NCBI GenBank assembly: GCA_034439475.1
Contig: JAWXAN010000074.1
Span: forward strand, 1-64,000
Direction: 5' to 3'
Origin: Candidatus Zixiibacteriota bacterium
GTDB lineage: Bacteria; Zixibacteria; MSB-5A5; GN15; FEB-12
DNA length: 64,000 nt
Each line of letters opens with the position of its first letter. Position 1 is the stretch's first letter. The translations under genes and the position numbers were made by a program. The notes below the pieces were generated by a model. That model saw only the letters and a program-made list of their open reading frames with translations, was not told the origin of the DNA and did not search any database. Shown piece after piece: positions 1-64,000 of this stretch.

Positions 1-60
1 AACTGACGTACAACTGACGTACAACTGACGTACAACTGACGTACAACTGACGTACAACTG
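1..60. repeat. Tandem 11-bp repeat, five units
   Basis: The unit aactgacgtac is repeated five times without change from 1 to 55 and then begins a sixth copy that continues into normal RHS coding sequence. The unit is part of the conserved RHS segment that encodes Leu-Thr-Tyr-Asn. Because 11 is not a multiple of 3, each copy shifts the reading frame, and a stop falls at 26-28 in the frame used downstream. It may be an assembly artefact at a contig end or a true slippage expansion. The sequence alone cannot tell these apart. Confidence 0.85.
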
Positions 61-643
61 GCACAGATACTACAATCCGAGGATAGGCCGGTACTATCAG
101 GCCGATCCGATTGGGCTGAATGGTGGGATAAATGTGTATGCGTACACTGGTGGCAATCCAATTAGCCGTTACGATAAGGATGGCCGCATATTTCAGTGGT
201 TTTGGGATGATCCAGTAGAACTCTCAGCACACTCAAACGAGGCTGTAACCTACTGTGAATTTCTTAATCACATTAAGGGCCGAAGCTTTGAAGATGTTAT
301 CCACGAATTTGATCGAAACCCACGAGGTGATTTAAGTGCTGAAGGACCTGATGATAGGTTTCGTTACGTTTTTGATCCTGCCGATCCAAAACGGGTTATA
401 GACATGAGACATTTTCTTGTGATTGGACAAATGGGAGAATACTCAGGTTTAGCTGTAGAAATCCACCAATATATAACGGGAGAGAAAGGAGCCTTTGACG
501 CTCAAGACTTTTTCTCTAATGATTTGGGCGTAAACTGGCATGTTTGGTATTTTTGGGCGGGTTGGAGAGGTTTCGAGACATCTCTGAGGAACTTCTTCAA
601 CGGCAGACTGCCGACCGATCGCAAAGATTGTGAGTGCAAATGA
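29..643 (+). CDS. RHS-repeat protein, C-terminal tip fragment 1 (5' incomplete)
   Basis: The frame is open from 29 and first encodes the conserved end of an RHS core ([18 protein letters not shown] at about 56-110), then [19 protein letters not shown], which is the usual junction between the RHS shell and its variable tip. The tip of about 150 residues (from 180) matches no toxin family I recognise; it is rich in Trp, Phe and Asp. No full RHS shell and no credible start codon are present, because the upstream sequence is the 11-bp repeat. In RHS proteins the tip is typically a released toxin, so this is a displaced toxin tip or the end of a gene cut by the window. The stop overlaps the ATG of the next gene (ATGA). 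An annotated start could be GTG at 134, but that lies inside the core motif. Confidence 0.75.
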
Positions 644-939
644 TAAAGAATTCGTTCTGGCTCATTATTATCGCGGGTTGCTTTCTCTTACATGCTTGCA
701 ATAGAAAAGAAGTCCAAGAGAGGCTTGATAAATGCAATAAACTAAAAGTCGGCATGAAGTACCAGGAAGTTCTCAATATAATGGGCATTCCTAAGAGTAT
801 AGCTGTTTTTTCAGAAGATACTGTATGGCTGTACTCGTGGAACTACACTGGCGGTCTGTTAAATACTGCCCCTGCTCCGGTTCGTTGCTACATTGACGCC
901 AGCACAGGTGTTGTCACTCGCGTAATTTGTGGGGAATGA
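640..939 (+). CDS. Small lipoprotein, SmpA/OmlA-like, candidate immunity protein
   Basis: A 99-residue protein starting at ATG 640, which overlaps the stop of the RHS tip. An in-frame GTG at 634 is the alternative. Residues 1-20 form a lipoprotein signal with lipobox LLHAC. The rest has the SmpA/OmlA (BamE-like) signature [15 protein letters not shown] followed by beta-strand-like sequence. A paralogue lies at 2456-2773 with the same arrangement and the same C-terminal cysteine pattern (CYID...C against CHID...C). BamE-type domains are known as envelope lipoproteins. A role as immunity to the adjacent RHS tip is inferred only from position. It is too divergent to be called BamE itself. Confidence 0.6.
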
Positions 940-1003
940 ATCGCGTTTTATTTCCTACGCAACTAATTACACAGATAAGACAATTGTCCGGAAAACAAAG
1001 TAG

Positions 1004-1801
1004 TGTTCCTTTTGTGAGATCTTTGACGAGACGGTCTCGATTACCAATTTTGCGCGCTACCCCGGGCAGTGGAAAGAGAGCGAATCCAGACTGACGTACA
1101 ACTGGCACAGATACTACAATCCGAGGATAGGCAGATATTATCAGGCTGATCCTTTGGGGGTTCACGGAGATGAAACGAATATGTACGCCTATGCCCTCAA
1201 TAACCCGCTGAGGTATTCGGATCCAACCGGCACATCTATTTTCTCACGGTATCAGGAAGTTTCTGCCATCATGAATGGTATACAAGCCGCATCCGACTAT
1301 CTCTGGTCGCTCCTTCCTAGTTCAGTGCAACGAGGCGATTACATCGGAACGACCCATGGTGCATTTGCTTCAGAGTTTTGGTCGGCTCGATATGCACAGA
1401 GTGGCAGTTGGGTAGATTTTGCGGCAGGATCATTTGCCGCACTATGGACGCCAGATACATGGACTGCAACGGCAGGTCTTTTGAGTGGAGCCCGTGGACT
1501 GCAATCAGTTTGTAATGTGCCAAGGAGCTATTGGAACTATTTCAGTGGGTCGCCGAAAGCAAATCCCACTTGGTTGGCTGGGAGCAGAACCACGGGACCG
1601 CCCTATGGTCTAGGTTTTGAGGCGAGGTCGGCTCTCAATTTACCTCCGCAAAACCTAGCCACGTCCGTTCAAAGGATAAGTGTCCCTTGGTGGCAGCCTG
1701 TAATCGGACCAAGATACCCCGGATTGCAACCTCAATGGGGCTGGCCGAACAGAGGGTCAGGCTTCGAATTTGTGCGAGGGATAAAGTGGCCGAAGTACTA
1801 G
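1004..1801 (+). CDS. RHS-repeat protein, C-terminal tip fragment 2 (no 5' end)
   Basis: The open frame begins after a stop at 1001-1003 and has no normal start; a TTG at 1154 lies inside the conserved core. From about 1022 it encodes RHS core (ARYPGQWKESESRLTYNWHR, then [15 protein letters not shown]). After DPTG at about 1230 it becomes a specific tip of about 190 residues. The first part of that tip shares a pattern with tip 3: GT-x2-G-x-FA ... W-x3-Y ... FAALWT-x-DTW-x2-TA. This suggests a common pre-toxin module. The remainder (Pro/Trp-rich, ending GIKWPKY) is unrelated to tip 3. The homology to tip 3 seems to extend upstream of 1004 in another frame (around 990-1015), so this is a frameshifted remnant of a longer RHS gene. 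It overlaps the next gene by 16 bp. Confidence 0.7.
   Translation, partial: CSFCEIFDETVSITNFARYPGQWKESESRLTYNWHRYYNPRIGRYYQADPLGVHGDETNMYAYALNNPLRYSDPTGTSIFSRYQEVSAIMNGIQAASDYLWSLLPSSVQRGDYIGTTHGAFASEFWSARYAQSGSWVDFAAGSFAALWTPDTWTATAGLLSGARGLQSVCNVPRSYWNYFSGSPKANPTWLAGSRTTGPPYGLGFEARSALNLPPQNLATSVQRISVPWWQPVIGPRYPGLQPQWGWPNRGSGFEFVRGIKWPKY
1091..1228 (+). repeat. Conserved RHS core-end segment, four direct copies
   Basis: Near-identical direct copies of the DNA for the end of the RHS core occur at about 47-135, 1091-1228, 3146-3288 and 4501-4611. Each encodes [21 protein letters not shown]. The last three continue with LGVHGDETNM. All copies lie on the same strand and each is followed by different tip DNA. 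Such shared segments are known substrates for recombination that swaps RHS tips. Confidence 0.8.
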
Positions 1802-2445
1802 TTCCAAACAAACTAATAGCCCTGCATGCCAACAAACACGACGGCCATGGAGAAGAGGTTAATCTCGCCAAAATAAAAGAATTAGTTGAGCAGGGTATTG
1901 CGCGAGTATTAGTATTCGGTGAGTCCGACCTCACGATAAAACTGAATATACGATTTGGTGAAGTTTTCCATCGTTGTACCGAAGATGAATGGCAGGCGAT
2001 GATGTCCTACCTACTTAGCACGCATCAGGTCGATGCTCGTAAGGCGATTGAGAAAGACCGAACTGGACAGAAACTTAATCAAATTGCGTATGCCATGACC
2101 GCTCCGCTGGCGGTGGTTGGCATTTTCGTTGGACCGCCGGTCGGTCTTGTATCGCTTGGCATTTTATCAATGTCACTTTTAACTTACATGATTGCGGTCC
2201 TTCGAGTGAAATTGTATGAACCACCTACACCATTTCCTTCGCTATATTTGCGTAACTGTGCGATAGGACTGATTTGGGTTTTTGGGATTCTTTATTTTTT
2301 CCTAAGCCAACTTTGGTATCCCCAAACGGATTATAAAACCACTGTGCTGGGAATCGTCTTTATCACACCTTTCGTTGTCTTGTTTTTTTACTATCGATGG
2401 CCAGAGTTAAAAACGTCGTTCGAGGGCGGGAAAATGTTGGTTTAG
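1786..2445 (+). CDS. Four-helix membrane protein, candidate immunity protein for RHS tip 2
   Basis: I chose GTG 1786 because it has a GAGGG-like ribosome binding site a few bases upstream and overlaps the end of the RHS tip by 16 bp, a spacing typical of toxin/immunity pairs. Reading could begin as early as 1687, but that would overlap the RHS gene by more than 100 bp. The product has about 219 residues: an N-terminal soluble part of about 100 residues, rich in charged residues, and then four predicted membrane helices in two hairpins (about 2095-2215 and 2245-2400). I do not recognise the family. Position directly behind an RHS tip suggests immunity, and a membrane location would fit protection against an envelope-acting toxin. 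Both points are inference. Confidence 0.6.
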   Translation: MAEVLVPNKLIALHANKHDGHGEEVNLAKIKELVEQGIARVLVFGESDLTIKLNIRFGEVFHRCTEDEWQAMMSYLLSTHQVDARKAIEKDRTGQKLNQIAYAMTAPLAVVGIFVGPPVGLVSLGILSMSLLTYMIAVLRVKLYEPPTPFPSLYLRNCAIGLIWVFGILYFFLSQLWYPQTDYKTTVLGIVFITPFVVLFFYYRWPELKTSFEGGKMLV

Positions 2446-2455
2446 CAAATGGCGG

Positions 2456-2773
2456 ATGAGAAAATTTGGGTTGAGAGTGAAGGAGCCAATAATTTTCATT
2501 GCGTTCACTTGCTGTTTAACTCTTAGCTGCTCAACTGAGTACTACGTTCGGCTAAAAACTCTCCGCAAGAACTATCACAAAATTGAGGTTGGGATGACAA
2601 GATATGAAGTTACGTCACTAATGGGGACCCCGGTTAAAATTAGGTACTCGAAGCGAAATACCTGCATTACAGAAAACTGGTATTATGCTCAAGACTTGAC
2701 GCTTTCCTCGCCAGCTGAGTGCCATATTGATTCAGCCAAAGGAACTGTAATTGGCAAGACGTGCAGGGAATGA
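2456..2773 (+). CDS. Small lipoprotein, SmpA/OmlA-like paralogue
   Basis: A 105-residue protein starting at ATG 2456, 10 bp after the membrane protein gene. It has an N-terminal hydrophobic segment ending in a lipobox-like LTLSC, then the motif VGMTRYEVTSLMGTP, characteristic of the SmpA/OmlA fold. It is clearly related to the lipoprotein at 640-939 over its whole mature length, including cysteines near the C-terminus (ECHID and KTCRE). Its last codons overlap the artificial 5' end of RHS fragment 3. It may protect against a tip that has since been lost, act with the preceding membrane protein, or be an envelope lipoprotein carried along with the cassettes. Confidence 0.6.
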   Translation: MRKFGLRVKEPIIFIAFTCCLTLSCSTEYYVRLKTLRKNYHKIEVGMTRYEVTSLMGTPVKIRYSKRNTCITENWYYAQDLTLSSPAECHIDSAKGTVIGKTCRE

Positions 2774-3641
2774 ACGTGGCGCGGCCGTCACCTCAGGTTA
2801 TGACGCCTGGAATCGGCGAATCAAGAAAAGCTATGGTGGAGCTACTTTCTACTTTATTCCGGCGCTTGATGGCCAGCAGTTGGCCGAGTATTACAGCTCG
2901 GGCGGATGGCAGGCTGACTACGTTTACCTCAACGGCGTCCCCATTGCACGGCTTGGCAACAGTTCGCAGGGCGGCAGAGAATACTATCTGACCGACCATC
3001 TGGGTACGCCGCATGTTCTGGCCGATTCAGCCAAGACGGTCAGATGGAAGTCCAGGAGCTATCCCTTTGGTGTTATCTACAATGAAGTCACCTCAACAAG
3101 CAATTATGTTCGCTTTCCCGGGCAGTGGAAGGATAGCGAGACGAGGCTGACCTACAACTGGCACCGCTATTACAATCCGAGGATAGGCAGATACTATCAG
3201 GCCGATCCATTGGGAGTTCACGGAGATGAAACGAATATGTATGCCTATGCCCTCAATAGTCCGCTCAGGTATATTGATCCGACGGGGCTAAGTTCGTGGA
3301 GGCCGGGAATTGTGATCGCACTGAATGGATTATCAGACCAATTTAGCTCATTCTGGGGAAGTGAAGTCACTCCTGTTATTCAGCCGTGGCTCGACGGCGA
3401 GTACTTCGGCACGAATTACGGGGAATTTGCAGTAGACTATTGGGCAAGTAAATACAACCAAAAGAGTGACAAGTGTGAAGATGACCAGTTCAGACCACTC
3501 TACGGAACGATGGGAGGATTCGCCGCTCTTTGGACAAAGGATACATGGAAGGAGACAGCGTCGACATTGGGAGGAGGCTACTTGACACGTGTTATTGGTC
3601 CGTTTCCTCCAAGAGATCTCCACCGTATGTCGGTAGAATAA
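2751..3641 (+). CDS. RHS-repeat protein, C-terminal fragment 3
   Basis: This is the longest RHS piece in the window. From about 2793 it encodes RHS-shell sequence: GYDAWNRRIKKSYGG, a YxYLNGVPIARLG-type YD repeat, YYLTDHLGTPHVL, then [20 protein letters not shown] and [15 protein letters not shown]. The first residues come from out-of-frame lipoprotein DNA, so the start is a join point and not a real initiation site. After DPTG (about 3290) the tip carries the pre-toxin pattern shared with fragment 2 (FGTNYGEFAVDYWASKY ... GGFAALWTKDTWKETAS). The frame then stops at 3641 after PFPPRDLHRMSVE. Toxin-like sequence seems to continue in another frame to 3733, so the end of this gene is probably frameshifted. 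Confidence 0.7.
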   Translation: MARRAGNERGAAVTSGYDAWNRRIKKSYGGATFYFIPALDGQQLAEYYSSGGWQADYVYLNGVPIARLGNSSQGGREYYLTDHLGTPHVLADSAKTVRWKSRSYPFGVIYNEVTSTSNYVRFPGQWKDSETRLTYNWHRYYNPRIGRYYQADPLGVHGDETNMYAYALNSPLRYIDPTGLSSWRPGIVIALNGLSDQFSSFWGSEVTPVIQPWLDGEYFGTNYGEFAVDYWASKYNQKSDKCEDDQFRPLYGTMGGFAALWTKDTWKETASTLGGGYLTRVIGPFPPRDLHRMSVE

Positions 3642-3733
3642 GAGACTTTATTCGGTTTGATTCTCCTCAACATCGAAAGGGTTGGGAATGGGATGGACGA
3701 CTCATAAAGTGGCTTAGAATTTTTTTCAAGTAG
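3602..3733 (+). pseudogene. Frame-shifted continuation of RHS tip 3
   Basis: In the frame one base before that of fragment 3, the sequence after about 3610 reads SPPYVGRIRDFIRF, DSPQHRKGWEWDGRLIKW and then LRIFFK, stopping at 3733. This ends 8 bp before the next gene, the spacing expected between a toxin tip and its immunity gene. The composition (aromatic and basic, with RFDSP-x2-RKGWEWDG) resembles the C-terminal ends of small polymorphic nucleases, but I cannot assign a family. A single-base indel between about 3600 and 3640 would join the two frames. Confidence 0.4.
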
Positions 3734-3741
3734 GAGAACTC

Positions 3742-4344
3742 ATGCTAAGACTTTCCTTAGACTTACCAGTTTCCGCAAAAGAGGCCAAGAAACGTAATTT
3801 CCCCGACCAGACTTCGAGATTAATTGTCGAATGCTCTGATGGTAAGAATTGCCTGCGTGAACTCAGTCGGGCTCTCTACTCGACGCATATTCCCACCAAA
3901 GCGCTTCTTGCCCAGACCATTTTATGTTATGAAAAACCCGAAGATATTAGCTCAGTTCTAACTAAATCTAAGATTCCAAACTGGTTGGATCGAGATGTTA
4001 CAGTAGGACAAAAGTCCGCTAAGAATCTTATAATCCAGTGTACGTCAGAATCGACTGTATTGAAGGTTTTGCAGACCGTTCATTCTGAAGCGTTAGTATT
4101 CTACAATTCTAACTTAATAGACTCTATCCCAGAATTTGATAGCAATTTAATAATGACCTCTCTTGATGGTTATTTTGAACACAAATTTCTGGCCTTTCAG
4201 TGCACATACGATTTCTTCGTGTTTTACGAATCCACACATGAATTGATTGCGATATTTGGTGAAAGTGCCTCTGTGTACCATTGCTTCGAGACAATACATC
4301 GAAACTTTCGCCCGGAAACAAATCAGAATGCGAAAATTCTGTAG
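3742..4344 (+). CDS. Hypothetical protein, candidate immunity for RHS tip 3
   Basis: A 200-residue soluble protein with no signal peptide or membrane segment. ATG 3742 is preceded by a good ribosome binding site (taggag, 6 bp upstream). The sequence contains ECSDGKNCLRELSRALYST near residue 30, a repeated-looking SLDGYFEHKFLAFQ region, and Phe/Tyr-rich beta-like segments. I do not recognise the family. It follows the frameshifted end of RHS tip 3 by 8 bp and lies before the next RHS core copy, the place held by immunity genes in RHS loci. The function is inferred from that position only. Confidence 0.5.
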   Translation: MLRLSLDLPVSAKEAKKRNFPDQTSRLIVECSDGKNCLRELSRALYSTHIPTKALLAQTILCYEKPEDISSVLTKSKIPNWLDRDVTVGQKSAKNLIIQCTSESTVLKVLQTVHSEALVFYNSNLIDSIPEFDSNLIMTSLDGYFEHKFLAFQCTYDFFVFYESTHELIAIFGESASVYHCFETIHRNFRPETNQNAKIL

Positions 4345-4469
4345 CTTGTCATTTAGAGTGACGTTCTGTCTTGGTAGACAATATGAAAGTTAATGCCTCT
4401 CTTGCAGTGGTGCAAGGAGACACCGCAAGACAAAGAGGTCATTCAAGACCACCCGTATTTGCCGTAAGC

Positions 4470-4651
4470 CTCCCGGGCAGTGGAGAGAAACCAACGGAGA
4501 CCTGACCTACAACTGGCACAGATACTATTATCCGCGAATTGGACGGTATTACCAGGCTGATCCTTTGGGGGTTCACGGAGATGAAACGAATATGCACGCC
4601 TACGCACTAGTAGGGAGCAGTATAGTCGTGACATCCACATCCGCAAAGTGA
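4470..4651 (+). pseudogene. RHS core fragment 4, truncated
   Basis: The segment encodes [20 protein letters not shown], then [18 protein letters not shown] and NMHAYAL, the same RHS core end seen three times upstream. It breaks off exactly where a tip would begin and runs into unrelated sequence with a stop at 4649-4651. No start codon or tip domain remains. The break coincides with the beginning of the recombinase remnant, so the tip was lost by deletion or insertion at this junction. Confidence 0.75.
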
Positions 4652-5348
4652 CCGGCTCTACGTCGAGGGCAGACTGCGGACGAGGAAAGAGACACGGTCG
4701 AGCGGCCAGACAGCAGCAACACACCTGAAGCCCATTCTGACCGTGGCCCTCTACACGGGCATGCGTAAGGGTGAAATTCTCAAACTCACATGGAAAGATA
4801 TTGATTTTAACCGCCGAGTGGTGTACGTTCGTGACTCCAAGAATGGGCAAGCACGGGAGATTCCGATGGCCGATGAAGTCTCAGACACCTTAGCCGAATT
4901 GCCAGTAACGACCGGCTTCGTCTTTACACGACGTGATGGGTCGAACGTCACGAGTATGCGGACGGCGTTTGAGAATGCGGTCCGCCGCGCGAAGCTGGAG
5001 GACTTCTCCTTTCATGACCTGCGCCACACCTTCGCCTCCCATTTGGTGATGAGCGGCGTGGATCTGCTGACGGTGAAGGAACTGCTGGGTCACAAGACGA
5101 TTACCATGACATTGCGCTACGCGCATCTGTCCGCGTCCCATAAGCAGAAGGCGGTGGCGTCGCCGAAGTTTGGTACTAGTCACAAATCGGTCACAAGCGG
5201 TGAAATTCCCGTTGTGCCTAAACGCGTAAGTCATTATTGTTCAAAGTTCGCCGGAGTGGTGAAATTGGTAGACACCAGGGACTTAAAATCCCTTGCTTCG
5301 AAAGGGGCGTGTCGGTTCGAGTCCGGCCTCCGGCAAATTCAAATGTAA
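4644..5348 (+). pseudogene. Tyrosine recombinase (phage-type integrase), N-terminally truncated
   Basis: The catalytic domain of a tyrosine recombinase is readable from about 4725: ALYTGMRKGEILKL (first Arg), RDSKNGQAREIP (Lys), FHDLRHTFASHL (His-x2-Arg) and LGHKTITMTLRYAHLS (His and nucleophile Tyr). All catalytic residues are present. The N-terminal SAM-like DNA-binding domain is missing. The frame upstream of 4725 is degraded, with YVEGRLRTRKETRSS in place of the usual linker. Downstream, no stop occurs before tRNA-Leu, and the frame reads through the tRNA to 5348, so the natural C-terminus is also lost. The nearest start is about GTG 4743. It is probably inactive and marks the edge of an integrated element. 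Confidence 0.75.
5250..5335 (+). tRNA. tRNA-Leu (anticodon TAA)
   Basis: An 86-nt cloverleaf with long variable arm. Acceptor stem GCCGGAG pairs with CTCCGGC (5328-5334), with discriminator A at 5335. The anticodon stem is AGGGA/TCCCT with loop CTTAAAA and anticodon TAA at 5284-5286. The T-arm is GGTTCGAGTCC. CCA is not encoded. The recombinase remnant reads directly into its 5' half, so this tRNA may have been the integration site. Confidence 0.95.
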
Positions 5349-5385
5349 ATAAGAAAGATTGACATGCTTGAGATACAAATGGCGG

Positions 5386-6768
5386 CTACGCTATGTCGAA
5401 AATTTTACCGGGATTGAGAATATTGTGCGGATCAAACTGTTTTTTGATTTGCCTCATGAGTTCGACGGCGTTTCCATGCTCTTTCAGAAACTGAAGTTTC
5501 AAACCAAGCCCGATGCCATGTTCACCTGAAACCGTGCCACCGATTCGAACCGCTTCCTCGACAATCTCAATATTTGCGCGAACTGCCCGGTTCCATTCTC
5601 CAGAGTCATGTTTGCGAGCAAGCATAAGGGCGTGGAGAATGCCGTTGCCGACATGGCCAAAGGTGAATATCGGCGTATAATGTTTCTCCCCAATTGTATA
5701 GCAAAACGTCACCATATCCGGCAGCCTGGAAATAGGAAATGCAATATCGTTGCGAATAATACTATAACCGGGAAGCAGTTGCTTGATTGATTCTGTCACC
5801 CAATGACGGATTTCCCATGGCTGTTGCCCTTCGGGCAACTGAAACGGGAGACCAAGCTGTTCTGAACAGATCGCTTCTGCGGATTCGGAACTTGATTGAA
5901 GCAAAGAAGGGTGGCCGTGAAATTCAAGCAAGAGCATCGGAACTTCTTCAATACCGTAGCTTTTGAGTTTATTCAAAGCACCAATTACCCGTTTGTCCAA
6001 AAATTCTATGGCTGCAACATCGACACCGTAGCGGCGCATTTCCGACACAGCCTGCGCGGCGGCTCTCTCTGTAGGAAATTTGTATGCCTTTTGCAGGCGT
6101 CCTTCGGGCAATCCAGCAAGCTTCAGCACGATTGACGTAATAATTCCAAGTGTGCCTTCAGAGCCGCACATTAGTTCGACAAGATTATATCCGCTTGAGC
6201 GTTTTACAGCCCGATTGCCCAGTTTGACTTGTTCACCGTAGCCTGTGACGACATCAAGGGAGAGAACATAGTCCCGTGTCCCGCCGTACTTGACAGAATA
6301 GATGCCACTTGCATTGGTCGAAACCATTCCGCCGACTGTGGCAAAGTCCCCTGAGCCGCCGGGTGAGGGAGGGAAGAAAAGGGCATCGCGTTTGAGATAG
6401 TCGTTGAGCTTGTCGTATACGATACCGGGTTCGATTTCGACTTGAAGGTCTTCCGGCCAGTAATTCCGAATAGATGACATGCGGCTGACATCCATTACGA
6501 TTCCGTTTGAAAGAGGTATAGCTGATCCCTCGAGCGCGCTTCCGGCCCCACGAGCGGTTATTGGCGTGCGGGTCTCAATGCATAGTCGTACCGTGCGGAG
6601 AATTTCTTCGGCATTGAGCGGCCAGACTACAGCGACCGGCAAGACGGGCGCGTTTGCGGATTCGTCTTTTGAGGCTACAGCAAGCTCATCCGGTTGAGCC
6701 GAGACGCGAGACGAAGAATAAATGTCAGACAACCGCTGGAAGAGCGAGTCTTTTAATCCGACTGCCAC
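5386..6768 (-). CDS. glcD: FAD-linked oxidase, GlcD / D-lactate dehydrogenase family
   Basis: A 460-residue flavoprotein of the GlcD/DLD family, which oxidises D-2-hydroxy acids such as D-lactate or glycolate. The N-terminal PCMH-type FAD domain shows TARGAGSALEGSAIPLSNG, PPSPGGSGDFATVGGMVSTN and a YGGTRDYVLSLDVVTG stretch. The C-terminal FAD-oxidase domain ends with the family signature SGEHGIGLGLKLQFL and DPHNILNPGKIF. Length is normal for the family. It starts at GTG 6768, only 2 bp after the stop of the exported peptidase gene, so the two are likely co-transcribed. No GlcE or GlcF partner is nearby, so the substrate and electron acceptor stay open. Confidence 0.88.
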   Translation of the reverse strand: MAVGLKDSLFQRLSDIYSSSRVSAQPDELAVASKDESANAPVLPVAVVWPLNAEEILRTVRLCIETRTPITARGAGSALEGSAIPLSNGIVMDVSRMSSIRNYWPEDLQVEIEPGIVYDKLNDYLKRDALFFPPSPGGSGDFATVGGMVSTNASGIYSVKYGGTRDYVLSLDVVTGYGEQVKLGNRAVKRSSGYNLVELMCGSEGTLGIITSIVLKLAGLPEGRLQKAYKFPTERAAAQAVSEMRRYGVDVAAIEFLDKRVIGALNKLKSYGIEEVPMLLLEFHGHPSLLQSSSESAEAICSEQLGLPFQLPEGQQPWEIRHWVTESIKQLLPGYSIIRNDIAFPISRLPDMVTFCYTIGEKHYTPIFTFGHVGNGILHALMLARKHDSGEWNRAVRANIEIVEEAVRIGGTVSGEHGIGLGLKLQFLKEHGNAVELMRQIKKQFDPHNILNPGKIFDIA

Positions 6769-6770
6769 TT

Positions 6771-8183
6771 TTAGTTACCAATCTTGCGAATAGCTGTTGT
6801 AAATGGCTCCCACATCGGCAGGAGAATTGGTGTCTGGCTTAACTTGGCTGTGTCTTCTTCTGATAGGAGCTTTTTGTCGATAACTGTTACATAGACATAT
6901 TGATCGAACCAATCATTATAAAGGTACCAAAAGCCTTTGTCCCCTTTTGCTGTTCCCCAGCTATTTTCGACAAGCCATTTCGCGGGCAGGCTTCCTGCAA
7001 CCGTGTCAACTCCAACAAAAGCCATCGCATGGGTCGGTGAACATTCTCCATAGGCAAGCTGGTTTGCCTTGGACATAGAGAAATCTGTCTGAAGAATGCC
7101 GCTGTAATCATAGATATCTTTAGCCAATAAGCCCGAATCGCTGATATGTTCATGTCCGACATCGCAAGCAAACCAAACAGCCTGGCTGTCAAGAAGCATT
7201 TTTAGGGCGTAGGTCTTGTGTTTGTCGATGGGCAGATTAAGTACGGTCATGTCTGGTCTATCGGCCATATTGCGGCTCAACTCGAGCTGAAACACTTTGT
7301 CGTAGGGGTAATTAGGGTTGTCCATCAAAGCAACATAGTCTGGCAGGGACCCGCCCACATATTCGCGGTAGAACGAATGCGGCGTGTATTTTTTGGGCAA
7401 TACCTGGGTGGAGTCTTTGGCTTCATAACGAAAGGTGAACTCAGTCGGGGGATTGCCATAGCTAAAGACAAGCAATTTATATATCTCAGCCAACATTGCT
7501 TCTTTCTTTTTGCGCAGTGACCCGATTGATGTTCCATTGCGGTGCAGGGAACGAAGCTCAGCAGCATCGGCGCGGAGTTTACGATTGATAAGCGTGTTTA
7601 TCGCGCCAGTGGAGGCAGATTGTTTGGATTCAGGCATAGCGGTAAGCGGAACAATACCGTACTTTTGGATGAGATCCGAAAAGTAATTCCACCAGCCGCC
7701 ATCGCCGGTCGGGTCAGAGACAAGCATATCGACCACCCTGTCCGTTGTCGGCAAGCTCCCGGTGCTGATAATCTGTTCTAAGAAAAGATTTGATTTTTCA
7801 AGTTTATCCCAGAATGTCAGATATGGCTGAGATAACTCAAAATCGGCAGTCTTTAAGCGTGTAGCCACATCCGGCGCCACTGTATTTAGCCCGGCGAACA
7901 TCCAGCATCGCCCCGAGCTACGTTGGTTCGTGATGCCTCCAGCTTTGAGTTTGAAGTTCATCAGCTTGTCGTGCTGAATGAGTTTCTCTCGGTTAAGGGA
8001 GAGGGCGTTTATCTCGTTATTGGTCACGATATTTACAATTCCCTTGTTATCTCCCAACTTAGCGTAGTCAGATGAAATCCTTTCGAGCAAACTTTTGTCA
8101 ATTCCTCCCAGTTGCTGCAAGTCTTCTGCTTGAAGGCGTGATACCAGAATCATGACGATTATTATAACGACACTGAGTTTCAT
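6771..8183 (-). CDS. pepC: Exported C1B-family cysteine aminopeptidase (bleomycin hydrolase type)
   Basis: A 470-residue papain-fold peptidase of the bleomycin hydrolase/PepC group (C1B). The catalytic Cys is near residue 93 in QRSSGRCWMFAG, His near 385 in CSPTHAMAFVGVD and Asn near 407 in VENSWGTAKGDKGFW, all intact. An N-terminal hydrophobic segment (KLSVVIIIVMILVSRLQA) looks like a signal peptide or anchor, so the enzyme is predicted to act in the periplasm or outside; classical PepC is cytoplasmic. In this family the C-terminus normally reaches into the active site and sets aminopeptidase specificity; here it ends MWEPFTTAIRKIGN. It reads divergently from the glutamate dehydrogenase gene. 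Confidence 0.88.
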   Translation of the reverse strand: MKLSVVIIIVMILVSRLQAEDLQQLGGIDKSLLERISSDYAKLGDNKGIVNIVTNNEINALSLNREKLIQHDKLMNFKLKAGGITNQRSSGRCWMFAGLNTVAPDVATRLKTADFELSQPYLTFWDKLEKSNLFLEQIISTGSLPTTDRVVDMLVSDPTGDGGWWNYFSDLIQKYGIVPLTAMPESKQSASTGAINTLINRKLRADAAELRSLHRNGTSIGSLRKKKEAMLAEIYKLLVFSYGNPPTEFTFRYEAKDSTQVLPKKYTPHSFYREYVGGSLPDYVALMDNPNYPYDKVFQLELSRNMADRPDMTVLNLPIDKHKTYALKMLLDSQAVWFACDVGHEHISDSGLLAKDIYDYSGILQTDFSMSKANQLAYGECSPTHAMAFVGVDTVAGSLPAKWLVENSWGTAKGDKGFWYLYNDWFDQYVYVTVIDKKLLSEEDTAKLSQTPILLPMWEPFTTAIRKIGN

Positions 8184-8405
8184 GGCTGTTCCTCGTTTCT
8201 TGTGTGAGCAAGCGTATCTCTTAAGTCTACTACAAAAGTCAAAAAAAGCAAATAAATCGGTTGGCCACGGAGCCTTGCGGCCTAAAAAGAGTGTTTCCGA
8301 GGTGAATATCTCTCAAAATGAATCTTGCGAATTTGATTCAGACAGCATAGTATACAGCGCGAAAGAGTCCACTGAACGACAGAAACGTGGTCCCTGGAGG
8401 GTTAA

Positions 8406-9890
8406 ATGAAAACTGCAGCGGCAGTGAAAATAAAGCAGAGACCTGCCAGCCACGGGCGCACTGAGGAGAATATGGCCGAGCAACATTTGTCATTTTTTGA
8501 GACCGTGGGAGCGTTTTTTGATAAGGCCGCTGTGCATACCAAATACCATCCCGGGCTCTTAAGTCAGATCAAGATGTGTAATAGCATTTATGAATTCAAG
8601 TTTCCCTTGCGCCTCGAAGACGGCAATATTCAGATAATTCAGGCCTTTCGAGTCGAACACAGCCATCATAAACTTCCCACCAAGGGGGGGATTCGTTACA
8701 GCGAAATGGTAAACGAAGATGAAGTAAAAGCTTTGGCCGCGCTTATGACGTATAAGTGCGCGGTAGTCGATGTACCACACGGAGGTGCCAAGGGCGGGAT
8801 TAAGATTGAACCCCGAAATTACACTGAAGAACAACTGGAAAGAATAACCCGTCGCTACACCGCAGAATTGGTAAAAAAGAATTTTATAGGGCCCGGCATC
8901 GACGTCCCGGCTCCGGACTATGGAACAGGCCCGCGTGAAATGGCGTGGATCGTTGACACTTACGCCGCGCTCAACCCGGGGCAATTGGATGCTGCGGCCT
9001 GTGTAACCGGCAAGCCGCTTGCCCAAGGCGGTATCAATGGTCGAACCGAAGCGACAGGACGAGGTATCTTTTTTGCTGTTACCCGAGCAACATCATACGC
9101 CGACGATATGAAAGCGCTCGGGTTGTCGCCCGGTGTTGAAGGCAAAAAAGTCGCCGTGCAGGGACTTGGCAATGTCGGCTATTATGCCGCAAAATTCCAT
9201 CAGGAAGCTGGCGCGCTTCTGGTTGGCTTGTCCGAGTTCGAAGGCGCGATCTACAATCCGAAGGGAATGGATATCGATGCCGTGATGGCGCACCGAAAGG
9301 CCACTGGTTCGATCTTGAACTTTGCAGGCGCAAAAAATCTTAAGAAGAGTATAGATGTTCTCGAGGTTGAATGTGATATTCTCATCCCAGCGGCGCTGGA
9401 GACCCAGATAACTGTGGCAAATGCCGGGCGGATCAAGGCGAAAATTATTGCCGAAGGCGCCAATGGCCCCACTACCTCTGATGCCGATGATATTCTCATC
9501 AAGAACGGCATCATGGTACTTCCTGATATGTATGCCAACGCTGGCGGAGTGACCGTTTCATATTTTGAATGGCTCAAAAACCTGAGTCACGTCCGCTTTG
9601 GACGGATGAGTAAGCGTTTTGACGAAGGCACAAACACTCGTTTACTTGATGCCATCGAAAATATCACTGGTCGAAGACTTTCGCAGGAAGAACGAAGACT
9701 AATTATTCGCGGGGCCGATGAAATTGATCTGGTCAACTCAGGACTTGAAGAGACGATGTACAACGCGTACGATGTGATTCGTGAAGTGAAGAAGTCGAAG
9801 AAAAAAATTCCTGATCTGCGCACGGCGGCATTTGTGTCGGTGATTGATAAAATCGCTGTTTCGTACGCACAGCTTGGAATATTTCCTTAG
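8406..9890 (+). CDS. gdhA: Glutamate dehydrogenase (Glu/Leu/Phe/Val family)
   Basis: This enzyme interconverts glutamate and 2-oxoglutarate plus ammonia. The substrate-binding region [19 protein letters not shown] and the catalytic-lysine region [15 protein letters not shown] are present, followed by [10 protein letters not shown] and a Rossmann NAD(P) motif [13 protein letters not shown]. It is 494 residues from ATG 8406, which has a GGAGGG site 4 bp upstream. A second ATG at 8472 ([12 protein letters not shown]) also has a strong GAGGAG site and matches the usual length of the family better, so the true start is uncertain by 22 codons. A strong terminator follows at 9916. Cofactor preference is not decided by what I can see. 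Confidence 0.93.
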
Positions 9891-9915
9891 TCGATTATGT
9901 GAAATTGTTTGATAG

Positions 9916-9949
9916 AACGGCCGTCCATCGATATGGTCGGCCGTTTTTT
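9916..9949 (+). terminator. Rho-independent terminator after gdhA
   Basis: AACGGCC (9916-9922) pairs with GGCCGTT (9939-9945) around a 16-nt loop that can itself fold (CCAtcgatATGG), followed by a run of T. It lies 26 bp after the gdhA stop. Confidence 0.85.
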
Positions 9950-9974
9950 ATGATGTGAAAGTGATACAAAATTG

Positions 9975-10003
9975 TTGACTGTCGCTGACTCACACACTAT
10001 TCT
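9975..10003 (+). promoter_or_regulatory. Promoter of Cys-rich peptide gene 1
   Basis: TTGACT (9975-9980) and TATTCT (9998-10003) are separated by exactly 17 bp, close to the sigma-70 consensus. The -35 box, -10 box, spacing and the following 5' leader are all repeated upstream of the second peptide gene at 10389-10417, which argues that they are functional. The leader then carries AAAGGAGGTGA at 10011-10021, a near-perfect match to the 16S rRNA 3' end. Confidence 0.75.
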
Positions 10004-10027
10004 GTCTCTGAAAGGAGGTGAGAGAAT

Positions 10028-10231
10028 ATGCGCAAACTTATCGCTGGCCTTGTTCTAATCTTTGCCGCCGCGTTCGTCGTTGGCAGTGTAATGGCAGCCA
10101 AGCCGTTACCGGGCAACTGTACTTACAGGTGTGATTGCATGGGAAATCCATTGAAATGCTGTACGTTTGATGGTGTTACCACATGTAAACCCACAATGGA
10201 TATCGGCTGTCCTCAGATAATTACCTGTTAA
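10028..10231 (+). CDS. Secreted eight-cysteine mini-protein 1
   Basis: A 67-residue preprotein. Residues 2-23 form a classical signal peptide (MRKLIAGLVLIFAAAF, then cleavage after SVMA). The mature part of about 44 residues has eight cysteines spaced C-x3-C-x-C-x6-CC-x7-C-x7-C-x5-C, enough for four disulfides, with little else hydrophobic. The ribosome binding site AAAGGAGGTGA lies at 10011-10021, so the gene is set up for high expression. I do not recognise a family; knottin-like, bacteriocin-like or metal-binding roles are all possible. It has a close paralogue 210 bp downstream, and a membrane-bound CPPC protein follows the pair. Confidence 0.75.
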   Translation: MRKLIAGLVLIFAAAFVVGSVMAAKPLPGNCTYRCDCMGNPLKCCTFDGVTTCKPTMDIGCPQIITC

Positions 10232-10273
10232 TTAAGGTAGTCCAGGGCAAGGGATAATTGAAAGATTGACAAT

Positions 10274-10301
10274 GCGGGGATGGGTAGAATCTTATCCCCA
10301 C
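10274..10301 (+). other. Conserved RNA hairpin after peptide gene 1
   Basis: GGGGAT (10276-10281) pairs with ATCCCC (10294-10299) around a loop containing GGTAGAATCTT. The same motif recurs after the second peptide gene with a longer, perfect 9-bp stem. No T-run follows, so it looks more like an mRNA-stabilising or regulatory 3' structure than a terminator. Confidence 0.5.
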
Positions 10302-10332
10302 AATCGGTTATTTAATTTTGAATCGATGATAT

Positions 10333-10363
10333 GGCCGCCCATATATATGGGAGGCCTTTTTTT
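10333..10363 (+). terminator. Rho-independent terminator after peptide gene 1
   Basis: GGCC-g-CCCATA (from 10333) pairs with TATGGG-a-GGCC (to 10356), followed by seven T (10357-10363). It separates the two peptide genes, so each appears to have its own transcript. Confidence 0.85.
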
Positions 10364-10388
10364 GTGACTTGGTTGTAGCTCAAAATTG

Positions 10389-10417
10389 TTGACTGTGGAC
10401 AATTCACACATTATTCT
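10389..10417 (+). promoter_or_regulatory. Promoter of Cys-rich peptide gene 2
   Basis: TTGACT (10389-10394), 17-bp spacer, TATTCT (10412-10417). This is the same architecture as the copy at 9975-10003, with only the spacer sequence partly changed. Confidence 0.75.
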
Positions 10418-10441
10418 GTCTCTGAAAGGAGGTGAGAGAAT

Positions 10442-10642
10442 ATGCGCAAACTTATCGCTGGACTTGTTCTAATCTTTGCCGCCGCGTTCGTCGTTGGCAG
10501 TGTAATGGCCGAGTCACTACCAAGGAACTGTTTTTACGACTGTGATTGTCTGGGGAACCCTGTGAAATGTTGTACACATAATGGTGTTACTACATGTAAA
10601 CCCTCGAACAATATCGGCTGTCCTCCAATAGTGTCCTGTTAA
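10442..10642 (+). CDS. Secreted eight-cysteine mini-protein 2
   Basis: A 66-residue preprotein with a signal peptide almost identical to copy 1 (cleavage after SVMA) and a diverged mature part (starting ESLPRNCFYDCDC). The cysteine spacing C-x3-C-x-C-x6-CC-x7-C-x7-C-x5-C is fully conserved, as are GNP and NGVTTCKP-like segments, while many exposed positions differ (for example Arg to Asp, Phe to His, Met to Asn). The strong ribosome binding site AAAGGAGGTGA precedes ATG 10442. A conserved leader with a variable mature region resembles secreted toxin or antimicrobial peptide families, but no activity can be read from the sequence. No terminator precedes the next gene, so read-through into the redoxin gene is possible. 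Confidence 0.75.
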   Translation: MRKLIAGLVLIFAAAFVVGSVMAESLPRNCFYDCDCLGNPVKCCTHNGVTTCKPSNNIGCPPIVSC

Positions 10643-10684
10643 TTTAGGTACTTCTGAACAAAGGATAATCGAGAGATTGACAAT

Positions 10685-10712
10685 GCGGGGATAGGTAGAA
10701 TCTTATCCCCGC
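10685..10712 (+). other. Conserved RNA hairpin after peptide gene 2
   Basis: GCGGGGATA (10685-10693) pairs perfectly with TATCCCCGC (10704-10712) around a 10-nt loop GGTAGAATCT. It matches the hairpin after copy 1 in stem and loop. No T-run follows. Confidence 0.55.
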
Positions 10713-10787
10713 GCTCTTATTTGGTGTTATTGTGAAAAGCAAAATTTCTCCCAATGGCAGATTTCAAGCAGAAGGCTAAATAATTAG

Positions 10788-11369
10788 ATGAGTGAGCAGA
10801 AAAACAATTCTTTAAGCATTTCCAAAATCATTCTGATTGCAATATTAGTTTTTGGAGCAGTATTCGGCGGAGTTTATATGGGTCTCAGAAGTAGATCACA
10901 AGAACCGGAGCCGATACTTTCAATGGACGGCGATACATTGCTGACAAGCTTCACCAATGGGACCATATTTCCGCAAGAAGAGTTTATGACTGAGGAGGGG
11001 ACGCTAATCAGCAGCGCCGAACTTTATAAAGATTCCGGGGCAGTGCTCTTGTTTATGGAACTAGGATGTCCGCCATGCAACGAAATCTCCCAGCTCTGGC
11101 AGGATATGATTGACAGCAATCTGATAGATCGGCAGCGCGTCGCCGGCATCACGTACAGCCTTCCCGGTGAGATACGCATGTATAAAAAAGAGCATTCCAT
11201 CAACTTTCTTATCTATTCAGATACCGGTCTGGTGTTTATGACAAAATATGACGTGAGGAATTTTCCCTTGGCTGTCTATGTCGGTCAGTCCGGAAAAGTG
11301 CAAGGTCACACATTCGACTCAAAAGAACGAATAGATGCCAATACTATTGCGATCTACCTGGCGCAATAG
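10788..11369 (+). CDS. Membrane-anchored thioredoxin-fold protein (TlpA-like, CPPC)
   Basis: A 193-residue protein. One membrane helix at residues about 11-31 (ISKIILIAILVFGAVFGGVY) anchors a periplasmic domain. The domain has a redox motif GCPPCNEI (CXXC with Pro-Pro) after a beta strand AVLLFMELG, then a cis-Pro-like NFPLAVYVGQSGK, as in TlpA/ResA-type redoxins. CPPC centres occur in several periplasmic thiol oxidoreductases. It directly follows the two secreted eight-cysteine peptides, about 145 bp downstream without an obvious terminator, so helping to form or repair their disulfides is an attractive but untested role. A general envelope reductase role, for example in cytochrome maturation, is the alternative. 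Confidence 0.75.
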   Translation: MSEQKNNSLSISKIILIAILVFGAVFGGVYMGLRSRSQEPEPILSMDGDTLLTSFTNGTIFPQEEFMTEEGTLISSAELYKDSGAVLLFMELGCPPCNEISQLWQDMIDSNLIDRQRVAGITYSLPGEIRMYKKEHSINFLIYSDTGLVFMTKYDVRNFPLAVYVGQSGKVQGHTFDSKERIDANTIAIYLAQ

Positions 11370-11393
11370 CCGGCTGAACAGGGAATTGTGTTG

Positions 11394-12353
11394 TTAGTCC
11401 TTGATTACTTTGACGAGCGTTGGATGCGCGTTATTGTTTAGCCCGATTGATGCGGCTTCGCGGATATCATGAGCGAGGGTGACTGACGGCCGCGCGTCGT
11501 CGAGACCGAATCCACGTCCCTCGACTGTTTCGCGGTAGACCTCGGTGTGCAGGTCAGTGAATCCCTCAGAGAATTCAAGCTCGGCTCCGTCGATGATTAT
11601 TGAACGGAAAGTCGGTTGGTCTTTGGCGACAATCTCAAGAGGCAAATCCTGCCGGTCAATAGAGAGAAACCAGCGAACACGAGCATTCTGAAGCTCAATA
11701 AAGCCTCCGGTTTTGGTGCTTGAGCTATAATGCACCTCGCTATGTTGAACTGGTCCAAAGAGCCATATAAGCAGATCAAAAAAGTGGATTCCGATATTTG
11801 TTGCAAGGCCGCCAGAACGGTCGCGCTGGCCCTTCCATGAAACGAGATACCAAATTCCGCGCGATGTGATATAGGTGAGATCCACTTCGTGTTTCTTTGC
11901 GCTTTTCTCAGAGCTGTATTTGGCTTTCAAGGCTTTCAATGCAGGATGCACGCGAAGCTGTAGAATGGTATTTACCTTTTGACCGCTCTCGCGCTCCAGT
12001 TCTGCAAGGGCATCGATATTCCAGGGATTCAACACCAGCGGCTTTTCACAGATAGCATCGGCTCCGATACGCAAAGCAAACCGGACATGGGCATCATGGA
12101 GATAGTTCGGAGAGCATATCGAAAGATAGTGTATGCGCTGGTCTTCGCCGGCTCGACGAAGTTTATCGCAGTGGCGGTCGAAGCGTTCAAATTCGATGAA
12201 GAATTTGACATCATTAAAGAAACGGTCAAGAATACCCACTGAATCATTGGGGTCGACCGCGGCAATCAGTTTATTGCCTGTATCTTTGATTGCCTTGAGA
12301 TGACGGGGGGCGATATATCCGCCAACACCGGTTATTGCGAAATTCTTACTCAT
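11394..12353 (-). CDS. wbpB: Gfo/Idh/MocA oxidoreductase, WlbA/WbpB-like
   Basis: A 319-residue NAD-dependent dehydrogenase. It opens with a Rossmann motif GVGGYIAPRHLKAI and contains CEKPLVLNP, the lysine-bearing signature of the GFO/IDH family. The start FAITGVGGYIAPRHL, ICSPNYLHDAHVRFAL and ATNIGIHFFDLLIWLFG fit the WbpB/WlbA group, which oxidises UDP-GlcNAc-uronate at C3 in the synthesis of diacetylated aminouronic acids for O-antigens. No other genes of that pathway (WbpA, WbpE, WbpD) are nearby, so the pathway assignment is by similarity only. Confidence 0.8.
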   Translation of the reverse strand: MSKNFAITGVGGYIAPRHLKAIKDTGNKLIAAVDPNDSVGILDRFFNDVKFFIEFERFDRHCDKLRRAGEDQRIHYLSICSPNYLHDAHVRFALRIGADAICEKPLVLNPWNIDALAELERESGQKVNTILQLRVHPALKALKAKYSSEKSAKKHEVDLTYITSRGIWYLVSWKGQRDRSGGLATNIGIHFFDLLIWLFGPVQHSEVHYSSSTKTGGFIELQNARVRWFLSIDRQDLPLEIVAKDQPTFRSIIIDGAELEFSEGFTDLHTEVYRETVEGRGFGLDDARPSVTLAHDIREAASIGLNNNAHPTLVKVIKD

Positions 12354-12490
12354 ATATTTCTTTCATCGACATGCAAGTGGCAAAAGTAAATGATTGACAG
12401 TCCGTTTGAAAGCGGAATTTTTGGCGTGTTTGTCTGTTGTCAGTTTAAATACTTTCCTGAAAGAATATAATTCATACATTGAACACCAAT

Positions 12491-13918
12491 ATGGCAAAAG
12501 AGAAACCGAAACGGGTAACACCGCAGATTCTTAAAGGCTTCCGCGATTATTCTCCGAAAGAACAAATTGCTCGTGAAGAAATGCTGGGGAAAGTCCGCGA
12601 AGTTTTCGAACTGATGGGTTTTTTGCCGCTTCAGACGCCTTCCCTTGAATTTGCGCAGACATTGCTTGGACCGCATTATAGCCCCGATTCGCTTGCCGAG
12701 CTTTTTGGCTTTTTGGGACCCGATAAAGTTGAAATGGCGCTGCGCTATGAGTTTACTATCTCACTGGCGAGATATGTGGCTTCGCAGCCGAACCTGCCGC
12801 TTCCATTCCGCCGCTACCAGTATGGCAACGTCTGGAGAGTCGATAAACCGGGGCCGGGCAGGTATCGCGAGTTCATGCAGTTTGATATTGATATCGTGGG
12901 CACAAATAATATTCTCGCAGATGCCGAGATTATTGCGGCGATGGTGACGACGTTCGATCACTTAGGTGTCAGGAACTTCAAAGTTCGTTTTTCAAACCGA
13001 AAGATTCTGAACGGTATTCTCCGATGGGCGGGTGTTCCACCGGACAAGGGCCCGGATGTTTTGCGAGTCATCGATAAGCTTGAAAAGCAGGGGGAGGATG
13101 CCGTATTACGAGAACTTGGTTCCGGCAGAATTGACTCATCTGGCGACAAAATTATCGGTCTTGAGTTGCAGGGAGACATAATCGCCCGGTTGGATGAATT
13201 TTTGAGCAAGCCGACATTGGAACATTGCGAGCAACTCTTATCTACTCTTAACCATGAGACTGAAAGCCCTCTTGTTGGTATTGAGGAGTTGAGAAAGATT
13301 GAACAAATATTGGGCTCGCTTGAAATTGATTACACAAAATATTCAATAGACCCCACAATTGTCCGTGGACTTGGCTACTATACCGGCCCGGTTTTCGAGA
13401 CCACATTGCTCGACATGCCAGATTATGGGTCAGTATTTTCTGGCGGGCGGTATGACAATCTTATCAGCCGCTTTTCCAGCCAGCCCCTGTCGGGAGTAGG
13501 TGCATCTATTGGTATCGATCGCCTTCTTGCCGCTTTGATAGAGCTCAAAGCCTTATCGCTCCGAGAGGCGACATCGTCGGTTTTGGTGACAATCATGGAG
13601 CAGGACAAATTAGCTGAATATCTGAAAATCGTTCAAGAGCTCCGCTCGTCGGGAATTGCTTCAGAAATATACGTCGGAGAAACCAAGAATTTGACCAAAC
13701 AGATCAAGTACGCCGATAAAGTTGGGATTCCGTTTGCAGTGATGGTTGGCTCGGATGAATTTGCCGCAAATACTGTCACCATCAAAAATCTAAAAGCTGG
13801 CGGGAAGAAATCCACTGAGACAGAAGACCGAAGTCAATGGCTCGCCGCAGAAGGTGTACAGGAACAAATCCCGCGGTCATCTCTTGTTACCTATCTCAAA
13901 TCCAAACTGGCGCTGTAG
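12491..13918 (+). CDS. hisS: Histidyl-tRNA synthetase
   Basis: A class II aminoacyl-tRNA synthetase that charges tRNA-His. Motif 1/2 region: FRRYQYGNVWRVDKPGPGRY then EFMQFDIDIVG. The histidine-specific motif RGLGYYTGPVFE and motif 3 region GVGASIGIDRLLAAL are present. A C-terminal anticodon-binding domain (SVLVTIMEQDKLAEYLKIVQ ...) follows. I chose ATG 12491; an upstream TTG at 12479 adds four residues. Absence of a HisZ-like truncation and the presence of the C-terminal domain argue for a true synthetase. A weak TTGACA lies at 12394 but with a poor -10 box. Confidence 0.92.
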   Translation: MAKEKPKRVTPQILKGFRDYSPKEQIAREEMLGKVREVFELMGFLPLQTPSLEFAQTLLGPHYSPDSLAELFGFLGPDKVEMALRYEFTISLARYVASQPNLPLPFRRYQYGNVWRVDKPGPGRYREFMQFDIDIVGTNNILADAEIIAAMVTTFDHLGVRNFKVRFSNRKILNGILRWAGVPPDKGPDVLRVIDKLEKQGEDAVLRELGSGRIDSSGDKIIGLELQGDIIARLDEFLSKPTLEHCEQLLSTLNHETESPLVGIEELRKIEQILGSLEIDYTKYSIDPTIVRGLGYYTGPVFETTLLDMPDYGSVFSGGRYDNLISRFSSQPLSGVGASIGIDRLLAALIELKALSLREATSSVLVTIMEQDKLAEYLKIVQELRSSGIASEIYVGETKNLTKQIKYADKVGIPFAVMVGSDEFAANTVTIKNLKAGGKKSTETEDRSQWLAAEGVQEQIPRSSLVTYLKSKLAL

Positions 13919-13981
13919 GCTGAGTTGTTCGATTCTAAAACAGGTTGACTTCACTCTCTTATGGTCTATCTTTCCTCAGTC

Positions 13982-15499
13982 ATGAAACAATTATTTCAGA
14001 GTCTAAAAATTATCATTTGTCTTATCTGTATCCTGTACTTTGCGGCAGTATCAGCGTTCAGCGTTGGCGATACCTCCCGCACAGTGGCGGCATCGGAATC
14101 GGTGGAATCATTTCGTCCTGTCGGGGAAGTACGTCTCTGGACATTTTCTTCAGGCAACAAATCATTCGGCCAGCTTATCTCGAAATATGTCAGGAATACA
14201 AAAATCAATGATCGCCCGGCTCTTGTCTTTGAGGAACAATTAAAAATTGACTATCGCATATTCGAAGTAGAGTCTGATATCTCTGTTATCGGAGAACATT
14301 ATATTTCTCCGAGCGGCCAATATCTTGGTGACAAACTGGAGATTACTGCCAACAAACAATCTGAAGCCTTTGAGATGCTAAGAGACGGGAACACAATCGA
14401 GGGATTTTTCACCCGAGGAGGCGAGAACGTTTCGGTCAATGTCACCCTCCCCGAAACTATCCTCGCTTGGGAGCCAAATTTTGTTGATCAACTCGAGATC
14501 CTGATGGCAATGAGGGCCCTTAAAGTCAATGACACAATAGTGGATTCGATTTACATGCCTCAGGCTGGAAATACGGCCAGAGTGATCGGGACAATTCCAT
14601 ATTTTATGTATCAAGAATTGTGGAAGAATAGATTCGATTCGGTCTTTATTATTCACCTTACAGAGCCGCAAGTGACCCAGCTTTATTTTACAGCCGACAA
14701 ACGGCTTGTCCGAGTTGATTTTCCCCAACAAAAAATTCGTGTTTATCAGGACTCTGTTGCGAAAGGACAGCAGGAGAATCCCCAAACAGCCAGCTCTATT
14801 TTAGTTTCGCTAGTGGCAGTGATTCCACACGCTTTTGCTTACTCGATTATTGCGATTGCCGCATTTTTTCTTTTTACAGGAAAGAAGATAGCCGTGAGGG
14901 AAGCTGGTATTGCGCTCATCATAGGTTTGTTACTATTCCTGCCGGTTATCTGGACGCTGGTGCCTCTGCAGAAATATCTGATAAATAAGATGATTCTTTC
15001 GGCGATACGCGATGGGGAGTCAATATATTTGCTGTCACTTCTGCCTGCCTTTGTCGGGGGTGTGCTTCAGGAAATACTCAAACTTGCTTCAAGCGCATTG
15101 TTTCAAAAACTGAAATCCGTCAAAAACTACAGACTTTCGCTAATCGGAGCCGTTACCGGAGCTGGATTTGGTTTGGCCGAGGCTATATATCTCACGGTTG
15201 GCATGATTACGCCGCTCTTTTCCATGAATCTTCTCGAAAGATCGTTTCTAGTTCTATTTCACACGGCGACTAGCGCACTTCTTGGAAGCTCTCTAGCCCT
15301 CAAGAATGTCAAAGCGGTCACGCAGATGCTTGCATTGACTATTGCGGTTAATCTGGTACTTCGCTATCTGCCCGTACTTGTTCAGCAAAAAATTGTCAGT
15401 GTCGGCTGGCTCTACCTGATTCTTGCTGTAATTGTCGTTACGATGACAACTGTGGCGCTTTTTGTCCTGAAACGCAAGCCATCGTCGGCGAGGGCATAG
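13982..15499 (+). CDS. Secreted-domain / multi-helix membrane protein, PrsW/YhfC-like C-terminus
   Basis: About 505 residues from ATG 13982, which gives a clean signal peptide (MKQLFQSLKIIICLICILYF). ATG 13961 adds seven residues. Residues about 27-280 form a predicted extracytoplasmic beta-rich domain of unknown family. From about residue 285 there are about eight membrane helices. Within them GGVLQEILKL, GAVTGAGFGLAEAIYL and LVLFHTATSALLG carry Glu, Glu and His at places reminiscent of membrane-embedded PrsW/CPBP/YhfC-type proteases. That relation is a pattern-level guess. Neighbours (hisS and a glucokinase) give no functional hint. Confidence 0.5.
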   Translation: MKQLFQSLKIIICLICILYFAAVSAFSVGDTSRTVAASESVESFRPVGEVRLWTFSSGNKSFGQLISKYVRNTKINDRPALVFEEQLKIDYRIFEVESDISVIGEHYISPSGQYLGDKLEITANKQSEAFEMLRDGNTIEGFFTRGGENVSVNVTLPETILAWEPNFVDQLEILMAMRALKVNDTIVDSIYMPQAGNTARVIGTIPYFMYQELWKNRFDSVFIIHLTEPQVTQLYFTADKRLVRVDFPQQKIRVYQDSVAKGQQENPQTASSILVSLVAVIPHAFAYSIIAIAAFFLFTGKKIAVREAGIALIIGLLLFLPVIWTLVPLQKYLINKMILSAIRDGESIYLLSLLPAFVGGVLQEILKLASSALFQKLKSVKNYRLSLIGAVTGAGFGLAEAIYLTVGMITPLFSMNLLERSFLVLFHTATSALLGSSLALKNVKAVTQMLALTIAVNLVLRYLPVLVQQKIVSVGWLYLILAVIVVTMTTVALFVLKRKPSSARA

Positions 15500-15644
15500 G
15501 CTCTCAAGCTGCCTATTAGAAGGATATGCTCTCCCTCTTTTCTTGTTGACTCCATTTCGTATGCGATCTATCATCGCCTCTTCTCACATCCTTTGCCGGA
15601 GTGCTTTGATCTAAACTGTATGGAGATGTAACAGCGCGAATACC

Positions 15645-16616
15645 ATGTCAGAAAACCTTGTCTACGCCGGGATTGATATCGGCGGAACCAGTATTAAGTA
15701 CGGTCTTGTGGATGATAAGGGGAAAGTGCTTTTCAAAGAGCAAAAGCCGACCCTTGTCGAAAAGGGCGCCGAGCCGCTCATACACTTGGTTACCAATATC
15801 GCCGAGTCACTTCTTTACCATGCCGCAGAAGAAGAGCACACCATACGCTGGCTTGGCGTCGGGACCCCCGGCTCTGTTGACAGCAAAACTGGGAGAGTCA
15901 TCAGTCAGTCTCCCAACATAGCTGGTTGGGAGGGAATGGAAATTGGCGGAATCTTAAAGCAACGCTTGAACCTCCCCGTCCATGTAGATAATGACGTCAA
16001 TATGATGTCGCTGGCAGAGTCGCGATTTGGAGCAGCAGCAGGGTATAATTCCGTTGTGTGCGTAGCAGTAGGCACCGGGGTGGGCGGAGGCGTGATATTC
16101 AACGGACAATTATGGCGCGGAGCAAACCACACCGCTGGCGAAATCGGGCACATGACGATAGATTACAACGGTCCTCTGTGCCGGTGTGGCAATAAAGGGT
16201 GTATCGAAGTCTTCTGCTCTTCAGCAGCCATCATGGCGCGAACGTCCGAGCATCTCAAACATGGACTTACGCCGATTTTCCAGGACGTGCTGGATGGATC
16301 GCTCTCGAATCTGAATGTCCGTAAACTTTTTGCAGCAGTCAAAAAGGGGGACGAGGTGGCTCTTCAGGTCATAAACGAGACAGCGTCATATTTGGGAGCC
16401 GGGTTGGCAAGTGTTGTGAATCTTTTGAATCCGGAGATCGTAGTAATAGGTGGAGGCGTCGCCGATGGGGGCGGCGGGTTTGTCGAAGCCGTGGCAGCAG
16501 AGATTAGAAGACGAGCCTTCAAACCGGCAGTCAGCAATCTTCGGGTGGCGAAGGCGTCTCTTGGCAACGACGCGGGTTTTATTGGCGCAGCGATAGTTGG
16601 TGACTTTAAGGTTTAG
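15645..16616 (+). CDS. glcK: ROK-family glucokinase
   Basis: A 323-residue sugar kinase of the ROK family. It has an N-terminal phosphate-binding motif GIDIGGTSIKYGLVDDKG, DNDVNMMSLAESRFGAA with the catalytic Asp, AVGTGVGGGVI for ATP, and the ROK zinc-finger signature CRCGNKGCIEVF after GEIGHMTIDYNGP. The sequence matches the glucokinase branch (EIGHM with CGCGxxGCxE) more than transcriptional ROK repressors, as there is no N-terminal helix-turn-helix. It probably phosphorylates glucose at the entry to glycolysis, feeding the phosphofructokinase encoded at 53296. Confidence 0.88.
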   Translation: MSENLVYAGIDIGGTSIKYGLVDDKGKVLFKEQKPTLVEKGAEPLIHLVTNIAESLLYHAAEEEHTIRWLGVGTPGSVDSKTGRVISQSPNIAGWEGMEIGGILKQRLNLPVHVDNDVNMMSLAESRFGAAAGYNSVVCVAVGTGVGGGVIFNGQLWRGANHTAGEIGHMTIDYNGPLCRCGNKGCIEVFCSSAAIMARTSEHLKHGLTPIFQDVLDGSLSNLNVRKLFAAVKKGDEVALQVINETASYLGAGLASVVNLLNPEIVVIGGGVADGGGGFVEAVAAEIRRRAFKPAVSNLRVAKASLGNDAGFIGAAIVGDFKV

Positions 16617-16680
16617 CCGTGTATATTATGTTATCGTTTATGTTAGTTTGTAAATGTGTGTATGAAAAGGGTGAAGTTTG

Positions 16681-17055
16681 ATGAATGCAACAACCACGGA
16701 TAGACCGATGACTTTTACGGTAGCCAAATGGTATGGCTATATTTTTTCCATCATGTTCATTCTCTATGGCGGGGTAAAAATACTGCTTGGGTTTCTTGAT
16801 AGAAATTACGAAGGGGTTTCCACGCCATTCGTGTTCCTCCTGGCAGGTATAGTCATGATAACGCTTTGTTTTGCCTATCGCGACAATCGCCCTTGGGGAT
16901 GGTACGGACTCGTAGTTTTGAACGGATTGGTTGTCGTCCTTGCCCTTTTTGGGCTGAGGGAAGCGATGAATATCGTATTCCTGGTGCTCTCTCTTGGCGC
17001 GCTTGGAGCTCTTCTCTCTCCTTCGACAACCCGCGCGTTTTTTCAACCTCGATAG
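16681..17055 (+). CDS. Small four-helix membrane protein
   Basis: A 124-residue protein starting at ATG 16681 with a GGTGAAG-like site upstream. Four hydrophobic stretches (WYGYIFSIMFILYGGVKILL, FVFLLAGIVMITLCFAY, WGWYGLVVLNGLVVVLALFG, and AMNIVFLVLSLGALGALL) predict a compact inner-membrane protein. The family is not recognised. It stands alone between glcK and tRNA-Phe. Confidence 0.6.
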   Translation: MNATTTDRPMTFTVAKWYGYIFSIMFILYGGVKILLGFLDRNYEGVSTPFVFLLAGIVMITLCFAYRDNRPWGWYGLVVLNGLVVVLALFGLREAMNIVFLVLSLGALGALLSPSTTRAFFQPR

Positions 17056-17168
17056 TTTATTCGGGAAGTTTCGTTTGTGCGGACAGCATTTACCGCATGG
17101 AGTCGCTCAATCCACTGGGTATTATAATCCCAGTTTGGTTACTGCTTTCTTAGCCACACAATTATCTG

Positions 17169-17196
17169 TTGACTTGAATGTTAATCTGATTAAATT
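17169..17196 (+). promoter_or_regulatory. Promoter of tRNA-Phe
   Basis: TTGACT (17169-17174) and TAAATT (17191-17196) with a 16-bp spacer. The tRNA begins 19 bp after the -10 box. Confidence 0.6.
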
Positions 17197-17215
17197 GGCG
17201 TCTTCATTTGTGAAT

Positions 17216-17288
<73 letters not shown>

Positions 17289-17309
17289 TAGTTTACGAGC
17301 ATCAAGTAG

Positions 17310-17477
17310 TCACCCATTTACATGACCAATAGTGCTATTATACGCGATGACACAGGTACAAATCAGGGTGATAAATATTGCTATCGCCATGAGCACTTCG
17401 GAGATTATACTTTCTTCTCCGTTTGCTTTCCGAGTTAGTTGAGAAACCAAACGCGCCATGATATAAAATCCCACCAT
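17310..17477 (-). CDS. Possible small membrane protein or gene remnant
   Basis: The minus strand has an open frame ending at 17310. From ATG at 17475-17477 it encodes 55 residues with MVGFYIMARLVSQLTRKANG, a glutamate pair, and a second hydrophobic stretch (VLMAIAIFITLICTCVIAY). The frame stays open upstream to a stop near 17560 and reads FHILFEEYNPTLSAIGI, which looks like real coding sequence but has no start codon. It is either a short two-helix protein or the 3' remnant of a larger gene. The rest of the gap, 17478-17758, shows no other gene or RNA structure. Confidence 0.3.
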   Translation of the reverse strand: MVGFYIMARLVSQLTRKANGEESIISEVLMAIAIFITLICTCVIAYNSTIGHVNG

Positions 17478-17758
17478 TATGCCAATGGCGCTGAGAGTCG
17501 GATTGTATTCTTCAAAAAGGATATGGAAGTCCTTTCTTTTTTGAGTTTTAATCAGGTCGTCAGCTTATAGCATTGAGGGGCACGGTGCACTCCACGTACT
17601 TTATACCTATCAAAATACAGGCAGAAAGAGGCATTTTGAGGAGTATATATGTTTTGGTAAACGAGCTTTTGTTGGAAAATGGAACCAGTAGGATTCGCTC
17701 TTCTACACTGAGCCGGATGCACATGCAGGGTAAACAGTCAATTTAAGAATAGAAGGGC

Positions 17759-18202
17759 TTATTCTGAAACCGGAGCGACAAATTTAGAGCCGCATGAACC
17801 GCAGCCGCCGCAACCCTTTATCTCTTCAGTCATGACGTCGATTTTTATCAAAGCGGTCATCTCAATACCATCGGGTGAAGATGCAATCGAATCAATAAAG
17901 CAGACGTCGTCTGGACCCGATTTGGAATAGCCGAGCATTGCCGAAAGCCCTTTTTGGATTGCGACAAGATGTTTGAGATGGATCAATTCTCCGGTGACAG
18001 TACGAATTGTCTGTGACTGGAGGAAAGAATCATAATCGGTCTTCAGTATTTCATCGGCAGACCGCGACGAGACCCATTCCTTAATGAGCGATGGCATTCC
18101 CAGAGATCCGCCGCACGTCTTTTTTTGCAGTGTGTACGATTTTACCTTGTCGTCAAAGCCAAGGTTCAAATGCAGGACTTCTGATACGTCATTGCAGGGC
18201 AT
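17759..18202 (-). CDS. NifU-like (IscU-type) iron-sulfur scaffold homologue
   Basis: 147 residues. The N-terminus (MPCNDVSEVLHLNLGFDD, then TCGGSLGMPSLIKEWVSSRS) follows the layout of NifU/IscU N-terminal domains, in which Cys residues in CGD and in the C-x-A/S region hold a nascent Fe-S cluster; here the first reads PCND and the second TCGG. The middle third-cysteine position is unclear. The C-terminus ends in a compact cluster GCGGCGSCGSKF, which could bind metal. It is shorter than standard IscU at its N-terminus. No IscS partner is in the window, so a role in Fe-S assembly is an inference. Confidence 0.5.
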   Translation of the reverse strand: MPCNDVSEVLHLNLGFDDKVKSYTLQKKTCGGSLGMPSLIKEWVSSRSADEILKTDYDSFLQSQTIRTVTGELIHLKHLVAIQKGLSAMLGYSKSGPDDVCFIDSIASSPDGIEMTALIKIDVMTEEIKGCGGCGSCGSKFVAPVSE

Positions 18203-18391
18203 ATATTATGATATTGTATTGTTGATGTAATATCAAGCATTGGTGCCTGATTCTCAAAAGAAAGTGCATATATTTTGTTGTCAGAGCGTGGTAGTTATAG
18301 CATATATTAATGCCTGCCTCGCAAGGGCATGAAAGAGCTGCGCATCGGGCTTTAATTGAAAGTATGCTTGCGATTCAGATACGGAGTATGT

Positions 18392-19606
18392 ATGACAGCA
18401 TTCATAAACGGAAAATCGGCCGCGGATTGGAAGTTAACAGATATTGTTAATAATCTTGAGCCGTCGGCCATTCGCGAGATACTGAAAATAGCTTCAGATC
18501 CCGATGTTATCTCGTTCGCGGGCGGCCTTCCAGCACCAGAAATGTTTCCACTCACCGATATGAGCCGGATTATGCCGGAGGTGTTGAGTAAGTATGGATC
18601 GACAAGTTTGCAGTATTCTTTGACCAGGGGGATATTGCCGCTTCGTGAACAAATAGCCTCACGAGCAACTGCCCGCGGATCGGCCACCAAAGTAGAGAAC
18701 ATACTTATAACATCAGGCTCTCAGCAGGGCCTTCAACTCATTGCCCGTGCTTTCATTAATCCCGGAGATTATGTGCTGACCGGCAATCCTTCGTATATCG
18801 GCGCGCTTCAGGTATTCAGCTATTACGATGCCAGATACTGCACGGTTGATCTTGATGAAAATGGTATGAACATTGAAAAGGTTGAAGAGCAGATTAATAA
18901 ATGCAATCCAAAATTCATATATACAATTCCTGATTTTCAAAATCCCACAGGCACGTCGCTCTCTCTTGAGCGGCGCTATCAACTAGTTGAAGTTGCCGCC
19001 AAATACAACATACCGATTGTCGATGACAGTCCATACGGTGATCTCCGCTTCAAGGGTGATCGTGTTCCGTCGATAAAGTCTATTGGCGGTGATGGTGTGA
19101 TAGCCCTTCGCACATTTTCTAAGCTTGTTGTGCCGGGCCTGCGCATCGGTTGGATAAATGCGCATAATTCGCTCTTGATCCCACTGGAGCGGGTGAAGCA
19201 GGCGACCGATCTTCACAGCAATACATTCGGACAGTATGTGCTCTATGAGTTTGTTCATCAAGGACTGCTTGAGCCCCATGTACAAAAGATTTGCCGCGAC
19301 TATAAAGCCAAACGAGACCTGATGTTGAGAACAATGGATGAAACGTTTTCCAAATCCATCAAATGGACGAAACCAGACGGCGGGCTGTTCCTCTGGGTGG
19401 AATTGCCGAAAGGGATTTCGACACGGGAGCTTCTTGTAAAGGCCCTTGAGAAGAAAATTGCCTATGTGCCGGGGCAGCCCTTTTTCCCGAATAAAGAGGG
19501 GGACAACACGCTTCGCTTGAACTTCTCAAATTCAACGCCTGAGAAAATAGTCATGGGCATTACCCGATTAGCCGACCTCTTCAACACTGCGATTTCGAAT
19601 AATTGA
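18392..19606 (+). CDS. PLP aminotransferase, fold-type I (2-aminoadipate/aromatic type)
   Basis: A 404-residue class I/II aminotransferase. The PLP lysine lies in TFSKLVVPGLRIGW; the Asn/Tyr pocket is YTIPDFQNPTGTSLS and the Asp is in PIVDDSPYGDL. The sequence matches LysN/MocR-type transaminases without a DNA-binding domain (VISFAGGLPAPEMFP, LQYSLTRGILPLREQI, SGSQQGLQLIARAF). I chose ATG 18392, preceded by an ACGGAG site, over TTG 18356. Members act on 2-aminoadipate, aromatic or branched amino acids. The neighbouring dapF homologue and trp/aro cluster make an aromatic or lysine-related substrate plausible. Confidence 0.82.
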   Translation: MTAFINGKSAADWKLTDIVNNLEPSAIREILKIASDPDVISFAGGLPAPEMFPLTDMSRIMPEVLSKYGSTSLQYSLTRGILPLREQIASRATARGSATKVENILITSGSQQGLQLIARAFINPGDYVLTGNPSYIGALQVFSYYDARYCTVDLDENGMNIEKVEEQINKCNPKFIYTIPDFQNPTGTSLSLERRYQLVEVAAKYNIPIVDDSPYGDLRFKGDRVPSIKSIGGDGVIALRTFSKLVVPGLRIGWINAHNSLLIPLERVKQATDLHSNTFGQYVLYEFVHQGLLEPHVQKICRDYKAKRDLMLRTMDETFSKSIKWTKPDGGLFLWVELPKGISTRELLVKALEKKIAYVPGQPFFPNKEGDNTLRLNFSNSTPEKIVMGITRLADLFNTAISNN

Positions 19607-19664
19607 AGAATTTTTTTCCTCCGTTCAATCGTCCTTATAGTGCGTATCACAAGGAAACTGTTCT

Positions 19665-20504
19665 GTGAAGGCTCACTTTCATAAATACCATGCTCTTGAA
19701 AACGATTTTTTGGTTATCGAGTCAAATCAGACGAGGATCGATAAGATTAAAATCGGCGGTATTGCCAGACTTCTCTGTGATCGCCACAAAGGTGTGGGGG
19801 CAGACGGCGTTGTGTATCTTTCGCCAAGTAAAACGGCCGATATCAAAGCCGACATATTCAACGCTGATGGGACATGGGCTGAAAAGTCAGGAAATGGTCT
19901 TCGCATAGCCGGCTGTTTTCTGGCTCTGAAATATTCGCGTACAAAGAAGTTCACGATTCAGACCGCTACGACAACTGATAGTGTCGTAGTTGGTAAGAAT
20001 ATTGGACGATCACAAATAGTCGAGGCTGGGATAGGCGAGCCGTCGTTTGAGACCAAATCGCTGCCGATGAGAATCAAAGAGCGGTACTTTATAAACAAAA
20101 CGTTGGCTATTGGCCGCACACGAGTACCAGTTACTTGTTTGTCGGTTGGGAACCCGCACTGCATTGTTCACTGTGATGCTATTCCATCGGGCTGGAAAGA
20201 GTTGGGCTCGGACATCGAGAGTTCGAGCTACTTTCCCCACGGCACGAATGTCGAATTCGTCCGAAAGATCAACCGAAAGAAAATTGAAGTGAAAGAATGG
20301 GAACGTGGAGTCGGAGAGACCGAGTCATCGGGAACCGGAGCCGCTGCTTCAGTCTGCGCTCTGGTCATGCTCGGATTGATTGAGAGGAAATGCGAAGTGC
20401 AGTTTCAAACGGGTACGCTTATGGTTGAATGGAGCGCCGATGACAATATCGTGCGCATAAAGGGGCCAGTGTCTTTTATTGCCCAAGGAACAGCCGAAAT
20501 CTGA
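19665..20504 (+). CDS. dapF: Diaminopimelate epimerase homologue lacking both catalytic cysteines
   Basis: A 279-residue member of the DapF fold. Family marks include HKYHALENDFLVIE, CDRHKGVGADGVV, NADGTWAEKSGNGLR, VGNPHCIV, GTNVEFV and ERGVGETESSGTGAAAS. DapF uses two cysteines as acid and base, in CGNG and ACGTG. Here both are serine (aaa-tca-gga at about 19888 and tca-tcg-gga at about 20324), and the usual RC after GNG is RI. Cysteine occurs only elsewhere. The protein is therefore unlikely to be a normal epimerase: it may be inactive, catalyse a different reaction such as a dehydration or one-base isomerisation, or need another residue. It overlaps trpE by one base (TGATG). Confidence 0.75.
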   Translation: MKAHFHKYHALENDFLVIESNQTRIDKIKIGGIARLLCDRHKGVGADGVVYLSPSKTADIKADIFNADGTWAEKSGNGLRIAGCFLALKYSRTKKFTIQTATTTDSVVVGKNIGRSQIVEAGIGEPSFETKSLPMRIKERYFINKTLAIGRTRVPVTCLSVGNPHCIVHCDAIPSGWKELGSDIESSSYFPHGTNVEFVRKINRKKIEVKEWERGVGETESSGTGAAASVCALVMLGLIERKCEVQFQTGTLMVEWSADDNIVRIKGPVSFIAQGTAEI

Positions 20505-21970
20505 TGCTTAGTTTTTCAGAAGTGCGAAAACTTAATAAAACGGCGAATGTGATTCCGCTGTTTGTTCGCATTCCATCGGATTTGGAAACGCCGGTCTCGG
20601 CATTTATCAAACTCAGCAAAGGGAAGACAGAGTCGTTTCTCCTTGAATCGATTGAAGGCGGCGAAAAACTTGCTCGCTATTCTTTTCTCGGTTTTGACCC
20701 TTATCTCAAAATTGAAGGGAGCAAAGACGAAGTTGTTGTTTTCAAGGACAAGGAGCGTCAGATAATAGCTATGCCGACCATTATATTTCTTAAAGAACTT
20801 TTTGCGGTCTATAAACCGGCAAAAGTCGAAGGACTTCCTCGTTTTACCGGAGGAGGGGTTGGCTATTTTTCATACGATGCCATACGATGGATTGAGCGGC
20901 TTCCAAGCAGCAATGACGACGAAATAGGTTTGCCGGTGTGCCGTTTCTGTTTTTATCATAATATCCTGGTCTTTGACCATCTCAAACAAGAGCTGTTGAT
21001 TATTGCAAATATACTCAATGAAAAGAATGCGTCGGGCTTGCAACATAAATATAAGAAGGCGGTGGAAATAATAGGGCAGACTGTCAGAGGTCTTGCGGCC
21101 CCGCTTCGCTTGCCGAAAGGGGCCAAGCAAAAAGCGAAAGTGTCGCTGACTTCGCTCTGCGGAAAACCAGAGTTTACCAGAATGGTGAAGAAGGCACAAT
21201 CGTATATCAAAGAAGGAGACATCTTTCAGGTTGTTCTTTCTCGCCGATGGAGAATTACAAGCGGTGAATCTCCAATTTCCGTCTATCGAAGACTTCGTCG
21301 CATCAACCCTTCGCCTTACATGTTCCTGCTCAATTTTGGATCGTGTTCAATCATAGGTTCCTCGCCGGAGATGATGGTTCGTATAGAGAATGACCTCATT
21401 GAAACACGGCCAATTGCTGGGACTCGAAAACGAGGTAAGAATCAATCTGAAGATGAAAAAAACATCGCCGATTTGCTTGCCGATCCAAAAGAACTTGCCG
21501 AGCACACGATGTTGCTCGACCTCGGCCGAAACGATGTCGGCAGGGTGAGTGTTCCTGGAAGTGTGCAAGTCAAGGAGCGGATGACTATTGAAAAATATTC
21601 GCACGTCATCCATATCGTGTCATCAGTTGTAGGTAAACTTCAAAAAGAATACTCGCCGATTGACGGCCATTTTGCCTGTTTTCCGGCTGGAACAGTGTCC
21701 GGAGCTCCGAAAATCAGAGCTATGGAAATTATTGATGAACTCGAAGGCCAACGAAGAGGCGTCTACGCCGGATCCATTGCCTATCTTGACTTCTGGGGGA
21801 ACCTTGATTCATGTATAGCGATTCGAACTATAGTGAAAAATAAAGAGGCGTATTATGTTCAGGCCGGAGCCGGAATTGTGGCAGATTCCAATCCAAGTCG
21901 AGAGTTTCTGGAAACAGAAGCCAAGGCGCAGGGTGTCATCCAAGCGATCGTTGGGGACGTTTCTAAATGA
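20504..21970 (+). CDS. trpE: Anthranilate synthase component I
   Basis: A 488-residue chorismate-utilising enzyme that makes anthranilate with TrpG in the first committed step to tryptophan. The N-terminal feedback site [16 protein letters not shown] (the LLES motif that binds Trp) suggests allosteric inhibition by tryptophan. The C-terminal chorismate-binding domain carries [46 protein letters not shown] and [10 protein letters not shown], all intact. Its start overlaps the dapF stop, and its stop overlaps the trpG start (ATGA), which indicates translational coupling. Confidence 0.96.
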
Positions 21971-22533
21971 TTCTTATGCTCGATAACTATGACTCGTTTA
22001 CTTATAACATTGTGCAATATTTGTGCGAGTTGGGGGCAGAATTGACTGTCATTCGCAACGATGCCGAGACGACTGAATCTTTAATGGCCATGAATCCTTC
22101 GGGAATTGTTTTGTCGCCGGGTCCCGGAAGACCGGAGAACGCTGGTGTTATGAACGAGCTCATAACCAAGGTCGATGGCAATATCCCAATCCTCGGCGTT
22201 TGTCTGGGACATCAGGCGCTTGGACAAGTGTATGGCGGTTCGATTGTGTATGCGCCAACCCTCATGCATGGCAAGACATCGCAGATCGAGCACGATGGCG
22301 CAGCGCTCTTCAAAGATATTCCCTCGCCATTTACGGCCACACGTTATCATTCTCTGATGATAGAGCCGTCGACATTGCCGAAGTGCTTCCGAACAACTGC
22401 CTGGACTGACGACAGTGTCATTATGGGGTTACAACATCGAAGTCTGCCTCTGTATGGCGTTCAATTTCATCCGGAGTCGATCATGACACCTCATGGCAAA
22501 GCAATCCTGAACAATTTCCTCAAGACTCTTTGA
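21967..22533 (+). CDS. trpG: Anthranilate synthase component II (glutamine amidotransferase)
   Basis: A 188-residue class I glutamine amidotransferase that supplies ammonia to TrpE. The nucleophile Cys lies in GVCLGHQALG, the His/Glu pair in VQFHPESI, and the oxyanion region in LSPGPGRPENAG. The sequence [19 protein letters not shown] is typical. No fusion to TrpD is present. It overlaps trpE by 4 bp and trpD by 1 bp. The same protein could serve PabA in folate synthesis if no separate gene exists elsewhere. Confidence 0.95.
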   Translation: MILMLDNYDSFTYNIVQYLCELGAELTVIRNDAETTESLMAMNPSGIVLSPGPGRPENAGVMNELITKVDGNIPILGVCLGHQALGQVYGGSIVYAPTLMHGKTSQIEHDGAALFKDIPSPFTATRYHSLMIEPSTLPKCFRTTAWTDDSVIMGLQHRSLPLYGVQFHPESIMTPHGKAILNNFLKTL

Positions 22534-23555
22534 TGATTGATTCGTTGATTCAGAAAATTTCTGGCAAGGAGAATCTCACTCGAGCCGAAGCGGCGTGGGG
22601 CATGGACGAAATCATGTCCGGCACGAGCAGCCACAGTCAGATAGCTCAGTTTCTTATTGGACTGAAGGAAAAAGGGGAGGCTGTGACTGAGGTCGCCGGA
22701 TTTGTCGATTCAATGAGGAGGCATGCCTTGCGATTGACCCTCTCAGATAGTAATGCGGTTGACGGCTGCGGAACCGGCGGCGACGGCTCTCATAGTTTTA
22801 ATATCTCTACAGCGGCTGCTCTGGTTGCGGCGTCGGCTGGAGCGACAGTCGCCAAGCACGGAAATCGTTCAGTCAGTTCAAAATGCGGTTCGGCTGATCT
22901 GCTTGAGGCAACCGGGATGGCTATTGACCCGGGAGAAAAGCGTGTATTGCGATCAATCGAGGAACTCAAATTCGGATTCATGTTCGCTCCGCGTTTCCAT
23001 CCGGCAATGAAACATGCTACTGCTGTTCGTAAAGAACTCGGTGTTCGCACGGTATTTAATATTCTTGGTCCGATGACGAACCCGGCCGGGGTCACACGCC
23101 AGATTATCGGTGTGTATGATAGATCATTAATGCCATTGATAGCCGATGTTATGGAATTGACTGGTTCTAAGCACGTGTTGGTCCTCCATGGGCGCGATGG
23201 ACTTGATGAGTTTTCAGTCTCCGCAATTACAGATTATATTGAAATCAAAGATGGAAAGCGCAATTCGGCATCGATAGAGCCAACGGACGCCGGTCTGATC
23301 ATGTACCCAAAAGGCGCGTTGGCCGGCGGAGATGCGTCGGCGAATCTTTCTATTCTTGAAGATGTTCTGAATGGAAAGAAGAGCGCATGTCGTGATGCTG
23401 CCATATTCAATGCTGGAGCAATGTTATATGTGGCCGGACATGCAGACAGTATCGGAGATGGAACCGGGCGGGCATCGGAGGCAATTGACAGCGGTGATGC
23501 ACGAGAAAAACTCAACGCGGTGGTAGCCGAGTCAGTGCGGGTAGATGCCAACTAA
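22533..23555 (+). CDS. trpD: Anthranilate phosphoribosyltransferase
   Basis: A 340-residue enzyme that joins anthranilate to PRPP. The PRPP-binding motif CGTGGDGSHSFNIST and the KHGNRSVSSKCGSADLLE loop are intact, followed by FAPRFHPAMKHATAVRKELG and NILGPMTNPAGV. I chose ATG 22533, which overlaps the trpG stop (TGATG); an upstream TTG at 22530 adds one residue. The coding sequence overlaps the MFS transporter start by 11 bp. Confidence 0.95.
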   Translation: MIDSLIQKISGKENLTRAEAAWGMDEIMSGTSSHSQIAQFLIGLKEKGEAVTEVAGFVDSMRRHALRLTLSDSNAVDGCGTGGDGSHSFNISTAAALVAASAGATVAKHGNRSVSSKCGSADLLEATGMAIDPGEKRVLRSIEELKFGFMFAPRFHPAMKHATAVRKELGVRTVFNILGPMTNPAGVTRQIIGVYDRSLMPLIADVMELTGSKHVLVLHGRDGLDEFSVSAITDYIEIKDGKRNSASIEPTDAGLIMYPKGALAGGDASANLSILEDVLNGKKSACRDAAIFNAGAMLYVAGHADSIGDGTGRASEAIDSGDAREKLNAVVAESVRVDAN

Positions 23556-24861
23556 TATTCAGGGTAAATCCAAGCGGCATCAGACACACGTTGGGGCTAC
23601 AAGTACATTCAGAGAATATTTATCCCATGTCAAAATGTTCTCCCGCAATGCGCGGTTATTCCTGCTTGGTTCGTTTCTCATGGGCGTTAATTTTGAAGTG
23701 TTTCAACTCTTGCTGAATTTGTATTTAAGAGAGCGCGGAATAAGTGAAGGAGAGATTGGGAATGTGATTGCCGGACGAGCGGGGGGCATAGCCCTTATGG
23801 CTATCCCCGTCGCTTTGCTTCTTGCGTGGGTTAGATTGAAACCGATTTTGATGGCCAGCTGTGTTGTTTTTGCGGGATTCAGTCTTCTGCTGATTCACCA
23901 GAGCCAACTGTTCTTTTTTGTCTGCTTTTCGTTTCTCGCAGGCTGTGCATATACCTTCTTCAGGGTTGCTTCGGCTCCGTTTTATATGAGGAATTCGACT
24001 CCAAAGGAGCGGACATATCTTTTCTCAGCAGGATTTGCGGTTCTTCTGCTTTCGGGAATGGCGGGCGCAATCGGGGCAGGCACATTGGTGACAGTACTGG
24101 GTGATTACACCGGAGACATTCTCTTGGGATACCGATACACGATGATCCTCGGTGTAATGACTGGGCTTACCGCGCTTATTCCGTTTTCAATGATAAAGGC
24201 AAAAGCGCTAACGGACGACGTCGAACCGATACGGATTTCTATCAAACAGCTTAAGGAACGCGGTAACTTCTATTTTAAGATTATCTTTGCCCGCTTTCTG
24301 GTCGGAGTTGGGGCTGGAATGATAATTCCCTTTCTCAATCTTTACTTTCGGGACAGATTTGGATTGTCTCCCAAAGTGATTGGTCTGTTTTACGCCCTTG
24401 TCACTGCCTCAATGTTTATTGGGACTTTGGCAGGACCGCTCCTTACTCGACGGTTTGGACTCGTCAGGACGATCGTCATGACCGAGCTGTTGTCTATTCC
24501 CTTTATGCTTATATTGGCATTCACCGATTACCTGCCACTTGCGCTGATTGCATTTGTTGCTCGAGGAGGACTTATGAATTTGGGAGTTCCGATTGGAACT
24601 AATTTCGCCATGGAATTGGCAGAGAAAAACGAGCAGGGCTTTGTGAACAGCCTGCTCATGATTTCTTGGACGGGGTCATGGATGCTTTCGGCAATCGTCG
24701 GCGGGCAGATGATTGAAGAATATGGTTATGCTCCGACGCTCTGTATCGCCGCAGGTCTTTATATGGTATCGTCGTTTCTATACTATCGCTATTTTAAAGA
24801 TGTTGAGGTCAAACGAGAAGATTCCCACGGTTGGTATATCCCCGAAGGAGTTCAGGTGTGA
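23545..24861 (+). CDS. Major facilitator superfamily transporter within the trp cluster
   Basis: A 438-residue protein with about twelve membrane helices and an N-terminal soluble stretch of about 30 residues. MFS marks include the first-half loop GRAGGIALMAIPVALLLAW and an equivalent second-half region LAGPLLTRRFGLVRTIV. It sits between trpD and trpC, overlaps trpD by 11 bp and overlaps trpC by 4 bp, so it is translated with the pathway. An export or import role for tryptophan, anthranilate or another aromatic compound is plausible from this position only. The substrate cannot be read from the sequence. Confidence 0.85.
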   Translation: MPTNIQGKSKRHQTHVGATSTFREYLSHVKMFSRNARLFLLGSFLMGVNFEVFQLLLNLYLRERGISEGEIGNVIAGRAGGIALMAIPVALLLAWVRLKPILMASCVVFAGFSLLLIHQSQLFFFVCFSFLAGCAYTFFRVASAPFYMRNSTPKERTYLFSAGFAVLLLSGMAGAIGAGTLVTVLGDYTGDILLGYRYTMILGVMTGLTALIPFSMIKAKALTDDVEPIRISIKQLKERGNFYFKIIFARFLVGVGAGMIIPFLNLYFRDRFGLSPKVIGLFYALVTASMFIGTLAGPLLTRRFGLVRTIVMTELLSIPFMLILAFTDYLPLALIAFVARGGLMNLGVPIGTNFAMELAEKNEQGFVNSLLMISWTGSWMLSAIVGGQMIEEYGYAPTLCIAAGLYMVSSFLYYRYFKDVEVKREDSHGWYIPEGVQV

Positions 24862-25649
24862 GCGAAAGTATCCTTCGGCAGATATGCGAGGCGAAGAAAA
24901 TTGAGATTGAACGTCAGAAAGCGCTTTTGCCGCTTGATGTGCTCAAGAATCTTCAAATTAAAGAACCTCGTATTTCCTTCAAAGACGCCCTGAGCAATTC
25001 TCATAGAAATGATGTACGAATTATTGCTGAAATTAAAAAGGCATCCCCCTCAAGAGGAGTGTTTGTTGAGGATTTTGATCCGGCGCGATACGCACGACAA
25101 TATAAGGAGGGCGGGGCTTCAGCAATTTCTGTCTTGACAGAGCAAAACTTCTTTCTTGGTAATCATGATTATCTTGCGGCAGCGAAACGAGCATCGGGGT
25201 TGCCTATTCTGTGTAAGGATTTTATTATTGACACATATCAGGTATATTTCGCGAGACATATGGGCGCAGATGCTATATTACTTATTGCCGCCTTGCTCCC
25301 GGTAGAGACTATGAAGGAATATCTGAAATTGGCTAAAGAACTTGATATTGATTGTCTTGTCGAAGCTCATAACGAAGAGGAGCTTGCTGTGGCGATTTCT
25401 GCAGGTGCCGATATCATTGGAATAAACAATCGCAATCTCAACGATTTCTCGGTGTCGCTTGAGACTGCGGAAGGACTCTCTTCGATAATTCCGGAATCCG
25501 TTGTCCGTGTGGCAGAATCCGGACTTTTTGCGCATAAGGACATATCGCGGCTCCAGAAATCAGGCTATAATAACTTTCTCATCGGTGAGTCGCTCATGAC
25601 ATCAGATGATCCGGTTTCGCTTCTCCATGAATTGAGGGGCTTGGCTTGA
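24858..25649 (+). CDS. trpC: Indole-3-glycerol-phosphate synthase
   Basis: A 263-residue TIM-barrel enzyme. It starts at GTG 24858 with a strong AAGGAG site and overlaps the transporter stop by 4 bp; TTG 24831 would add nine residues inside that gene. Conserved pieces are IIAEIKKASPSRGVF, GGASAISVLTEQNFF, LCKDFIIDTYQVYFA, LVEAHNEEE, IGINNRNLNDFSV and VAESGL. It closes the indole ring from CdRP, between TrpF and TrpAB. Confidence 0.95.
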   Translation: MSESILRQICEAKKIEIERQKALLPLDVLKNLQIKEPRISFKDALSNSHRNDVRIIAEIKKASPSRGVFVEDFDPARYARQYKEGGASAISVLTEQNFFLGNHDYLAAAKRASGLPILCKDFIIDTYQVYFARHMGADAILLIAALLPVETMKEYLKLAKELDIDCLVEAHNEEELAVAISAGADIIGINNRNLNDFSVSLETAEGLSSIIPESVVRVAESGLFAHKDISRLQKSGYNNFLIGESLMTSDDPVSLLHELRGLA

Positions 25650-26281
25650 AACGGTTTAAAGTCAAGATCTGTGGGATGAAGGATGTGGCTCTTGTGAGTT
25701 ATGCGATTGAACTTGGAGCCGATCTTATCGGCATCATCTTATTTAATCGCTCGCCTCGCTTCGTTTCTCAAAAGCAAGCAAAGGAGATTGTCCGTTCCCT
25801 GCAGCCCGTTATTCAAAGTGTAGGGGTATTTGTAAATGAAGAAACGGAGACTATATTACGGCTCAGAGATAAGTTGCGGTTTGATTTTGCGCAGATACAT
25901 GGTTTACGTGACAACTCGACCATTCGTACGCTGCAGCGAAATGGGCTGAAAGTGATTGAGTCGTTTACCGTTCGGACCAAGAAAGACTTTTTGACAATAG
26001 CCGAAAGTGAAGCTGAAATAATAATGCTTGATAATACATCAGAGGAAAAACATGGAGGTACGGGGAAACCTTTTGATTGGAGGCTTAGGCCCGCAGCCCC
26101 ACTGCGGAATCTTATGGTAGCCGGCGGAATCGATGCCGATAACGTTGCAAAAGCAGTTAAGGCTTATTGTCCCATGATAGTCGATGTGAACTCCGGGGTG
26201 GAAAGTTCGCTGGGTGTCAAATCACAGAAAAAGCTTAAACAATTTTTCACCCAGTGTAATGCGATACGTTATGGCAAATAA
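25646..26281 (+). CDS. trpF: Phosphoribosylanthranilate isomerase
   Basis: A 211-residue TIM-barrel isomerase that converts PRA to CdRP. It begins [13 protein letters not shown] with the active-site Cys, has RSPRFVS and ends with [14 protein letters not shown] carrying the catalytic Asp and the phosphate-binding region. It starts at TTG 25646, which overlaps the trpC stop; I see no better start. The gene is separate from trpC, unlike the fused form in enteric bacteria. Confidence 0.93.
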
Positions 26282-27476
26282 GAGACTTTCTATGCCTGAC
26301 AAGCGAGGCCGTTTCGGGGCATACGGCGGCCAATATGTTCCGGAGACAGTCATGTTCGCGCTGCAGGAACTTGAGCAAGCGTACACTAAGATCAAAAAGA
26401 GCAAAGCTTTTCAAAGTGAACTTAAGGGGCATCTGGCTGACTTTGTCGGAAGGCCGACACCGCTCTATTTTGCCGAACGTCTGACCAAACATATAGGCGG
26501 TCCGAAGATTTACTTCAAACGCGAAGATCTCAATCATACCGGGGCGCACAAAATCAATAATACAGTCGGGCAGATTCTTCTCGCGCGGCAGATGAAGAAG
26601 AAGAGAATAATCGCCGAGACCGGCGCTGGTCAACATGGACTTGCGACCGCTACCGTCTGCGCCCGCTTTGGATTTGAGTGTGTGGTCTATATGGGGGCTG
26701 AGGATGTTGTCAGGCAGGCATCCAATGTCGAGAAGATGCGACTTTTGGGAGCGACCGTTATTCCGGTGACTTCCGGTTCGCAGACGCTCAAAGATGCCAC
26801 GAACGAAGCAATGCGTGACTGGGTAACAAATATTCAGAACACTTTTTATATTATCGGATCGGCTGTTGGCCCGCATCCCTATCCAATGATAGTTCGAGAC
26901 TTCCAATCGGTGATTGGCCGAGAGACAAAATTACAGGCAAAAAAACTGTGGTCGAAACTACCCGATGTAGTTATCGCCTGTGTCGGAGGCGGATCGAATG
27001 CCATCGGAATCTTTGATGAGTTTCTTGGTGACACGTCTGTCAGATTGATTGGTGTCGAAGCTGCGGGTCATGGCCTCGAAAGTGGAAAGCATGCCGCCAC
27101 GCTTACAAAAGGGAAGCCGGGCGTTCTGCATGGCTCGCTCAGCTATCTTGTGTTCGACACGCACGGACAGATAACACTGCCACATTCAATTTCTGCGGGA
27201 CTTGATTATCCGGGGGTTGGACCTCAGCATTCGTACCTCAAGGATTCCAAGCGTGTGGTCTATGTTTCAGCTACTGATAAAGAAGCAATGTCTGCGCTCA
27301 GACTTGTGACAAAACTTGAGGGGATTCTTCCGGCGCTTGAGACCTCGCATGCCCTGGCACATCTTATCAACAACCCTGCTAAATTCAGCAACAGGCAAAG
27401 AGTGGTGGTATGTCTCTCCGGACGAGGTGACAAGGACCTCCCGATAATTCTCAAAGAAAAGCCCGTCAAAAAATGA
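26271..27476 (+). CDS. trpB: Tryptophan synthase beta subunit
   Basis: A 401-residue PLP enzyme that condenses indole and serine. The PLP lysine sits in [15 protein letters not shown], the glycine-rich phosphate loop is [10 protein letters not shown], and [38 protein letters not shown] and CLSGRGDKD are all present. I chose ATG 26271, which overlaps trpF by 11 bp; ATG 26292 would give a protein seven residues shorter. It belongs to the standard TrpB1 type that works with TrpA, encoded next door. Confidence 0.95.
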
Positions 27477-28261
27477 CCAAAATCGGCCATCTCCTCAATA
27501 ATCGCGGCAAGCGAAAATTGCTTGTTCCGTTCTTTACCGTAGGATACCCAACCCGGGCGCAATCTCTCGATTTGGTATACGAGGCCGTAGATACCGGCGC
27601 GGACATAATAGAATTGGGCGTCCCGTTTTCAGATCCTTTGGCCGATGGGTCATCGGTGCAGTATTCATCACAGGTAGCATTGAAAAATAATATCAGCTTA
27701 ATGAGTATCCTAGCTGATGTCAGTAAATTAAGAAGAAAGATCAATCTTCCGCTTGTGCTTATGGGCTACTACAACCCGATTTTAGCTTTTGGACTGAAGC
27801 GATTTTGTATGGAATGTTCAAATGCTGGTGTAGATGGGTTAATCATACCGGATTTACCAGTAGAAGAAAGTGGTGAACTGAGACAGGCAGTTGGGAAGGC
27901 TTCGCTCAGCTCCATATTTTTAGTGGCTCCGACATCCTCAAAAGAGAGAATTAAATTGATTGACCGATCATCGACTGATTTTGTCTATGCGGTGACAGTC
28001 GCTGGTGTGACTGGAGCCAGATCGAAATTTAGCGCGGAGACGGAGTCTTACTTGAAAAAGCTCAAAAAGGACCTAATCAAGCCGTTTGTTGCGGGTTTTG
28101 GCGTTTCGACACCTGAGACCGCCCGTCTCATGACTCGCTACAGCGACGGCGTTGTGATTGGCTCGGCATTAATTGAGCGGATTCGCAATGATAACTCGTT
28201 CGCCGGAGGGCGAAAAGCGGTCGGACAACTGCTTCGTTCATTACGCAGGGCTATTGATTGA
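27473..28261 (+). CDS. trpA: Tryptophan synthase alpha subunit
   Basis: A 262-residue TIM barrel that cleaves indole-3-glycerol phosphate. The catalytic Glu is in [15 protein letters not shown] and the Asp in [25 protein letters not shown] and [12 protein letters not shown] complete the phosphate site. The start overlaps the trpB stop (ATGA), the usual coupling for TrpB and TrpA, which form an indole channel. It is the last trp gene; 105 bp separate it from argS. Confidence 0.95.
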
Positions 28262-28366
28262 TAACTCACGTAATTCTTCGTTTCCAAGTCCCATTATTCA
28301 GAAGAACATTGAAGTTGCGAACCGCAAGATGTTAGCTGATATTTGGCAGATAGAGATTGGAAGCGT

Positions 28367-30184
28367 ATGGAAGTAATGACAAAAGATAAATATAGAGTAA
28401 GTTTTGCAGAAGCCACGTCTGTGGCATTCCGACGGTTATATCCTGATCAGTTCCAAGAGGTCGGCGATTCTGGATTATTCAGCAAGACTCAGATATATGA
28501 AGAGCTTGAAAAGCCAAAAGATGCCACAATGGGACGCTTTTCGTTTCCAATCTTCAGGTATGTCAAACTTCTTAAAGAACCTCCGCAACAGGTCAGCGCA
28601 AAGGTATCCGAGGAGATTAATAGACAACTGAAAGGCCGCAAAGAAATGTCGATACGGTGCGTCGGAGTGAACGGCTTCCTGAATGCTGTGGTCGACACAT
28701 CGAGTCTTGGACAGGAGACGGTACGTACGATCATTTCCGATGGGACGGAGTATGGTAAGTCGATTGTTGGGACACATAAGACTTTTCTGGTGGAGTATTC
28801 CTCTCCCAATATTGCCAAGCCATTTGGTATCGGGCATTTGCGCTCAACCGTAATTGGCAATTCGCTTCGGCGGATCTATCTCAAGCTCGGTTACGCAGTC
28901 ACTGGAATAAATTACCCCGGCGACTGGGGGACGCAATTCGGGAAAATGATTGTTGCCTACAAAAAATGGGGAGACGATAAAACTCTCGAAGGCAATAGCG
29001 TTAAGAAACTTCTTGACCTATACGTCCGATTTCACAAAGAAGTCGAAGTCGATCCGACGCTCAACGATCAGGCCCGCGAAGCATTCAAAGAATTAGAGCA
29101 GGGTAACCCTGATGCTGTGCGGTTGTGGGAGAAATTCAAAACAATTTCCCATGCTGAATTTGACCGAATCTATTCAATGCTTGGAGTCGAGTTTGATTTG
29201 GTAATCGGAGAATCATTTTTTAATGATAAGATGGATTCGGTCATTGGACGGCTTGAAAAAGCAGGTCTGACCAAAGTTTCCCAAGGTGCGCTCATTGTTG
29301 AACTCGATGATCCTAATCTTCCGCCAGCGCTATTGAAAAAGCGGGATGGCGCAACGCTCTATATCACCCGCGACCTTGCCGGACTTATTTACCGGTGGCA
29401 GACATATTATTTTCATGAATCTCTGTATGTTGTCGGCTCGGCCCAAGCCGATCATTTCAGGCAATGTTTAAAAGTCATTAATTTGCTTGAGCAGGCGGAG
29501 AATTTGTCCGAATCAGAACGGATGACGGGTAAGGTCAAACATATAGAATTTGGCTGGGTGAAGTTCAGCGGCAAAATGATGTCAACGCGTCAGGGCAATA
29601 TTGTTTTGCTTGAAGACGTAATCGACCGGGCGGTCGAGCTGATCACCGAGCGAATCAAAGAAAAAAGCCCTCAACTTGCTAATCTTGACTCAGTCGCAAA
29701 ATCCATCGGCGTCGGCGCAGTGCTTTTCTCACAGTTGTCGGTTCGTCGCCAGACGGATGTGAACTTTGTTTGGGAAGAAGTACTCAATTTTGATGGCGAG
29801 ACCGGCCCGTATCTTCAGTATACCCATGCCCGACTCTCTTCGCTCATACGCAACTATGGCAAACCGGTGAACGCGACAGTCGACTATGCGTTACTTGAAA
29901 GAGAAGAAGAGAAGCGAGTCATAGAACTACTCGCTGATTTTCCGACCGCTATCACCGACGCCGCGCGGCAGTATGACCCTTATTTTGTCACACATTATCT
30001 GCTTAAACTTACAGGGGCATTTAATAAATTCTATCAGAGGAAAGATGAGTTAGGAAGAATTGACAGAATCATATCCGCTAACGCCGAATTATCTGCCGCC
30101 CGAATTGCTTTGGTCGGCGCTACGAGGATTGTCCTACAGGAAGGACTTTACCTGCTTGGGCTTGCCGCGCCGGAGGAGATGTAA
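28367..30184 (+). CDS. argS: Arginyl-tRNA synthetase
   Basis: About 605 residues, class I. The HIGH-type motif appears in NIAKPFGIGHLRSTVIGN (GIGH) and the KMSKS-type motif in FSGKMMSTRQGNI. An N-terminal Add-1-like domain (PDQFQEVGDSGLF ...) and a C-terminal DALR anticodon domain (LTGAFNKFYQRKDEL) are present. I chose ATG 28367; an upstream TTG at 28343 and ATG 28376 are alternatives. Its place between trp and aro genes on the same strand is unusual and has no evident pathway reason. Confidence 0.93.
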   Translation: MEVMTKDKYRVSFAEATSVAFRRLYPDQFQEVGDSGLFSKTQIYEELEKPKDATMGRFSFPIFRYVKLLKEPPQQVSAKVSEEINRQLKGRKEMSIRCVGVNGFLNAVVDTSSLGQETVRTIISDGTEYGKSIVGTHKTFLVEYSSPNIAKPFGIGHLRSTVIGNSLRRIYLKLGYAVTGINYPGDWGTQFGKMIVAYKKWGDDKTLEGNSVKKLLDLYVRFHKEVEVDPTLNDQAREAFKELEQGNPDAVRLWEKFKTISHAEFDRIYSMLGVEFDLVIGESFFNDKMDSVIGRLEKAGLTKVSQGALIVELDDPNLPPALLKKRDGATLYITRDLAGLIYRWQTYYFHESLYVVGSAQADHFRQCLKVINLLEQAENLSESERMTGKVKHIEFGWVKFSGKMMSTRQGNIVLLEDVIDRAVELITERIKEKSPQLANLDSVAKSIGVGAVLFSQLSVRRQTDVNFVWEEVLNFDGETGPYLQYTHARLSSLIRNYGKPVNATVDYALLEREEEKRVIELLADFPTAITDAARQYDPYFVTHYLLKLTGAFNKFYQRKDELGRIDRIISANAELSAARIALVGATRIVLQEGLYLLGLAAPEEM

Positions 30185-30286
30185 CGAATTTTCGTATCGT
30201 TTATGTCAACAATCCAGATATCGTTCAATGCTACTTTGGTTTGCATCCCAAGCCTAACCAGACAGCACATACATGTGGAGAAATAG

Positions 30287-31303
30287 ATGCTTATCGTAAT
30301 GGAAACCAGCGCGACACCCGAAATGGTGGCGCATGTCTGCAAAGAGATAGAACGGATGGGACTTTCAGCGCACCCTATGCCCGGTGCGCAAAGGACAGCC
30401 ATTGGTGTCACAGGGAACAAGGCCCAAGTCGACGCCGACCGTCTGCTAACACTTGTCGGTGTTCGAGATATTATCCATGTTACTCAGCCGTTCAAATTGG
30501 TAAGCCGTGAGTTTTTCCCCGATGACACAGTAATTGACATAAATGGCGTACAAATCGGCGGACCAGAGTTTGTGGTCATGGCCGGGCCTTGTTCTGTCGA
30601 AAGCCGCGAACAGTGCTTCACAATTGCCGAGGCCGTCGCTTCAAACGGCGCAAAGATATTTCGCGGCGGGGCATACAAACCGCGCACATCCCCATACAGT
30701 TTTCAGGGATTGGGAAAAGAAGGACTCGAAATTCTTGCAGAAGTCAGGGACCGGTACAAACTGCTTATCATTACCGAGGCCACTGACACCGAGACCCTCG
30801 AACTTGTGGCAGAGTATTCAGACATAATTCAAATTGGCGCGAGGAATATGCAAAATTTTTCTTTGCTCAGAAAAGCCGGTCGGCTTAGTAAACCGGTAAT
30901 GCTTAAACGAGGCAACTCAGCCACTTTACAGGAACTGCTGATGTCCGCCGAGTATATTTTGGCTGAGGGGAATAGGCGGGTCATTCTCTGTGAGCGTGGG
31001 ATGAGAACGTTTGCTGACCACACTCGCAATACACTTGATCTGTCAGCTGTGCCGTATGTGAAAAGATTGAGTCATCTGCCTATCATTACCGACCCGAGTC
31101 ACGGGACCGGGCGACGAAATAAAGTCATCCCACTTTCGCGGGCCTCGATTGCTGTAGGAGCCGACGGGATTATGGTCGAAGTCCATCACAAGCCCGAAGA
31201 GGCGCTTTCTGATGGAGCGCAGGCGATTATACCTTCTGAATTTGAAAGTCTGATGAATGACATGCGACGGATCGCACCGGCAGTCGGTCGTACCTGCGCA
31301 TGA
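30287..31303 (+). CDS. aroF: 3-deoxy-7-phosphoheptulonate (DAHP) synthase, type I beta
   Basis: A 338-residue first enzyme of the shikimate pathway; it joins PEP and erythrose 4-phosphate. The N-terminal 70 residues (MLIVMETSATPEMVAHVCKE ...) form the ferredoxin-like regulatory domain seen in the Thermotoga-type enzyme, where Tyr or Phe bind. The barrel has VMAGPCSVES, IFRGGAYKPRTSPYSFQGLG, ITEATD, IGARNMQNFSLL, LKRGNSAT, LCERGMRTF and DPSHGTGRR, matching the metal and PEP sites. The ribosome binding site GGAGAAATAG precedes ATG 30287. It overlaps aroA by 4 bp. Confidence 0.95.
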   Translation: MLIVMETSATPEMVAHVCKEIERMGLSAHPMPGAQRTAIGVTGNKAQVDADRLLTLVGVRDIIHVTQPFKLVSREFFPDDTVIDINGVQIGGPEFVVMAGPCSVESREQCFTIAEAVASNGAKIFRGGAYKPRTSPYSFQGLGKEGLEILAEVRDRYKLLIITEATDTETLELVAEYSDIIQIGARNMQNFSLLRKAGRLSKPVMLKRGNSATLQELLMSAEYILAEGNRRVILCERGMRTFADHTRNTLDLSAVPYVKRLSHLPIITDPSHGTGRRNKVIPLSRASIAVGADGIMVEVHHKPEEALSDGAQAIIPSEFESLMNDMRRIAPAVGRTCA

Positions 31304-32643
31304 AACTTCCGCTTAAACCAGCAAAGAAAATCGGCGGAACATTGCGTGTACCGGGCGACAAGTCTATCGGACACCGCTCCGCCCTCTTATCCATAATAGC
31401 CAGAAATCCCGTCACAGTCGTCAACTTCCCCGACGGCGCGGATTGTCAGACTTCGCTTTCGATTGCACGTCAGTTGGGTGTGACCGTTGAAAAGATAGAC
31501 AGTAAACTATTACTGACTCCGCCAAGCACACTTTCGGTTGAAGCAGAGACAATTCTTGACTGCGGCAACTCCGGGACGACCGCGCGACTGCTTGCCGGAC
31601 TTCTGGCCGGGAGCAAATGCTCGGCGATACTATCCGGCGATGAATCCTTGTCCTCACGACCAATGAAGCGAATTGTCGCTCCACTCACCGCTATGGGAGC
31701 CGAACTCTTCGACACCGACGGCCATCTTCCGCTAAAAGTCAGAGGAGCTTCGCTTCTGCCGTTTGAGTACCGCCTGCCGGTGGCATCGGCTCAGGTCAAA
31801 TCCGCAATTCTTCTGGCTGGATTATCTTCGGGATGTTCGGTCACGCTCTATGAAGATTTTCTGACCCGCGATCATACCGAGCGTATGATTGCGGCTTTGG
31901 GTGGTGAAATCGAAGTTGAAGATACAAAAGCAGTCATGCTCGAAGACCCGAATGACCCACGTAAAAAGAAAATGATTCATCCTCATGACTACAAGAGGCG
32001 AATCCACCTCAAGCCACATTCGACAATCGAAGCTGGAACTATCGACATACCGGGAGATATTTCGACAGCAGCATATTTCTTTGCCTTGGCGGCGATCTCC
32101 GGAAAAGCTGTAACAGTCGAAGGGGTCGGTCTCAATCCAACGCGTACCGAATTTCTGGACTACTTAAAAGCAATTGGCTGCGCCGTTACCATCGATAAGA
32201 AATCCACTGTCTCTGGAGAACACAGAGGAGACGTTACCGTCATAGGAGGGGAACTAAAAGGGAAGAAGATTTCTGGTGAAATGACTGTCGGACTCATTGA
32301 TGAGATTCCAATAGTTGCTGTCATTGCGGCTTGCGCCGAGGGCACAACTATTATTCGCGATGCTGGCGAACTTAAAGTCAAAGAGTCAGATAGACTGGCC
32401 GCTATTGCCGAGAACTTGAGGAGTATGGGGGTCAAAGTTGGCCTGCTTGAAGACGGCTTAGCAATTGAAGGCTCAAATGAACTTCATGGCGCCGATATCA
32501 ATTCATATAATGACCACCGGATTGTGATGGCTTTTTCGATTGCGGCTATGGTTGCGGTTGGTCCATCGGTGATTGACGACTCATCAGTGGTCGCCATTTC
32601 GTGCCCGACTTTTTACGATCTGCTTGCGAAGGTCGCTCGATGA
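31300..32643 (+). CDS. aroA: EPSP synthase (3-phosphoshikimate 1-carboxyvinyltransferase)
   Basis: A 447-residue two-domain enzyme. Substrate motifs GDKSIGHRSALLSIIA, LDCGNSGTTARLLAGL, SSRPMKRIV, ASAQVKSAILLAG, RDHTERMIAALGG, KVKESDRLAAIAENL and YNDHRIVMAFSIA all appear. Residues around AGLLAGS-x-CSA give a sequence close to the glyphosate-site region, but no class should be claimed from it alone. It overlaps aroF and aroE by 4 bp each. Confidence 0.95.
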   Translation: MKLPLKPAKKIGGTLRVPGDKSIGHRSALLSIIARNPVTVVNFPDGADCQTSLSIARQLGVTVEKIDSKLLLTPPSTLSVEAETILDCGNSGTTARLLAGLLAGSKCSAILSGDESLSSRPMKRIVAPLTAMGAELFDTDGHLPLKVRGASLLPFEYRLPVASAQVKSAILLAGLSSGCSVTLYEDFLTRDHTERMIAALGGEIEVEDTKAVMLEDPNDPRKKKMIHPHDYKRRIHLKPHSTIEAGTIDIPGDISTAAYFFALAAISGKAVTVEGVGLNPTRTEFLDYLKAIGCAVTIDKKSTVSGEHRGDVTVIGGELKGKKISGEMTVGLIDEIPIVAVIAACAEGTTIIRDAGELKVKESDRLAAIAENLRSMGVKVGLLEDGLAIEGSNELHGADINSYNDHRIVMAFSIAAMVAVGPSVIDDSSVVAISCPTFYDLLAKVAR

Positions 32644-33491
32644 GCGACGACCTTAAGTTTGGACTTATCGGCAATAATGTCCACTACTCCAAATCACCGG
32701 ATATCTTTCAGGCAATATTCAAGCTGATCGGCAAAACCGGAAGCTTTGAGATATTCACAATTCATTCAACTGACCTTGGGGAACGTCTAAAGGAAATTGT
32801 TGGACATGGATTCACCGGACTGTCTGTAACAATTCCGTACAAAAGTCAAATAATTCCACTGCTTGAAGATATAGATCCGATAGCGCAAACGGTCGATGCT
32901 GTCAACTCAGTGGCGGTGAGCAAGGGACAGCTCCATGGTTACAACACTGATTGCCATGGATTTTGTATTCCATTGAGAGAATACACTGACAAATTGAAAT
33001 ATAAGACTGCGCTTATCCTCGGATGCGGAGGCGCGGCAAGAGCAGTTGTGTACGCCCTTCATGTCGACTTTGAGGTAAACCGTTTTATTGTCTATGGGCG
33101 ATCAGCCGAGAAGTTGCAAGTCTTTAAGGACTCCCTGGAAGGTCGAATGAAAAATATCGAAATACAGCTTATGTCACCCATGCAAGAAACAAGTCTTGCA
33201 CCAGAAAATGTCGAGCTAATGGTCAATTGCACACCAGTCGGCGGGTGGAATCAGGATCAGATCAGCGCCATTCCTTCGAGCTTTTCATTGCAAAAAGGTT
33301 CGATTTACTACGATCTGAACTACAACGAAGGAAACAAGAGCATTAGGCAGGCGACAGAGATGGGATTGATTACAGTTGATGGGTCTGCTATGCTGGTTGG
33401 TCAGGCACTCAAATCGTTTGATATCTGGGCGGGACAATCAGCGCCCTTTGAACCTATCTATTCATCTGTTTTTGGCAGGGAATCCGGATGA
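32640..33491 (+). CDS. aroE: Shikimate dehydrogenase
   Basis: A 283-residue NADP-linked reductase of 3-dehydroshikimate. It starts at ATG 32640, overlapping the aroA stop. The shikimate site NNVHYSKSPDIFQAIF, the catalytic Lys in VTIPYKSQIIP, YNTDCHGF, and the nucleotide motif LGCGGAARAVVYAL are present, with YDLNYNEGNKSI and GSAMLVGQALKSFDIW near the C-terminus. The gene ends overlapping aroK by 4 bp. Confidence 0.94.
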   Translation: MSDDLKFGLIGNNVHYSKSPDIFQAIFKLIGKTGSFEIFTIHSTDLGERLKEIVGHGFTGLSVTIPYKSQIIPLLEDIDPIAQTVDAVNSVAVSKGQLHGYNTDCHGFCIPLREYTDKLKYKTALILGCGGAARAVVYALHVDFEVNRFIVYGRSAEKLQVFKDSLEGRMKNIEIQLMSPMQETSLAPENVELMVNCTPVGGWNQDQISAIPSSFSLQKGSIYYDLNYNEGNKSIRQATEMGLITVDGSAMLVGQALKSFDIWAGQSAPFEPIYSSVFGRESG

Positions 33492-34081
33492 CAATAAAGA
33501 ACCGAGCCACGAAGTGGGGACACGCTAATAAAATAGCCCTGATTGGCTTTTCCGGATCTGGAAAATCAACGGTGGGACCACTGCTTGCAAAAGCATTGCG
33601 ATACACATTCATTGACGTCGACAAATTGATTGAGAGGCAATGTATGGTGCCCACTGTGATAATATTTCAGACGCGTGGCGAGGATTATTTTAGAACATTG
33701 GAAGAGGAAGCAATAGCCGGAATACTCCGAACTAGAGAATCTAAGGACGTGCTTTCGATCGGTGGCGGAGCGACGATGAATTCAAAGACTCGGCAAGTTT
33801 TGAGGGAAGACGCGGTGATGGTATATTTGTCTTGTTCAGTCAAAGAGCTATATCGAAGGCTCAAAACGCAAAGTGATAGGCCTCTATTGTATGTGGATCC
33901 CAAGAGGAATGAAACGCTGAGGCAGGCACAACTGCGGAAAATCTCAACTCTGTTGAAAACAAGAGAAAGATATTATCGCATGGCAAACATCTCAGTCTCG
34001 ACCACGCAGCGAACACCTGTCCAGGTTTGCCGCAGCATTGTTGAAAAGCTGGAAGGCCTGCATGGTTCGAACAGTCGTTAG
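33488..34081 (+). CDS. aroK: Shikimate kinase
   Basis: 197 residues, slightly longer than usual because of an N-terminal stretch of 13 residues. The Walker A loop is GFSGSGKSTVGPLLA. The shikimate-binding pieces are FIDVDKLIE, RGEDYFRTLEEEAI and LSIGGGATMN, and the lid region is KTQSDRPLLY. ATG 33488 overlaps the aroE stop. It overlaps the next gene, aroB, by 20 bp. Confidence 0.93.
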   Translation: MTIKNRATKWGHANKIALIGFSGSGKSTVGPLLAKALRYTFIDVDKLIERQCMVPTVIIFQTRGEDYFRTLEEEAIAGILRTRESKDVLSIGGGATMNSKTRQVLREDAVMVYLSCSVKELYRRLKTQSDRPLLYVDPKRNETLRQAQLRKISTLLKTRERYYRMANISVSTTQRTPVQVCRSIVEKLEGLHGSNSR

Positions 34082-35192
34082 ACTAAAAGAGCGGTCATAT
34101 CCGGTATTAACCGGTTCATCGGTCCTACCGCAGTTCGGTGCTGAACTAAAAAGCTTAATCGATGATAACCGCTTATTTGTGTTATTCGATGCCAATGTAT
34201 ACGCTCTCCATTACAAAACCATTCTTAACTCCATAAAGATTCCACAGTCACGAATTAAGGAGTTCGTCATCCCTTCGGGAGAAAAGGCGAAATCATTGTC
34301 GGTGTTGAGTCACATTTATGATTTTCTGCTTCAGGAAAAAGTCAGGCGGCAGGATATTATTCTTACCTGCGGGGGAGGTGTGACAAGCGACCTCGGAGGG
34401 TATGCCGCCGCTACCACTTTACGTGGACTGCGCTGGGTTGCTCTTCCGACGACGCTGCTTGGAATGGTCGATGCCGCCATCGGAGGCAAAACCGGGATTA
34501 ATCATACGACAGGTAAAAATCTCATCGGCGCAATTTGGCAGCCGAATTTTGTCTGCAATGAACTCGAATTTCTTGAGACTCTTCCGGGCAGGCAAATGAC
34601 CGCCGGTCTCGGAGAGGTATTAAAATATGCCGGTCTTCAAGGTAAGGCTTTCCTCGCGCCTCTTCAGAAATATTGCATGAAACAAGAGAACTTGAGCCAC
34701 AATGAGCTTGAGAAGCTGATTTCCCTGTCTGTTCAATACAAAGCGAAGATTGTATCGGCAGATGAACGCGAATTTGGAATGCGCGCAATTCTGAACTTCG
34801 GGCACACCTACGCTCATGCAATAGAGGCAAGTCTTGGATATGGCAAATTACTTCATGGGGAGGCTGTCATCATCGGGGTAATAGGGGCTTTGCATTTGAG
34901 CCGTTTGACCGGTTCAGCTGACAAACCAAGTCTCGAGAGTTATAACGATCTTGCATTGGAAATGCTTGCCAGGGTTCCGCATCGGATAATAGAGAGTCCA
35001 AAGGTGTTGTCTGCTATGACTCTTGACAAAAAACGGACATCTTCCGGTCAAAGTTTTATTCTGTTAAAATCACTCGGAAAGCCGATAATTACTGATAAGG
35101 TTTCAAAGATGCAGGTGGTCGAGGCGCTAAAGCTGGCCTTGCAGGATTACAAGATAGTCGGAGGGACGCGTGCGAACGCTTTTAGTCGTTAA
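34062..35192 (+). CDS. aroB: 3-dehydroquinate synthase
   Basis: A 376-residue NAD and metal-dependent enzyme that cyclises DAHP. Conserved: LTCGGGVTSDLGGYAAATTLRG, LPTTLLGMVDAAIGGKTGIN, the metal His region LNFGHTYAHAIEA, LHGEAVIIGV and DKKRTS. I chose ATG 34062, which has a GGAAGG site and overlaps aroK by 20 bp; an in-frame start at 34038 would overlap more. It overlaps aroQ by 23 bp. Confidence 0.94.
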   Translation: MVRTVVRLKERSYPVLTGSSVLPQFGAELKSLIDDNRLFVLFDANVYALHYKTILNSIKIPQSRIKEFVIPSGEKAKSLSVLSHIYDFLLQEKVRRQDIILTCGGGVTSDLGGYAAATTLRGLRWVALPTTLLGMVDAAIGGKTGINHTTGKNLIGAIWQPNFVCNELEFLETLPGRQMTAGLGEVLKYAGLQGKAFLAPLQKYCMKQENLSHNELEKLISLSVQYKAKIVSADEREFGMRAILNFGHTYAHAIEASLGYGKLLHGEAVIIGVIGALHLSRLTGSADKPSLESYNDLALEMLARVPHRIIESPKVLSAMTLDKKRTSSGQSFILLKSLGKPIITDKVSKMQVVEALKLALQDYKIVGGTRANAFSR

Positions 35193-35598
35193 CGGGCCAA
35201 ATCTGAATCTTCTCGGTACACGCGAACCGGAGATATACGGGACTAAAAACCTTAAGGATCTCGAAAGTGAGCTTTCATTGAGGGCTGGAAAGAATGGTCT
35301 GAGTGTTCGTTTCTTTCAGTCGAATCACGAAGGCGCACTTATTGATTTTGTGCAGGAGAATAGTCCGGGAGCTCATGGCATGATACTCAATGCCGGCGCA
35401 CTGACGCATTATAGTTATGCCCTCCGCGACGTTATAACTGCTGTTTCTATTAGAACAATTGAAGTCCACATCAGTAATATCAATTCTCGCGAAGAGTTTC
35501 GCAAAACATCTGTTATTGCGCCTGTCTGCCTTGGCCAGATAAGCGGACTTGGCTTTGAAAGTTATTTCCTCGCGCTTGATTTCTTCAGCCGCCTTTGA
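35170..35598 (+). CDS. aroQ: 3-dehydroquinate dehydratase, type II
   Basis: A 142-residue type II dehydroquinase. The reactive Tyr lies in NLLGTREPEIYGTKNL, followed by SNHEGALIDFVQ, ILNAGALTHYSYALRDVI and EVHISNINSREEFRKTS, with GLGFESYFLAL near the end. It starts at GTG 35170 with a GGAGGG site upstream. With it the cluster covers shikimate synthesis to EPSP; chorismate synthase (AroC) is not in this window. Confidence 0.95.
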   Translation: MRTLLVVNGPNLNLLGTREPEIYGTKNLKDLESELSLRAGKNGLSVRFFQSNHEGALIDFVQENSPGAHGMILNAGALTHYSYALRDVITAVSIRTIEVHISNINSREEFRKTSVIAPVCLGQISGLGFESYFLALDFFSRL

Positions 35599-35669
35599 GC
35601 TTGTTCAGTTCTCTCTCCATACTTAGCTTTGCATCCGCTTTCGTCAATTGATAGGGGCGTGGTGTATAT

Positions 35670-37034
35670 ATGCAAAAGCAAATGGAAGAAAACCGCAATA
35701 GAGTGACCGAAGGCTCAATAGTCAGATCGGTTTTTTCGCTTGCCATTCCCGCATCGCTAGGCCTGTTTATGATATTCATTCTCAACCTTACCAATATGTT
35801 CTGGGTTGGCAAAATCGGGCCGGAGGCTCAGGATGCGGTAAACTCCGCAACAGTGGTCATCTGGCCTATGTTTGCTCTGATGTCTATCGTTTCAATAGGG
35901 TTGACCGCCCTAGTTTCTCGCGCTATCGGGGGCAAAGATTACGCGCAGGCCAGTTTCTATGCCAGGCAGGGGATATTATTCTCCGCAGGCATTGCGCTGG
36001 TGACATCTGTTATTGGTATAGTGGCGGCGCCGTGGCTTCTTTCGGTAATGGGGGCTGTACCCGAGACTCTAAATAATGCCCTCCCGTATTTAAGAATTTT
36101 TTTCGCAAGCGCGCTTATGTTTACTCTCATTGATACCTCATATGCCATATTTAGAGCAGCAGGGGACACTAAGACCCCGGCCAAGATTGGGATCCTGGTT
36201 GTTACGATAAACATAATCCTCGATCCATTATTAATTTTCGGTATCGGTCCGTTTCCAGAGCTTGGAGTCCCAGGTGCGTCACTCTCGACAGCGATCTCGG
36301 AATCTATCGGGCTGGCTCTGATTAGCCGTTGTCTTCTTTCGGGGCGGCTCGGTTTGTCGATAGGAAATGTACGCTCCATTCGTCCTCATTGGGAGAGCAT
36401 TCGCAAGATTGCCCGAATCGGACTTCCCACCACAGTCCAGCACTTGAGCTTTGCTTTGGTTTATTGGTTTCTTATAGACCTCGTGCACAGCTTTGGAGTT
36501 TCGGCTGGGGCCGCAATGGGAATCGGCAACCGGATGGAATCGTTCGGATATTTGACCTGCACCGGATTTTCTATTGCTGCGGCCACGATGGTCGGTCAAA
36601 ATCTCGGGGCCGGCAAGCCTGACCGTGCTGCAAAGTGCGCTTGGGGAGCAGCGGGACTTGGCGTGGCTGTGACAGCTATTATGTCTATTCTCTTTCTGAC
36701 ACTGTCTACCCAGATTGCGGCAATATTTAGCGATGATCAGGCTGTCATCGCAATCACCTCAGATTATCTTATTATACTCGGCCTATCGCAATTGACAATG
36801 GCTCTCGAGATAGTTCTCGAAGGGGCGTTCAACGGCGCCGGAGACACCCTGCCAGTTATGATCGTTATGCTGCCGGGTGCGCTCATTCGGATCCCGATGG
36901 CCTATTTTCTTGCAAACACCCTCGGATGGGGCATAAACGGGGTGTGGTGGACATTGACCATTAGTACTACAATCAAGGCGCTCATTCTGGCGTATTGGTT
37001 TTCGTTGAATAAGTGGCAGGCAAAGAAGGTCTAA
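35670..37034 (+). CDS. MATE-family efflux transporter
   Basis: A 454-residue protein with twelve predicted helices in two homologous halves, typical of the MATE (NorM/DinF) group of Na+ or H+ driven drug exporters. Signature-like segments are SLAIPASLGLFMIFILNLTN, ALVSRAIGGKDYAQA, AAGDTKTPAKIGI and, in the second half, GLPTTVQHLSFALVYW, MVGQNLGAGKPDRA and FNGAGDTLPVMI. It follows aroQ by 71 bp on the same strand. The substrate is unknown. Confidence 0.9.
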   Translation: MQKQMEENRNRVTEGSIVRSVFSLAIPASLGLFMIFILNLTNMFWVGKIGPEAQDAVNSATVVIWPMFALMSIVSIGLTALVSRAIGGKDYAQASFYARQGILFSAGIALVTSVIGIVAAPWLLSVMGAVPETLNNALPYLRIFFASALMFTLIDTSYAIFRAAGDTKTPAKIGILVVTINIILDPLLIFGIGPFPELGVPGASLSTAISESIGLALISRCLLSGRLGLSIGNVRSIRPHWESIRKIARIGLPTTVQHLSFALVYWFLIDLVHSFGVSAGAAMGIGNRMESFGYLTCTGFSIAAATMVGQNLGAGKPDRAAKCAWGAAGLGVAVTAIMSILFLTLSTQIAAIFSDDQAVIAITSDYLIILGLSQLTMALEIVLEGAFNGAGDTLPVMIVMLPGALIRIPMAYFLANTLGWGINGVWWTLTISTTIKALILAYWFSLNKWQAKKV

Positions 37035-37075
37035 TGACCGTTGACCGAGCGCGTTTGTTTCGGTTAATTTAGTAC

Positions 37076-38005
37076 ATGGAAACAATAGGGATAGGGCTTG
37101 CAATAAACGCTGATGAACACAGCGCCCCTGCGGGACATCCCGAGCGCGCAGACAAGCTCGACGATGTCCTTGACTGGCTCAATACATCGCCACCCCAGCA
37201 CATTGAAATATTCAGTCCGACAGAACATGGAACTGAGCCCATTTACCGAGTGCATGAGAGGAACTACATCGACAAATTGAAAGCGAACGTTTTGTTATTA
37301 TTTCTTGATAGCGACACCTACGTAACGCCGACATCGTTCAAAGCGGTGTGTGATGTGGTCGATCTGCTTCTCAGCGCTGTAGACAATTCGGTGTCGAACA
37401 AAACGAACATTTCGTTTGTCATTGGCCGCCCGCCGGGACACCATGCCGAACGCGCCGGAGGTATGGGATTCTGCCCTGTCAACTCGATTGCCGTTGCCGC
37501 ACAGTATGCGCTCGATTCGTATCCTCTGGGACGAGTGTCAATTGTAGATTTCGACGTCCATCACGGCAACGGCACTCAGGATATTTTCTATGACCGACGT
37601 GACTGCTTCTTTGCTTCGCTGCATCAGTACCCTTTTTATCCAGGAACAGGCGCGGCAAGTGAGCGAGGGATAGGAGTGGGCTTGGGCTATACATTAAACT
37701 GTCCTCTCAAGGCCGGAAGCGGCGACCGGGAGGTACTTGACTGCTTCGATATCGCAATTATTCCTGCCTTGGAAGACTATCATTCCGAAATGCTATTTGT
37801 CTCCGCCGGATTCGATGCCCATGCCCGCGATCCTATTGGCGGATGCGCAATGTCCGGCGATGGGTTCTATCAGATAGGAGTTCGTCTCAAGAGGTTTGCC
37901 GCTGTATTCTGCAATGGCAGAGTTATTTGTAATCTCGAAGGAGGTTATGACAAGCAGGCAAACAAAGAATCAATTGAAAACTTCCTCAGAGGATTATCTG
38001 AATGA
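37076..38005 (+). CDS. Histone-deacetylase-family hydrolase (AcuC/HdaH type)
   Basis: A 309-residue zinc hydrolase of the HDAC superfamily, which removes acyl groups from lysines or polyamines in bacteria. The active-site His pair is in RPPGHHAERAGGMGFC, the zinc ligands in DFDVHHGNGTQDIFY and SAGFDAHARDPIGG, and the catalytic Tyr region in NLEGGYDKQ. Length fits single-domain bacterial members. It overlaps the FAH gene by 4 bp. The substrate is not determined; acetoin-related or acetylpolyamine roles are both known for the family. Confidence 0.88.
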   Translation: METIGIGLAINADEHSAPAGHPERADKLDDVLDWLNTSPPQHIEIFSPTEHGTEPIYRVHERNYIDKLKANVLLLFLDSDTYVTPTSFKAVCDVVDLLLSAVDNSVSNKTNISFVIGRPPGHHAERAGGMGFCPVNSIAVAAQYALDSYPLGRVSIVDFDVHHGNGTQDIFYDRRDCFFASLHQYPFYPGTGAASERGIGVGLGYTLNCPLKAGSGDREVLDCFDIAIIPALEDYHSEMLFVSAGFDAHARDPIGGCAMSGDGFYQIGVRLKRFAAVFCNGRVICNLEGGYDKQANKESIENFLRGLSE

Positions 38006-38793
38006 ATAATGAGCGCTTTGTCCGGTTTTCAACAGAGAAAAGCATACTTTCCCGATTTGGGGTGATCCGAGAGGGCGCACTTTCCGTATTGAACTTTGCC
38101 CCATGGGAGGGAGGAAGTGAGACCGGCGAGAGGCTAAATGTCCAAGAAATTCGCCTGCTGGCGCCGGTGACGCCTTCTAAAATAGTTTGTGTAGGATTAA
38201 ACTACCATGCCCATGTCAGCGCATCCTTCTCAGCTGATAAACCTCCAGATACGCCATTGATTTTTCTGAAGCCGCCGTCGTCGGTCATTGGGCCAAAGGA
38301 AAGCATTGTTCATCCGGAACAGAGCGAAAGAGTAGATTACGAAGCCGAACTCGGTATCGTTATTGGTAAACTCGCGCGATTTGTTTCGGAAGAGACCGCA
38401 CTCGATCATATATTTGGCTTTACCTGTGTAAATGATGTCACAGCCCGCGATCTTCAGAAAAAAGACGGCCAGTGGGGACGCGCTAAAGGGTTCGACACGT
38501 TTTGTCCCGTTGGTCCATGGATTATTCCGAGGGATGACATTGATTTTGCAAATGCGCAGGTCGAAGGGATACTCAACGATAATGTTATGCAGTCCGGAAA
38601 CACTTCCCAGATGATATTTTCGATTCCAACTATAATTTGCTATATCTCTTCGGTTATGACCCTCGAACCGGGTGATCTCATTGCAACAGGCACTCCTTCA
38701 GGTATCGCTCCAATGAAGCCGGGTGATACAATTGTAGTGCGGATAGCCGGAATCGGAGAGCTTTCCAATACTATGGTCGCTCAAAGCCATTGA
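38002..38793 (+). CDS. Fumarylacetoacetate hydrolase (FAH) family protein
   Basis: 263 residues. The C-terminal FAH fold is clear: VGLNYHAHVSASFS, IFLKPPSSVIGP, the metal ligands in DYEAELGIVIGKLA and NDVTARDLQKKDGQWGRAKG, FDTFCPVGPWI, MIFSIPTIICYIS, and LEPGDLIATGTPSGI. The family includes oxaloacetate decarboxylases, acylpyruvases and HpcE-type isomerases in the cleavage of 2-oxo acids; the specific reaction is not clear. It is translationally coupled to the HDAC-like gene. Confidence 0.88.
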   Translation: MNNERFVRFSTEKSILSRFGVIREGALSVLNFAPWEGGSETGERLNVQEIRLLAPVTPSKIVCVGLNYHAHVSASFSADKPPDTPLIFLKPPSSVIGPKESIVHPEQSERVDYEAELGIVIGKLARFVSEETALDHIFGFTCVNDVTARDLQKKDGQWGRAKGFDTFCPVGPWIIPRDDIDFANAQVEGILNDNVMQSGNTSQMIFSIPTIICYISSVMTLEPGDLIATGTPSGIAPMKPGDTIVVRIAGIGELSNTMVAQSH

Positions 38794-38866
38794 TTTCGCA
38801 GCCCAAGTTCATTAAATCATACGCCCTATATTGAATAATCCCTATTAATGTTGTTTCTTTATAACT

Positions 38867-40057
38867 ATGACAGAGCGGCTATATTACACCAATCCCAGCC
38901 TGTTGTCGTTCGAGGCGACAATTACGTCGAAGGGAATGCACAAAGACCTGTATTATACCGTGCTTGATCGGTCAGCTTTCTATCCCACATCTGGGGGCCA
39001 GCTTCATGACAAAGGTGTTCTTGGCGGAGAACAGGTCGTGGAAGTTATCGAGAGCGAATCGAGCCAAGTCTGGCATCTTTCAACAAATCCTGCTGGAGAG
39101 GTGGGTGATTTAGTTACGGGGGTTGTCGATGAAACTCGTCGGAAGCGAAACCGTCAACTTCACTCTGCACAGCACCTTCTCAGCGCGGCGTTTACACACC
39201 TATTGAAGATGGAAACTGTCTCAGTCCATCTTGGCGAAGAATACGGGGCGGTGGAATTGCAGACATCGGGGATAAGCGACGAACAAATCGAAACCATAGA
39301 GCGCAGTGTAAATGACTTAATCAGTCAAAATCTTGAGATTTCAATACTTTTTGCAACAGGAGATGAACTTGCTGCTATACCGCTTCGCAAGCCGTCCTCA
39401 CGCGAAGGAATTATCCGCATTATCAAAATCGGAGACTACGATTGGTCCGCCTGTGGAGGAACGCACTGCTCACAAACCTCGGAAATCGGTTTGGTGAAAA
39501 TCATCGGGCCTGAAAAGATGCGCGGCCATATACTCGTAAAATTCCTTGCCGGAGAACAAGCATTGGCTGACTACGCTTTTCGTTTCAAAGTAACCCAAGA
39601 ATTGAGCCAGCTTCTGACCTGCCATCCCTCCGATCTTTTATCAAAGGTGCAAAAACTCTTGTCAGACAATAAAACTGCCCGGACCGAAATAAAGGGGCTC
39701 CAAGAAGCTCTCCTCCCAACTTTGGTCGCTCAGCTTGCAGAAAAGAAAGTAAGAGTCTCGAAAACGCCCTTCCTGTTCCACCATGACGATAATCTTGACC
39801 CTGCATTGCTCAGCCCGTTGGCGTCCCAGCTTGCGATGTGTATAAACGGCGTGGTTATTATTACGTCTCAGGAACGACTTGTGCTTTCTGTCTCACAAAC
39901 TACAGGCCACAAAGCAAACGAGTTGGTTAAATCACTCTGTCAATCGCTCGGGCTTCGCGGGGGCGGAAACGAGTCAGTTGCGCAGATTGGCGGGGTCGAG
40001 CGGAAAATGACGGAGCAAATTCCTGGGTTGATAACGGATTTGCTTTCCAAGAGATAA
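38867..40057 (+). CDS. alaX: Alanyl-tRNA editing protein (AlaX type, with DHHA1-like C-terminus)
   Basis: A 396-residue stand-alone relative of the alanyl-tRNA synthetase editing domain, which hydrolyses Ser- or Gly-tRNA-Ala. The N-terminal domain has FYPTSGGQLHDKG; the zinc motif RQLHSAQHLLSAAF and CGGTHCSQTSEIG is complete. A helical middle (about residues 250-290) leads to a DHHA1-like end with LGLRGGGNESVAQIGG, as in AlaRS and AlaX-L. No synthetase core is present, so it acts as trans-editing enzyme. Confidence 0.88.
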   Translation: MTERLYYTNPSLLSFEATITSKGMHKDLYYTVLDRSAFYPTSGGQLHDKGVLGGEQVVEVIESESSQVWHLSTNPAGEVGDLVTGVVDETRRKRNRQLHSAQHLLSAAFTHLLKMETVSVHLGEEYGAVELQTSGISDEQIETIERSVNDLISQNLEISILFATGDELAAIPLRKPSSREGIIRIIKIGDYDWSACGGTHCSQTSEIGLVKIIGPEKMRGHILVKFLAGEQALADYAFRFKVTQELSQLLTCHPSDLLSKVQKLLSDNKTARTEIKGLQEALLPTLVAQLAEKKVRVSKTPFLFHHDDNLDPALLSPLASQLAMCINGVVIITSQERLVLSVSQTTGHKANELVKSLCQSLGLRGGGNESVAQIGGVERKMTEQIPGLITDLLSKR

Positions 40058-40058
40058 G

Positions 40059-43000
40059 ATGCGCGTATTATTATTTGCCACCTTTCTACTGACACTGTCA
40101 TCGTTTCCTGCGCAATCGCAAACACGCGAACGACTCGATCTTCACCATGCCGACGCGCTTGAGGTAATCCTTGGGCTTCAGGACACGACTGTTGTCGATG
40201 GTTCTGTCATTTTCAAAACCACTAGCGGCTTGATTTATTGTGATTCCGCCGTATGGGTCAAAGGGCTGACCGTCAAACTCATGGGAAATGTCCGCGTCGA
40301 TGATGCCGAGTACCAGCTCACCGCCGATGAAGTGGATTATAATCTGGTGACCCAGGAGGCATTCGCGAACGGGCCTTATGTAGAGCTGTGGTCGAAACAG
40401 GACTCCCTTTTTGCTGTCGGCACCGAGGCGCTTTATAACAAATCGACCAAGTATTTCCGAATGGGGAATCGGCCTACGATGTATCTGAACTACCCTGACA
40501 GCGCGAATATGGTTGAAGTCATCGCTGAGAATATCGAATACGACGGCATGCGTGTCAGAGCCGAAGCAACGGGCAACGTCATTATCACATCCAATGAGGT
40601 GTCGACTTCTTCCGGTTGCGCCATCATGAGGCCTGATCTCAACATACTCGATCTCTACCAATCACCCGTGGCAACAAAAGGGAAATCCCGCATTTCCGGC
40701 GGACTCATTTCTATAATTTCGCTCGATAAGCAGATAAGTCGAATCGACGTCCTTGATTCGGCACGAGGTGAATTTACTGAACCTGTTGACTCGGCCGGTC
40801 TGTTTACCGACAGATCAATTCTTTCGGGCTCACGGATTATCTTTGATTTCGCTGGTGGAGAATTGGCCCACGTGTTTTCCTATGGTCAGGCATATTCCTG
40901 GTATAATCCCTCCTCACGTGGCAAGAGTGACTCAACACAAAACAGTGTGTCCGGTGATACGATTCGGTTCACACTTGAAAATGAACTCTTAGACCGCGTT
41001 GATGTAATCGGCGGAGCAGTGGGAACGTTCTACAGCGCCAAGACAACTATGAAAGACACTGTCTCAACCACGATCGTTGATACCATCGATTATAGCTCAA
41101 GGAAAATCCAATACGCCGTAAATGATTCGCTCATCACACTCTATGAAGATGCAGCTATCGGCTCTGGCACCGTGGCGCTCGAGGCCTTCCAGGTTGAGTT
41201 CGATACTCAAGAGAGAATTATCGAGGCCTTTTCCGCATATGAAATAAAAAGCAGGACCGATTCGTCTGCCACATTCACATCGGAGCTTCAGCCGAACACG
41301 ATACCAGTTGTCCTGAAAGATAAGGAAGACGTCCTCTACGGCGACTATCTGGAATATTCAATCGACACAGAAAAAGGACGCATATTAAAGTCAAAGTCGG
41401 GATATGAGACAGGGTTTTTCTATGGAGAACAGCTCTATCGCGAAAAACGGGATATTTTTTATCTCGATGATGGCCGATACACCACTTGCGATGCCGACGA
41501 GCCGCATTTTCATTTTCACTCCAAGCGCCTCAAACTCATTGAAAATGACCGGCTTATCGCCAAGCCAGTAGTGCTGAGTATTGGTCGACTGCCGATTCTT
41601 GCGATTCCGTACTATGTGTTTCCGCTCAAAAAGGGACGACACTCGGGCATACTTCCCTTCACATTCGGAAATATAGAGCGGGGCGAGCGCTATATCCGAA
41701 ATGTCGGCTACTATTTTGCGCCGTCTGAATTTTGGGACGCCCAAGCCGCGCTTGACTATTATGAACAGCAGCGGTCAGTCAACTTCTATGGAAAGCTCAA
41801 CTACAATAGGCGGTATCTCTTCAATGGCTCATTCGACGGTAACTATACTCGCCAGACGGGGTATAACCGATCAACGGCGGACGAATTCAAATCCGCTCGC
41901 TGGACTTTGCGAGGTTCGCACAATCATGATATTAGCCCGAGTTTCAGGGTAACATCCTCGGGACAGATACAATCTGATGCGACATATTATAATGACTTTT
42001 CTACAAACTTAAGCGACCGGCTTAACAGGGTGCTGTCCTCAAGGCTTAATTTTTCTAAGCGATTCAGCCAGTCGGTTTCTCTGTCGGGTCTGTTTTCGCA
42101 GGAACTGGATCTCGATCGAGATTCGCGCACAACAACATTTCCAGCCCTTTCCCTTTCACTTCCGGTCATTCGTCCTTTCGGAGCAGGGAATGTCGATGAG
42201 AAGGGGATATTGGACCAAGCATGGTTTAACAGGCTCACTGTGAGCTATCGCCCATCATTGTTGAATTACTCCAGCCGCTCGGTATCAAAACGGGTGGATG
42301 TCGACACCGCTCTTTTTGCCGATACACTGGTCACCGATACCCTTATTTTGATTGACACTCTCTCGTCTCATAACAGGAAACAATACACGAGGATTGACCA
42401 TCCATTCACGGCATCACTCCCTCTCACGATCGCGCGCTACTTTACACTTAGCCCTGGTTTTTCTTACACGGAAAATTGGTTTAGGATATACAATACAGCT
42501 TTTGCGGATTCCCAGGGTATCGAAGCTGGCGCCTACCGGACTTATCTATACAGTACTGGTGTCGGACTCTCGACCAAGCTCTACGGGACAGTCACGCCCA
42601 ATATTTTCGGACTTGCCGGGCTGAGGCAGGTGCTTACGCCCAATGTCTCTTACAGCTACACGCCGCAACTAAACCGCTTTCCTGAGATTAGGGCCTACGC
42701 CGGAGGGGGAGCCGGAAGCACACGCCGAAGCCAAGCCGTTTTACTCGGTCTTGATCAGGTATATCAGGCTCGTGTCGGTGAAGGAGAATTTGCCCGAGTC
42801 TACCAACTTCTGTCAGTAACCACAAATTTCGGTTACGATTTTGAGGCAGGGGAGAGAAAGTACTCGGATCTAAACACAAGTTTTTCCTCGACACTATTAC
42901 CGAGGATAAATTTTTACGGTAGTTTGACGCATTCGCTCTACGAGCAAAATTCTAACACACTCAATTTCTGGTCGCCAAGCTTACAAAGCTTTGATTTTAA

Positions 43001-43454
43001 TGCCTCTATCTCGCTCAATGGCACCTCGTTTATCTTCGACGATGTCTTCTCCAGACAACCCCAAGGCGTTGATTCGGCAAGCCATGTGGGTGTGGGGGGA
43101 CAATTTGGCGGTCGAAAGGGCTGGGATCTCTCGGCTACATACAGCTTCAGTGAAAGCGGTTATCACACGCTGTACCGCAAAGAGAGCTTCATCCGCTTCT
43201 CGCTTCAGTTTAACCTAACATCGCAGACAACGGTAGATTATTCGCAGTATTATGACTTTGGCGAGGGACAAACGATAAATAACGAAGTAAGCATTACCCG
43301 AACTATTCACTGCTGGACGGGTAATTTTTACTGGGTTCCGATTGGATCAAATCACGGCTATGGTTTCAGGCTCTTTGTTACGGCCATACCGGCAATCAAA
43401 ATCGACAATTCTCAGAGCAATCTGAATAGCGGAACATTTTTCAACAACAGATAG
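40059..43454 (+). CDS. lptD: LPS-assembly outer membrane protein LptD-like (OstA)
   Basis: A 1131-residue secreted protein (signal peptide MRVLLFATFLLTLSSFPAQS). Residues about 40-330 carry OstA/LptA-like beta-strand repeats (VDGSVIFKTTSGLIYCDSAV, LTADEVDYN, AEATGNVIITSNEV). Residues about 480-1131 resemble the LptD beta barrel, with LPFTFGNIERGERYIRNVGY, then many alternating strands and a terminal aromatic-rich strand. LptD inserts lipopolysaccharide into the outer membrane. It is longer than proteobacterial LptD (about 780 residues), as in many Bacteroidetes-like lineages. It starts 2 bp after alaX. Confidence 0.85.
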   Translation: MRVLLFATFLLTLSSFPAQSQTRERLDLHHADALEVILGLQDTTVVDGSVIFKTTSGLIYCDSAVWVKGLTVKLMGNVRVDDAEYQLTADEVDYNLVTQEAFANGPYVELWSKQDSLFAVGTEALYNKSTKYFRMGNRPTMYLNYPDSANMVEVIAENIEYDGMRVRAEATGNVIITSNEVSTSSGCAIMRPDLNILDLYQSPVATKGKSRISGGLISIISLDKQISRIDVLDSARGEFTEPVDSAGLFTDRSILSGSRIIFDFAGGELAHVFSYGQAYSWYNPSSRGKSDSTQNSVSGDTIRFTLENELLDRVDVIGGAVGTFYSAKTTMKDTVSTTIVDTIDYSSRKIQYAVNDSLITLYEDAAIGSGTVALEAFQVEFDTQERIIEAFSAYEIKSRTDSSATFTSELQPNTIPVVLKDKEDVLYGDYLEYSIDTEKGRILKSKSGYETGFFYGEQLYREKRDIFYLDDGRYTTCDADEPHFHFHSKRLKLIENDRLIAKPVVLSIGRLPILAIPYYVFPLKKGRHSGILPFTFGNIERGERYIRNVGYYFAPSEFWDAQAALDYYEQQRSVNFYGKLNYNRRYLFNGSFDGNYTRQTGYNRSTADEFKSARWTLRGSHNHDISPSFRVTSSGQIQSDATYYNDFSTNLSDRLNRVLSSRLNFSKRFSQSVSLSGLFSQELDLDRDSRTTTFPALSLSLPVIRPFGAGNVDEKGILDQAWFNRLTVSYRPSLLNYSSRSVSKRVDVDTALFADTLVTDTLILIDTLSSHNRKQYTRIDHPFTASLPLTIARYFTLSPGFSYTENWFRIYNTAFADSQGIEAGAYRTYLYSTGVGLSTKLYGTVTPNIFGLAGLRQVLTPNVSYSYTPQLNRFPEIRAYAGGGAGSTRRSQAVLLGLDQVYQARVGEGEFARVYQLLSVTTNFGYDFEAGERKYSDLNTSFSSTLLPRINFYGSLTHSLYEQNSNTLNFWSPSLQSFDFNASISLNGTSFIFDDVFSRQPQGVDSASHVGVGGQFGGRKGWDLSATYSFSESGYHTLYRKESFIRFSLQFNLTSQTTVDYSQYYDFGEGQTINNEVSITRTIHCWTGNFYWVPIGSNHGYGFRLFVTAIPAIKIDNSQSNLNSGTFFNNR

Positions 43455-43607
43455 TCTTGGGCGATCTTCCTATTTTCACGGCAAAGCCGCCTTTCCGGCA
43501 CATGGTTTTAAGTTTTTTAGTTGACACAATTTCGGGCATTCTCCTCTTTGTCGGGCGAATAGAGAAATAAGTAACCTAAACGAAGTATTTCAGGAAGGGA
43601 AACCGCA

Positions 43608-43883
43608 ATGACTAAGGATGAAATGATTGCGATGATCGCTCAGAGCACAGGGATCACGAAGGGCCAAGCGACATCGGCCATGCTGACATTTATGGAAGGT
43701 GTGACCACCCAGCTGAAAAAGGGGAAGAAGGTCAGTTTCACAGGTTTCGGGACTTTTTCCATCTCCAAGAAAAAAGCCCGCACCGGACGTAATCCCCAAA
43801 CAGGGGCGGCAATCGCCATTCCGGCGACAAAAGTTCCGGTTTTTCGCGCGGGAAAGCGACTTAAGGAAGCCGTGCGGAAATAA
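43608..43883 (+). CDS. hup: HU/IHF-family DNA-binding protein
   Basis: A 91-residue nucleoid protein. It has TKDEMIAMIAQSTGITKGQA at the start, then GFGTFSISKKKARTGRNPQT, the conserved DNA-binding arm, and IPATKVPVFRAGKRLKEAV at the end. A good ribosome binding site (GGAAGGG) precedes ATG 43608. A TTGACA at 43521 suggests a promoter but the -10 box is weak. A terminator follows directly. Confidence 0.95.
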   Translation: MTKDEMIAMIAQSTGITKGQATSAMLTFMEGVTTQLKKGKKVSFTGFGTFSISKKKARTGRNPQTGAAIAIPATKVPVFRAGKRLKEAVRK

Positions 43884-43907
43884 ATCGCTATCGATTTATT
43901 TCTTTCA

Positions 43908-43933
43908 GGCAGGGCAGGTGTCCTGCCTTTTTT
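43908..43933 (+). terminator. Rho-independent terminator after hup
   Basis: GGCAGG (43908-43913) pairs with CCTGCC (43922-43927), followed by six T. It ends the hup transcript 25 bp after the stop. Confidence 0.85.
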
Positions 43934-43981
43934 ATTGAATTTGAAACCTGTTTCTTTCAACCGTCTCATTTATATTAATTC

Positions 43982-46276
43982 ATGGCAAAATCGAGAAGAA
44001 GAAAATATCTCTCTGCTTGGCGGATAATTGTCGGTGTTGGGTGCACCGTCCTGGCGATGTTACTATTTGTTTCGTTAGCTTCGCACCAGTCGATCGATGA
44101 CGACCGCGTCATTGAAAAAGTCGACGGTCGGCTCAATCCATTCGAACTTCCTTGGGAGAACAAGGGCGGAATGCTGGGAGCCTATTCGACGTTTGCCTTG
44201 CGTACGATGCTCGGATGGCTGTCAGTTTTTGTTCCGCTCGGCCTTATCTTCTTTTCGATTAGAATGTTCGCTGTCAAAAAAGCCGACACGTTTCGGTTTC
44301 ATTCTCTTCTGCTCTTTGTTATCTGTCTGCTTGGGGCAATGGTCTACAATCTCCATCTGATTGGAGTCAATACAGAATCTGATTTTGATCCGAGGGGGGG
44401 AGGATTAATCGGGCAATCACTGACAGAGCTTATTGTCAAGTTGGTTGGGCCGGTTGGTTCATATATTTTCCTGTCCGGCACGGGCCTGGTGCTTCTCCTT
44501 GTGTATACGTCAATTGTTCCATTGTTGTCGTCATGGGTTCGTGTGCCAGGATCGAAACTTGCTAAGAAAAGCTATCGTCTTCTGGCTGGGGCCTTCAACT
44601 CCATCTACACAAGCCTTCGTTTTGGAGAACCCCCCAATATTGAAGACGAAAGCGGGTTAGACTCTGATAGCATTGAGGACTTTGACTCCGACAGACAAGT
44701 TGCTCCAAATGAATCACCCAGCGAAGATGGCTCTGAGTTCTCCGATGAACTTGCCACTGCAACGAACAAAAAGCGCACTGTTCCAAAAAAGACTGCACAG
44801 CCGGTACAAATAAAGTCAGTTGATTATACATACCCGTCAGTCGAGCTTTTGCAGCCGAACCCTATCACAGAATCAGCGGTATCGGTGGAAGAACTTCTTG
44901 CCACCTCTCGAGCGCTCAAGGAAACACTTGAGACCTTCGGGATTAGTATAGACGGAGGAATCGAAAAATATCCCGGGCCAGTCATTACCCGCTACGAATT
45001 TAAACCCGGAGTGGGTATCAAAGTGAATCAGATTCTTGGCCTTGCCGACGATCTGGCTCTTGCGCTCAAAGCCAAGCGCATTCGTATTATCGCTCCGATT
45101 CCCGGCAAGGCCGCTGTCGGAATCGAAATCCCCAATCGCAATCAACAAATGGTTTACTTGCGTGAAATTCTTGATTCACCCGAATACAAGGATGCCAGTA
45201 TCCGTCTCCCCTTGGCTTTGGGGAAGACGACTTCCGGCAAACCCTTCGTTGCGGACTTGACTCGCATGCCTCATTTGCTTGTAGCCGGAGCGACCGGTTC
45301 AGGCAAATCAGTCTGCATGAATATTCTTATTTCATCGCTCATCTATCGTTTTCATCCGATGCAAATTAAATTTGTCTTCATAGACCCTAAGATGCTTGAG
45401 CTTTCCATCTACTCCGGTATCCCGCACCTCTCGCGGGCTGTGGTGACCAAACCAAAAATGGCCGAAAAAGTACTCGCCGACACAGTTGTAGAAATGGAAA
45501 GCAGATATCGCCGGCTTGCAATTGCATCGGTTCGAAATATCGAAGATTTTAATAGAAAGCAGAAAAACGAAGAGGATAAACTTGCCTACATTGTCGTCTT
45601 TGTCGATGAACTTGCCGACCTAATGATGTCTTCAACATCGACAAAAACAGAACTGCTTATTACCCGCCTGGCTCAGATGGCGCGAGCTGTGGGAATACAC
45701 CTTGTTCTTGCCACACAACGGCCGTCAGTGGATGTTATCACCGGACTTATTAAAGCGAACTTTCCGGCAAGGATTTCATTTCAGGTCTCATCGAAAGTTG
45801 ATTCGAGGACTATTATTGATGGCAACGGAGCCGAAAAATTGCTTGGAAATGGTGATATGTTATTCCTGCAGGCTGGTCAGCCTGAGCCGATGCGTATCCA
45901 TGGAGCCTATGTATCAAGCGAGGAAACCGAGCGGCTTGTCACATTTATCAAGGACCAGAATATTAATCTAAATCCAGAAGAGAGCGCTTTCCCAGAGAGC
46001 GAAGATGACAGCGAAAGCGACATTGACCTTGGCGATCCGCTCTTCCGCGAGGCTTGCGAAGTGGTAATCAGACATAAACAAGGGTCAGTTTCACTTCTCC
46101 AGCGACGACTTGGGATCGGTTATCAGAGGGCGGCCCGGCTTATTGACAAACTTGAGCAAGCCGGAGTCGTTTCGGTTTTTGACGGCTCAAAGGCTCGCGA
46201 AGTCCTTGTCGATAAGATATATCTGGAGTCTTTAACGAACTCTTCACCTCGCAAAGTTTCAAGTGAAACTCCCTGA
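43982..46276 (+). CDS. ftsK: DNA translocase FtsK/SpoIIIE
   Basis: 764 residues. Four N-terminal membrane helices (about residues 14-190) are followed by an acidic linker (EDESGLDSDSIEDFDSD ...) and the motor domain. Walker A is AGATGSGKSVCMN, Walker B VVFVDELADLMM, with LATQRPSVDVITGLIKANFP after it. The gamma domain at the C-terminus (EACEVVIRHKQGSVSLLQRR) is the winged helix that reads KOPS-type sites. It acts in chromosome dimer resolution at division. Length is on the short side but complete. Confidence 0.95.
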   Translation: MAKSRRRKYLSAWRIIVGVGCTVLAMLLFVSLASHQSIDDDRVIEKVDGRLNPFELPWENKGGMLGAYSTFALRTMLGWLSVFVPLGLIFFSIRMFAVKKADTFRFHSLLLFVICLLGAMVYNLHLIGVNTESDFDPRGGGLIGQSLTELIVKLVGPVGSYIFLSGTGLVLLLVYTSIVPLLSSWVRVPGSKLAKKSYRLLAGAFNSIYTSLRFGEPPNIEDESGLDSDSIEDFDSDRQVAPNESPSEDGSEFSDELATATNKKRTVPKKTAQPVQIKSVDYTYPSVELLQPNPITESAVSVEELLATSRALKETLETFGISIDGGIEKYPGPVITRYEFKPGVGIKVNQILGLADDLALALKAKRIRIIAPIPGKAAVGIEIPNRNQQMVYLREILDSPEYKDASIRLPLALGKTTSGKPFVADLTRMPHLLVAGATGSGKSVCMNILISSLIYRFHPMQIKFVFIDPKMLELSIYSGIPHLSRAVVTKPKMAEKVLADTVVEMESRYRRLAIASVRNIEDFNRKQKNEEDKLAYIVVFVDELADLMMSSTSTKTELLITRLAQMARAVGIHLVLATQRPSVDVITGLIKANFPARISFQVSSKVDSRTIIDGNGAEKLLGNGDMLFLQAGQPEPMRIHGAYVSSEETERLVTFIKDQNINLNPEESAFPESEDDSESDIDLGDPLFREACEVVIRHKQGSVSLLQRRLGIGYQRAARLIDKLEQAGVVSVFDGSKAREVLVDKIYLESLTNSSPRKVSSETP

Positions 46277-46305
46277 CCAAATACTTGTTTATCCGTATAA
46301 CTACA

Positions 46306-46914
46306 ATGAATAAGACACTTGGTATGGCAATAGTTGTGTCCTTCGTGATTGTTTCACAGGGCAGAGGAGACAGTTTTGATTCTATAAAGAAAGAACTGTC
46401 CGAGGCAGATTGTGTCCGTATCGAATTCCTGAGTGTACTTGAATCCAAAGTATTTGAGACTGTCGATACCATGCCCGGCACCGCCCATATAGCCGAAGCC
46501 GGTTCATATCGAATTCAACTGGGACCCGACTGGTTTCTCTATGATGGGACTGATCTGTACAGCTACTCTTTTGATAATAATCAGGTCACAATTGAAAAAG
46601 TGCCACCTGAGCGGGCATTAAATGAAGAAATTTCCTTTCTGACGCGACTTGACGAATTCTATAAATCATATATACTTACACCTGGTTCGCGCTATCGTTT
46701 GATAAAGCAGAAGTCAAATGACACGAATATTCCTGACTCGATGATTGTCATGATAGACGCAAAAAAGAAAGTAATTGAACGAGTTGAATACCTTGATGAG
46801 AATAGTGACCGTAACGTGATTCATATTATTTCACAAAATACAAAAGCCGCCTGCAAATCCGATCAATTTAAAGCGGATATTTCAGATTCCTGCGATGTCG
46901 TACGCATAAACTGA
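46306..46914 (+). CDS. lolA: Outer-membrane lipoprotein carrier LolA-like protein
   Basis: A 202-residue periplasmic protein from ATG 46306 (signal MNKTLGMAIVVSFVIVSQGRG; TTG 46285 would add seven residues). After the signal it has the LolA pattern: a helix followed by MPGTAHIAEAGSYRIQLG, then WFLYDGTDLYSYSFDNNQVT, which are the beta strands that shield lipoprotein acyl chains. The conserved Arg of classical LolA is not obvious. It follows ftsK, as lolA does in many genomes, which supports the call. Confidence 0.75.
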   Translation: MNKTLGMAIVVSFVIVSQGRGDSFDSIKKELSEADCVRIEFLSVLESKVFETVDTMPGTAHIAEAGSYRIQLGPDWFLYDGTDLYSYSFDNNQVTIEKVPPERALNEEISFLTRLDEFYKSYILTPGSRYRLIKQKSNDTNIPDSMIVMIDAKKKVIERVEYLDENSDRNVIHIISQNTKAACKSDQFKADISDSCDVVRIN

Positions 46915-46918
46915 TTCT

Positions 46919-48241
46919 ATGAAATTTTTTATATCCAAGCTCGGCTGTCCGAAAAACGATGTTGACGGCGACTACATTGCCGCCCGGCTTATTGATGAAG
47001 GACATACTCCAGTGGCAACAGCAGAAGAGGCCGAATCAGTTATTGTCAATACCTGCGGTTTCATCCTGCCGGCCAAAGAAGAATCAATAAACGAAATCCT
47101 TCGCATGGGACAACTCAAAAACGAGGGAACAGTAAAGACCGTTTACGCAACTGGCTGTCTTACTCAGCGCTATGGCGATGACCTGCTCGAGGGAATACCA
47201 GAGCTTGATGGCGCTTTCGGCCATGGCGCGCTCGATTCAATAGCAAGAGCCGTCACGAACTCGAGCAAGCTCAAGACAACTGTCAAAATAGAGTCGCGCA
47301 AGCTGGGCTACCTTTCGTGGAAGAATCGCTTTATTGCTGACAGTTTGCCCTATTCATATTTGAAAATATCAGATGGCTGCGACCGGACATGCACCTATTG
47401 CGCAATCCCCGGGATGCGTGGCAAATTTCGCAGCAGACCGCTTGACTCGATTGTTAACGAAGCTGAGTTTTTGGCTAAAAACGGCAAAAAAGAATTGATT
47501 CTTGTTTCGCAGGAGGCGACTCTCTATGGTTACGAACTCCCCGGCAAGCCAACTATAGTAACACTGCTTGAAGAGCTTGAGAAGATACAGGGCGTCGAGT
47601 GGATTCGGCTCATGTACCAGTACCCGGCCCATTTGACAGACAACCTTATTGATTACCTCGCCGATGAGAATAAGACTTTGACCTATTATGATCTTCCGTT
47701 TCAGCATGCGAATACAGATGTTCTCAAACGCATGAACCGGATGATAGACAAGCAAAATATTGAGCGCTTAATTTCGCGTATCAAGTCAACAGGAAACAAT
47801 CCCGCCCTTCGGACGACATTTATTGTAGGATTTCCGGGTGAAACAGATGAAGAGTTTGAGGATCTGAGGGATTTTGTTATCGAACATCGCTTTGAACGCA
47901 TGGGGGTTTTCACCTATTCTGCAGAAGAAGGGACACCAGCAGGAACGATGGCAAATCAGATACCTGAAGCGATTAAGAAGGAACGAATGGAAGAACTTAT
48001 GAGCATTCAACACGATATTGCTCGTGAGATAAACCTTGAATTAATCGGCTCTGTTCAGGACGTGATTGTCGACTATGTCAATGGTGATGCAATAGGCCAA
48101 GGTCGTACCAAAGCCGATTGCCCCGATATTGATCAGGAAGTGGTCGTTAAGGGAGAGAATTTGAGTGTCGGTGACATTCGAAGAGTGCGAATCGAATCAC
48201 TCGACGGATATGATTTAATCGGAAGAGTGGTGGAGGCGTAG
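46919..48241 (+). CDS. rimO: Ribosomal protein S12 methylthiotransferase
   Basis: A 440-residue radical SAM enzyme that methylthiolates an Asp in ribosomal protein S12. The N-terminal cluster-binding domain has SKLGCPKNDVDGD, NTCGFILPAKEESI and ATGCLTQRYGDDL; the radical SAM motif is ISDGCDRTCTYCAIPGMRGK. The C-terminal TRAM domain starts about QDVIVDYVNGDAIG. SKLGCPKN and the following spacing distinguish RimO from MiaB. It starts 5 bp after the lolA gene. Confidence 0.93.
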   Translation: MKFFISKLGCPKNDVDGDYIAARLIDEGHTPVATAEEAESVIVNTCGFILPAKEESINEILRMGQLKNEGTVKTVYATGCLTQRYGDDLLEGIPELDGAFGHGALDSIARAVTNSSKLKTTVKIESRKLGYLSWKNRFIADSLPYSYLKISDGCDRTCTYCAIPGMRGKFRSRPLDSIVNEAEFLAKNGKKELILVSQEATLYGYELPGKPTIVTLLEELEKIQGVEWIRLMYQYPAHLTDNLIDYLADENKTLTYYDLPFQHANTDVLKRMNRMIDKQNIERLISRIKSTGNNPALRTTFIVGFPGETDEEFEDLRDFVIEHRFERMGVFTYSAEEGTPAGTMANQIPEAIKKERMEELMSIQHDIAREINLELIGSVQDVIVDYVNGDAIGQGRTKADCPDIDQEVVVKGENLSVGDIRRVRIESLDGYDLIGRVVEA

Positions 48242-48242
48242 A

Positions 48243-48887
48243 ATGATTCAGATTGAAAAACTCGGCATTTTTCTATCAAAGCCTGTCGCAGTCATTCTCG
48301 TCGGAATCTATCTCCTTCAGTCGGCCCTATTGGTCTATTTGGTGCGGGACAAATTTCACCTCGAACAGCAAATAGATTTTCAGCAAAAGCAGATCGGTGA
48401 GTTTGAAGAGAAGCTTCAGATATTAAACGCCATCGAAGGATTCCAGATCGGATTTAGCGACGATGAAGTCCGAAGTTTAACCGAAGTGATATACTCCGAA
48501 AGCAACAAATATGACTACGACCCGATGTTTATTCTGGCCGTAATACTTGTGGAATCATCGTTCAAGCGGGGTCAGCAGTCCGAAAAGGGAGCGATGGGGC
48601 TTATGCAAATGATTCCCTACGTCGGCGAGGATGTAGCCCAGCGAGCCGGTGTGGTTTGGGAGGGCTCGCACACGCTGCATGACTATGAGTCGAGCATCAA
48701 ACTGGGAACGTTGTATCTATTTGAGCAGATTATGCAGTTTAAGGATGTTCGAAAAGCTCTGGTTGCATATAATATGGGAGAGACCCGTTTGAGGAATTTA
48801 ATGCGAGCCAAAGCTCCTCTCCCCAAGGAATATTTCACAAAAGTTATGAAGAATTACAAAATGCTCAAGGAGACCTATTGTTCTTGA
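48243..48887 (+). CDS. Membrane-anchored lytic transglycosylase (SLT fold)
   Basis: 214 residues. An N-terminal membrane helix (VAVILVGIYLLQSALLVYLV) and a short coiled coil precede the soluble transglycosylase (SLT) domain. The catalytic Glu lies in LAVILVESSFKRGQQSEKGA, followed by MGLMQMIP and ALVAYNMGETRL. Such enzymes cleave the peptidoglycan glycan chain at MurNAc-GlcNAc. Its 3' end overlaps the TTG start of bamD. Confidence 0.88.
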   Translation: MIQIEKLGIFLSKPVAVILVGIYLLQSALLVYLVRDKFHLEQQIDFQQKQIGEFEEKLQILNAIEGFQIGFSDDEVRSLTEVIYSESNKYDYDPMFILAVILVESSFKRGQQSEKGAMGLMQMIPYVGEDVAQRAGVVWEGSHTLHDYESSIKLGTLYLFEQIMQFKDVRKALVAYNMGETRLRNLMRAKAPLPKEYFTKVMKNYKMLKETYCS

Positions 48888-49822
48888 AATCGACAGTTGT
48901 GATGGCCGTGAAAGCAGTCGCGGTGATGACCCTTCTCTCAATGGTCTGGGCTGGCTGCGGCGGCTCGTCATCGAAGGCGCTTCTGCCAGCGGCGGAGCTT
49001 TATAGCATGGGCAAATCAGAATATGAAAATAAAGATTACCGGAAGGCAATCGATCACCTGCAAACGGTTGTCTATAGTTATCCCGGCGAATCGGTTATCG
49101 ACTCAGCGCAGTATTACCTTGCCATGTCATATTTAGGCGCTAAAAATTATACCTTGGCTGGAATTGAGTTCAACCGATTGGCTGTCAACTATCCCTCCTC
49201 GCCTTTTGTTACGAGTGCGCTGTTTATGAAAGCTGTATGCAGTTTTGAAGAGACACCCGGCAACTACGCCCTCGATCAAAGTGAACTCGATGTCGCTCTT
49301 CGTCAATTTGAGGATTTTATCATCGATCACCCTCAATCTGAATATGTCGCCGACGCTCAAAAGTATCTCAATCTGGCCTATTCAAGGCTTGCCCATAAAA
49401 TGTATGCTTCGGCCGATGTTTATTTGCGTATTAATGCACTTGATGCGTCAAAGATATACTTCCAGTACGTGGTCGACAATTATACCCAGACCGAATACGC
49501 TCCACAGGCGACGTATAAAATCGCAGAGATCGAATTCAAAAGAAAGAATTTTGACGAGGCCAAAAAGAAGTTTGATGATTTCCTTGCGGTCTACCCCGAT
49601 CATGAGTGGGGCAAGGACGCGCGAAGTTACGCGGTTGAATCCGCGTTCAAGGGCGGAGAAAAGGCTTTGGAGAAAAAGGACTACGCCTTGGCCCGCGAGA
49701 GATTTGAATTGTTCAAACAAAGCTATCCCCAGGACAGAAGGGCGGGACTGGCGGACAAATATCTAAAGGAAATCCAGACGCACAGTGGTGACTCAACCAG
49801 CGTCGACAAAGCCGGATCCTAA
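48878..49822 (+). CDS. bamD: Outer membrane assembly lipoprotein BamD-like (TPR)
   Basis: A 314-residue lipoprotein with lipobox MVWAGCGG near residue 27 and a series of TPR-type helical repeats, each around an ELYSMGKSEYENKDYRKAID pattern. The layout AVYSYPGES ... YYLAMSYLG, repeated and ending with EFNRLAVNYPSS, matches BamD/YfiO, the TPR lipoprotein of the beta-barrel assembly machine. I kept the TTG start at 48878 because AAGGAG lies 5 bp upstream; ATG 48902 still leaves a complete signal. Residues beyond about 160 extend the repeat set past the E. coli form. Confidence 0.82.
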   Translation: MFLKSTVVMAVKAVAVMTLLSMVWAGCGGSSSKALLPAAELYSMGKSEYENKDYRKAIDHLQTVVYSYPGESVIDSAQYYLAMSYLGAKNYTLAGIEFNRLAVNYPSSPFVTSALFMKAVCSFEETPGNYALDQSELDVALRQFEDFIIDHPQSEYVADAQKYLNLAYSRLAHKMYASADVYLRINALDASKIYFQYVVDNYTQTEYAPQATYKIAEIEFKRKNFDEAKKKFDDFLAVYPDHEWGKDARSYAVESAFKGGEKALEKKDYALARERFELFKQSYPQDRRAGLADKYLKEIQTHSGDSTSVDKAGS

Positions 49823-50417
49823 TTCAGGCGGACGATGGGCTATTCTTGGCGGGGCATTCGACCCCGTTCACTGGGGCCATATTCGTTTGGCGAGTAATAT
49901 CAAGCCAATGGCAGACCTCGACGGAGTTCTGCTTGTGCCATCATTTCATCCCCCTCATAAACAAAACGGATGTGTCGCAAACTTCGCAGACCGTATGCGG
50001 ATGCTTGAACTCGCATTACCGTTTTGTGATTCATGCTCAATATCTGATATAGAGTCGACTTTGACAGAACCAACGTACACGCTGTACGTAATACATTCGT
50101 TGAGAAAGAAGTTTCCGCTGGCTTCTTTGGAGCTTCTTATCGGCGCCGATCAATGGAAGGCTTTTGAAACGTGGCATAAGCCTCAGGAAATACTTGATAC
50201 CGTTCCGGTAATAGTCGGTGAACGCCCGGGATTTGTCCGGGCAACCCAGGAATCGCTTGAAACACCGAGGGTACGCTTTATCCACTCGGGACTTGTCGAC
50301 CTCTCATCGTCGCGGGTACGTTCTGCACTTGACGCAGGCATTGATCGAGCGCATCTTGGCGAGTTGGTCCCTGAAGCAGTTGCAGATTATATTATCGGAA
50401 AAGGACTCTATCGGTGA
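49785..50417 (+). CDS. nadD: Nicotinate-nucleotide adenylyltransferase
   Basis: A 210-residue nucleotidyltransferase that forms NaAD from NaMN and ATP. The HxGH-type motif is in GGAFDPVHWGHIRLA; FHPPHKQNG, ELLIGADQWKAFETWH and the SSSRVRSAL ISTR-like motif are present. It starts at GTG 49785 inside the bamD 3' end (38-bp overlap) and its stop overlaps the GTG of polA. Confidence 0.92.
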   Translation: MVTQPASTKPDPNSGGRWAILGGAFDPVHWGHIRLASNIKPMADLDGVLLVPSFHPPHKQNGCVANFADRMRMLELALPFCDSCSISDIESTLTEPTYTLYVIHSLRKKFPLASLELLIGADQWKAFETWHKPQEILDTVPVIVGERPGFVRATQESLETPRVRFIHSGLVDLSSSRVRSALDAGIDRAHLGELVPEAVADYIIGKGLYR

Positions 50418-53140
50418 GTGAGAAGAAAAAGTCAGTTTATCTGCTCGATGGCTCGGCCATTTTTTACCGGGCATATTTCGCGTTTATCCGCAACCCACTC
50501 ATAAACACTAAGGGTGAAAACACCTCAGCGACTTTCGGTTTTCTCAATTCAATCTTCAAATTATTGAGGGAGGAGAACCCTGATTATATTGCAGTCGCGT
50601 TCGACAACAAAGCTCCAACCTTTCGACACGAGATTTATTCAGAATACAAGTCTACTCGCGCCAAGATGCCCGATGACCTTGTAGTTCAATTGCCCCGCAT
50701 TCAGCAGGCTGTCAAGGCTTTGAATATTCCTGCTTTTGATTTGGCAGGTTATGAGGCCGATGATATTATCGGCACTTTGGCCAAGGCAGCTGAGAAACAA
50801 GGTTACGCCGTCTGGTGTGTCACTGGTGACAAAGATTACTTCCAACTTGTCAGCGACAGCGTGCGAGTCTATGACCCTAAAAAGGTCTCGGAGAGCGCTG
50901 ACACTTACGGCCCGGCTGAGGTAAAAGTCAAATTCGGGGTGTTCCCGCACCAGGTTATCGATAAACTTGCCCTGATGGGCGACAGCTCCGACTGCATACC
51001 CGGTGTTCCCGGTGTCGGTCCCAAAACAGCCGACAGCCTGTTAGAGCAATTTGGCAGCTTGGATAATTTGCTTGCGCATACGGACGAAATCAAAGCAAAA
51101 GGAATCAGGGAAAAGATTGAGAACAATGTCGAATCAGCCAAGCTCTCAAAGGTGCTCGCGACGATTGACACGAATGTCCCGATAGAATTCGATGTATTAA
51201 AACTTCAAAGACAGCCCATAAACTATGAGGAAGCTAAAAAACTCTTTATAGAAATGGAATTTACTACTTTTGCGAGGCAGCTAACTCCCGAATCCGATAC
51301 AGTCGAACACAAACCCTTGGTGCGAAGCATCGAGACAGGCACATTTTATCATTGTGTCCCTTCCCTTGATGATTTAAGTACCCTCCTTAAGAGTATGTCC
51401 AAACAGAAGGAAATAGCAGTAGATACGGAAACAACTTCGCTCGATGCCCTTGATGCCGAATTAGTAGGCGTTTCGCTTTCTGACCGGACAGGCACAGCCT
51501 ATTATGTTCCCCTGGGGCATACAGCGGAGCCTGAGCGAAACTTGTCAAAAGATGAGGCTCTGAAACTTCTCAAGGAACTGCTCGAAAATCGTTCGGTTCA
51601 AAAAATTGGTCAAAATATCAAATATGACTTTCATATATTTCGACGTCATGGCATAACAATCAATCCAATTTCTTTTGATACCATGCTGGCCTCGTATGTC
51701 CTTGATCCCTCAGGCCGACAGCACTCACTTGATTTGCTGGCGTTAAAACATTTCGATCATAAAATGATTCCAATTGCAGACCTCATTGGAAGCGGCAAGA
51801 ATCAAAGGACATTCGATACTGTGTCTGTAGACAAAGCGACAGCCTACGCCGCCGAAGACGCGGACTATACGTATCGACTCCGCGGGGTATTCGCTCCGGC
51901 CATTGATGAGCTCGATCTGCAAAATCTCTTCTATAATATTGAACTCCCGCTTGTCACAGTCCTGGCCGACATGGAGGAATGCGGTGTCAAAATAGATACC
52001 GATTTTCTCTTGATACTCAGCGAGCAGATGGAGAAGGGGCTTCGGAAGCTCGAAATAGAAATCCATCAGATTGCCGGCGGCGCTTTCAATATTAATTCCA
52101 CACAACAACTGGGACATATTCTCTTTGATAAACTTGGTCTGCCAACACATGGCAAAACCGCCAAAAAAACCGGGTATTCGACAGATGTTTCCGTTCTCGA
52201 AGAGCTTGCCTTGGTTCATCCTTTCCCCAAGCTTATTCTTGAATACCGGCAGTTTGTAAAGCTGAAAAACACCTACGTTGATGCCATCCCCAAGCTTATT
52301 TCTCCCAAGACAGGAAGGGTGCATACATCTTTCAATCAAACTATTGCCGCGACAGGCCGTCTGTCTTCGACCGATCCAAATCTGCAAAATATTCCTATTA
52401 GGACAGAAGAGGGACGCCAGATTCGCAAGGCGTTCATTCCTCGTGATAAAGACTATCTCCTCCTGACTGCCGATTATTCGCAGATTGAGCTTCGAGTGCT
52501 TGCCCATTATGCAGACGATCCGGTTCTTATTGAGGCTTTCATTAAGGGCGAGGACATCCACGTGCGGACTGCAGCGGAGGTCTTCAATGTAGACCTCATG
52601 GCTGTCACACCGGATATGAGGCGAGTTGCCAAAACGGCTAATTTTGCTATTATTTATGGCGTTTCTGCGTTCGGCCTTTCCAATCAGACTGACATGACTC
52701 AGGCCGAAGCCAAGAAATTTATCGAGACCTATTTTGAGCGCTATCCCGGCATAAAGGGATATCTCGAAGCCACAAAAGTCTTCGCGCGTGAAAAGGGATA
52801 TGTCTGCACCCTGTTCAACCGCAGACGCTATTTGCCTGAAATAAACGACAAAAATTTCTCGGTCAGACAGTTCGCCGAGCGGACGGCAATCAATACCCCT
52901 ATTCAGGGCACTGCTGCGGATATCATAAAGATCGCCATGCTTCTTATTCACAAAAAGATAGCCGGTATGCGGTCAAAAATGATTCTACAGGTGCATGATG
53001 AGCTAATTTTCGACGCACATAAAGACGAAATTGAAGATCTTAAGAAGATAGTTACGATCAGCATGCAGGGAGCAGCAAAGCTCAAAGTCCCACTGGTGGC
53101 CGATATTGGTATCGGCCCAAACTGGCTTGAAGCTAAGTGA
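50414..53140 (+). CDS. polA: DNA polymerase I
   Basis: 908 residues with three domains. The 5'-nuclease (about 1-290) has LLDGSAIFYRAYFAF, YEADDIIGTLAK and VTGDKDYFQLVS. The 3'-5' exonuclease (about 310-500) keeps its acidic residues (AVDTETTSLDALDAELVG; KIGQNIKYDFHIF; AYAAEDADYTYRLR), so proofreading should be active. The polymerase (about 520-908) has TADYSQIELRVLAHYADD, RRVAKTANFAIIYGVSAFGL and LQVHDELIFD. It starts at GTG 50414. A long open frame on the opposite strand is a by-product of codon use. Confidence 0.97.
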   Translation: MSEKKKSVYLLDGSAIFYRAYFAFIRNPLINTKGENTSATFGFLNSIFKLLREENPDYIAVAFDNKAPTFRHEIYSEYKSTRAKMPDDLVVQLPRIQQAVKALNIPAFDLAGYEADDIIGTLAKAAEKQGYAVWCVTGDKDYFQLVSDSVRVYDPKKVSESADTYGPAEVKVKFGVFPHQVIDKLALMGDSSDCIPGVPGVGPKTADSLLEQFGSLDNLLAHTDEIKAKGIREKIENNVESAKLSKVLATIDTNVPIEFDVLKLQRQPINYEEAKKLFIEMEFTTFARQLTPESDTVEHKPLVRSIETGTFYHCVPSLDDLSTLLKSMSKQKEIAVDTETTSLDALDAELVGVSLSDRTGTAYYVPLGHTAEPERNLSKDEALKLLKELLENRSVQKIGQNIKYDFHIFRRHGITINPISFDTMLASYVLDPSGRQHSLDLLALKHFDHKMIPIADLIGSGKNQRTFDTVSVDKATAYAAEDADYTYRLRGVFAPAIDELDLQNLFYNIELPLVTVLADMEECGVKIDTDFLLILSEQMEKGLRKLEIEIHQIAGGAFNINSTQQLGHILFDKLGLPTHGKTAKKTGYSTDVSVLEELALVHPFPKLILEYRQFVKLKNTYVDAIPKLISPKTGRVHTSFNQTIAATGRLSSTDPNLQNIPIRTEEGRQIRKAFIPRDKDYLLLTADYSQIELRVLAHYADDPVLIEAFIKGEDIHVRTAAEVFNVDLMAVTPDMRRVAKTANFAIIYGVSAFGLSNQTDMTQAEAKKFIETYFERYPGIKGYLEATKVFAREKGYVCTLFNRRRYLPEINDKNFSVRQFAERTAINTPIQGTAADIIKIAMLLIHKKIAGMRSKMILQVHDELIFDAHKDEIEDLKKIVTISMQGAAKLKVPLVADIGIGPNWLEAK

Positions 53141-53216
53141 TATGCTTTTATTTTTCAATGGTAGCCGGATTAAATCCATCCTGTGCAGACTTCTTCCATC
53201 TCTTTTGGCGTCAATC

Positions 53217-53245
53217 TTGACTGCCAATCTATTTGGTTCTATACT
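53217..53245 (+). promoter_or_regulatory. Promoter upstream of phosphofructokinase
   Basis: TTGACT (53217-53222), 17-bp spacer, TATACT (53240-53245). The gene starts 50 bp after the -10 box with AAGGAG at 53285-53290. Confidence 0.65.
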
Positions 53246-53295
53246 TCGGACTACAAAATTCATGACTCGGTTAAAAAATAGGTTAAGGAGACTCT

Positions 53296-54507
53296 GTGGG
53301 CATTTCGACAATCGGTATAATCACCAGTGGAGGTGATTGCGGAGGGCTGAATGGAGTAGTTAAAGGAGCCGCACAAATGGCAACCCGCATGGGTGTGAAG
53401 CCTTTTGCCATTCCCAATGGATATGCCGGTCTCTATAATCTTGTTGACATGGATTCACTTGTTGAACTCACACCCTCTCGTGTCGAGCGTTTCAGTATCG
53501 GTTCCGCAGGCTCCGAAGCAGGGCACTCAAGAGTCAAGATTTCGAAAATTAAAGATGACAAGAAGTACGAACGAATCAAAGCGGGTCTTGCCAAGTTCAA
53601 TATCGGCGGTCTGGTCATCAGCGGGGGGGATGATACCGGATCGGTGATTCTTGACCTTGCAACCCAGGGCATACAGTGCGTCCATGCCCCGAAAACAATG
53701 GACCTTGACCTTGTCCCATACAGTGTCGGCGGTGATTCTACAATCAATAGAATAGCTGATTTTATCCGTGAAATCAAAACAACTGGCCGCACGCATAATC
53801 GAATCATAATTGTCGAGGTATTTGGCCGCTACGCCGGGCATACCGCATTCAGGGGCGGCGTTGCCGGGGAAGCAGACGCAATACTTATCCCTGAAGTTCC
53901 TGTCAACTTCACTGAGTTGTACAGCCATCTCAAACGTGTCTTTACAAAACGGATTATCGAAAGTGATATCAATGCCGGGACATACACAATTGTCGTCGCT
54001 GAGGGTCTCCGTAACTCAAGTGGTGGGGAAATGTACGATGACTCAGCCGGCCTTGATACGTTCGGCCATAAGAAACTTGCCGGCGCAGGCAAATATGTGT
54101 CCCAGGAGATTAAGAAGATGCTTTCGACTGATCAGGAAATACGGCCCTTCATGAAATCACAGGGTATGTATGTGGAGGGACTCTATGAACTTCCAGAAAT
54201 TCGCATCATTGCTCCTGGTCATCTTGTGAGGGCGGGAGGAACATCGGCCTACGATGCCAATTTTGGTATGGAAGCCGGTGCGTGCGCGGTAAGCTTGCTC
54301 CTTGAAGGAATTGCGGGGGTAACAGTAACGGGTTTTGTCGATGGCACGATTCGTTATATGGAGATAAAGGAGGCCATTGTCCAGCGGCATGTCGAATTGA
54401 GTTTTGTGAGCCTCTATGAGCAGCTTGGGTTCACATTCGGAAGGGGAAGGGAAGATTTTAATCCGAAGTTTTCGAAAGTTTCCGGGCAGATTGAGCGGAT
54501 ATATTAA
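53296..54507 (+). CDS. pfp: 6-phosphofructokinase, predicted PPi-dependent
   Basis: A 403-residue phosphofructokinase of the PfkA/Pfp fold. The phosphate-donor site reads GGDDTGS and APKTMDLDL. ATP enzymes have Gly in the first (GGDGS) and Gly in the second (PGTIDND); the Asp and Lys seen here are the marks of pyrophosphate-dependent enzymes. Other pieces are ITSGGDCGGLNGVV, VGGDSTINRIADFI, VEVFGRYAGHTAFRGGVAGE and LRAGGTSAYDANFG-like APGHLVRAGGTSAYD. It starts at GTG 53296 with an AAGGAG site. Use of PPi would make the step reversible. Confidence 0.88.
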   Translation: MGISTIGIITSGGDCGGLNGVVKGAAQMATRMGVKPFAIPNGYAGLYNLVDMDSLVELTPSRVERFSIGSAGSEAGHSRVKISKIKDDKKYERIKAGLAKFNIGGLVISGGDDTGSVILDLATQGIQCVHAPKTMDLDLVPYSVGGDSTINRIADFIREIKTTGRTHNRIIIVEVFGRYAGHTAFRGGVAGEADAILIPEVPVNFTELYSHLKRVFTKRIIESDINAGTYTIVVAEGLRNSSGGEMYDDSAGLDTFGHKKLAGAGKYVSQEIKKMLSTDQEIRPFMKSQGMYVEGLYELPEIRIIAPGHLVRAGGTSAYDANFGMEAGACAVSLLLEGIAGVTVTGFVDGTIRYMEIKEAIVQRHVELSFVSLYEQLGFTFGRGREDFNPKFSKVSGQIERIY

Positions 54508-54564
54508 GACAAAGTGGGGCTATCGGTCGGTTTCTCTTAGGAATCAAAATTTCAGGTAAATACA

Positions 54565-54637
<73 letters not shown>

Positions 54638-54659
54638 TTTTGAAGGTACTCGAGTGAGA

Positions 54660-54687
54660 AATGTAGCCAAAGAGCCACTAAAGTCAA
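54660..54687 (-). promoter_or_regulatory. Promoter of tRNA-Thr
   Basis: On the minus strand TTGACT (54687-54682) and TACATT (54665-54660) are 16 bp apart, about 22 bp before the tRNA. Confidence 0.55.
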
Positions 54688-54754
54688 CGGCAAAAATGCA
54701 TACAGCCTTGCTCGGTTTATGCGGAGACTGTTCGAAACAAAAAGCCAGTCCGAA

Positions 54755-55372
54755 CTAACCGATTTTTCGAATTAGCCCTACAACTTTTCCGGCTATCCGA
54801 AATTCACCGGACATCTTATTAATAAAAATTGGCTCATAGTCATCGTTTTCGGGCTGAAGGCGGATGGTCGTTCCATCGGAAAAATATCGTTTTACTGTCG
54901 CTTCTTCATTGACCAAGGCGACAATAATATCTCCTTTCTGCGCCACTGTCTGTTTTTTTACAAGAACCAAGTCTCCATCCAGTATCCCCGCGTTTTTCAT
55001 CGAGTCACCAGTTACACGAAGGCTATACGAGTCCCCTTTGGGCAGAAAAGAGAGATCGATCACAATTTCACCTTCGATATTCTCAGCCGAATCAATAGGA
55101 AAGCCGGCTGGCACAGCTCCTACAAGCGGTACACGACCCATCCTCCCCGCAAGTTCACGAGTGAGTTCGATTCCGCGGGAGATGCTTGCGTGTTTCTTGA
55201 GATAGCCTTTTCGGATGAGAGCAGAAAGGTGCCCGCGAACACCATTGGTTGAGCTAATGCCAAACTTAGCGCCTATCTCACGAATTGTTGGCGCGTTCCC
55301 ATGATCGGTCATCTGCATTTCAATAAATTCAAAAACAGAGCGTTGTTTGTCCGTCAGCGGGCTTTTAGTCAT
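54755..55372 (-). CDS. lexA: LexA repressor (SOS regulator)
   Basis: A 205-residue repressor/auto-peptidase. The N-terminal winged helix (residues 1-65) has LTDKQRSVFEFIEMQM and APTIREIGAKFGISSTNGVR. The cleavage site is Ala89-Gly90 in VGAVPAGFPI, and the catalytic dyad is Ser124 in GDSMKNAGI and Lys161 in EATVKRY. All are intact, so RecA-stimulated cleavage should work. A 24-bp palindrome at 55410-55433 overlaps its probable promoter and is a candidate self-operator. The protein has typical LexA length. Confidence 0.95.
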   Translation of the reverse strand: MTKSPLTDKQRSVFEFIEMQMTDHGNAPTIREIGAKFGISSTNGVRGHLSALIRKGYLKKHASISRGIELTRELAGRMGRVPLVGAVPAGFPIDSAENIEGEIVIDLSFLPKGDSYSLRVTGDSMKNAGILDGDLVLVKKQTVAQKGDIIVALVNEEATVKRYFSDGTTIRLQPENDDYEPIFINKMSGEFRIAGKVVGLIRKIG

Positions 55373-55409
55373 AGAGCAAAGTCCTGTAAACTTTTCATGT
55401 CAAAGACAA

Positions 55410-55433
55410 ACAACTGCCCGTATGTGCAGTTGT
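55410..55433. promoter_or_regulatory. Candidate LexA operator (palindrome)
   Basis: ACAACTGC and GCAGTTGT form a perfect 8-bp inverted repeat around an 8-bp spacer. On the minus strand it begins within a TTGACA box (55436-55431), so a repressor here would block the lexA promoter. The sequence differs from the E. coli CTGT-N8-ACAG and B. subtilis GAAC-N4-GTTC operators. Confidence 0.5.
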
Positions 55434-55581
55434 CAATAGAAAATTTGTTTGTCGTCGTTCTCCACTATCAAATGTGATACTCAACTGATAGTTCAGGAAC
55501 TTGAACAGAGCCGCACTAATATCGATTCTGCTTTTACTTTGTTGCAGAAATCAAAGTAGCTATATTATTTGAAAGAAACAA

Positions 55582-56274
55582 TTGGCGGAAAAGCACAGAA
55601 AGGATTATTACAGAATCTCGATGTTTTGGAAGTTACTGCTTTTGGCTGGTATGTCGGCTGTGATTGTATTCAGCTTTATTACTGTTGCGCCGCAATCACA
55701 AATTGGCGAGTCCTCGAGAATCTTCTACTATCACATTCCGCAGGCATGGATCTGCGTGATCGCCTTCGCCATCTCGACCATTTATGGACTCAGGTATCTC
55801 AAAACAAGAAATCTTCGCGAGGATGATATGTCAGTATCAGCTGCTTCGCTGGGTCTTCTCTTTTGCATCCTTGCCACGGTTTCAGGTTCGATATTTGCAA
55901 AAGTGACCTGGGGGTCATTTTGGAATTGGGATCCGCGTGAGACCTCGATCTTCATTCTTTTGCTTATTTACGGAGCCTATTTTGCTCTCCGTGGCGCAAT
56001 CGATATAGAAGAACGCCGGGCCGCGCTTTCCGCGGTCTATGCGATATTTGCTTTTGTAACAGTTCCGTTTCTTATATTTGTCGTGCCGAGAATCATGCCC
56101 TCGCTTCATCCATCCGATTCGATTATAGACAAAGACCTGAAGTTCACCATGAGTCCCGCTGTACGTACAATTTTTTTCTCATCGCTGATATTATTCACCG
56201 GACTCTTCTTTTGGCTGCTTCGCTTAACATCGTCAATCAAAGGGATAGCGCGGTCGCGGGAAACCGCCGTATAA
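55582..56274 (+). CDS. ccmC: Cytochrome c maturation protein CcmC
   Basis: A 230-residue membrane protein with six predicted helices, of the heme-handling CcmC/CcsA family. The tryptophan-rich heme motif WGSFWNWDPRE is present, with conserved His residues near FYYHIPQAW and SLHPSDS. CcmC loads heme onto CcmE in system I. It starts at TTG 55582; ATG 55621 is a shorter option. It is followed 119 bp later by ccmE. No CcmA, B, F, G or H is nearby. Confidence 0.9.
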   Translation: MAEKHRKDYYRISMFWKLLLLAGMSAVIVFSFITVAPQSQIGESSRIFYYHIPQAWICVIAFAISTIYGLRYLKTRNLREDDMSVSAASLGLLFCILATVSGSIFAKVTWGSFWNWDPRETSIFILLLIYGAYFALRGAIDIEERRAALSAVYAIFAFVTVPFLIFVVPRIMPSLHPSDSIIDKDLKFTMSPAVRTIFFSSLILFTGLFFWLLRLTSSIKGIARSRETAV

Positions 56275-56393
56275 ACTGGATAAATATGATGCCTTATTTC
56301 GGCAGAATGGAGTTATATTATCCAAGCGGGCAACAGGACTTTTTATTTTAGCAGCTTGTGTGAGAAAATCACCAGAAAGGCTTAGGGAATGAA

Positions 56394-56828
56394 ATGAACG
56401 CGAAATATGTAATTGGCAGTGTAATAATAGTGGTTTTTCTTACTTGGGGGGCATCGGCCTTTTTCAAGACTACCGTGCAATATGTCTCTATTCAGAATGC
56501 AGTTGCCAGCAACCGCAAAGTACAGGTGATGGGTAAGATCGATTTTAGCCGGGTCAATTATAATGCAGACAAGACCCGGCTCGAATTTGCCGTATTTAAT
56601 CCTGAAGACCAGGATACTATATCGGCCTTTCGCATGCCCGTGGTCTACTATGGCACTGTCCCGGGTAACTTCGATCAAGCCACCTCCGTTGTTCTTAAAG
56701 GTCAGCCCAATAGCGAAGGTTATTTCGTCGCCGATCAGATTCTCGTTAAGTGCCCTTCTAAATATCAGGGAGAGGACGGTGAAGAGTATCAGGATATCCA
56801 GGAAGACAAAGCGCCGACCGGGGTATAG
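56394..56828 (+). CDS. ccmE: Heme chaperone CcmE, CXXXY type
   Basis: A 144-residue protein with one N-terminal membrane anchor (KYVIGSVIIVVFLTWGASAF) and an OB-fold: QVMGKIDFSRVNYN, MPVVYYGTVPGNF, and VVLKGQPNSEGYFVADQIL-like strands. Classical CcmE binds heme through His in HxxxY. Here the same place reads LVKCPSKYQG, that is Cys-x3-Tyr, the variant known from some deltaproteobacteria and archaea. An acidic, Asp/Glu-rich C-terminal tail follows. CcmC is next door. Confidence 0.9.
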   Translation: MNAKYVIGSVIIVVFLTWGASAFFKTTVQYVSIQNAVASNRKVQVMGKIDFSRVNYNADKTRLEFAVFNPEDQDTISAFRMPVVYYGTVPGNFDQATSVVLKGQPNSEGYFVADQILVKCPSKYQGEDGEEYQDIQEDKAPTGV

Positions 56829-57000
56829 CTTCTTTCTTCGAATTCCAATCTTTATTTCCTCTCAGCAACGCCAGCGATATTTTGAAGCTTCAAGCTGCGC
56901 ATTTTATGTAATTGCGATGTTGTCAGAGGTCACACCATTATGCTGCAAGAGTTCCATTAAATTGCACTCCCTCAACCAGATACACGGCCAAATAGTATGG

Positions 57001-57029
57001 TTGACAAATTCCAGCTGAGTCTATATTTT
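57001..57029 (+). promoter_or_regulatory. Possible promoter of the ABC/Gld-like cluster
   Basis: TTGACA (57001-57006) and TATTTT (57024-57029) with a 17-bp spacer, about 95 bp before the ATPase gene. The rest of 56829-57000 shows no gene or clear structure. Confidence 0.5.
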
Positions 57030-57123
57030 GACGCGCTAAATGGTGATGTTGCATCACTATGCGTAGATGAGAACGAAATAGAAGGGATCATTATCAGATG
57101 AGAAATAGTCAACAAGGGATACT

Positions 57124-57933
57124 ATGACCGAAAAACCATCATCGCCAAAGAGTATGATACAAGCGAAACGAGTCAGCAAATTCTACGGAGATTTTGTCGC
57201 TGTAAGGGATCTCACTTTTTCCATCCCGAAAGGACAAATTGTAGCCTTTCTTGGCCCAAACGGAGCGGGCAAAACGACAACAATGAAAATCCTGTCTGGA
57301 TTCTTGTCCGCAAGCGAAGGTACCGCTGAAATTGCAGGACTCGATGTACGTTCGCATAGGCTGGAAGCTGTCAAATTCCTTGGCTATCTACCCGAGAACG
57401 GCCCGCTTTATATTGATATGACCCCGCTTGAACTCCTCAGCTTTTTCGGCGAAGCGCGAGGGATAGATTCGAAGATGCTCAAACATAGAATCGACTATGT
57501 GGTTGAGCAGTGCTCCCTCGGACAGGTACTTGAGAAACCGATAGGGAAGCTTTCCAAAGGATATCGCCAGCGGGTGGGCCTTGCTCAGGCACTGCTCCAT
57601 GATCCCGATGTGCTCATAATGGATGAACCGACAGCGGGTCTTGATCCAAATCAGATTCGTGAGTTTAGAGCAAATATTGTTGAACTTGGCAAAACCAAGA
57701 CAATTCTTCTGTCTACTCATATTCTCCAGGAAGTCTCTGCGATCGCCCAACGCGTGCTTGTCATCAACGAGGGACGCCTTGTATTTGATGGCACTCCGAG
57801 ACAGCTTGGTGAAAGCGGTGGAATCGAAGATACTTTCTACCATCTGACCGGTTTCGGCAAGACTGCTATGGCTTCAGTCCGACCTTCTGACAGCGGCGAG
57901 CAATCAATGATATCCGAAGGAGGCCGGGTATGA
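57124..57933 (+). CDS. ABC transporter ATP-binding protein (GldA-like)
   Basis: A 269-residue ABC ATPase. Walker A is [12 protein letters not shown], the signature is [20 protein letters not shown], Walker B is [15 protein letters not shown], with the H-loop STHIL. The group (GldA/NatA/CcmA-like) exports or works with ABC-2 permeases. The next gene, overlapping by 4 bp, is an ABC-2 permease fused to a GldG-like domain, so the two form one transporter. Confidence 0.92.
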
Positions 57934-60602
57934 GTTTGAACAACAGGCTTATCGCGGCAATTGTCAAAAGGGACCTGAGGCTGTATTTCAGCAATCCAAC
58001 AGGATACGTATTTATAACATTGTTCATTTTTCTGAGTGCCGCCGGCGCTTTTTGGCAGGGGAGATTCTTTGCGAATAACCTCGCTAATCTTGATCAGCTC
58101 AATCTTATATTTCCCTATATCTTGCTTTTCTTTGCTCCTGCTTTGACAATGAATATCTGGGCGGAGGAGCGCAAACAGGGGACTGATGAACTTCTGTTTA
58201 CACTTCCAGCGACAGATTTGGAAGTAATGCTTGGAAAATATATTGCCGTGCTGGGAATATACACTGCGGCTCTGGCGCTTTCTTTTAGTCATGTCTTTGT
58301 CCTCCTCTGGCTGGGCAGCCCGGACATTGGCCTGATGCTCGGTAACTATATAGGTTATTGGCTTATTGGAGCCGCGATGCTCGCGATCGGCATGTTGGCA
58401 TCATTACTAACCGCCAATTCGACAATAGCGTTTATCCTCGGAGCGCTTTTCTGCTCGGTGCTTGTCTTCATTGATTCATCGCAGATGACAGTCAGCAGAT
58501 GGCTTCAGGAATTATTAGCTCCGATAAGCGTCTTTGGCGCTTTTGGGGATTTCTCCCGAGGAATTGTGTCGTTATCGGGGCTTCTTTATTTTGGTTCAAT
58601 TATAGGTGTCATGCTCTTTTTAAATGTGATGCTTATCGGCCGCAGGCATTGGCCAGCGAAAGCCGATGGTTATCGATTCTGGCTTCATCAGTTGGCTCGC
58701 GCAGTAGCTGTTGTTTTGGCAGTAATCTCACTAAACGTAATAGTGAATCGCGGCAATCTAAGGGCCGACGTCACCGCAGAGCAGTTACACTCACTTTCAT
58801 CGGAGACAGAACAGTTAATAGAAGACCTGCCCGATGACCGCGCTGTGTTGGTGCAGGCATTTATCAGCCCCGAAGTTCCGCGTGAATATGTCGAGACGCG
58901 CGCCAATCTGATTGGAACGCTCAAAGAAATCGCCGCGATAGGCGGTGATCGGGTCCAGGTCATTATTCGTGAAACTGAGCCGTTCACAGACGAAGCTCGC
59001 GATGCCCGCGAGAAATTCAACATTCTCCCTCGCGATGTTATGACCTCCGAAGCCGCGCAGGTGAGCAGTAAGAGTGTGTTCCTTGGGGTAGCATTTACCA
59101 GCGGAGCGCGAGAAGAAGTAATTCCATTCTTTGACCGCGGCTTGCCGGTGGAATATGAGCTTACAAGAAGTCTTCGTGTCGCGGCCGATGCCAACAGAAA
59201 AAAGATAGGGATTCTCACAACTGAGGCGAAGGTATTTGGCGGTTTTGATTACCAAACAATGAACTCAAGTCCGCCGTGGCAGATAGTAAGCGAACTTAAA
59301 AAGCAATACGAGGTCGTTCAGGTCTCCGCCGAGCAACCAATAACAGATAAGCTTGATGGATTGCTTGCGATTCTTCCCTCGACACTAACACAGCCCGAAA
59401 TAGACAATCTTCAGACATATATAACCAATGGGAATCCGACCCTTATTTTTGATGACCCGCTTCCGTTGATCGACCCAGCCATGTCACCATCGGCTCCTCC
59501 GGGCGCCGGCCAGAACCCGTTCATGCAGCAGCAACAGCAGCCGCCAAAACAAAAGGGAAGTGTGAGCGGACTAATGAATGCAGTAGGTATCAATTGGAAC
59601 TCGACTCAGCTTATCTGGGACGGATACAATCCCCACCCTGACCTCGGACAACTCCAGCCTGAGATAGTCTTCATCGGACGTGGAAATGACAACGCCGAGG
59701 CTTTCAATGACTCGGTTTCGGCGACATCGGGCTTGCAAGAGGTGGTCGCACTCTATTCAGGATACATCTACAAAGCAGGCAATAGCCCGCTCCAGTTCAA
59801 ACCCCTGCTAAAGACCGGCCATCTCTCCGGCATGCTTCCCTGGGACCAAATTGTCCAACGGAGCTTTTTCGGTATGGGTCTCAACCGCAATCCAAAACGT
59901 GTGCCGACAGGGGAGTCTTACATAATTGCCGCTCAGGTCAAAGGAAAGCCATTAGCAAATCCCGATGATACCGTTGTGTCATCACCTTCTCCAATCCATG
60001 TCATAATGGCCGCAGACGTGGATATGATTTCAGACCAATTTTTCCAGTTTCGTGAACGCGGAATGGAGAATTTCCAATTCGATAATATTGCATTCGTTCT
60101 CAACAGCATGGATTTACTCGTTGGAGACGAGTCGTTTATCGACCTGAGAAAGAAACGCGTCAGACATCGGACTCTCAAAACTGTGGAATCACAGACCCGG
60201 CAATTTGTCGAGCGTCGACTTGAGGAAGAAAAGCAGGCGGAGGTCTTTGCTCAGCAGGCTCTCAATGAAGCCCAGCAGAGGCTGAATGAGAAAGTTGCCC
60301 AGGTCCAGAGCCGTACCGATCTCGACGATCAGGCCAAGCAGATAATGGTGAAAAACCTCCAAGAAGTGGAAAACCGCCGCTTTGAAGTCAGCAAAGGAAA
60401 TATCGAGGCGAAAAAAGAAGCGACGGTGGCTCGTAGCAAAGAGACTATGGAGACTGCTGTTCTTTCAATTCAAAGCCGCATCAAGACGTTGGCGGTCTTG
60501 ATTCCGCCGATTCCGGCGCTCGCACTCGGTGTAATGATTTTTATCAGGCGAAGACGGCGGGAGTTTGAGGGAGAGTTGCAATCACGAAGGCTGAGGAGCT
60601 AA
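57930..60602 (+). CDS. ABC-2 permease fused to GldG-like extracytoplasmic protein
   Basis: 890 residues in two parts. Residues 1-235 are an ABC-2 type permease with six helices (GldF-like: [40 protein letters not shown]). From about 250 a membrane helix leads to a GldG-like domain ([20 protein letters not shown] ... [15 protein letters not shown]) with a disordered Pro/Gln-rich insertion near residue 530 and a coiled coil at about 750-830, ending in a final membrane helix. In Bacteroidetes gliding systems GldF and GldG are separate. Fusions like this are common in other phyla, where the function is unknown. Confidence 0.85.
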
Positions 60603-60605
60603 GAG

Positions 60606-61973
60606 ATGACCGAAACGAAGAAGACACTGTTTTTTCTCGCTGTTGCCGGGCTATTGGTATTGCTGGCTTTTATTGCCGCCCCAAAAACGATCACACCCGA
60701 GGCCTTCAAGGATCTCGGGACAAAATTCTTTCCGGAGTTTACCGATCCGAATGAGGCGACAACGATGGAAGTTGTGGATTACGATGATGCAACCGGGTCG
60801 TCCCGCCCATTCAAAGTCACCTTCAATAACGGTCGCTGGACAATTCCTTCGCACAATGATTATCCGGCTGATGGCAAAGACCGCCTTGCAAAGACTGCCG
60901 CCGGTGTCATAGACATTAACAAAGATGATTTCAGAACAGATTCCCCGACGGAGTATGAAGCAATGGGGGTTGTTGACCCGCTTGACGAAAGCTCTGCAGG
61001 TCTTTCGGGCAGGGGTAGACGAGTGACGATCAAGGGACAAGATAGTCGTGTGCTGGCCGATTTCATTATAGGAAACGAGGTTGTCGACCGCCCGGGTTTG
61101 CGTTTTGTTCGTATACCGGATGAAAAACGAGTCTATGCCTCAAAAGTAAACGTCGATATTTCCGCTCGCTTCGAGGATTGGATTGAGCCAGATTTGCTCA
61201 AAGTCACTGGAAACAAGATAAGTCGCGTCGTATTGAAGGATTATTCGATTAATGAGCGGACACTTTCAGTGGAGCAACGAGATGTGATAACATTGGTAAA
61301 CCAGTCAGGGGTATGGAAATTCGACAAGTCCGGCAAATCCGGCAAATCCGGATCGCCCGATACTACCGTTGTCCAGTCGCTCATTAAAACGCTTGATGAG
61401 CTTGCGATTGTAGGAGTCAGACCAAAACCGGCAGCCTTGACCGCAGCGCTGAGTGGTAAAAGCCCGATGACCTCGATATCGCAGGCCGACTGGTTATCAT
61501 TGCAGAGTAAAGGGTACTATTTGACCCGTGAAGGTCAACTCCTATCTAATGAAGGAGAACTTCAGTTCTCGACCGAAGAAGGACTTAAATATACGCTTAG
61601 ATTTGGCGAAGTCGCGTACGGTACAGGTCTTGCGCTGACAGCAGGGGCCAGCGAAGCGGAGCAGGCCGGTAGCGGTGGTGGCGCTGAAAATCGCTACTTG
61701 TTCGTCTCGGTTGATTTTGATAACAACTCACTCGTAGAGCCGCCAAAAGCATCGGATATGACTTTTAAGAACAAGCCTGACAGTTTGCTTTCGGAGGAAG
61801 AGAAACAACAGTGGACTATAAACGATATTTGGCAGAGCTGGCAGAATAAAGTTTCTGCGAACCGAAAGTCGGTGGATGGTCTCAACGAAAGATTTTCACA
61901 TTGGTATTATGTGATTTCATCGGCCAGTTTTGATAAATTGCGACTGAAGCGCAAAGATTTGATTAAGAGTTGA
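60606..61973 (+). CDS. DUF4340 domain protein of the Gld-like transporter set
   Basis: A 455-residue protein with one N-terminal membrane helix (TLFFLAVAGLLVLLAFIA) and a long extracytoplasmic part with the repeated beta units of DUF4340 (VTFNNGRWTIPSHNDYPADG, ADFIIGNEVVDRPG, FVRIPDEKRVYASKV). DUF4340 proteins regularly sit behind the GldA-GldFG type transporter, and it starts 4 bp after the previous stop, so it belongs to the same complex or pathway. A short Lys-Ser-Gly repeat (KSGKSGKSG, near 61330) lies in a linker. The function is unknown. Confidence 0.82.
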   Translation: MTETKKTLFFLAVAGLLVLLAFIAAPKTITPEAFKDLGTKFFPEFTDPNEATTMEVVDYDDATGSSRPFKVTFNNGRWTIPSHNDYPADGKDRLAKTAAGVIDINKDDFRTDSPTEYEAMGVVDPLDESSAGLSGRGRRVTIKGQDSRVLADFIIGNEVVDRPGLRFVRIPDEKRVYASKVNVDISARFEDWIEPDLLKVTGNKISRVVLKDYSINERTLSVEQRDVITLVNQSGVWKFDKSGKSGKSGSPDTTVVQSLIKTLDELAIVGVRPKPAALTAALSGKSPMTSISQADWLSLQSKGYYLTREGQLLSNEGELQFSTEEGLKYTLRFGEVAYGTGLALTAGASEAEQAGSGGGAENRYLFVSVDFDNNSLVEPPKASDMTFKNKPDSLLSEEEKQQWTINDIWQSWQNKVSANRKSVDGLNERFSHWYYVISSASFDKLRLKRKDLIKS

Positions 61974-62024
61974 TTGACCAGTCAAAAAAAGACTGATCTG
62001 TGCTAATATTCACGAGGAGGCATT

Positions 62025-62633
62025 ATGAAACAGGATAATTCGATTCGAAACGGGGAACTCATGAAAGCATATAGTGATTTGGAAAGGGCCAAAGCCCGGA
62101 TCTTGGAGCTTCGTCAAGCTGTACCGGAGCTCCCGGTCGCTGATTACACTTTCAAAACTATCTCAGGAGAACCGGTCACACACTCCAGTCTGTTTCAAGA
62201 CAAAAGCGAACTTATGATAATTCATAACATGGGCAAAGGATGCAGTTACTGTACGGTCTGGGCCGACGGTTTTAATGGTCTTGTGCCTCATCTCGAAAAC
62301 CGTGTACCGTTTGCTGTAATTTCTCCCAATGCCCCGGATGATATCAAGTCCTTCTCAGAAAGTCGCGGCTGGCTGTTTAGTATTTTGTCCGCCCAAGACT
62401 CAACCTTTGCAAAAGACATGGGCTTTGCCAGTGAAAAGAATGAACCTTGGCCGGGCGTATCGACTTTTTGCAAGGATGACAGTGGTAAAATGTATCGTGT
62501 CAATGCGGCGGATTTTGGCCCTGGAGATGATTATTGCGCGCTCTGGCATCTCTTCGATTTGCTCCCTTCAGGTAAAGGAGACTGGGAGCCGAAATATGTC
62601 TACGAACAGACGCTAAAGCTGACGAGGACGTAA
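62025..62633 (+). CDS. DUF899-like thioredoxin-fold protein
   Basis: A 202-residue protein with a thioredoxin-like core: PELPVADYTFKTISGEPVTH, then ELMIIHNMGKGCSYCTVWAD (CSYC, a CXXC pair) and VPFAVISPNAPDDIKSF. The pattern CSYC-x2-WADGFNG is that of DUF899/AhpC-like proteins. No signal peptide is seen, so it should be cytoplasmic. A strong GAGGAGG site precedes ATG 62025. The role is not known. Confidence 0.75.
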   Translation: MKQDNSIRNGELMKAYSDLERAKARILELRQAVPELPVADYTFKTISGEPVTHSSLFQDKSELMIIHNMGKGCSYCTVWADGFNGLVPHLENRVPFAVISPNAPDDIKSFSESRGWLFSILSAQDSTFAKDMGFASEKNEPWPGVSTFCKDDSGKMYRVNAADFGPGDDYCALWHLFDLLPSGKGDWEPKYVYEQTLKLTRT

Positions 62634-62733
62634 GGGAGAAGCCAATATCTGAACGGTCACATAGTTGACAAATCTATCCAGGGACATCCATGACACTTTT
62701 GTGGTTTTGTCATCTTTCTGTTAGTTCCTGTAA

Positions 62734-62757
62734 CCCACCCAACGGGTGGGCTCTTTC
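62734..62757 (+). terminator. Terminator for the 62025 gene
   Basis: CCCACCC (62734-62740) pairs with GGGTGGG (62744-62750) around the loop AAC, followed by a T-rich stretch. The arms resemble those of the next hairpin on the opposite strand. Confidence 0.65.
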
Positions 62758-62784
62758 CCTTCTTGAATGAACGGTTCAGACCAA

Positions 62785-62811
62785 AGAAAAACCCACCCAT
62801 AGAGGTGGGTT
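62785..62811 (-). terminator. Terminator for the dockerin protein gene
   Basis: Read on the minus strand, AACCCACC (62811-62804) pairs with GGTGGGTT (62797-62790) and is followed by a T-run. It faces the plus-strand terminator at 62734, so the two converging genes each have their own stop signal. Confidence 0.75.
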
Positions 62812-62836
62812 CAGTGTAGCGAAAATCTATCCAATC

Positions 62837-63604
62837 CTACAAACAGACCGGCGCAGGGCCACCGATGAAGAGATATGCGATCATATATGTTAAATCAGAA
62901 ATATCAATTGTGCCGTTGGGTGAGCCGTCCATATTTGCCGCGCCCAAATTTGCCGGCGTTTGAAGAGATATAAAAAGGTAATCAATAAACACCGTCAAAT
63001 CAGAAATATCAACAAAGCCCTCGGGGGAATCATCGATGTTACCGCATACAAACGGAGCCCGCGGCGCAACCTGAATTGCTATACCGACAAAGACCGGTGT
63101 GAACATCTTTTCTGAGAAATCACCGATATATGGCATCATCATGAAATTGCCGCCGGGGGGTAAAAATCCATTCTGAATTGTCATTTCACCGGGCTTGAGT
63201 CCAGTAAAATAAATATTCACAATAGCGCCGTTACCACGAGGCAAAGCCTTCATCTCCGGACCTGCGAGAAAAGCTGAGAGAACCGAGGTGTCGGAAAGCA
63301 ATCCGTCCGCATTTATCGCGCCGCCTATCCTCAAATTCATTATCTCGGCGTCTGCCATGCGGCCGATATAGACAATAGAATCGAAGCGAGCCATGCCGGA
63401 ATCGACACTTGATGTGATGAGTCCAATGTTGAAGCACTTGATTGGCTGATCGTTACTTATGGAAAGACTAATGGGAAGAGAGCGGCCGATCTGGAGGGAA
63501 GCAGATTCGATCTTTATTGTGTCGGGAGCCGCAATATCCTGAGCCCAACTCGAGAGTGTGAATGCAAGAACAAGACACGATGAGAGAGTGAGTATCCGTC
63601 TCAA
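62837..63604 (-). CDS. Secreted protein with two dockerin type I repeats
   Basis: 255 residues. The signal peptide is LTLSSCLVLAFTLSSWAQ. Residues about 25-180 form a beta-rich cohesin- or Ig-like domain (LPISLSISNDQPIKCFNIGL, AIVNIYFTGLKPGEMTIQNG). The C-terminus carries two Ca-binding dockerin-type loops, GNIDDSPEGFVDISDLTVFI and ANMDGSPNGTIDISDLTYMI, in tandem. Such tails are very frequent in Zixibacteria and related FCB lineages, where no cellulosome is known. It starts at TTG 63604 with an AGGAGG site. The partner of its dockerins is not in the window. Confidence 0.82.
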   Translation of the reverse strand: MRRILTLSSCLVLAFTLSSWAQDIAAPDTIKIESASLQIGRSLPISLSISNDQPIKCFNIGLITSSVDSGMARFDSIVYIGRMADAEIMNLRIGGAINADGLLSDTSVLSAFLAGPEMKALPRGNGAIVNIYFTGLKPGEMTIQNGFLPPGGNFMMMPYIGDFSEKMFTPVFVGIAIQVAPRAPFVCGNIDDSPEGFVDISDLTVFIDYLFISLQTPANLGAANMDGSPNGTIDISDLTYMIAYLFIGGPAPVCL

Positions 63605-63761
63605 AACCTACCTCCTGTACTTTGACCCGTTGAAGATCTTATGATGTAATCAATAACAAACCGGACCGAACCACCGTGTGGCCGCATCCAGTAAATCATA
63701 GCCTATGCTTGGCCGGTTGTCAAGTTCTAATATCCGGGCTGTTTTCTCGCCGCAATCTCGG

Positions 63762-63797
63762 AAAGTCAGCAGAAGATTGCGTGCTTCTGCTGACTTT
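63762..63797 (-). terminator. Long hairpin downstream of superoxide dismutase
   Basis: AAAGTCAGCAGAAG and CTTCTGCTGACTTT form a perfect 14-bp stem around an 8-nt loop, 27 bp after the sod stop. The T-run after it on the minus strand is short (TTT), so it may terminate or stabilise the sod mRNA. Confidence 0.55.
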
Positions 63798-63824
63798 TAC
63801 TGAATTCTAAATTGTGGGATGTTG

Positions 63825-64000
63825 CTATCGCTGTCTGAAGCGCTCGTTGACTGCATCCCAGTTAATCAGATTGAAGAACGCTGAAATGTACTCCGGGCGG
63901 CGGTTCTGATACTTTATATAGTAGGCGTGCTCCCAGACATCAATTCCCAGAAGAGGTTTCTTGCCGGTTGAGAGCGGGGAGTCCTGGTTGGGTGTGCCGG
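63825..64000 (-). CDS. sod: Superoxide dismutase (Fe/Mn), C-terminal part, cut by window edge
   Basis: The last 57 codons of an Fe/Mn superoxide dismutase. The metal-binding motif [19 protein letters not shown] is complete, followed by the helix [19 protein letters not shown] and the stop at 63825-63827. The upstream portion, [19 protein letters not shown], is the typical loop before it. The 5' part lies beyond position 64000. Iron or manganese preference cannot be decided from this fragment. Confidence 0.93.

Follow-up and report, generated by a model that had tools for sequence, protein, structure and literature searches.

A cysteine-type CcmE of a Candidatus Zixiibacteriota genome as the very probable heme chaperone of a CcmH-less System I* pathway with an enlarged CcmF

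The CcmE protein described here very probably serves as heme chaperone in cytochrome c maturation by a System I* pathway, which operates without a CcmH partner. Its gene lies in the window, i.e., the whole 64,000-nucleotide stretch of Candidatus Zixiibacteriota DNA that was analysed, which is contig C74 of a 2.66 Mb draft genome (82 contigs, 98.7% complete). The pathway core CcmA, CcmB, CcmC, CcmD, CcmE and CcmF is present in this genome, this CcmE is the only one found, and the pathway is reduced as well as split. System I* dispenses with CcmH, which System I of E. coli requires. System I* is known from Desulfovibrio, where it was reportedly described by Allen in 2006 and by Goddard in 2010, and from archaea; the Desulfovibrio system is the best-tested one free of CcmH, and that of D. 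desulfuricans reportedly functions in E. coli in the absence of CcmH. The CcmE and its pathway belong to this already known system, with the gene cluster fragmented here. The CcmE variant itself is already known; the part worth testing is a feature of CcmF, the periplasmic segment of which is about twice as long as, or longer than, that of the CcmFs used for comparison. No report of System I* in Zixibacteria, or of a doubled CcmF periplasmic unit, was found in the titles and abstract starts of the open-licence literature. The coordinates of the features are given in Table 1.

Table 1. Features of the window and of related contigs of the same genome
Feature	Position	Strand	Remarks
ccmC	55582..56274	+	TTG start; membrane protein loading heme onto CcmE
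ccmC-ccmE gap	56275..56393	+	no intact ccmD_alt; most relatives have ccmD_alt here
ccmE	56394..56828	+	ATG start, 144 aa; helix anchor and OB-fold, very probable heme chaperone; Cys heme site (C120 in CPSKY)
GldA-like ATPase, fused GldF-GldG-like permease (890 aa), DUF4340 protein	57124-61973		directly downstream of ccmE
Protein with weak dockerin-type match	62837-63604		NF041540, 23.4 bits (cut-off 29)
ccmD_alt, 37 aa	L038 4715-4828 (contig C60)	minus	directly after ccmB
ccmF	L004 8134-10389 (contig C66)		IspH/LytB gene adjacent
Frame with four CXXCH	L148 1371-3011 (contig C23)		candidate cytochrome c substrate

Identification and heme-binding motif of CcmE

The protein could be identified as CcmE using the Pfam model PF03100 (63.5 bits, cut-off 24.6, E 2.5e-17), and the NCBIfam CcmE models gave weak matches, none of which reached its cut-off (at best 48.8 bits where 126 are required). 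Its motif is LVKCPSKY, with Cys at residue 120 and Tyr at residue 124. In a profile alignment, C120 shares its column with the Cys of the D. vulgaris protein (2kct) and with the His of its E. coli counterpart (1sr3, 8ce8). An earlier note, made from the DNA letters, had described a CXXXY-type CcmE with CPSKY instead of HxxxY beside ccmC; the description held on each point, and ccmC ends 119 bases upstream of ccmE. The predicted structure (mean pLDDT 80.7; below 50 for residues 125–144) comprised a helix and, after it, an OB-fold whose last strand directly precedes Cys120, and its fold matched the known CcmE structures 8ce8, 1lm0, 1sr3 and 2kct.

Among relatives, CPSKY was present in 33/33 distinct CcmEs including the protein under study (33 of the 55 matches were inspected by sequence), and it was also carried by all five CcmEs from more distant members of the phylum. 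The motif is therefore not a matter of chance. The 80 named loci likewise encode CPSKY, but they are not independent, since the alignment-based CcmE scan by which they were found used VKCPSKYQ as one of its two patterns. According to the accessible part of PMC3601427, CPSKY is the commonest variant CcmE motif (25/36). Covalent attachment of heme through the Cys of CcmE is reported for D. desulfuricans and M. acetivorans in the accessible parts of PMC9084895 and PMC3601427, and noncovalent binding of ferric heme via its Cys is reported for D. vulgaris CcmE in that of PMC3884852.

Exactly one CcmE match was obtained in the genome. The earlier note had set a complete ccm operon with a second, HxxxY-type CcmE against its own reading; no such second CcmE was found in this 98.7% complete draft. 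Across the genomes of the family and order, CcmE was present in 54/61. A CcmE tree (65 rows) placed the protein of the window among ten rows with weak support (84/83); eight of the ten are from loci whose fetched stretch lacks the usual ccmB-ccmC junction. CcmE genes occur at two locations, after ccmB and after ccmC near pfk or gld genes, and the view that these represent ancient paralogue clades was unsupported; the after-ccmB group (5 rows) required 4 changes on the best tree, and strongly supported branches alone force 1. Another genome (G009) has two CcmE genes (L039 and L040), both with CPSKY, one after ccmAB near an rseP-like gene and the other between ccmC and ccmF near pfk.

Organization of the ccm genes

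The earlier note considered a reduced or split pathway likely, and this genome shows both: ccmA, ccmB and ccmD_alt are located on contig C60, ccmC and ccmE in the window, and ccmF on contig C66. Of the genes proposed there for a genome search, ccmA, ccmB and ccmF were recovered and ccmH gave no match. The ccmC-ccmE pair sits between lexA and the gld-like ABC transporter; the GldA, GldF-GldG and DUF4340 order recurs in locus L070. On C60, CcmB passed the Pfam cut-off and missed that of NCBIfam, the CcmA-like ATPase encoded upstream of it reached 116.2 bits with TIGR01189 (cut-off 131.6), and an M50 (RseP-like) protease is encoded near ccmB. CcmA, CcmB and CcmC all scored under the NCBIfam cut-offs, and CcmB, CcmC and CcmF over those of Pfam. 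Two Cytochrom_C_asm proteins were found in the genome, namely CcmC and the 751-aa CcmF. The family membership of these proteins and the gene content of the pathway are thereby demonstrated.

CcmC matched PF01578 with 97.4 bits and TIGR01191 with 102.6 bits, the latter under the cut-off of 186. When aligned with E. coli CcmC (7f02_C), the His residues of its YYHIPQ and SLHPSD stretches fell on the E. coli His residues and its WGSFWNWDP on the WWD stretch, so both heme-ligand His and the WWD site are kept. His60 and His184 are the heme ligands of CcmC named in the accessible part of PMC8975832.

The genes ccmA, ccmB, ccmC, ccmE and ccmF occur together in 47/89 loci (those numbered from L039 onward), many of the others being broken by contig ends, and the present layout is therefore probably a fragmented version of a single A-B-C-D-E-F cluster. 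Related arrangements elsewhere include C-E-F near pfk and gld-like genes, and A-B-E.

The ccmC-ccmE gap and CcmD_alt

In most of the 103 loci with both genes (some genomes being counted twice), ccmC and ccmE are separated by a gap of approximately 107 nt. This constancy led to the recognition of a conserved single-helix protein of about 34–42 residues, which is encoded in most of the relatives' gaps, and to its identity as CcmD_alt: all eight gap microproteins that were scanned passed the NCBIfam cut-off and five of the eight passed that of Pfam. The gap of the window gave no match in a microprotein-profile search. Upon local alignment of this gap to the ccmD_alt gene of the same genome, 24 of 500 shuffles reached the score, and 105 to 419 of 500 did so with five other reference ccmD_alt genes. 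The genome's own CcmD_alt, at 4721-4828 of C60, matched TIGR04391 with 30.7 bits (cut-off 24) and fell just short with PF20077 (21.8 of 23.5 bits).

CcmD_alt was detected in 55/61 genomes, including every genome that bears CcmE. The classic CcmD model PF04995 had no match in the genome under study, and the first impression drawn from it, that CcmD is absent, was overturned by CcmD_alt. Across the 61 genomes, PF04995 gave a single match, which stayed below cut-off and came from a genome where CcmE had no match; the model missed all 54 CcmE-bearing genomes and was silent in the Thermus and Deinobacterium controls too. Thus, a small gene that is nearly invisible to the classic model accompanies CcmE in all 54 genomes.

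Absence of CcmH

About one third of the bacteria with a Cys-type CcmE retain CcmH, according to the accessible part of PMC3601427, and the absence of CcmH therefore had to be tested and not assumed. No CcmH match (PF03918) was obtained at E≤0.001 in the genome, in agreement with the CcmH-less variant of System I which the earlier note had suggested. The model found CcmH in 0/61 genomes of the family and order (the genome under study and 60 relatives) and in 0/20 further genomes chosen for a CPSKY-type CcmE. By record title, these 20 comprise Thermoanaerobaculia and other Acidobacteria, Calditrichota, Armatimonadetes, Ignavibacterium and Zixibacteria, some of the titles being possibly wrong; the CcmE of the 'Ignavibacterium' record is near-identical to one CcmE from the order under study. 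The control searches in E. coli, Caulobacter, Thermus and Deinobacterium were positive. A very divergent CcmH beyond the reach of the model is possible in the genome.

In the phylum set, weak CcmH matches were obtained in 6/132 genomes, four of them over the Pfam cut-off, and 126/132 had none; a Cys-type CcmE without CcmH is thus the usual state there. The CcmH-like frames of the six genomes lie at eight places (L129–L136), and CcmH was the best Pfam match of all of them (21–28 bits). By eye, the proteins have one apparent N-terminal hydrophobic stretch, and no ccm genes were found in the stretches surrounding the eight frames. They are read as divergent CcmH-like proteins. Two of the six genomes hold two small CcmH-like copies side by side. 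The five CcmEs found in these six genomes all carry CPSKY.

Candidate substrate

The DNA pattern for CXXCH had 281 occurrences in the genome, and the reversed pattern had 120. Among 11 fetched stretches with CXXCH, one contained a multi-CXXCH frame, and the other ten had no frame holding more than one. This frame, on contig C23, has four in-frame CXXCH, PKD domains and, by eye, a lipoprotein-like start, and its product is a candidate cytochrome c substrate; the earlier note had proposed a search for multiheme cytochromes. Further near-CXXCH motifs and a weak MtrC/MtrF-like match were also seen in the frame.

Long periplasmic segment of CcmF

The CcmF of the genome contains WWD, the conserved His and the CcmF_C region (PF01578 and PF16327), the CcmF_C model being matched over profile positions 5–228 of 323. 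All 63 aligned rows retain the last conserved His. Between this His and the final membrane helix there are 220 residues, and the same segment measured 216–329 residues (median 222) in 56/56 complete CcmFs (the genome's own and 55 from CPSKY loci), compared to 112–119 residues in 9/9 comparison CcmFs. The 56 long CcmFs, all distinct at 95% identity, were taken from 86 ORFs with more than 100 bits, in which L002 and L004 both represent the genome's own gene; 26 rows cut by the locus edge and three fragments (two pieces from L050, where bases are unread, and one from L085) were dropped. The selection required more than 450 residues after WWD, and a re-check revealed that no other complete CcmF, short forms included, had been thrown out. 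The nine comparison CcmFs were hand-picked among 40 matches listed of 201 records and from two rows of a second listing.

CcmH is encoded beside 7/9 comparison CcmFs. Seven of the nine are from plasmid records (e.g., Cupriavidus, Psychrobacter and Roseobacter; 112–119 residues), and five of these adjoin CcmH (152–171 bits); no CcmH was seen in the fetched stretch of the short-CcmF loci of Rhizobium (L191) and Deinococcus (L192). Two Bacillota plasmids encode a CPSKY-type CcmE together with CcmH (68.5 and 64.1 bits), yet their CcmF is short (115 residues). CcmH was searched in 25 of the 56 genomes with long CcmF and found in none. In this sample, and as far as CcmH was searched, CcmF length appears to follow CcmH and not the Cys of CcmE. 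Two haloarchaeal CcmF-like proteins (L196 3980-6316 and L197 3833-6235) are also long (223 and 232 residues); no CcmH is annotated in these two stretches, and by eye the long region looks unlike the added bacterial unit. A tree of the CcmF membrane part was built from 37 rows (26 of the 56 long bacterial forms, with the genome's own and 25 of the 55 others, nine short and two archaeal), in which the short and long bacterial forms were on different sides (SH-aLRT 95 and 97). The long bacterial CcmFs may share a single origin.

An apparently repeated beta unit in CcmF

The approximately 105 extra residues look as if a beta unit had been repeated once or twice. In a single profile comparison, the first half of the segment matched the second with a probability of 92.5 (E 4.9e-7); the score was 38.3, whereas the best of 100 column shuffles reached 17.3 and reversal of the profile gave 11.8. 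The single unit of the short CcmFs matched each of the first two units of the long forms (E 5.2e-8 for the first, E 1.4e-6 for the second). Seven acidobacterial CcmFs have a third copy, which was close to the second (E 1e-18) and weakly similar to the first (probability 17). Conserved positions of the added unit recur in records from several phyla.

Structure prediction for the CcmF of a relative (L048) gave a mean pLDDT of 86.1 and a beta-rich periplasmic part, and the best match of the long CcmF model was Thermus CcmF 6zmq (Z 32.2, 567 residues aligned, rmsd 2.8). The periplasmic part also had matches of middling strength among unrelated beta proteins, which were not taken as kinship, and no PDB chain scored below E 0.16 against a profile built from the added unit. 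No Cys column is shared by five or more of the 56 long periplasmic parts, and the addition is therefore unlikely to be a thiol enzyme. At the C-terminus, ResB of System II matched 25/28 long CcmFs at E≤1 (best 1.2e-8), but 7/9 short CcmFs matched weakly too (best 7.5e-4), and the genome's own CcmF had no ResB match at E≤0.001; the ResB likeness of the long forms is suggestive and not specific.

Proposed mechanism and alternative explanations

In the proposed pathway, CcmA, CcmB and CcmC together with CcmD_alt would take heme from the membrane and load it onto Cys120 of CcmE. Holo-CcmE would bring the heme to CcmF, which would attach it to the CXXCH of exported apocytochromes without the involvement of CcmH. 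The Cys-heme link and the transfer steps would carry over from published work on Desulfovibrio and Methanosarcina. According to the accessible part of PMC10663686, the CcmH of canonical System I acts as a reductant of the substrate thiols and probably takes part in substrate binding. With much less confidence, we infer that the enlarged periplasmic part of CcmF does part of this work, namely the holding or binding of the substrate. In the specific form which we put forward tentatively, and regard as possible but hardly as probable, CcmF gained a tandem copy of its own beta unit (two copies in some acidobacterial proteins), and the resulting cap would hold the apocytochrome over the heme site in place of CcmH. 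The accessible part of the 2011 review PMC3601427 states that System I* could have compensating features in the other Ccm proteins and that bioinformatics had given no evidence of them. The doubled or tripled unit is a concrete candidate for such compensation and, if the proposal is true, would be the feature that was missed.

The chances are about even that the long CcmF is a mere form of one CcmF clade and has no relation to the loss of CcmH. Since the tree places short and long bacterial forms on different sides, one change could explain the pattern, and the link between CcmH and length may rest on one evolutionary event and the two Bacillota controls. The haloarchaeal long forms, which differ inside by eye, point the same way, as does the coverage of the CcmH search, limited to 25 of the 56 genomes. 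This explanation has to contend with the two CcmFs that are short in the company of a CPSKY-type CcmE and CcmH, with the conserved positions which the added unit keeps across several phyla, and with the third copy in the seven acidobacterial proteins.

Another explanation is that the scattered genes and missing parts are the relic of a decaying pathway which no longer makes cytochromes c. Dispersal of the ccm genes over three contigs, the lack of a CcmH match in the genome and a window gap devoid of the ccmD_alt copy that relatives hold there would fit such decay. It is nevertheless very unlikely: the six core ccm genes are all open frames, CcmC and CcmF retain their His and WWD sites, ccmD_alt survives on C60, a frame with four CXXCH is present, and CcmE is kept in 54/61 genomes. 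The idea that the downstream ABC transporter replaces CcmA and CcmB is largely refuted and retains next to no probability. The transporter lies directly downstream of ccmE, and gld-like genes follow ccmC-ccmE(-ccmF) in four other loci (L049, L050, L058 and L070), but most loci with an intact cluster have no gld-like gene within the fetched stretch. With a CcmA-like protein and CcmB both encoded on C60, the gld-like transporter counts as a neighbour and not as a replacement. A working System I* pathway with the window CcmE as its heme chaperone is thus the preferred reading.

Comparison with known systems

The set described here resembles System I* of Desulfovibrio, as given in the accessible part of PMC3601427, in its CPSKY-type CcmE, the lack of CcmH and the A-B-C-D-E-F core, and differs from it in that the ccm genes are in three places. 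With CcmABCEF of Methanosarcina acetivorans it shares a Cys-type CcmE, the lack of CcmH and scattered ccm loci, but CcmD_alt is present here and CcmF is one protein instead of CcmF1 plus CcmF2 (accessible part of PMC9084895). The small single-helix protein corresponds to CcmD_alt (TIGR04391/PF20077) of ccm clusters, although the copy of this genome follows ccmB on another contig and is not located between ccmC and ccmE as usual. Compared to canonical System I, represented by the Cupriavidus, Psychrobacter and Roseobacter plasmid loci, the CcmA, CcmB, CcmC, CcmE and CcmF families and the His and WWD sites are the same, whereas CPSKY stands in place of HxxxY, CcmH is lacking, and the CcmF segment spans 216–329 residues instead of 112–119.
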